IMG/VR virus record: IMGVR_UViG_3300045051_001110
Span: 1-27,859 of that record
Length of the DNA stretch: 27,859 nucleotides
Reading direction: 5' to 3' (one strand)
From: a virus
A model generated the notes under the pieces. That model made no database searches and was not told the origin of the DNA. It worked only from the letters and a program-made list of their open reading frames with translations. Below are positions 1 through 27,859 of this stretch, one piece after another. The number at the start of each line of letters is the position of its first letter. Position 1 is the first letter of the stretch. Both the position numbers and the translations under genes were made by a program.

Positions 1-93
1 TGGGCCCCCGTGGTGATCAAAGGCCACGACATCCGCATGGATGCGCCGGCCAAGGTGGTGGATTTCCGGCGGGCGGCAGGGGGTGACGAATGA
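1..93 (+). CDS. C-terminal fragment of an unknown protein
   Basis: An open frame enters from the left edge in frame 1 and stops with TGA at 91-93, giving the last 30 residues of a protein that begins outside the window. The tail is basic and Ala/Gly-rich and ends in GGDE. Its stop overlaps the ATG of the next gene (ATGA), so the two are probably co-transcribed and translationally coupled. Too little is visible to assign a function. Confidence 0.6.
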   Translation, partial: WAPVVIKGHDIRMDAPAKVVDFRRAAGGDE

Positions 94-452
94 GCTCCAA
101 CTGGAAGGGCTGGTCCAGTCGGGAGGATCTTCCTCCTGATCTGCGTGCCGTGATCCGCCAAGGGGAACTCGTCCCCATGCTGGACCCCCGGGAGGCCGCG
201 ACCATGCAGCGGACGGTCCTAGAGACCTTCGCGGAAGTAGTGGACACCTTTCTTGAGGAGGCGCAATTGCGCTGGACGATAGACCACCTGCATCGTTCCC
301 GCCCCAACATGCCCATGGAGGCCGTTTTCATGGCCATCAGCCTGGAGGATTCCGTGAGTGTGCCGAGGTTGCGAACGATCTGGTACACCGACCGCCGCAA
401 GGCCCGGTTGAAGGAGATTCTTCGCGAGAAACTCAAAGGGGCTCAGGCATGA
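90..452 (+). CDS. Hypothetical phage protein, 120 aa
   Basis: I do not recognise this family. The start at 90 overlaps the previous stop (ATGA), and its own stop overlaps the next start at 449, so it sits inside a coupled operon. The protein is soluble and charged, with no signal peptide or membrane segment. The second half reads as helical, with a basic C-terminus rich in Lys and Arg. The position just before a minor structural gene suggests a small virion-assembly or late accessory protein, but that is inference from context only. Confidence 0.6.
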   Translation: MSSNWKGWSSREDLPPDLRAVIRQGELVPMLDPREAATMQRTVLETFAEVVDTFLEEAQLRWTIDHLHRSRPNMPMEAVFMAISLEDSVSVPRLRTIWYTDRRKARLKEILREKLKGAQA

Positions 453-1195
453 TCGCGCTCACGTGGGAAACGAAGGCCCTTCTCGCCAAACTGGAAGCGA
501 TCCGGGTGAAGGGAGTGAAATACGCCCTCTCCATGGCGATGACCTGGACCGCCAAAGATGCGAGCGCCGCCTTTGCGAAAGAGATCCTGCAGAAGGTGGA
601 TCGCCCGACGCCCATGACCCAGCGGGCCTCGCGGTTCAAGGCGGCAACCACCGACCGGACGGAATATGACGTGTTCGTTCAGGATGAAGCCAGCAAGGGC
701 AACCCACCGAGCAAATATCTAAAGGCCATGGTGCAGGGTGGCTACCGCGCGAACAAACGGGCTGAGAATCTGCTGCGTGCCAAGAACATCCTGCCCGGCG
801 GGTGGCAGATCGAACCCGGACAAGATGCGCCGCTGGACCAATACGGCAACCTGAAGGGCGGGGGGGCGAAATACGTGCAGATCCTCTCCGCCCTGCAGGC
901 CTTCAGGGAGACCGGACACACGATGAATCGCACGGCCGCCAGCACCAAGCGGAACGCGAAGACCCAGCGGGATTACTTCGTGCTCTACAGCATCAAGACG
1001 AAGACGCCCTTGGGGGTCTATACCCGCAAAGGCAAGCGCGGCATCGCCCAGATCTTGAAATTCACACCCAAGCGGGCGAAGTATGCGCAGAGCCTGCATT
1101 TCAGGGAAACCATTCAGCGCACCTTCACGGCCTTCTTTGAGGGGTATTTCCGGAAGGGCCTCCAGATCATGCTCGAGAAGGTGAAGTCGTGGTAG
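449..1195 (+). CDS. Putative minor tail / tail-completion protein (gpZ/HK97 gp10-like)
   Basis: 248 residues, ATG start overlapping the upstream stop. The N-terminus resembles tail-completion proteins of the gpZ/gp10 type: a long amphipathic helix with a run like ALSMAMTWTAKDASAAF. The middle holds a phage-type pattern, KYLKAMVQGGYRANKR, followed by DQYGNLKGGG and a helix around QILSAL. The C-terminal part is basic with a helix ending FRKGLQIMLEKV, which matches how gpZ-like proteins end. In that family the protein sits at the head-proximal end of the tail. In lambda, Z lies after FII, whereas here the gene lies upstream of cos and directly before a recombinase, so the family call is tentative. 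Its TAG overlaps the recombinase start by 7 bases. Confidence 0.4.
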   Translation: MIALTWETKALLAKLEAIRVKGVKYALSMAMTWTAKDASAAFAKEILQKVDRPTPMTQRASRFKAATTDRTEYDVFVQDEASKGNPPSKYLKAMVQGGYRANKRAENLLRAKNILPGGWQIEPGQDAPLDQYGNLKGGGAKYVQILSALQAFRETGHTMNRTAASTKRNAKTQRDYFVLYSIKTKTPLGVYTRKGKRGIAQILKFTPKRAKYAQSLHFRETIQRTFTAFFEGYFRKGLQIMLEKVKSW

Positions 1196-2328
1196 CGAGC
1201 TATCGAATCGGCGATATCACCATGATCCCGCGTGGTGGCCGCTGGCATTGCCGATTCCAGATCGGGAAGAAGCGCATTCCTCGCACCACCCGCGAACCAC
1301 TCAAGAACACGGCGAAGGCCGAGACTCGAGCCAGGGAGATCTATCAGGCGGCGCTGGCACGATCGCAGGGAAAGGAGCCATGCCCCACGCTACAGGACGC
1401 CTTCCGACTCTGGTGCGAACACCCCATGCATATCCTCCAGAAGAGCACCAGCCATGTCGAGAACATCGAGCGTTATGGTCGGTTGCACTTGGGCGCGTTG
1501 GCTGATCTCCGACTCTACGAACTCACGGACGCAGCTGTCGAGGACGAGCTCGGCCGTTTTCTACAGACCCATGCTGTGAGCACGGGGAACCAATGGCTCA
1601 CCTATATCCGAATCGTCTGCCGGTGGGGTATCAAGCGGAAGATGATCAACGCCATGCCCTTCGATGTCCCCGAAGCGAAGGTCAAGGAAAAACCCAAGAT
1701 CCTCATCCCCACCTCGAAAGCCTGTGATTGGCTGGATGAAGTGGAGGCGCTCACAGAGGGTGAACCGGCCATCGGGATGGTGCTCACGCTGGAGATCGGG
1801 CTGGGCCTGCGCGGCGTCGAGGCGCGAGAGGCGCGATGGGAATGGCTGGATTTGGAGCGAGGATATTATGTGCCGATGACCAAGGGAGGCGAGGCCTGGC
1901 CCCGTCCCGTTCCACCCTGGCTCTTAGATGTGCTGGCACCAGCTGCGAAGCCGAGCGGATGGATGATCCCGGCGGCCAATGGAAAACCCGTGGGCTACGG
2001 CAGGAGCAACCGGGTCTTCCATCTGGCTTGCGAAGCCATTGGCCTACCCAAGATGGTGCCGCATCGGTTGCGGGCGACCTATGCCACATGGCTGTTGGAG
2101 TCCGGGCACGCCACGATCAAGGAAATTCAGGTCGCGCTGGGGCACAAGGACATCAGGACCACAGCGATCTACTTGGGCTGTGACCTGGGCCGGATCGCCC
2201 AAGGCCAGCGCACCATGGCCGACAAGACCGGGCTGGGACGCAGGAAGGCGGGGGCCCGATGGCTGGAGCAGAACCGGCAGCAAGCGTCTCAAGAACCAGG
2301 GCTCAAATGTGGCTCAGAGGAGGGCTGA
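1189..2328 (+). CDS. Tyrosine recombinase, second integrase of the window
   Basis: 379 residues with a GTG start at 1189 overlapping the upstream gene; an in-frame ATG at 1222 is an alternative. The catalytic set of tyrosine recombinases is complete: Arg208 in LGLRGVEA, Lys232 in MTKGGE, His292 and Arg295 in PHRLRAT, His319 in LGHKDIRTT and nucleophile Tyr328 in AIYLG. An N-terminal basic segment (GRWHCRFQIGKKRIPRTT) looks like an arm or AP2-type DNA-binding domain, and residues about 65-160 form the core-binding helical domain. Such enzymes cut and rejoin DNA through a 3'-phosphotyrosine, catalysing integration, excision, dimer resolution or inversion. It is not beside a tRNA, but an inverted repeat of recombinase-core type lies 53 bases after its stop. 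It may be a second integrase, a resolvase or a relic of another element. Confidence 0.9.
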   Translation: MVASYRIGDITMIPRGGRWHCRFQIGKKRIPRTTREPLKNTAKAETRAREIYQAALARSQGKEPCPTLQDAFRLWCEHPMHILQKSTSHVENIERYGRLHLGALADLRLYELTDAAVEDELGRFLQTHAVSTGNQWLTYIRIVCRWGIKRKMINAMPFDVPEAKVKEKPKILIPTSKACDWLDEVEALTEGEPAIGMVLTLEIGLGLRGVEAREARWEWLDLERGYYVPMTKGGEAWPRPVPPWLLDVLAPAAKPSGWMIPAANGKPVGYGRSNRVFHLACEAIGLPKMVPHRLRATYATWLLESGHATIKEIQVALGHKDIRTTAIYLGCDLGRIAQGQRTMADKTGLGRRKAGARWLEQNRQQASQEPGLKCGSEEG

Positions 2329-2380
2329 GACATGCGTGGATACCCAGTCGTGAAATTATCCGGGGTAGTGCTGCGCAGAA

Positions 2381-2401
2381 AATATGCAGCGCGTGCATAT
2401 T
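2381..2401. repeat. Perfect inverted repeat, 8-bp arms and 5-bp spacer
   Basis: Arms AATATGCA and TGCATATT are separated by GCGCG, 53 bases after the stop of the tyrosine recombinase. Size and symmetry fit either a repressor operator or the core site of a tyrosine recombinase. There is no T-run, so it is not a standard terminator. Confidence 0.5.
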
Positions 2402-2471
2402 CACGAAATAGGCAGGTGTCGTGATGCGTCACACTCACAACTCAACGGGATGCACAAGTTGCCGCATATCA

Positions 2472-2503
2472 ACTCATATGAGTAAAAATGAAATTCATAT
2501 GAG
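2472..2503. repeat. Repeated CATATG palindromes upstream of cosN
   Basis: ACTCATATGAGT (2472-2483) is a perfect 12-bp palindrome. A second copy of the half TTCATATGAG lies at 2494-2503, with the CATATG cores 21 bp apart, which is two helical turns. The spacing suggests paired protein-binding sites, perhaps for terminase, an IHF-like bender or a repressor. The binding protein is unknown. Confidence 0.4.
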
Positions 2504-2523
2504 CGTTCGTGGGTCCTTCCCGG

Positions 2524-2548
2524 GGGGGTGGGCCTCGCGGGTAATTCG
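2524..2548 (+). other. cosN: Putative cosN packaging site
   Basis: The ten bases CCTCGCGGGT (2533-2542) are identical to the heart of lambda cosN, where they span the end of the 12-base cohesive overhang. Aligning on them, 2524-2535 corresponds to the lambda overhang with 8 of 12 matches, and TTCG follows the shared block in both. The site is about 60 bases before a lambda-type small terminase gene and 545 bases before a gpA-type large terminase, which is where cos should be. The inferred cut would leave 12-base 5' ends near 2523/2535. The identity comes from my recall of the lambda end sequence, and cleavage is not shown. Confidence 0.6.
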
Positions 2549-2607
2549 AACCCCGCAGGCGGGTGAATGTGATCATATTTTAGTCACTTTAGAATTGAGT
2601 TCGGGAA

Positions 2608-3084
2608 ATGATTAACAATTCAACACTCAAGGAGGTGGCGGAGTTCTTTGGGGTCACCGAAGTCAGCATCCGTAATTGGATGCGGGAAGACCCCCCCATG
2701 CCCTCGAGCGGATCGGGTCGAGGGCTCCGCTTCAACCTTCGGGACTGTTTTATGTGGTGGCGCACACGGGAATTCAAGGTTTACGAACGGGGCCTCGATC
2801 GGCGGGTGCCGGCTCTGGCCGAAAGCGAAGCACGGGATGCGGCGGCGACCGCCGCCCTGCGGGAATTCAAGCTCGCCGAGGCGAAGAAAACCCTGGTTGC
2901 CATCCCGGATGCAGAGGCGCGGCTTTCGAAATACATCACCCAATGCGCCACACAGCTGCGCGCCATCAAGAACCGGGTGCGTTCCAAGTACGGCGAAGAG
3001 CCGGCCGAGTTCGTCTCGGCGCTGATCGATCGTGCCATGCAAGACCTGGCCAACGGTGGTCGGGTGAAGGGCGGTGCGGCGTGA
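2608..3084 (+). CDS. Terminase small subunit (Nu1-like)
   Basis: 158 residues. An N-terminal winged helix-turn-helix of the Nu1 type is clear: LKEVAEFFGVTEVSIRNWM at about 7-25, then a Gly/Ser wing (SSGSGRG) and an aromatic strand around FMWW. Residues 60-110 are a charged helical linker rich in Ala, Glu and Lys, which fits dimerisation. The C-terminus would contact the large subunit. Nu1 proteins bind cosB and position the large subunit at cosN; the cosN-like site lies just upstream. The start is supported by the HTH beginning a few residues in, although the ribosome site before 2608 is weak. The stop overlaps the GTG of the large subunit (GTGA). Confidence 0.85.
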   Translation: MINNSTLKEVAEFFGVTEVSIRNWMREDPPMPSSGSGRGLRFNLRDCFMWWRTREFKVYERGLDRRVPALAESEARDAAATAALREFKLAEAKKTLVAIPDAEARLSKYITQCATQLRAIKNRVRSKYGEEPAEFVSALIDRAMQDLANGGRVKGGAA

Positions 3085-5018
3085 CCATCTTGACCGAGGA
3101 CTTTCGAACCCACCCAGAGGGATATCTCGCCCTTGAGGCAATGATCCTTCGAGCCAGTTCTCACTGGGCTCCTCCTCCGGCCACCCTGCCGAGCGAGTGG
3201 TGTCGGACGAACATGTGGGTATCCATGGGCTCACGGAAAGGCTTCCTGGTTCCGGATCCCTACCAGATCGAGATCATGGACGCCGTGGCGCGCCCAGGCG
3301 TCAAGAAGGTCACCTTCTGCAAGCCGGTGCAGATCGGGTACACCACCATCCTGCTCGCCATCCTCGGCTGGGCCATGGACCTGCACGGCCACCAGGTGCT
3401 GATGGTCCAGCCCAACCAGGAAACAGCGAAGAAGTTTATGAAGGATCGGGGGGAGCACCTCATCGACTACGCGCCAGGCTTGGCCTCCCGGCTCGTCAAG
3501 CACAGCAACTCCAGTTCCGGTTCCACGGTCCGCGACAAGTATTTCTCGAACGGCGCCGGCGTCTTTGTCGCTTCGGCTAAGGCGGACAAGGAACTCCGCA
3601 TGTTTTCCTCCAGCCTGATCCTGCTAGACGAGCGGAGTACCTACGAGGTCTCCATCGGCTCCCAGGGCGATCCGGCGAAGATCGCCGAGGCGCGCGGTGA
3701 GGTCTTCCAGGATCTGGTGGTGTTCCAGGGGTCCACCCTCGTGCACTCCCGCGGCCGGGATCCCATCGAACTGGACTACTTGGAGAGCTCCCAGGCGAAG
3801 TACCACATTCCTTGCCCCTTCTGCAACGGGCTGAGCACGCTGCCCTGGCGGGACGAGAAGGGCAACTACCGGCTGATCTATGACCTGGATGCCCATCGAA
3901 AGGTGATCCCTGAAAGCGTCCGTTACCTCTGCATCCACTGCGACCGGGAAATCTTCGAGGATAAAAAGGTCGCGATGGTTGATGTCGGGCAATGGATCCA
4001 TGCCCGTCCGGAGGTCACCACGCACCTCGGCTATCACATGACCTCTTTGATGTCCGTTGTGAAGCAAAACTGGCCCGAATTGGCCCAGCAATGGGTCGAT
4101 GCGAAGGACAATCGATCCTCTTTGAAGAGTTTTCTCACCCTCAAATTGGCCGAAAGTTGGATGGAGCCGGGCTCCCAGCTTGACGCCTCAACCCTCCAGG
4201 GCCGGGTGGATCCGTCTTTTCAGCGCCGCACAGTGCCCGATGGTGCCGGCGTGGTGGTGGCCTTCGTGGATGTCCAGGGCAGTTGGTTGGAAGGGTGCAT
4301 CTGGGCTTTCGGCGTCGGCATGGAATGCTGGCTCATCGACTGGTTCCGGGCGGATGGGGACACCTCCCGCCCCGAGGTCTATGAGGATGTCGATGCCTGG
4401 CTGCTGGAACCCCTCAAGCACATCAACGGTCGAACCGTGCCCCTTGACCTGGTCCTCTTCGACACCGGGTTCCGGCAAGGGGCAGTCTATGACTATGTCC
4501 TCCCCCGGCAGTCGGCGGCCCGGCGGGTCTTCGCGAGCAAGGGCACGGAACGGATCACCTCCCTGGGACTCGCCAGGGAGAGCACCAGCCGGAAGGGCAG
4601 GGCGCGCCTCTTCCTGATCGCCACCGACGCCACCAAGCACCAGGCCATGGGCCAACTGAACACCCTTCGGAAGGGACCGGGATATGTTCACCTGCCGGGA
4701 TGGGTCACCCCGGAATTTTTGAAGGGGCTCGCCTCCGAGCGGCACGAAGAGGTAGAGGATCCACGGGACCGCACCATCCGGGCCAAGTGGATCAAGATCG
4801 AGGACCGGAACGAGGTCTGGGATACCTTCGTGGGCGCGATCGCGGCCGTCTGGATCCTGCAGAACCTCTGGCCCCGGTCCAAGTACCGGGACCTGGGCAC
4901 CCTGGCCGCGGCCTTGGCCCTTCCGCCCGAGGGTGACACTGCCTCGCTGGCCGCCGCGAAGCCCTCAGCACAACCGACGAGAACCCTTCCGAGACCCAGT
5001 TCCCTCAGAGGCTGGTGA
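3081..5018 (+). CDS. Terminase large subunit (lambda gpA-like)
   Basis: 645 residues, close to the 641 of lambda gpA. The frame stays open further upstream, but GTG at 3081 overlaps the small-subunit stop and gives the family length, so I chose it. Visible features are the P-loop region of GpA type around PVQIGYTT (82-89), Walker B SLILLDE (178-184), a zinc-finger-like pair CPFC (245-248) and CIHC (284-287), and acidic residues of the C-terminal nuclease: Asp397 in VAFVDVQG, Asp461 in LVLFDTG and Asp581 in EVWDTFVGA. The protein nicks cos DNA and drives it into the prohead with ATP, docking on the portal. A Pro/Ala-rich tail (about 615-640) resembles the portal-binding end. No damage is seen. 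Confidence 0.95.
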   Translation: MTILTEDFRTHPEGYLALEAMILRASSHWAPPPATLPSEWCRTNMWVSMGSRKGFLVPDPYQIEIMDAVARPGVKKVTFCKPVQIGYTTILLAILGWAMDLHGHQVLMVQPNQETAKKFMKDRGEHLIDYAPGLASRLVKHSNSSSGSTVRDKYFSNGAGVFVASAKADKELRMFSSSLILLDERSTYEVSIGSQGDPAKIAEARGEVFQDLVVFQGSTLVHSRGRDPIELDYLESSQAKYHIPCPFCNGLSTLPWRDEKGNYRLIYDLDAHRKVIPESVRYLCIHCDREIFEDKKVAMVDVGQWIHARPEVTTHLGYHMTSLMSVVKQNWPELAQQWVDAKDNRSSLKSFLTLKLAESWMEPGSQLDASTLQGRVDPSFQRRTVPDGAGVVVAFVDVQGSWLEGCIWAFGVGMECWLIDWFRADGDTSRPEVYEDVDAWLLEPLKHINGRTVPLDLVLFDTGFRQGAVYDYVLPRQSAARRVFASKGTERITSLGLARESTSRKGRARLFLIATDATKHQAMGQLNTLRKGPGYVHLPGWVTPEFLKGLASERHEEVEDPRDRTIRAKWIKIEDRNEVWDTFVGAIAAVWILQNLWPRSKYRDLGTLAAALALPPEGDTASLAAAKPSAQPTRTLPRPSSLRGW

Positions 5019-5055
5019 GATCCGATAAACTATTCCCACAAAAATGGGGGTTCAA

Positions 5056-5319
5056 ATGATGGAAAAGATTGAACGCAGAAACGAGGATGGATCGCTATGG
5101 GTCGTGACTTTGAAACAGGATGAAGACTCTAGAATTATCAAAGCCAGTGCTCTTCGCGGCGGCGAATTCTGGATAGAGGAAACAGTCACGCTCGATCTCA
5201 TCGAAGACCCCGAGGGGTGCAAATATTGGTTAGAGCATCTGGAACACATCTATCAGAATGCCATGCTGAGTAGAGGTTCCAGACAGGCATGCGTGATTAA
5301 ACCGCGGAGAACGCCATGA
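5056..5319 (+). CDS. Hypothetical protein in an AT-rich insert, 87 aa
   Basis: Not a recognised family. ATG at 5056 is preferred over ATG 5044 because a GGGGG Shine-Dalgarno-like run ends five bases before it; ATG 5059 is also possible. The protein is acidic to neutral, with a beta-rich first half (SLWVVTLKQDED, EFWIEETVTLDLI) and a helix around YWLEHLEHIYQNAM. No membrane segment is present. Base composition is unlike its neighbours: I count about 47% GC in 5101-5160. It overlaps the next small gene (ATGA). It lies between terminase and the head genes, where phages often carry morons, so a lysogenic-conversion, exclusion or anti-defence role is possible but unproven. Confidence 0.65.
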   Translation: MMEKIERRNEDGSLWVVTLKQDEDSRIIKASALRGGEFWIEETVTLDLIEDPEGCKYWLEHLEHIYQNAMLSRGSRQACVIKPRRTP

Positions 5320-5474
5320 TTGAAATAAGGCCCAGCCACAAGCGGTTCTGGTGGCCACATCCTTATGCCCAAGAGGCTGGAATGCTTTGGGTGAAGTTGG
5401 TGGTGGGCTACCGATATTTCGTAGACGGTATTGAATGGTTTGGCCCATGCGGAATTGATGGTCCCAGAAGATAA
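5316..5474 (+). CDS. Small hypothetical protein, 52 aa, aromatic-rich
   Basis: ATG at 5316 overlaps the TGA of the upstream gene (ATGA) and the frame runs to TAA at 5472-5474. The 52 residues are rich in Trp, Tyr and Phe (KRFWWPHPY near the start, GYRYFVDGIEWFG near the end) and basic. No family is recognised and no clear transmembrane helix is present. The coupling to the upstream gene and the shared AT-rich composition suggest that the two form a cassette. The following 94 bases to the next gene are AT-rich and contain one copy of a 17-nt repeat. Confidence 0.5.
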   Translation: MIEIRPSHKRFWWPHPYAQEAGMLWVKLVVGYRYFVDGIEWFGPCGIDGPRR

Positions 5475-5520
5475 GGCGAGTAAAATCAAGGTCAATATAA
5501 ACAGCATTTAAATTTAATCT

Positions 5521-5537
5521 CGCCGAACGATACACCG
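5521..5537 (+). repeat. 17-nt direct repeat, copy 1
   Basis: CGCCGAACGATACACCG occurs here, 31 bases before the connector gene start, and again exactly at 23633-23649. In this copy the sequence continues into an imperfect palindrome centred on CACCGGTG (5533-5540). Both copies are intergenic and lead into a gene block, so a promoter, operator or antitermination role is plausible. Confidence 0.6.
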
Positions 5538-5568
5538 GTGATTCGGTTCCGGACTGACCCTCTGGAAT

Positions 5569-6105
5569 ATGGCCGAAACCACCGAACCGCTCAGCATCAT
5601 TGCCGGTGACACCCTCGCCTGGACGAAGTCCATCGAGGGATATTCTGCTGCCGATGGCTGGGTGCTGTCCTACATTCTGGTTTCGTCCGGGAAGACCACC
5701 CTCTCCATTGGTTCCACCGCCTCCGGATCCGACCATGCGGTGAGCGTCACCGCCGCGACGACCGCCGCCTATGTGCCCGGTGAATACCACTGGACCTCCA
5801 TGGTCACCAAGGCCGGGGAGCGGAAGACCATCGCCAGCGGCGTGCTAACCATCCTCCCCAACCCGGTCGTTGGCGCCACCTTCGACCCCCGCACCCACGC
5901 CGAGAAATGCCTAGCTGGTATCGAGGCCGTGCTTGAGGGTCGGGTGTCGGATGCCATGGTCGAGTATCAGATCAACAACCGAACGATCAAATACATCCCC
6001 CATGGCGAACTGATGCGGCTCCGCGCGCTATACCGGGCCGAAGTGCGACGCGAGCGAGGACAGTCCGCAGTCCGAATCATCCCTGTGAGGTTCGGTCATG
6101 TTTGA
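5569..6105 (+). CDS. Head-tail connector with C-terminal gpW-like domain
   Basis: 178 residues in two parts. Residues 1-100 are a Ser/Thr-rich beta domain (SIIAGDTLAWTKSI, then PGEYHWTSMVTKAGERK). Residues about 105-170 form a helix-hairpin-helix of the gpW type: HAEKCLAGIEAVLEGR, then a short strand pair with NRTIKYIPHGEL, then a basic helix RLRALYRAEVRRERG. Lambda gpW is about 68 residues and binds below the portal after packaging to stabilise DNA and recruit FII, so this looks like a gpW domain with an added N-terminal module. The position between terminase and portal is that of W. The ribosome site is weak. The stop overlaps the portal gene by 8 bases, suggesting coupling. Confidence 0.65.
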   Translation: MAETTEPLSIIAGDTLAWTKSIEGYSAADGWVLSYILVSSGKTTLSIGSTASGSDHAVSVTAATTAAYVPGEYHWTSMVTKAGERKTIASGVLTILPNPVVGATFDPRTHAEKCLAGIEAVLEGRVSDAMVEYQINNRTIKYIPHGELMRLRALYRAEVRRERGQSAVRIIPVRFGHV

Positions 6106-7744
6106 ACGCGCCCTGAATTGGTTACGCAATCTCGGTCACAACGCCGGGACACGCTATGCCGCAGCCCGCTTGAGTCGATATGTTGATTTTTTCGCCATGC
6201 TCCTGTCGCCCCATCGGCAGCGGCTGACGGACCTCACTAAGCTTAGGGCCCATTCGCGAGAACTGGTCCAGGACAATGTCTACGCTGCGCGCTACATCGA
6301 ACTGGTGAGCACGAACGTTGTCGGCCCGGATGGGATCAATTATCAGTCTGAAATTAAGGATGCCAAAGGTATCCTTCGCGAGGACTGGAACGCCGCCATC
6401 GAGCAGGCCTTCGCAAAGTGGGGCGAGTGCTGCACTACAGACGGCCGCCTCGGCTGGGTTGAGGCCCAGCAGCTCATTGCGGAAACCGTGGCCACCGATG
6501 GCGAAGTTCTGATCCGCCTGGTGCGCGGCTATTCAAACGACTGCGGTTTCGCCATCGACATCATCGATGCGGACCGTCTGGACCACACCTACTCGGAGCC
6601 ACTCAAGGACGGATCCAGAATCATCGGTGGTGTCGAAATGGACTCGTGGGGGCGCCGTAATGCCTACTGGCTTTGGACCGCCCACCCGGAGGACTATGAC
6701 GCCGCTCCACGCCGGACACGCATACCGGCCGAACAGATCATCCACCTCTATCGAGAGGACCGGTCCAGGGGCGTCCATGGCGTGCCGTGGCTCACTCCCT
6801 GCATGGTCCAACTCAATATGGTGGGTCGGCTCTGGTCTGCGGAACTGGCTGCGGCCAACTATGACGCAGATCGAATCGGTGTCATCGAGAACCAGGCAGG
6901 CGCCGATGGATTCACTGAGTTCAAGGACTGCAAGGTTACGGCCCAGGAAATTACCTCGGACCATGCCACGTTTTTGGGTTTGGACGCTGGTCAGAAGGTC
7001 ACCTTCCCGACTCCCCAGCACCCGAACAGTGTCCTTCCCATGTTCACCGCCTTCCTCCTCAAGGGGCTCGCGAGCGGCTTGAACGTGGCTTATCACTCCC
7101 TGACGGCAGACCTCTCCGAGAGCAAGTTTTCGAGCGATCGCACGGGGCTGATCCAGGAACGCGATCACTGGCGGAAGAAACAAGGCTGGTTCATCCGCGG
7201 CTTATGCAGCCCGGTCATGGCCGTCTGGCTGGAAATGGCCATCCTCTCGGGCGTATTGCGCTTGCCTGGGTTCAGCATCGACAAGGCTTCCCACCGCTGG
7301 GACGCGCGAAGCTGGGACTGGGTGGATCCCAAGGCCGACATTGCCGCCAGCGATTCAGCGATTGAAAAAAATCTCTCCACTTTGCAGCAAGAGCTCGGGG
7401 CGCGTGGGATGAATTGGCGTGATGTGCTGGTCCAACGCGCGGAGGAAAAGAGGTTCGCCGAATCCCTGAATCCCGTTGCCGCTGCCACCGCTGCAGAGGG
7501 TGCCGTGCAGGACACCGCTCTCAACGGCGCCCAGGTCTCGAGTCTGCTGGAAATCATCAATGCCGTGGCCGCCGGCACGTTCCCAAAGGCCACCGCCGAA
7601 GCAATGATCGTCGCCGCATTCCCGGCCATCGACCCAGCGAAGGTCACCGAGATGTTGCAGCCCATCGCTGAGGGTAGCGCGAAGCCCAAGGAAACCGCCA
7701 AGAAAGACCCGAACCAGGAGGGTACCAATGCCCCAGCAGCGTGA
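6098..7744 (+). CDS. Portal protein (lambda gpB family)
   Basis: 548 residues, near the 533 of lambda gpB. The N-terminus has the typical basic segment and RLTDLTKLRAHSRELVQDN, followed by the stem and wing regions (DGEVLIRLVRGYS, IDIIDADRLDH), the EQIIHLYREDRSRGVHGVPWL segment and the helical stretch starting AAANYDADRIGVIEN. This pattern marks lambda-type portals. Twelve copies form the DNA channel at one vertex of the prohead and hold the terminase motor. The C-terminal 70 residues are Ala/Thr-rich and end in a Lys/Asn-rich tail, often removed during head maturation in lambda. It overlaps the next gene by 17 bases, so ATG at 7728 lies inside the portal coding end. Confidence 0.93.
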   Translation: MFERALNWLRNLGHNAGTRYAAARLSRYVDFFAMLLSPHRQRLTDLTKLRAHSRELVQDNVYAARYIELVSTNVVGPDGINYQSEIKDAKGILREDWNAAIEQAFAKWGECCTTDGRLGWVEAQQLIAETVATDGEVLIRLVRGYSNDCGFAIDIIDADRLDHTYSEPLKDGSRIIGGVEMDSWGRRNAYWLWTAHPEDYDAAPRRTRIPAEQIIHLYREDRSRGVHGVPWLTPCMVQLNMVGRLWSAELAAANYDADRIGVIENQAGADGFTEFKDCKVTAQEITSDHATFLGLDAGQKVTFPTPQHPNSVLPMFTAFLLKGLASGLNVAYHSLTADLSESKFSSDRTGLIQERDHWRKKQGWFIRGLCSPVMAVWLEMAILSGVLRLPGFSIDKASHRWDARSWDWVDPKADIAASDSAIEKNLSTLQQELGARGMNWRDVLVQRAEEKRFAESLNPVAAATAAEGAVQDTALNGAQVSSLLEIINAVAAGTFPKATAEAMIVAAFPAIDPAKVTEMLQPIAEGSAKPKETAKKDPNQEGTNAPAA

Positions 7745-9617
7745 CATCAAGGGAATGTGGGAGCGCACCTTCCAGCTTGACCGCGCCACGGTCAACCAGG
7801 ACGCCCGTACGGTGGAACTCGCGCTCTCCAGCGAGGCGCCCTACGAGCGGTACTACGGCATGGAGGTGCTCGGCCATGGTCCTGGTGAAGTGGACATGGC
7901 CCGCATCACGAATGCTGCCGCACTGCTCATGGACCACAACTCCCGCGATCAGATCGGCGTGGTGGAATCCGCGCGGTTGGATCCGGATCGCGTGCTTCGC
8001 TGCGTCGTTCGATTCAGCCGCTCGGCCCGCGGGGAGGAGATCTACCAGGATGTGCTCGACGGCATCCGCACCAAGGTCTCCGTGGGCTATGTGACCTCCG
8101 ATTACACGATGACCAAGGGCCAGAATGGCGGGCCCGATACCTATCGCTTCACTGGATGGCTTCCCTGTGAGGCCTCCATCGTCTCCATCCCTGCCGACGA
8201 CACCGTCGGCATCGGTCGCGGCTTGGACCCCGACGAATCCCGCACCACCCCTCCCAACCCTCCGGCCGCACCGGCCGCCACCGCAAAGGAGTCTTCAATG
8301 ACCCCCGAAGATATCGCGGCTGCCCAGAAGGCGGCCGAAGACCTCAAGAACAGCATTCCCGGTCTGCTCACGGGTGAGCGTCGGGAAGCCCTCCAGATCC
8401 AGCTCATCGCTGAGAAGCTGGGCCTGGGCAAGGAAGCCGCCGAGATTCTGGCTTCCGACAAACCCCTCTCCGAGGCCCGTATGCAGATCATGGCGCTCGT
8501 CGCCGAGAAGGGCGCCCAGCCCCTGCCCGCGCTTCATCTGGACATGAGCCAGAAGGAGGCGAAGCAGTATTCCTACGCGCGTGCCATTTTCGCCAGCGCC
8601 TGCCGTCGGGAGTCCATCTCCTTCGCGCGCTGCTTCGAGGACGAAGTCTCTGAAACCATCCAGAAGAGCCTTCCCCCCACCTACCAGAGCAAGGGCGGCA
8701 TGTTCGTGCCCATGTCGCTGCGTGCGGGCCTCGACACTGCCACGGCCACCTCAGGGGCCGAGCTGAAATACACCGAGTTCGGCGGAGAGGTCATCGAACT
8801 CCTGCGAAACATGGCGGCCGTGATCGTCTCGGGCGCGCGTGTCCTGCCTGGGCTTACCTCTCCGATCAGCTTCCCCAAGCAGACGGGTGCGGGCACGGCC
8901 TACTGGATGGGCGAGAACGGTGGCGCCGACGCGACCGAGAGCGAACTGGCCACCGGCGTGGTCACTCTCGCCCCGAAGACTCTCCAGGCAACCACGAAGT
9001 TCAGCCGCCAGCTGCTCCAGCAGTCGGTGATCGCTATCGAGCCGATGGTGCGCGCCGATCTGGCCGCCACCCATGCCCTTGCCATCGACAGGGCCGCCCT
9101 GCATGGGACGGGTGCCAACAATCAACCCACCGGCATCTACCGGACCACGAGCGTCAACGCCAAGGCCATGGGTGGCGTTCCGGACTTCGGCAAGATTCAG
9201 GACATGATCACGGCGGTCGCGACCAACAATGCCCTGATGCGCTCCTTGGGCTGGCTCACCACCCCGGGCATGGCCGGCAAGCTGGCGCAGACCCTCAAGG
9301 CCAGCGCCGCGGGTTCCGACATGATCTGGACCGGCAAATACGATGACGGCATGCTCAACGGCTACAAGGCCATCGCCACGAACCAGGTTTCGGCTCTCAT
9401 GAACGTCCTGGTGGACACCGGCGGGACCAGTCACGGCATGATCTTCGGCAACTGGGACGATCTCCTGATCGGCCTGTGGGGAGCTCTCGAACTCATCACC
9501 GACCCCTACGCCCTTGCGGCGCAGGGCATGATCAAGGTCACCTCCTTCCAGATGGCCGACATCGAGGTTCGCCACGCACCCTCGTTCTCCGTCGCCACTG
9601 GCGCCGCGATCGCTTAG
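7728..9617 (+). CDS. Fused prohead protease and HK97-fold major capsid protein
   Basis: 629 residues in one open frame. Residues 1-165 are an HK97-type prohead serine protease: His70 in LLMDHN, Ser118 in TKVSVGYV and Glu148 in WLPCEASIV match the spacing of the known triad (His65, Ser114, Glu148 in HK97). A Pro/Ala linker follows (175-188). Residues 191-280 are helical and charged, like a scaffold or delta domain. From about 300 (SLPPTYQSKGGMFVP) to the end is an HK97-fold capsid subunit, with ALAIDRAALHGTGANNQPTGI typical of the family. The protease matures the prohead by removing the scaffold. In many phages these are separate genes; here the fusion is uninterrupted, with an internal start at 8298. 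Confidence 0.92.
   Translation: MPQQRDIKGMWERTFQLDRATVNQDARTVELALSSEAPYERYYGMEVLGHGPGEVDMARITNAAALLMDHNSRDQIGVVESARLDPDRVLRCVVRFSRSARGEEIYQDVLDGIRTKVSVGYVTSDYTMTKGQNGGPDTYRFTGWLPCEASIVSIPADDTVGIGRGLDPDESRTTPPNPPAAPAATAKESSMTPEDIAAAQKAAEDLKNSIPGLLTGERREALQIQLIAEKLGLGKEAAEILASDKPLSEARMQIMALVAEKGAQPLPALHLDMSQKEAKQYSYARAIFASACRRESISFARCFEDEVSETIQKSLPPTYQSKGGMFVPMSLRAGLDTATATSGAELKYTEFGGEVIELLRNMAAVIVSGARVLPGLTSPISFPKQTGAGTAYWMGENGGADATESELATGVVTLAPKTLQATTKFSRQLLQQSVIAIEPMVRADLAATHALAIDRAALHGTGANNQPTGIYRTTSVNAKAMGGVPDFGKIQDMITAVATNNALMRSLGWLTTPGMAGKLAQTLKASAAGSDMIWTGKYDDGMLNGYKAIATNQVSALMNVLVDTGGTSHGMIFGNWDDLLIGLWGALELITDPYALAAQGMIKVTSFQMADIEVRHAPSFSVATGAAIA
8298..9617 (+). CDS. Major capsid precursor from an internal start (scaffold plus capsid)
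   Basis: Inside the fused gene, AAAGGAG lies just before an in-frame ATG at 8298 (codon 191), a better ribosome site than most true starts here. The resulting 439-residue protein would contain the helical scaffold-like segment and the whole HK97-fold capsid domain without the protease. It resembles the lambda C/Nu3 logic, where an internal start sets the ratio of products. A head needs hundreds of capsid copies but few proteases, so this start is probably the main source of capsid protein. Use of the start is inferred. Confidence 0.65.
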   Translation: MTPEDIAAAQKAAEDLKNSIPGLLTGERREALQIQLIAEKLGLGKEAAEILASDKPLSEARMQIMALVAEKGAQPLPALHLDMSQKEAKQYSYARAIFASACRRESISFARCFEDEVSETIQKSLPPTYQSKGGMFVPMSLRAGLDTATATSGAELKYTEFGGEVIELLRNMAAVIVSGARVLPGLTSPISFPKQTGAGTAYWMGENGGADATESELATGVVTLAPKTLQATTKFSRQLLQQSVIAIEPMVRADLAATHALAIDRAALHGTGANNQPTGIYRTTSVNAKAMGGVPDFGKIQDMITAVATNNALMRSLGWLTTPGMAGKLAQTLKASAAGSDMIWTGKYDDGMLNGYKAIATNQVSALMNVLVDTGGTSHGMIFGNWDDLLIGLWGALELITDPYALAAQGMIKVTSFQMADIEVRHAPSFSVATGAAIA

Positions 9618-9626
9618 GAGATCGTG

Positions 9627-9839
9627 ATGCGCGTCGTCTTCCTGCAGTCCATCGGTCTCGGTGACCACGTGGCGGAAGTGGACGATGTCGAGGATCTCCC
9701 TGAGCGTCAAGCACAGGAATACATCTACCAGGGGCGGGCCGTGCTCGCCCCTGGTGAGGTGGCCCCCGAACCTCGCGGACTCACTACCGAAGCCTTCACC
9801 CCTGACCCCACCCCCCCCAAGAAAGGAGGCCGAAAGTGA
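9627..9839 (+). CDS. Small post-capsid protein, 70 aa
   Basis: The capsid stop merges into AGGAG, giving a good ribosome site for ATG 9627; a GTG three bases earlier is possible. The protein has two strands (MRVVFLQSI, HVAEVDDV), a short helix (PERQAQEYIYQGRA) and a Pro/Lys-rich tail ending KKGGRK. Small proteins of this outline commonly follow the major capsid gene in siphophages, and the function is generally unassigned. It could stabilise capsids or join the head to the tail. Its TGA overlaps the next GTG start. Confidence 0.6.
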   Translation: MRVVFLQSIGLGDHVAEVDDVEDLPERQAQEYIYQGRAVLAPGEVAPEPRGLTTEAFTPDPTPPKKGGRK

Positions 9840-10462
9840 ACTCCGCAACCTTCCCGGGCGGGGCATCCATCGTCAACCTGCTCCCGATCGCCGAGATCTC
9901 CGCGACAACCACGGGGGCGGGCGTGGACATCCAGCCCTACAAAGGCCACGGCCTCGTGCTGCTGGACGTCTCCGCCCCCACCGCCGGCGGCGCACCCACC
10001 AACGCCGTGAAACTCCAGACCAGCCCCGAGGCCAAGAAGGTCACCTCCGTGACCTATGCAGGCACCGGCAACGGCAAGATGGAAGTTGAAGCGGGCCCTG
10101 ATCCCGTGGCCGAGGACATCACGTTCACCGCATCGAGCGCCACGGAGTTCGCGGTCGTCGGCTCCGTCTCGGGTGCCCTCGGTACGCTCACGGTCGGCAC
10201 ATGGTTCAAGTGCGCCCAAATCAAGGCGCTGATCCTGGCGGGCGCCACGGCCTTCGTTCAGAACGATCTCTTCACGGTGCCCACCACTGCCCGCAGCTGG
10301 ACTGATGCGGGCGACTTCGCCGCCCAGACTACGGCCGCCCATCGAGAGAAGAAATCCGTGGATTTGGATAAGTGCCCGCGCTACCTCCGTGCCGTTTCGA
10401 CACTCGGCGGAGCCGGTACCAAGTACGTCATCTCCGCGAACCTCCTGGCGATTGCTCAGTAA
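9836..10462 (+). CDS. Head-region structural protein with an inserted beta module
   Basis: 208 residues; GTG start overlaps the previous stop (GTGA). The flanking parts (residues 1-70 and about 150-208) read like one beta-rich domain seen in small proteins after the capsid gene: GHGLVLLDVSAP and VKLQTSPE at the front, KKSVDLDKCPRYLRAVSTLGG at the back. Residues 73-148 form a separate Gly/Thr-rich module starting YAGTGNGKMEVEAG, with VGSVSGALGTLTVGT in the middle and AGATAFVQNDLFTV at the end. The same module appears at residues 31-108 of the tail protein at 15529. The position suggests a capsid decoration or head-tail protein; the exact role is unknown. Confidence 0.6.
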   Translation: MNSATFPGGASIVNLLPIAEISATTTGAGVDIQPYKGHGLVLLDVSAPTAGGAPTNAVKLQTSPEAKKVTSVTYAGTGNGKMEVEAGPDPVAEDITFTASSATEFAVVGSVSGALGTLTVGTWFKCAQIKALILAGATAFVQNDLFTVPTTARSWTDAGDFAAQTTAAHREKKSVDLDKCPRYLRAVSTLGGAGTKYVISANLLAIAQ

Positions 10463-10463
10463 C

Positions 10464-10784
10464 ATGTCCACCCTCACCGACCTCCGCGCCATGATCGCCG
10501 GCTTGCCGGGTTCCAGCACCACGGTGTTTGGAACCCATTCCTCGCCCTCCATCCTCGAGTTCGATGGACAGGCCTGGGGCACGGAAGACTGCGCCCAGGT
10601 CGGTGTGGAGATCCTCACCCTCACCTACGTCTTTCCCGACCTTCCTGGCCTGGTTCCGGGCAGTTCCATCACGGTCACGACTGTGGTGGATGAAGTGTCC
10701 TACACCGCTTCCTACATCGTCTCCCGCGGCCCGCGCCGCAAAGGGGATGGCCTGGAAGCCGTTGTGATTCTGGAGAACGCATGA
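10464..10784 (+). CDS. Putative head-tail joining protein (gpFII-like)
   Basis: 106 residues. The frame is open upstream, but ATG 10464 lies 1 base after the previous TAA and gives the expected family size (lambda FII is 117). The second half is a beta-barrel-like run of strands: VEILTLTYVFPDL, SSITVTTVVDEVSYTASYIVSRG, then a Gly-rich turn and LEAVVILENA. Proteins of the FII type attach under gpW and form the socket for the tail. The assignment rests mainly on size, strand pattern and order. The gene overlaps the next by four bases (ATGA). Confidence 0.55.
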   Translation: MSTLTDLRAMIAGLPGSSTTVFGTHSSPSILEFDGQAWGTEDCAQVGVEILTLTYVFPDLPGLVPGSSITVTTVVDEVSYTASYIVSRGPRRKGDGLEAVVILENA

Positions 10785-11233
10785 CCGCCAGCCGCGAACA
10801 GCAGATCTTAGAGGAGATCAAGATTCGCCTTAATGGCTCGGCTCTCGGCTTGATCCCCAAGCCGAGTGGGCTAATCGTCGAACGTTCCCGTTTGCGGGAG
10901 CTCGCCCCGAGCCATCTCCCAGCCATTGGTATCTATCCTCTCGAGGCTGATTCAGAAGAAGTTGGTTCCCGGACTCAAGAGGATCTCGCGGTGAAAATTG
11001 CGATCTTTGCGAAGGGTGCCGGAACAACCCCAGTAGACCAGGATCTTGACCCAATTGATCAGTGGGTACATCAGCAGCTATACACAGACAAAAGCCTTTC
11101 TGGTCTGTGTTTAGGCCTATGTCTCGTTAAAAAAACGTGGGGATTCAATCTTAGCCAAAACGTCATGGGTGACCTGGATCTCCATTACCTCGTCACCTTC
11201 CGCCACCAATCCAACAATCCCAGCCTCGGCTGA
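10781..11233 (+). CDS. Putative tail terminator (gpU-like)
   Basis: 150 residues, ATG overlapping the previous stop. The order (after FII, before the tail tube) and an alpha/beta pattern fit a tail-terminator protein: an N-terminal helix (REQQILEEIKIRL), strands HLPAIGIYP and DLAVKIAIFAKG, helix IDQWVHQQLY, and strands LGLCLVKKTWGF and LHYLVTFRHQ. Such proteins cap the tube hexamer and stop polymerisation at the length set by the tape measure. The 3' half is much less GC-rich than its neighbours (I count 24 G/C of 60 in 11101-11160), which suggests that this segment came from another source. Confidence 0.6.
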   Translation: MTASREQQILEEIKIRLNGSALGLIPKPSGLIVERSRLRELAPSHLPAIGIYPLEADSEEVGSRTQEDLAVKIAIFAKGAGTTPVDQDLDPIDQWVHQQLYTDKSLSGLCLGLCLVKKTWGFNLSQNVMGDLDLHYLVTFRHQSNNPSLG

Positions 11234-11247
11234 GAAAGGACAGCATC

Positions 11248-12024
11248 ATGACCGACATTCTTTTCCGCGGGCAGGGCAAGGTATTTCTGGGCCTCCGCGA
11301 CACCAGTGGCAACCCCAAGAATCTCCGCTACGTGGGGAACGTGCCTGAGTTGAAGTTCACCCTCGAGTCCACCGTGCTCGAGCACAAGGAAAGCACGAGC
11401 GGCAACAACCTCACCGACCGCCGCATCGAGACCGCGGTGAAGTCGAGCTGCTCCATGACCCTGGAGAGCATCCAGAAAGACAACCTGGCGCTCGCATTCC
11501 GGGGCAACATCCAGACCGTGGCCTCCGGTGACCCGATCACGGGTGAAACCCTCGGCGGCGGGAGCACGACCGCGGTGGTGGGGGACATCCTTTGCTTCGC
11601 CAAGCGCAACGCGGGAACGGTCAGCATCAAGGACAGCACGGGATCCCCGAAGACCCTGGTGGCTGACACCAACTACAAACTCCACGCCAAGGCCGGCCAC
11701 ATCGAACTGCTCGACCTCACCACGGGTGGCCCCTTTGTCCAGCCCTTCAAGGCCGACTACACCCCCGGAGCTTGTTCGGAGGTGGGGCTCTTCACGCAGG
11801 GCAGTGTCAACTACTACCTCCGCTTCGTGGGCCTGAATACGGCCGACACGAACGAACCTGTGATCGTCGACCTCTACAGTGTGCTGTTCGATCCCGCCAA
11901 GGATTTCGGCCTGATCCAGGATGACTTCGCCAAATTCCAGCTCGACGGTTCCTGTCTCATGGACAGCTCCCGCAGCAGCGGTTCCGCCCTGGGCCAGTTC
12001 GGCGCCGTCTACAACCTGAAGTAG
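11248..12024 (+). CDS. Major tail tube protein
   Basis: 258 residues with a good ribosome site (AGAAAGGA) before ATG 11248. The N-terminus (ILFRGQGKVFLGLRD) and the phrase VPELKFTLESTVLEHKES are typical of siphophage tube proteins, where the strand and loop build the inner wall of the tube. The middle carries Gly-rich strands and the C-terminus ends in a strand (LGQFGAVYNLK). Hexamers stack around the tape measure to make the tail tube. The start is isolated by 14 bases from the upstream gene, and the stronger ribosome site fits a need for high copy number. No extra Ig domain is evident at the C-terminus. Confidence 0.85.
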   Translation: MTDILFRGQGKVFLGLRDTSGNPKNLRYVGNVPELKFTLESTVLEHKESTSGNNLTDRRIETAVKSSCSMTLESIQKDNLALAFRGNIQTVASGDPITGETLGGGSTTAVVGDILCFAKRNAGTVSIKDSTGSPKTLVADTNYKLHAKAGHIELLDLTTGGPFVQPFKADYTPGACSEVGLFTQGSVNYYLRFVGLNTADTNEPVIVDLYSVLFDPAKDFGLIQDDFAKFQLDGSCLMDSSRSSGSALGQFGAVYNLK

Positions 12025-12030
12025 CCTCCC

Positions 12031-12576
12031 GTGTCTGACACCACCCTCTCCTCGCTCTTCCCCTCCGTGCCGGTGCTGGTCGGTGGGGAACGCCTGTGCC
12101 TGCGCCCGATCATCCTGCGCGAGCTCCCGGCGGTGGAGAGGGTGCTGGAGGGCTGGCGCCTCCTGGTTGCAACCGGAGGCAACTTCGCCCAGGCGGAAGC
12201 TTGGCAGGATGTCCTGGACCTCACCGCCGCGTCGGTGGGCCGTTCCCGGCCCTGGCTGGACCAGCTTTCCGAGGCGGATTTCGAAGCCCTGATCTGCCAG
12301 GTGATGTCCATCAACGAAGAGATCTGGCGACCGCGCCCCGCGGCGAAGGATGAAGGAAAGGCCTTCACCTGGTCCCAGATCGTCCAGTGCCTGGTGGAGC
12401 ATGGTCACCCCTTCGACGCCATCCAGGGCTACACCCTGGCCCAGGCCCGCACCCTCCTGACCGAATGCTTCCGACAAGAATCGGAAGCCATGGCGCGAGA
12501 CATCCAGAGCGCGGCCTTCTCGATGGCCTCCTCGGAATCCGTGGACAAGGCCGTGAAAGGACTCCGCCGTGGGTAG
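12031..12576 (+). CDS. Tail assembly chaperone (gpG/gpT-like, single frame)
   Basis: 181 residues, GTG start six bases after the tube gene. The N-terminal half shows the chaperone outline: strands around VPVLVGGERLCLRPIIL, then helices with an EADFEALICQVMSINEEIW motif. After a charged linker, residues about 112-150 hold a second helical unit (WSQIVQCLVEHGHPFDAIQGYTL) like the T extension. In lambda, G and GT are made by ribosomal slippage; here both units are in one frame and I see no canonical slippery heptamer. The protein coats the tape measure before the tube polymerises. Its stop overlaps the tape measure start by 8 bases. Confidence 0.7.
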   Translation: MSDTTLSSLFPSVPVLVGGERLCLRPIILRELPAVERVLEGWRLLVATGGNFAQAEAWQDVLDLTAASVGRSRPWLDQLSEADFEALICQVMSINEEIWRPRPAAKDEGKAFTWSQIVQCLVEHGHPFDAIQGYTLAQARTLLTECFRQESEAMARDIQSAAFSMASSESVDKAVKGLRRG

Positions 12577-15529
12577 TCCCGCCGATGTGATGAAGGTTCG
12601 GCTCACCGCCGAGGGCATCCAGGACGTGATGAGCGCCCTGAAGAAGGTCCAGGGCGGCGTCGAGAAGACCGCCAAGGCGGGCAAGGATGCCACCGACGCC
12701 CTGGGATCACTCGGGACGATCTTCGCGGCGCGCCAGTTGGCGGGGTTCGTGGCGAACGCCCTCGACGCCGCGGACGGCCTCTACAAGATGAGCCAGAAGA
12801 CCGGCGTGGCCGTCGATCAACTCTCCATCTTCACCTACCAGGCCCAGCAGGCGGAGGTGAGCAACGACGATCTGGCCAAGGGCTTCGCGAAGCTCGCCAA
12901 GAGCATGGACGCGCTCGCCTCCGGCGACACCAAGACGGTGGAGGCTTTCAAGCGCATCGGCCTCTCGGCGAACGAACTGAAGGGACTGAGCCTCGATCAG
13001 GTGATGCTCAAGATTGCGAACGCCCAGGCGGGCTTCGCCGACGGCGCGGGCAAAGCCGCGATCATGATGCAGGTCTTCGGGAAGAGCGGATCGAACCTCA
13101 TCCCGCTCATGAACGACCTGGCCAACGGCGGATTCGAGAATGCCAGGGCCAAGCTCCAGGAGTTGGGCCTCGTCATCAGCTCGGACATGGCCAAGGCCTC
13201 CCAGGATTTCAATGACAGCATGACCCGCCTCAAGATGGCCGCGGAAGGTGCCGCGGTGCAGGTGGCGCAGGGCATGTTACCGGGGCTCACGAGCTCCATC
13301 GACGCCCTGACCAAGGCGCTCGCCGCCATGCCCATCGGCACCAAGGCCTTTGCGGGCAGTTTCGTGGCGATCGGGACGGCCGCGACCGCCGCCTCCGTGG
13401 CCGTCCGGATGCTCTACACCGCCATCGCCGGACTCGGTCCCATCGGCCTCGCCGTGGTGGCCCTCTCCGCACTCACCGCCGGCCTGATTGCCTGGAACGC
13501 CGCCGAAGAAGCGGCCCAGACCGCCACCGTGAAGGCCAATGCGGAGTTGAGGGAGCGGGTCACCTCGGGAAACAAACTCGTCGACGCCTACGCCAAGGAA
13601 GCCGCCGCCCTGGACCGGGGTGGGCTCAGCGCCAAGGCCAAGAAGGAGCACGAGGAAAAGCTCAAGACGATCCAGGATGCCCTGATCAAGCTCGGGCCCG
13701 ACTACAAGGATGTGCTGGACCGGCAGACCGGTTCCCTGAAGGAGCAGGCCGAAGCCTTCAAGGCGGTCAACGCCGCGCACGCTGAAAGCTTGCGGATCCA
13801 GCTGGAAGAAGTGAAGGCCGCGGCCGCCGCCGAGGAAGCCGCCTTCCGGCTCGAATCAGCGCGCCGGGCCCAGGAGTCCTATCAGGCCCGCCAGCAGCAG
13901 GCGGCCCTTACAGGGGCCCTGCCGGGCGGAGCCGAGGAGGGCACCCTCAAGGCTAACGTGAAGGCTCTGGAAGAGGGCCTGGCCCGCATTCGGGCGAAGT
14001 ATCAGCCCCAACTGGATGCCCTGAATGGAGCCACCACGACACCCGCCGCCGTCAAGCCGGAAATCCCCACCGCCACCGGATCCGATGGCGCCGCCCTGCT
14101 CAAGGCCTCCACCGCCGAGTTCGCGGCCCAGGCCAAGCGGGAATATGAACTCCAAAAACAGAACTTGGCCTCCATGACCACCCTGACGGAGGAAGCCTAC
14201 AAGGATGGGCTGCTCTCCCTGCAGGACTACTTGGATGGCCGCAAGGCGCTGCTCGAGATGGGCACCCAGGCCGAGCTCGACCAGATCTTGAAGCAGATCG
14301 CCGCCGAAGAGAAGGCGCGGGATGGCGCCAAGAAGCCCGAAGAGCGCCAGGTTGCGCAGACCAAGATCAATGATCTCTCCAACCAGCTCGTCCTGAAGCA
14401 GCAGGAAGGCGAGGCCAAGCTGCAGGCCCTCGAACGCGAGGGCGACGACAAGCGGAAAGCCGCCGCCGAAGAGATCCTAAAACTGGAGGCGGAGTTGGAG
14501 ACCGCCAAGGGCCGGACCGGCGAAGCTGCGGTCAAAGCCATCGAAGCCGAGTGGGATGCGCGGATTCGTGCCGCCCAGAGCGATCCGAACAAGGCCGCGC
14601 TGCTCACGGACATGAAGCGATTGGCGGTCCTCAAGGAGCAGGAAGACATCCTGCGAAAGCGCGGGGATGTGGTCCAGGCGACCCTCGGCAACACCCTCGC
14701 CGGCATCGACCAGGATCAGACCGCGGGCAAGATCGGGCGCCTCGATGCCGACCAGAAGCGTGTGGAGGCTTATCATAAGTGGATCGCTGAAATGCAGGAG
14801 ATTCAAGATCTGCAGATGAAAATCGCCACACAGATCGATGATCCCGCACTCACGGCCGCCCTGCAGGCCCAGCAGATCCAGATTGATGGCGTCAAGAACT
14901 CAGTGGCGCTGCTTTCCAACGAATGGGCCAGTGTCCAACAAGCGGGCGCCGAGGCCCTGTCCTCCGGCATGGTGGATCTCCTGATGCAAGTCGGAAACGG
15001 CGCTGACGCGGTGGCTGATTCCTTCATGAACATGGCCCGGAGCATCGTCCAGGCCATTCAGCAGGCCATCGTGAAGATGATGCTACTGAAGGCGATGCAA
15101 TCCATGTTCGGCGGCTCTCCGGCAGGTTCCTTCGGCGCGACCATGATTTCCGCCTTCAGCCATGCCGCCGGCGGCGAGATCCATGGCCCCGGCACCGGCA
15201 CTTCCGATTCCATCCCGGCCTGGCTATCCAATGGGGAATTCGTCATGCCTGCGGTGGCTACGTCCTTTTATGGCCCAGATTTCTTTCATGCACTAAAAGG
15301 CCTGCGCATCCCGAAATCCGCCCTCCCGCGTTTCGCCGAAGGGGGTCTCGCCGGTGGCGGAGCCCAGCCCCAGACCTTCAGGAGCGACGTGAGCGGCACC
15401 ATCGGCGTTGAGTTATCCGAGGGCTTGATCCTCAAGGTGCTCGAAAGTCCCGCTGCCGTGCGTATTCAGGCCAAGAACACCAGCGCCAATTCGAAGCGGT
15501 TCAACCGCGCCTTGGGGAGGGACTACTGA
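12569..15529 (+). CDS. Tail tape measure protein
   Basis: 986 residues, GTG start overlapping the chaperone gene. The protein is mostly helical with Ala/Lys/Glu-rich coiled-coil stretches (about 380-480 and 510-720). A strongly hydrophobic segment lies at about 258-308 (GLGPIGLAVVALSALTAGL), as in many tape measures, where it is thought to insert into the host membrane during DNA ejection. The C-terminus has the usual Gly-rich module GTGTSDSIPAWLSNGEFVMP at about 876-894, followed by the short adhesion-tip segment. It sets tail length and is the longest gene, as expected. The TGATG overlap couples it to the next gene. Confidence 0.93.
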   Translation: MGSPADVMKVRLTAEGIQDVMSALKKVQGGVEKTAKAGKDATDALGSLGTIFAARQLAGFVANALDAADGLYKMSQKTGVAVDQLSIFTYQAQQAEVSNDDLAKGFAKLAKSMDALASGDTKTVEAFKRIGLSANELKGLSLDQVMLKIANAQAGFADGAGKAAIMMQVFGKSGSNLIPLMNDLANGGFENARAKLQELGLVISSDMAKASQDFNDSMTRLKMAAEGAAVQVAQGMLPGLTSSIDALTKALAAMPIGTKAFAGSFVAIGTAATAASVAVRMLYTAIAGLGPIGLAVVALSALTAGLIAWNAAEEAAQTATVKANAELRERVTSGNKLVDAYAKEAAALDRGGLSAKAKKEHEEKLKTIQDALIKLGPDYKDVLDRQTGSLKEQAEAFKAVNAAHAESLRIQLEEVKAAAAAEEAAFRLESARRAQESYQARQQQAALTGALPGGAEEGTLKANVKALEEGLARIRAKYQPQLDALNGATTTPAAVKPEIPTATGSDGAALLKASTAEFAAQAKREYELQKQNLASMTTLTEEAYKDGLLSLQDYLDGRKALLEMGTQAELDQILKQIAAEEKARDGAKKPEERQVAQTKINDLSNQLVLKQQEGEAKLQALEREGDDKRKAAAEEILKLEAELETAKGRTGEAAVKAIEAEWDARIRAAQSDPNKAALLTDMKRLAVLKEQEDILRKRGDVVQATLGNTLAGIDQDQTAGKIGRLDADQKRVEAYHKWIAEMQEIQDLQMKIATQIDDPALTAALQAQQIQIDGVKNSVALLSNEWASVQQAGAEALSSGMVDLLMQVGNGADAVADSFMNMARSIVQAIQQAIVKMMLLKAMQSMFGGSPAGSFGATMISAFSHAAGGEIHGPGTGTSDSIPAWLSNGEFVMPAVATSFYGPDFFHALKGLRIPKSALPRFAEGGLAGGGAQPQTFRSDVSGTIGVELSEGLILKVLESPAAVRIQAKNTSANSKRFNRALGRDY

Positions 15530-17085
15530 TGTCCTGGGAAAGTGGCACCGCCTCGAACTATCTGGACCTGCTGGCGAAACTCAACGCCTTCCTTCTCAAG
15601 GGGCACACGCTCCCCCCGATTTATGCCGGCACGGGTACCGGAACCATCACGCTCCTCAGCGGCACCAGCACCAGCGTGCAAGAAACCATCACGGTGACCT
15701 TCAGCAGCGCGAGCGCCTTCTCGGTTGGTGGCAGTGTCACAGGTGCGATGGGCACGGGCACCGTTGGCACTCCCTTCGTCCATGCCCGCTGCTCCTTCAT
15801 GGTGGTGGCTGGCGGCACGGCCTGGGCCAATGGGGACACCATCGCCTTCGTGATGACGCCGCCTTGGGTGGCCCTGAAGGATGTGGTGGGATTCGCTGCT
15901 TCCAGCACCCACGGGGATGGGAATGGGCCGAACGCGGCCTTTGATGGCAGCGCCATGACATGCTGGGAATCCGAGAATGGCGTGACCTCCGGCTGGGTCG
16001 AAATCGATTTCGGGAGCTCCCATACGATCGCCGAATATGCGGTACAGGCCCGGAATGACATCAGCCAACCCACCTCCTGCCCGAATGCCTGGACGTTGGA
16101 GGCCTGGAATGGATCCTCCTGGGCCGTGGCGGATACCCAGACCGCGCAAACCGGGTGGACGCAGGGCCAGAAGCGGGTCTTCTCGATCAGCCCGTGCACC
16201 GCCGCCAAATTCCGCCTCAACATCTCCGCGAACAATGGCTTCGTGTCCTACGTTGATCTCGGCGAATTGGAACTCCGTGAATCCGCGGGCGGCGTGGATG
16301 TGGGGCTCCTTGGCTGCCTTTGGCGGGCACCCGGGAACACTAATGCGGACATGATCTATGTGGGTGCAAAGCCCTACTATCACGCGGCGACGGACTACTA
16401 CAACTGGCGCCTAGGGGCCTTCACGGGTTTCACGGCGGGCGCGCTATGGACCAATCAGCCCGGCGGGAACACCACCAAGCACCTCTACCTCTGGAATAGT
16501 TCAATTCCCTACTGGTTCATAGCCGACGGCAAACACGTGGCCATTGTCACGCATGTTTCCTCGGTGTATGAAAGCACCTACTTGGGGTTCGGGGATAACT
16601 ATGCCAGCCCGGGTCAGCTCCCCTATCCCGTGTTCGTGGGTGGCAGCGCGTGTTTCGCGGCTGAACCTGCAGCGACATCCCTGGGTTGGCGTTGGAGCTA
16701 CACAGGGGCCGAGCATGCTGCCTTCTGGCATGGGCTCAACGGAGCCAGTTCCCCACTCAGCATGCGGCGTATTGATGGCACTTGGGTCACGTTCGACGCC
16801 GGCGATGAACGTCAGAGCCCTAATTATGGTTCCCTCTGGCCCTATGTTTGTGGCCAGTTTGGCATGACCTATCTTGTCACGAACATGGATGGCACCTATC
16901 CCTTGTTCCCGATCATTCCGAACGAGCAGACCGCCACGTACGGCGAACTCACGGGAATCATGGCTATCACTGGTTATCTCCAGAGCGCGGAGAACACCGT
17001 CACGATTGATCGGATTCCCTGGCTCGTGGTCCCGAACATCTACCGATCCACCCGATCGGACTATGCGGCCTTCCGGCTGGCGTGA
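15529..17085 (+). CDS. Modular tail adhesin-like protein with F5/8 C-type domain
   Basis: 518 residues. The first 24 residues (GTASNYLDLLAKLNAFL) match the start of the next gene's product. Residues 31-108 are the Gly/Thr-rich beta module also found in the protein at 9836. Residues about 120-250 look like a discoidin/F5-8 type C (CBM32-like) domain: AFDGSAMTCWES, GWVEIDFG, AEYAVQARND, WTLEAWNGSSW and KFRLNISANNG. Residues 251-518 resemble the body of the next protein, with ALWTNQPGG (305-313) and a YWFIADGKHVAIVTHV strand. In tail tips such carbohydrate-binding domains help attach phage to surface sugars. The role as a structural/adsorption protein is inferred from domains and from position after the tape measure. 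Confidence 0.7.
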   Translation: MSWESGTASNYLDLLAKLNAFLLKGHTLPPIYAGTGTGTITLLSGTSTSVQETITVTFSSASAFSVGGSVTGAMGTGTVGTPFVHARCSFMVVAGGTAWANGDTIAFVMTPPWVALKDVVGFAASSTHGDGNGPNAAFDGSAMTCWESENGVTSGWVEIDFGSSHTIAEYAVQARNDISQPTSCPNAWTLEAWNGSSWAVADTQTAQTGWTQGQKRVFSISPCTAAKFRLNISANNGFVSYVDLGELELRESAGGVDVGLLGCLWRAPGNTNADMIYVGAKPYYHAATDYYNWRLGAFTGFTAGALWTNQPGGNTTKHLYLWNSSIPYWFIADGKHVAIVTHVSSVYESTYLGFGDNYASPGQLPYPVFVGGSACFAAEPAATSLGWRWSYTGAEHAAFWHGLNGASSPLSMRRIDGTWVTFDAGDERQSPNYGSLWPYVCGQFGMTYLVTNMDGTYPLFPIIPNEQTATYGELTGIMAITGYLQSAENTVTIDRIPWLVVPNIYRSTRSDYAAFRLA

Positions 17086-17093
17086 GGTGAAGC

Positions 17094-18086
17094 ATGGCCT
17101 ATCAGACGGGGACCGCGACATCGCCCATTGATCTGCTTCAAAAGTTGGTCACGTGGCTGCAAGGGTTGGGCTGGACAATCAACATGAGCCAAGCCGAAGG
17201 CACTGGATGGAGGGCGCACCTCCTGAAAGGATCCATCTATGTGAACCTCCGGGCAGCGGTGAATGAACGCATCTCTGGGGATGTGTACAACAACACACTG
17301 GGAACAGGGATCGCCGTCAACATTTCCACGGGATATAGCGCAGCGGCCAGCTGGCGCGAGCAACCGGGTGGACCGGTCTATGCGGGAGGAGCGATCGGCT
17401 ATAGCTCCTCCATGAAACTTCCGGTCTCAAACATCACGGCCTATCACCTCTTCTCCGACGCCTCGGACAACATCAACGTCATCGTGGAATCATCTCCCAC
17501 CGTCTTTTGCTACATCGGATGGGGAACCCTTATCAAGATCGGCGGCTGGACGGGCGGTGCCTATTGCTTTGGTGATCACGGAACATGGAATCAGTTCTGC
17601 AATACCCTCACCGAGGGCTGGACCGTCCCTGCCGCCTGTCCCTTCATGAACGGGGATTTTGGCGGCTACGCCTGTGCCTGGATCAAGGCGGATATCGACA
17701 CCTACACCGGCAAATGGCTGGCTCTCTCCCCCGACACCACCTATTACCGAGGGGCCACTAGCCTCACGAAATTTGCCCGATCGCCCCTCTACACCAACAG
17801 CACGGTCCATCATATTCCAACCGGCCAGATACCTGCATACGCTCATTCGAGTAACTTCATTTATTCATTTCAGGTTCGCCAGTTTTCGCAATTCAATTCC
17901 CAGGTCATGTTCCTGCCCATCCACATCTACGTGGACCGGGATGCGGGCGGGTGTTCCTTATTGGGCCGGGTGCCGAACATCTATGCCTGTCAGGCCACCG
18001 ACCATGGAATTCCGGCGGCCTCCATCCTTCAGATCGGTTCGGACAACTACATGGTCTTCCCCAATTTCGCCGTGAAGAAGACCTGA
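17094..18086 (+). CDS. Phage tail protein, paralogue of the upstream adhesin-like gene
   Basis: 330 residues. ATG 17094 follows GGTGAAGC, eight bases after the previous stop. It starts TGTATSPIDLLQKLVTWLQGLGWT and has SWREQPGG (86-93), an ITAYHLFSDASDNINVIVE strand pair, and IGWGTLIKIGGWTGG. This pattern is common in tail-tip regions of GC-rich siphophages, where the proteins are structural but undefined. It ends with VMFLPIHIYV and SDNYMVFPNFAVKKT, also typical. Compared with the upstream protein it lacks the beta module and the F5/8 domain, so it probably shows the ancestral form. A role in tail-tip assembly or host adsorption is inferred. Confidence 0.65.
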   Translation: MAYQTGTATSPIDLLQKLVTWLQGLGWTINMSQAEGTGWRAHLLKGSIYVNLRAAVNERISGDVYNNTLGTGIAVNISTGYSAAASWREQPGGPVYAGGAIGYSSSMKLPVSNITAYHLFSDASDNINVIVESSPTVFCYIGWGTLIKIGGWTGGAYCFGDHGTWNQFCNTLTEGWTVPAACPFMNGDFGGYACAWIKADIDTYTGKWLALSPDTTYYRGATSLTKFARSPLYTNSTVHHIPTGQIPAYAHSSNFIYSFQVRQFSQFNSQVMFLPIHIYVDRDAGGCSLLGRVPNIYACQATDHGIPAASILQIGSDNYMVFPNFAVKKT

Positions 18087-19145
18087 ATGTCGGATGTCGC
18101 GGGGGTATTCGCCAATGGGATGCTTCAGACATTCCAGACGGTCCTATCCTCGAATTTAACCGGCTACAGTTCCGCGCTCATCGGCGGGCCGACTCTGGTT
18201 TTCGCCAGTGATCCGCGCGGAAGCTCGGTTCCCGGCGCTCCACAGTTCGTCTCCTGGGGGACGGTGGGGGCCGCCTATGGGCTCTTTGGCGATTACTGGT
18301 TCGACCGCATCATCGTGCTCCCGCGCATCGTGGGGGTTGGCAGCGTCCTGAGCCTGCGGATTTTCACCGCCGAGGTCTGGAGTACTTTTCGGGACCGGCA
18401 ACAGGCTCTCGCCGCCATATCGATAACCGGCTCCGGAGGCCTGCAGGTTGCGGGGCCCGCGGCCATGACCTTCAATCCCGGTCAGTCCCAGATCTATACC
18501 CTGACCCTGGAATCTGCGGGGGATCCGGTCATCAACAACCTGGTCACCTGGACGTTTTCCGGCCTGGGTGGGGCCGATTGCCTCGTAACCGGCTCCCGGG
18601 TGTTGTTGTTCCCGTTCGCCATGGATTGGACCGAACCCTTTTCGGAGACGATCTCGTTCAAGACCTCCGTGCTCCCGGCCTACAACACGGAGGAACAACG
18701 GATCCAGCGGCGGCACATGCCCCGATACACCCTTGCCTTCCGGGTGGTGCCGCTCTCCCCGATCGAATCCGCCTATCTGGATGCCCTCCTCACCGGTTGC
18801 ATGGACCGGCCCTTCGGGGTGCCCGTGTGGCCCGAGCAATCCGTCCTGACGGCGCCGGCCGCCATTGGGGACACCTCCTTGCAGGCGGATCTCACGAACC
18901 GGCCCAGCTTCGAGGAGGGTGGCTTCGTGATGGTCCGGGGGGATTCCTTCACGGTGGAGGCCTTTCAGATCACCACGATCTCTGGGAACAATCTCGGTCT
19001 CGCCTCACCCGCCACCAAGGCCTGGAGCCTCGGCACCCGGATCGTGCCGATCCGGCGCGGATGGCTCCTGGACGACCCATCACTGGGGCGTCCCACCAAC
19101 TGGTTGTCTGCGGCGAGTTACACCTTCTCGTGCGAGGACCAATGA
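18087..19145 (+). CDS. Tail tip structural protein, 352 aa
   Basis: ATG 18087 follows the upstream TGA directly. The protein is beta-rich: a region with GDYWFDRIIVLPRIVGVGSVLSL, an Ig-like stretch (AAMTFNPGQSQIYTLTLES) and a C-terminal half with RRHMPRYTLAFRVV, then FGVPVWPEQSVLTAPAAIGDTSL and GTRIVPIRRGWL. This arrangement is seen in minor tail proteins of many GC-rich siphophages in the same place between the tape measure and the gpL/gpM genes. It probably belongs to the distal tail or baseplate ring, like distal tail proteins that join tube and tip. No enzyme motif is seen. The stop overlaps the next ATG. Confidence 0.6.
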   Translation: MSDVAGVFANGMLQTFQTVLSSNLTGYSSALIGGPTLVFASDPRGSSVPGAPQFVSWGTVGAAYGLFGDYWFDRIIVLPRIVGVGSVLSLRIFTAEVWSTFRDRQQALAAISITGSGGLQVAGPAAMTFNPGQSQIYTLTLESAGDPVINNLVTWTFSGLGGADCLVTGSRVLLFPFAMDWTEPFSETISFKTSVLPAYNTEEQRIQRRHMPRYTLAFRVVPLSPIESAYLDALLTGCMDRPFGVPVWPEQSVLTAPAAIGDTSLQADLTNRPSFEEGGFVMVRGDSFTVEAFQITTISGNNLGLASPATKAWSLGTRIVPIRRGWLLDDPSLGRPTNWLSAASYTFSCEDQ

Positions 19146-19744
19146 CGACCTATCTGGGAATCGAGGTGCTGGAGGCCAGCCCTAACACGCGCGAGGATCC
19201 ATCGGATTCCTTCCATCGGTCCCTGTACGTCAAGGATCCGGGCTCTGGCAAGCGCAACGTCCGAGCCCGCGATACCTGCCCGAAGGTCACACGGCCCTAC
19301 ATTTGGACCTGCCAGAACCGCGCGGAAATCCAGGCCCTCAAGGAATGGTTTTCGCGGCGGCGCGGACGGTTGGTGCCGTTCTGGATTCCAACCGGTCGTC
19401 AGGATCTGCTGTTGGCTCAAGACGTTGGTTCATCCGATCCGGGGATTTCCATCCAGAGTTGTGGGTACGCTCAGTTCCTATTCCCCTCTCCAGCGCGCCG
19501 GCATCTCGCCTTCATTGCCCATGGGTCTCTTGTCTACCGGCAGGTGCTTAGCGCCACCGAGATGAATGGCACGGACAATCTCGGACTCAGTTCCCCCCTT
19601 GGCATGGCCTTCCCGAAAAACGGACTGGTCAGCTTCTTGGTCTTAGCGCGCCTGGCTTCGGATGACCTGGAGATGGTCTATCACACGGAAAGCATCGCCG
19701 AAGCGACCCTGCACTACATCGAGATCCCGGGAGAGGTCCCATGA
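19142..19744 (+). CDS. Minor tail protein (gpM position)
   Basis: 200 residues. The frame is open far upstream, but ATG 19142 overlaps the previous stop (ATGA) and fits the neighbouring pattern. The sequence carries YIWTCQNRAEIQALKEWFSRRRGRLVPFWIPTGRQDL, a recurrent motif in short tail-tip proteins of temperate siphophages, and ends SDDLEMVYHTESIAEATLHYIEIP. It precedes the gpL-like gene as M precedes L in lambda, so a role in initiating the tail tip is likely. The family link to lambda M itself is positional. It overlaps the next gene by four bases. Confidence 0.6.
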   Translation: MTTYLGIEVLEASPNTREDPSDSFHRSLYVKDPGSGKRNVRARDTCPKVTRPYIWTCQNRAEIQALKEWFSRRRGRLVPFWIPTGRQDLLLAQDVGSSDPGISIQSCGYAQFLFPSPARRHLAFIAHGSLVYRQVLSATEMNGTDNLGLSSPLGMAFPKNGLVSFLVLARLASDDLEMVYHTESIAEATLHYIEIPGEVP

Positions 19745-20535
19745 GTTATGATGCCCGTGAAAGAAGCAGGTGTGAGGGTGAGCCCTGGGAAGCCTACTGG
19801 TTTGCGTGTGGTGTGGCCAACTATCGGTACGCCCGGGGAAATACCCCGAGGACGGTTTACGGGCAGGTCTATACACCCGAGACCATCACGCGGACCGAGG
19901 TGGACCAGAACCAGGAACTGAGGTCCGGATCCATCACCGTCTCGCTGCCGCTTGAGAACCCTCTGGCGCTGTTGTTCGCGGACTACATGCCACCCCAGCA
20001 AGTCTCGTTGGTGATCTACGGTGGGCACGAGGATGATTCGGAGATCGTCGCCCCCTTTACAGGCATCGTCTCTTCGGTCAAGCGAACCGAGGATTGCGCC
20101 CTGACCCTGGTGTCCGAGCAGGATGCACTGAAGCGCAAGATCCCCGCTCTCCGGTACCAGCGGCAATGCCCACGACGGCTCTTCTCGCCGGGCTGTGGCG
20201 TGAACAAGACCGAATGGGCCACCCTCGCGCAGGTCACGGATATCTCGGGCAAGACGATCACCAGTCCTGTGTTCGGGACGAAGCCCGATGGCTTTTTTAC
20301 CGCGGGATGGGTGGATGGGGGGGGAACCTCCATGGCGATCATCAAGCATGTGGGCGATGTGTTGACCCTTTTCTATCCGATCAAGGGCCTCGCCGTGTGG
20401 GATAACGTGATTGTCTACCCGGGTTGCCAGGGCACTGAAACCGATTGTGCGGACAAGTTCAACAACTTGCCCAACCATTTGGGCTATTCCCGGATTCCCT
20501 TCACGAATCCCTTCGGTCAAGGAGGGATCAACTGA
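19741..20535 (+). CDS. Tail tip protein with iron-sulfur cysteines (gpL-like)
   Basis: 264 residues, ATG overlapping the previous stop. The N-terminal domain is beta-rich and resembles gpL/DUF2163-type proteins. The C-terminal domain has four cysteines at 143, 152, 229 and 236. The spacings (C-x8-C and C-x6-C) equal those of lambda gpL (Cys173, 182, 205, 212), which bind a [4Fe-4S] cluster. The ending DCADKFNNLPNHLGYSRIPFTNPFG is the conserved GC...C..KFNN...GFP pattern of the family. The protein bridges the distal tube and the central tip protein. The cluster is inferred from cysteine spacing recalled from lambda. Confidence 0.8.
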   Translation: MSYDARERSRCEGEPWEAYWFACGVANYRYARGNTPRTVYGQVYTPETITRTEVDQNQELRSGSITVSLPLENPLALLFADYMPPQQVSLVIYGGHEDDSEIVAPFTGIVSSVKRTEDCALTLVSEQDALKRKIPALRYQRQCPRRLFSPGCGVNKTEWATLAQVTDISGKTITSPVFGTKPDGFFTAGWVDGGGTSMAIIKHVGDVLTLFYPIKGLAVWDNVIVYPGCQGTETDCADKFNNLPNHLGYSRIPFTNPFGQGGIN

Positions 20536-23120
20536 TGTGGTTCTTTTGGTATATCGTTACGACGATCGTCGGCATGCTGTTGGCTCCAAAGCCGCATGAC
20601 GCCGATGCCTCGAGCCTCAGCGAGTCATCCATTCCCACGGCGGAAGAGGGAAAATCCATCGCTTTGATCTTGGGCCGAGCCAAGGTCACGGGACCGAATG
20701 TGACATGGTGGGGAGATCTCAGCGTCGAACCTATCAAGAAGGAAACCGGAGGATTCTTCGGCTTCTTTTCCCAGGAAGTCACGGTGGGGTACAAGTACTT
20801 TGTGGGCATGCAAATGTCCCTTTGTTGCGGTCCAGTTGACGCCCTTGAAGACATTCTCATTGATGATAAAAGCCTGAAAACACTCGGGGTCGCCTCCCTT
20901 CCACAGGCCTACAGCGCAGCGGGAACCTCGATCCACGTGGGCGCGCCCGAACTGATGGGGGGCATAGATCTGGAAGGGGGCGTCGAAGGGGATGTCACCT
21001 TCTATTTCGGTTCCCTTTCTCAGTCGGGTGATTCCTACCTCGCAGGCCAATTCGGACAACCCGTCCCTGGGTATCGCGGTGTCTGCCACGCGGTGCTTCG
21101 TCATGTCTATATCGGCACTCAGCCCTATCCCAAGAATTGGGCCTGGGTGCTCCTTTCATATCCTGCCCCAGCAGGTCTCAATCCAACTCGGGCGAACATC
21201 AATGGTGATGCGAATCCGGCCTATGGCATTGCCCACATCTTAACCCTTGATCCGGAACAGGGGGGCATGGGGCTCTCGGCCTCCCGTCTCGACCTGGGGA
21301 GTTTTGATTCGGCAGGGCTGACGCTGTACACCGAGGGCCTCGGCATCTCCATGCAGATGGATCGGGAACAGGGCGCCGATGCCTGGTTGGGTGAAATCTG
21401 TCGCACCATCGACGCAGTGCTCTATACCGATCCAGCCTCTGGGCTCTGGACGCTCAAACTCATCCGGGCAGATTACGATCCCGATACCCTGCCTGAGTTT
21501 GGTGTCGGGGATGTCTCGGCCGTGGAGAGCACCACCCCCACCTGGCCCGACACCCTGAACAAGGTGATCGTGCGCTATATGGATAGTTCCCAGGGCTTTT
21601 CAGTGCGGACGGTCATGGACCAGGATTCGGCGAACCGGGCGATCCGCGGCGAAGAAGCCTCCAGCACCTTCGATTTCATGGCCATCTCCACGGCCGCAAA
21701 CGCGCAGAAAATTGCCGGGCGAATGAAGCGGACCCATGCTTATCCTCTCGCCAGTGGCCAACTCACATGTAACCGGAAGGCCTGGGCCTTGCGCCCCGGG
21801 AGTCCTTTCAAACTCACCTGGGTTCCCATGCAGATTCAGGGAATGTGCTGCCGGGTGACCAGCATTCGCTATGGCGCGCCGGAGGAAGGCCAGATCACCA
21901 TTGATTTCTTGCAGGATATCTTCGGCATTGATTCCGTATCCTATGACCCACCCTCGGCCTCACAATGGGCTAATCCCCTGGCCGCCCCCGTTCCCGTGGC
22001 TTTCCAGCGGATGGTGGAAGCCCCGTATGGGATCGTCGGAGAGACCCGCAACGTCATGACCCTGGGCGTCAGAGGCGACACGACGACGCAGAACCTGGAC
22101 GTTTACACCAACGAGGGATCCGGCTACCTGCTGACCTCTACCATGTCCGCACCCACCCCTTCCGGCGTGCTCACGGCCCCCTGGTCCGCCAAGACCGCCG
22201 CCATGGACGCCACTGGAATCACGATCGGCAGCGGCAAGGACCTGGATCATCTTTTGGCCAGGAACACGAACGCGGACGGCCGAAACCGCGGGGCCAACAT
22301 CGCCCTCATCGGGAACGAATGGGTGTCCTGGACGACCGCCACGGATAACGGCAACGGCACCTACACCATCTCCGGCGTGCTCCGGGGGATCCTGGATTCC
22401 GTGCCGGAGGATCACGCGATTGGCGATCGCGTCTGGTTCGCGACAGAAGGGGCGGGTCTGACGCGATCATCATCTTCAGGTGGCGGGACTGGACCACAAG
22501 GTAAGCCCGGAACAGATGGAACGAACGGTCGTAGTTACATATGGCACGGCGAGTGGGACTCGGCGCACGCTTACGTGGTGGACGACACTTGCTCGCGCCT
22601 TGGCAGTTCCTACGTGTCCATTCAGAGCGGGACCAATCAACCACCCGAGCTCTCGCCCGCCTACTGGAACTTGATGGCCCAAAAGGGCGCAGATGGAACG
22701 GGCGGGGGAGGTGTGCTCTCCCAGAGTAAGCTGGTGGTCTCAGCTGGAGGGACGACCACCTCGCTCGTCACCAATGACGCACCGACAATCGCGCAGGGCA
22801 TTTCGATCGGGCAGATCACCATCACCCCGAGTGCAATCGGAACACGTCTGGTAGTCAAAGCCAAATCGATAGCGTGCTTGAGCGCGGGCTACTCGGCGAA
22901 CCATTGCGCCTTATTCAAAGATGGCGCTTCGGCAGCCATCAAGGTCATCCACACCGAACAGGCCACGGCCACTTGGGATACCGAATCCACGATCATCTAT
23001 CAAATGATCACCACGAGTCTCACACCCATCATTTTCGAGGCTCGTGCGGGATCGGCCACCGCAGGGACATTCACGCTGCGGAGTAGTTCTTTTCTTGAAG
23101 TGCAGGAATTCAATAGTTAG
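20535..23120 (+). CDS. Central tail tip / host specificity protein (gpJ-like)
   Basis: 861 residues; ATG 20535 overlaps the gpL-like stop (TGATG). The N-terminus has a hydrophobic stretch (FFWYIVTTIVGMLLA) and the typical IPTAEEGKSIALILG and GPNVTWWGDL motifs of tail tip proteins. Residues 200-560 are the conserved tip core, with YGIAHILTL, GADAWLGEICRTIDAVLY and a RVTSIRYGAPEEGQI strand. A collagen-like stretch lies at about 653-665 (GPQGKPGTDGTNG), then a chitin-binding-like module about 667-718 (WHGEWDSAHAY, VDDTCSRLGSSYVS, AYWNLMAQKG) and a second Gly-rich linker. The last 135 residues form a beta domain likely to contact the receptor. It probably determines host range. Lambda J is 1132 residues, so this is shorter. 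Confidence 0.82.
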   Translation: MWFFWYIVTTIVGMLLAPKPHDADASSLSESSIPTAEEGKSIALILGRAKVTGPNVTWWGDLSVEPIKKETGGFFGFFSQEVTVGYKYFVGMQMSLCCGPVDALEDILIDDKSLKTLGVASLPQAYSAAGTSIHVGAPELMGGIDLEGGVEGDVTFYFGSLSQSGDSYLAGQFGQPVPGYRGVCHAVLRHVYIGTQPYPKNWAWVLLSYPAPAGLNPTRANINGDANPAYGIAHILTLDPEQGGMGLSASRLDLGSFDSAGLTLYTEGLGISMQMDREQGADAWLGEICRTIDAVLYTDPASGLWTLKLIRADYDPDTLPEFGVGDVSAVESTTPTWPDTLNKVIVRYMDSSQGFSVRTVMDQDSANRAIRGEEASSTFDFMAISTAANAQKIAGRMKRTHAYPLASGQLTCNRKAWALRPGSPFKLTWVPMQIQGMCCRVTSIRYGAPEEGQITIDFLQDIFGIDSVSYDPPSASQWANPLAAPVPVAFQRMVEAPYGIVGETRNVMTLGVRGDTTTQNLDVYTNEGSGYLLTSTMSAPTPSGVLTAPWSAKTAAMDATGITIGSGKDLDHLLARNTNADGRNRGANIALIGNEWVSWTTATDNGNGTYTISGVLRGILDSVPEDHAIGDRVWFATEGAGLTRSSSSGGGTGPQGKPGTDGTNGRSYIWHGEWDSAHAYVVDDTCSRLGSSYVSIQSGTNQPPELSPAYWNLMAQKGADGTGGGGVLSQSKLVVSAGGTTTSLVTNDAPTIAQGISIGQITITPSAIGTRLVVKAKSIACLSAGYSANHCALFKDGASAAIKVIHTEQATATWDTESTIIYQMITTSLTPIIFEARAGSATAGTFTLRSSSFLEVQEFNS

Positions 23121-23128
23121 GAGATCCA

Positions 23129-23620
23129 ATGGCTGGTTATGCGGCAGACCTGATCCTTAAGACCAAACTCTGCCCACGAAATCTGCGTGGAGTGCTGCCG
23201 CTGACGTCAGCCACTGAGATGCAGATCACGACGGCCAGCAGGGCTTGGGCCCCGCTTCCCCCGGGGAACGTGAAATTGAATAATCTTGCCTATGCATCCT
23301 GGCCCACGACAACGACCGGCGACGTGACCCTCTCCTGGAGCCACCGGAACCGGGTGACCCAGGGCGTGGGCTCCGCGCTGGTCGCGCAGGACGTGGCCGG
23401 ATCGTATGCCATCGAGGGCACCCTCACAATAAAAGCCTATGTGGATGGAGTGCTGAAGCGGACCTGGTTGGGGCTCACCGGTACCTCCCAGGTTTATACC
23501 TTGGCCCAGCGCACGGCTGACAATGCCGACCTCAGCAAGCCGGTCTATTTCACGATCACGCCGATCAATGGGGCCTACACAGGTACGATTAGAACTACAC
23601 CGCCGTTTGTGATGGGCTGA
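23129..23620 (+). CDS. Tail tip accessory protein, FnIII-like
   Basis: 163 residues with a good ribosome site (AGGAG before ATG 23129) and 8 bases from the upstream stop. The phrase ASRAWAPLPPGNVKLNN followed by TTTTGDVTLSWSHRNRVTQG is found in C-terminal parts of phage tail proteins and reads as an Ig/FnIII-like beta sandwich; a second half has YAIEGTLTIKAYVDGVLKRTW. It may be a split-off domain of the central tip protein or a receptor-binding accessory. No membrane segment or enzyme motif is present. The function is inferred from position and fold pattern. Confidence 0.55.
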   Translation: MAGYAADLILKTKLCPRNLRGVLPLTSATEMQITTASRAWAPLPPGNVKLNNLAYASWPTTTTGDVTLSWSHRNRVTQGVGSALVAQDVAGSYAIEGTLTIKAYVDGVLKRTWLGLTGTSQVYTLAQRTADNADLSKPVYFTITPINGAYTGTIRTTPPFVMG

Positions 23621-23632
23621 TCTCTACCGTCG

Positions 23633-23649
23633 CGCCGAACGATACACCG
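23633..23649 (+). repeat. 17-nt direct repeat, copy 2
   Basis: Identical to 5521-5537. It lies in the 79-base gap before the membrane/lysis genes, 50 bases before ATG 23700 and 21 bases before a perfect hairpin. The two copies are about 18 kb apart and share no longer context, which favours a functional site over a recent duplication. Confidence 0.6.
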
Positions 23650-23670
23650 TGGGTGGTTTTTATAAACGAT

Positions 23671-23692
23671 CCTGGATCAGCGTTGATCCAGG
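23671..23692 (+). promoter_or_regulatory. Hairpin covering a ribosome binding site
   Basis: CCTGGATCA and TGATCCAGG pair perfectly (9 bp) around a 4-base loop. The 3' arm ends in AGG, which is the first part of AGGAG, the ribosome site for ATG 23700. If the RNA folds, the start is partly masked. There is no T-run after it, so it is unlikely to be a plain terminator. Confidence 0.5.
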
Positions 23693-23699
23693 AGAGTCC

Positions 23700-24110
23700 A
23701 TGTTCGATTTGTGCCGCAAGTGGTTCACGCCGGGTGTGAAGTTGGAAGAGCAGGACTTGAAGGCGACGATTCACTTGGTGGTGAAGGTCGCCATCGCCTT
23801 GTTCCTCGTTGCCTTGGGGCTGGGCATCTACGTGCTGTTCACCAGCCATCGACCCACGGCTGTGGCTGATCAGGCACCCGACGCCATGGTGCGCCTCCTG
23901 ACCGCTATCGGCGTATGGGGAGTGATCGGCCTGATCACTTATGCGACCATCCAGGCCTGGGACAACACCGGCCGCGCCGCGAGTCTATTGCACGTTCAGG
24001 CCGGCGACCGGGCACTGGTGATCCTCGCCAAGACCCTCGGAGCGGCTCTGACCGACGCTTCCATCATCCTGGCCGCGGCCCTGGTCTTCGGGCGGGTCGT
24101 GGGTCTTTGA
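23700..24110 (+). CDS. Three-helix membrane protein at the head of the lysis cassette
   Basis: 136 residues. ATG 23700 has AGGAG six bases upstream; an in-frame GTG at 23649 would add 17 residues but has no ribosome site. Three hydrophobic helices are visible: about 24-47, 66-87 and 106-134 (SIILAAALVFG at the end). A charged amphipathic N-terminus (DLCRKWF) precedes them. Size and topology suit a class I holin, which would open the inner membrane at lysis time, but a smaller two-helix candidate lies two genes downstream. It could be either an antiholin or an unrelated membrane protein. It overlaps the endolysin start by one base (TGATG). Confidence 0.6.
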   Translation: MFDLCRKWFTPGVKLEEQDLKATIHLVVKVAIALFLVALGLGIYVLFTSHRPTAVADQAPDAMVRLLTAIGVWGVIGLITYATIQAWDNTGRAASLLHVQAGDRALVILAKTLGAALTDASIILAAALVFGRVVGL

Positions 24111-24619
24111 TGCGACGATTCGCCTTGGTTCTGCTCCTGACGCCCCTGGCGGGGGCCCAGGTGCCCTATTGGGCCGAATTTCAGAAATACCCGCATCCCG
24201 TGGAACTCGCCGCGCAGGTTCGGCAGGAGAGCCGGTTCAATCCGCTGGCCAAATCCCAGGTTGGGGCCATGGGCCTCACCCAGTTCATGCCCGGCACGTG
24301 GCGCGAAGCCATCAAACGCGGCTGGGCCCCGGCTGAGGCTTCGCCCTGGGACGCTCCTGCGAGCATTCAGGCCCAATCGGGTTACATGACCTACCTCACC
24401 AGCTTCTTCCGGGGATCCTGGCCAAAGGCCTGGGCGGGCTACAACTGTGGTGAGGGCCGGGTGCGCCGCGTGGAGCGCAAGGTCATGGCCCGAGGCATCA
24501 CTGATACGTACGAACGGCGCGTCTGGTTGTCCATGCTGCCCGCGGAGACCCAGGGCTACGTCGATCGCATCGAGCGTGTGCATGTGCCCTGGGTTCGTGC
24601 GCGCGTCGGAGTGGAGTGA
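24110..24619 (+). CDS. Endolysin: secreted lytic transglycosylase
   Basis: 169 residues. The frame is open earlier, but ATG 24110 overlaps the upstream stop and begins a Sec signal peptide: MRRF, a hydrophobic core LALVLLL-like stretch, then PLAGAQ with likely cleavage after AGA. The mature enzyme has the SLT fold: catalytic Glu in QVRQESRFNPLA (Glu about 40), then GAMGLTQFMPGTW and YNCGEGRV. It cleaves the glycan strand of peptidoglycan, forming 1,6-anhydro-muramic acid. A signal peptide allows export by the host Sec system, so the holin would mainly set timing by depolarising the membrane. The gene is coupled to both neighbours. Confidence 0.9.
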   Translation: MRRFALVLLLTPLAGAQVPYWAEFQKYPHPVELAAQVRQESRFNPLAKSQVGAMGLTQFMPGTWREAIKRGWAPAEASPWDAPASIQAQSGYMTYLTSFFRGSWPKAWAGYNCGEGRVRRVERKVMARGITDTYERRVWLSMLPAETQGYVDRIERVHVPWVRARVGVE

Positions 24620-24924
24620 TGGAGTGTCCGTCGACCCCGGTGACCCCTATGATGACGACCCCTATGGATGGCCGTATCGACCGCTACCTGAAAGGGAGTT
24701 CCCGGCGGCTGATCGCCTATCGCGCCTCGATGGTGCTCCTGATCGTATTGGCGGCGCTCACGTCGGTGGTTTGCTATCAGGGGATGACCTATCACCCCAT
24801 TGACAACGGACTCCTCACCACCCTGACGTTCGTGGCTGGCATCGCCGCTGCCCTTGCCAGGGAGATTCGCAGGACATCGAATGAGCCCACGAAACCGGGA
24901 ACCGAGAACGAGGCCAAGCCATGA
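24619..24924 (+). CDS. Putative holin, two transmembrane helices
   Basis: 101 residues. ATG 24619 overlaps the endolysin TGA by one base; the adjacent GTG at 24616 is possible. Two hydrophobic helices (about 37-55, SMVLLIVLAALTSVV; about 66-80, LLTTLTFVAGIAAAL) are joined by a short periplasmic-type loop. The C-terminus is highly charged and ends NEAKP, as in many holins. This topology and the location next to the endolysin are typical of class II holins. The call is from architecture, not sequence family. It overlaps the next start by four bases. Confidence 0.55.
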   Translation: MECPSTPVTPMMTTPMDGRIDRYLKGSSRRLIAYRASMVLLIVLAALTSVVCYQGMTYHPIDNGLLTTLTFVAGIAAALAREIRRTSNEPTKPGTENEAKP

Positions 24925-25502
24925 CTCTCCGCGGCGCCACGACTCTTGTGGCGATTGCCCTTGCCGGCGCTTTTGTGGCGGGTCTGGTGCTCGGTCGGAA
25001 GATGGCGAACCCGAGGATGAAATCCTGGCCAATGAGCAGCGCCCCGAGCGTCCGTCTGCGGGACGGCGCTCTGGTGGCGGAACGCAGGCTAGATCCGGAA
25101 GCCCAACCCAGGCAAGCACTCCCGTCCGGAAGCAAGGCGCATCGGTTATTGTCCGTCGTGGTGATGCCCCGAACCAGTGGATCAAACCAGCCGGCCGAGG
25201 GAAGCCCAGTGGCTGGAAAGGGCGTGAGGGTTGATGTGACCCTGACGGATAACAACCGGGCGGTGGTCTCGAGTTCTGACGGCGAGGTGGTGACGGCCAC
25301 GGATGTCTTCGTGACACCCCCCCGCACCGAGCGAACGACGCACACGCTCATCACGGCCTACAATCCGGTCACACGGGATGCGGTCTTGGCGTATTCCCAA
25401 CGATGGTTCTCCCTTGGGCCCGTGACGTTCGAAGCGGGCGCTCTGGTTGCCTACCAGGACAGAAAGCCGGGCGCCTACGCCCTCTTGATCGCGAGGTGGT
25501 GA
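24921..25502 (+). CDS. Membrane-anchored hypothetical protein of the lysis cassette
   Basis: 193 residues. ATG overlaps the previous stop (ATGA). An N-terminal hydrophobic segment (about 5-25, TTLVAIALAGAFVAGLVLG) would anchor it in the inner membrane. The rest is a soluble region with Pro/Arg-rich linkers, VRVDVTLTDNNRAVVSS, and a C-terminal beta part with TTHTLITAYNP and FEAGALVAYQDRKPGAY. I do not recognise a family with known function. The place and topology suggest a periplasmic partner in lysis, perhaps spanin-like, but there is no Rz coiled coil and no Rz1 lipobox. Ends 1 base before the next ATG. Confidence 0.55.
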   Translation: MTLRGATTLVAIALAGAFVAGLVLGRKMANPRMKSWPMSSAPSVRLRDGALVAERRLDPEAQPRQALPSGSKAHRLLSVVVMPRTSGSNQPAEGSPVAGKGVRVDVTLTDNNRAVVSSSDGEVVTATDVFVTPPRTERTTHTLITAYNPVTRDAVLAYSQRWFSLGPVTFEAGALVAYQDRKPGAYALLIARW

Positions 25503-25503
25503 A

Positions 25504-25875
25504 ATGGTCGAAGCGGTTCACATGTCCCTTTCCCCCTTCGACTGGGCGACCCTTCTGGCGGCGTCCGTCATCGTCTGGTGGCTCATTCAACGCGCGGACA
25601 AGAAGCGGGAAGCCGCCGTTCAGCAAGCGGAACAGATCCGGGAGACAGCTGCGGCGAGCCGGCAAGGTGCCATGGATCAGACCCTGGGACGGCTCAGCAA
25701 CGTGGTGGAGGATCTTTCTGCCGCCCTCTACCAGGTCAAAGGCTGGGTGACCGAACATCACGTGACGAAGCCGGATCATCAGCGGGAAATGGAAAACCTC
25801 GAGAAGGCGCTCCGGCGGGATCTGGAGCAACACGTCATCAATTGCCCGGGCCGGAAAGGGCGGACACCGGAATAG
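25504..25875 (+). CDS. Membrane-anchored coiled-coil protein, 123 aa
   Basis: ATG 25504 follows the upstream TGA by one base, with GAGGTGG before it; ATG 25522 would shorten it by six. A hydrophobic helix (about 13-28, FDWATLLAASVIVWWLI) is followed by a charged helix RADKKREAAVQQAEQI and further long helical stretches, with a basic tail. The outline (one N-terminal helix plus a coiled coil) is that of phage proteins annotated as lysis accessory, DUF2730-like or Rz-like. It lacks a clear Rz signature. It may act as a spanin component or membrane adaptor. It is the last rightward gene before the attachment region. Confidence 0.55.
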   Translation: MVEAVHMSLSPFDWATLLAASVIVWWLIQRADKKREAAVQQAEQIRETAAASRQGAMDQTLGRLSNVVEDLSAALYQVKGWVTEHHVTKPDHQREMENLEKALRRDLEQHVINCPGRKGRTPE

Positions 25876-26015
25876 GGGCTTGGAAATCACCGACACGGGT
25901 GATGATTGAATGTTCCTTTCAGTCATCTATGTGAATGTCAATATGAACACATGCAATCTTTACCTAATTTTACGGTATGAAATTCGCATGGATGATAGGG
26001 ATTGCCCATCTCTGA

Positions 26016-26522
26016 ATGGAGTTGGGGTACATTCATATCACACGGGGCTTGGCAGCCCTCCCACATAGCGGCCCCGTCGCCCGCTGCGACGGCATCCTTG
26101 TCGGGATGCCGTGGAAATGCAATACCCTCGCGGGGAATACCACGGGCCTCGCTATGTGGAGGCTGCCAACTCCCGACGCCATTGGGATCCGCGCCATCGA
26201 GCTCGCCAGCTCCGTAGGCGCCCGCTTGTCTGGAGTTGCGGTGTATTCCGAATTGCAGGCCCTCTGCCTCTTCTTCGCTCAAAGCCCAGTGAAGCGCCAC
26301 ATGGAGTGGGTGCTCCAGCAGATTCATCGAAATCCAGGGCTAAAAGTCGACCTAGCATTGGTGCGGGTTTCCGGGGAATTCCTGTGGGACTGTTGTGGGA
26401 CTGACCGGGCCAAGGGCCTCGCGGCCTCCTTGAAGCTGTTGGGGTTATGCAATGCCCAAATACAAGCCAAGAATGTCCAAAATCGCAAAAAACCGAACAC
26501 AAAAAAACGCCCCAAGTGTTGA
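26016..26522 (+). CDS. Doubtful open frame, 168 aa
   Basis: The frame begins ATG 26016 without a clear ribosome site and ends inside the loop of the leftward terminator hairpin. Its middle reads like a plausible soluble helix-rich protein (PDAIGIRAIELASSVGARL, then KRHMEWVLQQIHRNP), and codon third positions are often G or C. However, it runs through the folded element and the 23-base repeat, and the end is Lys-rich because the strand is the reverse of the terminator tract. It could be a real small gene, a captured host fragment or chance. No family is recognised. Confidence 0.25.
   Translation: MELGYIHITRGLAALPHSGPVARCDGILVGMPWKCNTLAGNTTGLAMWRLPTPDAIGIRAIELASSVGARLSGVAVYSELQALCLFFAQSPVKRHMEWVLQQIHRNPGLKVDLALVRVSGEFLWDCCGTDRAKGLAASLKLLGLCNAQIQAKNVQNRKKPNTKKRPKC
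26049..26169. ncRNA. Folded element: long stem enclosing three hairpins
   Basis: An outer stem pairs TTGGCAGCC (26049-26057) with GGCTGCCAA (26161-26169), continues through TCC/GGA and ACATAGC/GCTATGT with single-base bulges, and encloses three stems: CCGTCGC/GCGACGG (26074-26092), GGCATCC/GGATGCC (26091-26110) and CCGTGG/CCACGG (26109-26145). The inner stems share end bases and would compete. The strand and nature (RNA, or folded single-stranded DNA) cannot be decided. It is the most structured sequence I see in the window. Confidence 0.35.
26382..26404 (+). repeat. Direct repeat copy 1, putative integrase arm site
   Basis: CTGTGGGACTGTTGTGGGACTGA, itself a tandem pair of TGTGGGACTG units 11 bases apart, occurs here and identically at 26641-26663, on opposite sides of the tRNA-like core. 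Similarity stops abruptly at both ends. Paired direct repeats flanking a core are the form of integrase arm-binding sites. The distance to the core is 136 bases. Confidence 0.5.
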
Positions 26523-26535
26523 TCATTGGGGCGTT
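26501..26535 (-). terminator. Intrinsic terminator after the tRNA half
   Basis: Read leftward, AACGCCCCAA, a 10-base loop and TTGGGGCGTT form a perfect 10-bp stem followed by a T-run (seven A on the given strand, 26501-26507). It ends leftward transcripts of integrase or, after integration, of the restored tRNA gene. The spacing from the tRNA CCA end is only six bases. Confidence 0.85.
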
Positions 26536-26540
26536 AAGGT

Positions 26541-26585
26541 TGGTGGCTGGAGACAGACTCGAACTGTCGACCTAGGGATTATGAG
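26541..26585 (-). other. attP: attP core: 3' half of a CAT-anticodon tRNA gene
   Basis: Read leftward this runs CTCATAATCCC (anticodon loop and 3' stem), the variable bases TAGGTCG, a perfect T arm GACAG-TTCGAGT-CTGTC, the acceptor strand TCCAGCC, then ACCA. That is the 3' half of tRNA-Met (or tRNA-Ile2 with CAT). No 5' half adjoins: upstream bases are integrase codons, and the base expected to pair with the first T of the 3' anticodon stem is T, not A. This marks where phage identity with the tRNA begins. The encoded CCA and the terminator would rebuild a working host tRNA on integration. Confidence 0.85.
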
Positions 26586-27819
26586 ACCCAAGAGCCAGTT
26601 TTAATTTCAGATTTGATTTAAGTTTGATGACCTTCCTTTTCTGTGGGACTGTTGTGGGACTGAGGTCGAAGGCTTTCTCCTGGGCTTTCCGGAGGTCGTC
26701 TTCGATGATCTTGACGTAGCGCCGGACAGGCCCTTCGGACTTCCAACGACCGGCCTTCATGATCAGGCGTTCGCTGGCACCGGCGCGCGCCATGAGCGTG
26801 GCGCCGGTGCCGCGCATGCGGTGGGGTGTGAGGCCGTGCACGCCGATGGCCTTACCCGCGGCGGCAATGGCCTTCCGGGTGAACTGGGGACGATGGGGCT
26901 CGCCATCCTCGGCTGGGATGACCCAGGGGCAATGCTTGCGAGCCCGTTCCTTGAGCTGGGCGAGTAGCGGCCGGATATGGACGGGTACGGGTAGGGTGGT
27001 GGCCTCGTAACCCTTCGTGTCGCCCGGGGTATAGGTCCGGAAGCCCCGACCGAACCACTCCCACTTCATGCCCACGGCGTCTTCCTCGCGGAGCAGGAGG
27101 TAGAGCATCATTCGCACGGCCACGCGCACATGGAGGGCGTCGGTGGGCTTCTTGGGTTTCTTGCCTGCCTTCCGGGCGGCGCCGGCCTGGGTGATCCGGT
27201 CGAGGGCTGCCAAGAATGGATCGACGTCTTCCAGGGTGAGGAAGTGGCGGACAGGTTCCTGTTCGGGGAGCGGTGTCAGTTTGAAGGGTACCGACTCGAT
27301 GAGTTCCTCGGCCACGCACCAGCCATAGACTAGGCTCAAATGGGAGATGAGATGGTTGGCGCCAGAGGCTTTTCGCTCTCCCTGTTTGCGCTCCTCGCCG
27401 GGGCGTTTCTTCTGGTGGAGGTTCCGGAGGCTCAAGCCCTCGTGGAAGGCCTTGCGGAGTTTGCGGGCCACGGGTGTCGTGACGGCCATGGCCTTCATCT
27501 TCCCGAGCTCTGGAAGGATGTGGAGTTCCCAGTCTCGGGTGACGCGCGCCTTGTGGGCCGCGCTCACATCCTTTCCGATGCCCTCCGACCAGGCCTTCCA
27601 GAGTCCTTCCACGAGGATGTCTGGACTATCCGGGGGCGCCAGATCCGCCTTCTGGGCGGCGAGTTTGGCAATTAGATCCTGTTTGAACTCCAGAGCCTTT
27701 TTCCTGGATTCATAGCCAGTTGGGCCTTGATATTTCTCACCCTTGAAGCGGAAAGTGTAAAACTGGTAGCCATTACCGGCTTGGTAGATACCGTCTCGGA
27801 CATGACGTTTCTTGGTCAC
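26572..27819 (-). CDS. int: Tyrosine integrase targeting the tRNA gene
   Basis: 415 residues on the minus strand. GTG at 27819 has GGAG seven bases upstream; the nearby ATG is out of frame and soon stops. The N-terminal 55 residues (GYQFYTFRFKGEKYQG) form an arm-binding domain, about 65-190 the core-binding domain, and about 195-380 the catalytic domain. The active-site set is Arg244 (LLLREED), Lys269 (DTKGYE), His333 and Arg336 (TPHRMRG), Trp359 in the second His position (AGRWKS) and Tyr368 (RRYVK). After Tyr368 comes a 47-residue tail whose last six codons and TAG lie in the tRNA-derived core. The enzyme inserts phage DNA at the host tRNA. The excisionase and promoter lie outside the window. 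Confidence 0.95.
   Translation of the reverse strand: MTKKRHVRDGIYQAGNGYQFYTFRFKGEKYQGPTGYESRKKALEFKQDLIAKLAAQKADLAPPDSPDILVEGLWKAWSEGIGKDVSAAHKARVTRDWELHILPELGKMKAMAVTTPVARKLRKAFHEGLSLRNLHQKKRPGEERKQGERKASGANHLISHLSLVYGWCVAEELIESVPFKLTPLPEQEPVRHFLTLEDVDPFLAALDRITQAGAARKAGKKPKKPTDALHVRVAVRMMLYLLLREEDAVGMKWEWFGRGFRTYTPGDTKGYEATTLPVPVHIRPLLAQLKERARKHCPWVIPAEDGEPHRPQFTRKAIAAAGKAIGVHGLTPHRMRGTGATLMARAGASERLIMKAGRWKSEGPVRRYVKIIEDDLRKAQEKAFDLSPTTVPQKRKVIKLKSNLKLKLALGSHNP
26641..26663 (+). repeat. Direct repeat copy 2, inside the integrase gene
   Basis: Identical in sequence and direction to 26382-26404. Read on the minus strand it encodes SPTTVPQ (residues 387-393) of the integrase tail, 55 bases from the core. 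The shared stretch is DNA, not protein: neighbouring codons do not match at the other copy. Confidence 0.5.
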
Positions 27820-27859
27820 CCATTGTCTCCAAACTGAAATTCAGAGCATTATCGGGGTG

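Follow-up and report, generated by a model that had tools for sequence, protein, structure and literature searches.

Gene order around the attachment region

A tRNA-like sequence lying between the lysis genes and the integrase of a temperate phage raises the question of whether the junction is an intact attachment site or one end of an integrated element, and hence in what form the DNA was sequenced. The window analysed here (27,859 bases) is a whole IMG/VR record, classed as linear. Its left part encoded a phrog_1924 gene, an integrase, the small and large terminase subunits, a head-tail joining protein and the portal, followed on the right by the major head protein, tail proteins, tape measure, tail tip protein, endolysin and the att region. 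Two IMG/VR relatives were informative: G001 (3300005263_000008) and G002 (3300003887_000007), whose portal is 53% identical to that of the window phage. The first-pass annotation had described lysis genes, a tRNA-like core and an integrase as contiguous in that order, and this was borne out; from left to right, we found late and lysis genes, a structured RNA, an arm, a terminator hairpin, a tRNA-Met 3' half, a second arm and the integrase:

24110-24619, plus strand: endolysin (SLT transglycosylase; Pfam SLT 2.3e-19, PHROG endolysin 7.4e-29), on the lysis side of attP
24616-24924, 24921-25502 and 25504-25875, plus strand: three small open reading frames 3' of the endolysin, recognised by position
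26043-26175, plus strand: structured RNA with an sRNA-Xcc1-like core (RF02221, 43.2 bits, E 3.7e-6), its pairs shared with G002
26383-26404, plus strand: lysis-side arm-type site pair, TGTGGGACTGT TGTGGGACTGA, 11-bp period, an exact repeat of 26642-26663
26499-26535, minus strand: intrinsic terminator just past the tRNA 3' end, AACGCCCCAA...TTGGGGCGTTTTTTT, called from fold energy
26541-26585, minus strand: attP core, the 3' half of tRNA-Met(CAT) with CCA (T-arm, anticodon loop, CCA)
26572-27819, minus strand: tyrosine integrase, 415 aa, stop codon within the core (Pfam Phage_integrase 2.7e-11, PHROG integrase 1.7e-38)
26642-26663, plus strand: integrase-side arm-type site pair within the 3' coding end of the integrase, an exact repeat of the lysis-side pair; the G001 arm lies at homologous codons

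Judging from their position, the three small open reading frames (24616-25875) are probably accessory lysis genes; they had no informative family matches. No replication or repressor genes were found among the window proteins searched, and the window is an incomplete phage fragment that lacks the early region, a point absent from the first-pass annotation. G001 has the same order of lysis genes and integrase, and its contig is broken between terS and terL, running from late genes through arms, integrase, repressor, early genes and the phrog_1924 gene to terS, with terL at the opposite contig end. Because ~11 kb of repressor and early genes separate the G001 integrase from its phrog_1924 gene, the window would be part of a genome of ~39 kb. 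A second complete tyrosine integrase was present at 1189-2328, flanked by the phrog_1924 gene and the gene for the small terminase, in a slot that comprises just 151 bp in G001 and holds an HNH endonuclease in G002; from this comparison it looks like an insertion site for mobile genes. A tRNA-like stretch beside this second integrase (~2500-2540) was dropped as it had no proper T-arm pairing.

The tRNA-derived core, its arms and the integrase

Read on the minus strand from 26585 to 26541, the core is CTCATAATCCCTAGGTCGACAGTTCGAGTCTGTCTCCAGCCACCA, with a CAT anticodon loop, a T-arm paired throughout and CCA encoded in the DNA; no other tRNA 3' half ending in CCA occurs in the window. ARAGORN identified no whole tRNA in the window: upstream of the anticodon loop the sequence is TAAAACTGGCTCTTGGGT, without a D-arm, and the tRNA 5' half is absent. 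Since anticodon-stem pairs 27-43 and 31-39 are also both T-T, the tRNA at the core is not intact. The terminator past its 3' end folds at -19.7 kcal/mol (z -3.7, over 26490-26545) and has a counterpart at the same place in G002. A 7-bp overlap, CTCATAA, probably lies at 26579-26585, a position deduced from the sequence. The exact core had no match in a search confined to viral contigs, and no host genome with a matching tRNA was found; nor did genome contigs contain relatives of the integrase and terminase, so no host was assigned.

The repeats on either side of the core, which the first-pass annotation had called arm-like and matching, proved identical over 22 nt (TGTGGGACTGTTGTGGGACTGA). Each consists of two copies of TGTGGGACTG with an 11-bp period, a motif found nowhere else in the window, and all four occurrences of GTGGGACTG in the whole window fall within the arms. 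The longest exact direct repeat in 25876-26760 was 23 nt, compared to a maximum of 14 in 40 dinucleotide shuffles. We found the exact arm sequence nowhere else. Looser pairs of TGTGGGAC occurred in 84 viral contigs and showed no enrichment near the integrases that an insensitive profile could detect (7 sites out of 103; background ~5%). Three unrelated contigs (L162, L189 and L194) had TGTGGGAC pairs in or beside the 3' end of an integrase, and the pair in L194 adjoins a tRNA-like sequence.

The catalytic residues R244, K269, H333 and R336 (R, K, HxxR) of the integrase adjoining the core are common to three integrases, with the tyrosine placed within one alignment column; we found no relatives of this integrase in viral contigs or in named phages. 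Its adjacency to the core had been noted previously and stands, with the correction that the frame runs through the right-hand arm, which encodes the coding end SPTTVPQ, and finishes SHNP-stop inside the core (TAG, 26574-26572). The last codons and stop (26572-26585) are thus encoded by the tRNA-derived core, and after integration would be supplied by host DNA. The G001 integrase ends SASTVPLKTERAS, with its arm motif, CAGTGGAACT, on the same codons as the window arm, and a tandem pair of CAGTGGAACT also lies ~250 bp away on the lysis side. The arm sequence differs between the two lineages yet matches across the core, as would be expected if each integrase reads both sides.

An intact attP and the physical state of the sequenced DNA

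We consider it very likely (probability about 0.9) that 25504-27819 spans the attP, still intact, of a temperate phage whose tyrosine integrase is of the lambda type and targets a tRNA-Met(CAT) gene. A single tRNA 3' half flanked by identical arms, with phage genes to its left and right and neither a tRNA 5' half nor any host gene at the core, identifies the site as attP and not attL or attR. The core reproduces the tRNA 3' half, anticodon loop through CCA, and behind it comes a terminator that the phage itself carries. The N-terminal domain of the integrase would bind the tandem arm sites on both sides, and strand exchange would take place within the anticodon loop, both the binding and the crossover point being predictions. 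On integration, the host would contribute the 5' half of the rebuilt tRNA and the phage its 3' half and terminator; the integrase end would be joined to the host's own copy of that 3' half, from which the last integrase codons and the stop would come.

The contig G002 begins inside a tRNA-Met that has a D-arm and an anticodon stem with every pair formed. Next come a terminator, a tandem arm with two copies of TATCCCCAT at an 11-bp period, the same structured RNA and then phage genes. Order and orientation match those of the window, and replication-type (early) genes occupy the far end. Its sequence presents it as the integrated form of the lysis-side junction, in which an apparently rebuilt tRNA is visible as far as the contig reaches; no lysogen of the window phage itself was found. 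The G002 arm (ATGGGGATA) differs from that of the window, and no integrase was found in the G002 contig; where G002 has the tRNA 5' half the window has its integrase, which marks the window site as attP. The first-pass annotation had proposed an uninterrupted attP, and a sequence that is not a single prophage, and the comparison supports it, the integrated junction differing as predicted.

As the junction is unbroken, the sequenced DNA would have been a circle, a concatemer or virion DNA, or else have come from the middle of a tandem prophage; that the contig is not a single integrated prophage is supported by the sequence on both sides of the core. A check for closure of the contig into a circle had also been proposed. 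The contig does not close: neither the overlapping or repeated ends of a complete circular phage genome nor an early region was present, and with a linear record lacking terminal repeats, circular, virion and tandem-prophage origins are indistinguishable. Two copies of the phage lying in tandem as prophages in a single chromosome would have an attP-like middle junction with identical local sequence, and the contig ends offer no proof of circularity to set against this arrangement; yet it needs a double lysogen, no recognised host DNA occurred anywhere in the 27.9 kb, and nothing specific favours it, making this origin improbable. Least credible of all is that the DNA left of 26541 belongs to the host or a different prophage and the core is the attR of an element to the right, which core and integrase alone would suit, because the left arm is identical to the right, which assigns the pair to a single integrase, because the RNA and terminator to the left of the core are matched in G002 on the phage side of its junction, and because host genes directly left of the core, named earlier as the sign of such an origin, were absent between 25875 and 26541.

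A structured RNA beside the attachment site

The Rfam match of the RNA spans 26100-26185 and falls below the sRNA-Xcc1 (RF02221) gathering cut-off of 53 both in the window (43.2 bits) and in G002 (43.8 bits). An open reading frame at 26016-26522 overlaps the RNA, and the first half of this frame probably does not represent a gene. At ~74% identity to the G002 copy, all 46 of 46 pairs were kept, none was broken and 7 changes were compensatory, compared to 0-1 when the partner sequence was slid as a control; covariation between these two sequences is good evidence for RNA structure, though not for a function. The same bases, GTCGGG, are claimed by the Rfam fold and by the longer one, which are in competition for them. 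The only close relative of the RNA was that of G002, in the same place and orientation beside a tRNA att site. Eight other viral records contained sRNA-Xcc1 above the cut-off, none near a detected integrase; one viral record had two tandem copies ~200 bp apart (L113:10373-10663). The family is best known from integron cassettes and the genomic islands of plant pathogens (PMC12444791, PMC12189769). It is a doubtful, if conceivable, reading that the 133-nt RNA represents a phage class related to sRNA-Xcc1, kept close to attP in diverged phages and acting in the lysis-lysogeny or integration decision.

Comparison with known systems and significance

In tRNA-type attP sites described in the literature, 30-45 bp are common to attP and attB and the arm sites come in pairs (PMC10865867). 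The window resembles the tRNA-type attP of Int-Y temperate phages such as mycobacteriophage Boilgate, in which the core copies a ~45-nt tRNA 3' half, putative arm sites lie on both sides and the integrase is adjacent (PMC10865867), but differs in its phage group, its tRNA (Met-CAT) and an integrase frame that ends in the core. With phage lambda attP it shares a tyrosine integrase and a core that has arm sites to its left and right. Tandem arm sites in lambda are about one helical turn apart, as in the window, whereas lambda attB is not in a tRNA and the arm sequences are unrelated. Elsewhere, the relative G005 (L065:17967-18029) carries a tRNA-Cys-like 3' half flanked by late genes and its integrase; this is a further uninterrupted attP-like junction, with a different tRNA and a core facing the opposite way.

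As a canonical lambda-type attP lying in the 3' half of a tRNA gene, the site is of a well-known kind and textbook phage anatomy; the structured RNA beside it is little studied. The site would settle the physical state of the contig, as something other than a single integrated prophage, and the tRNA-Met integration target may be used for host assignment. An sRNA-Xcc1-like RNA next to a phage attachment site suggests where to look for the family.
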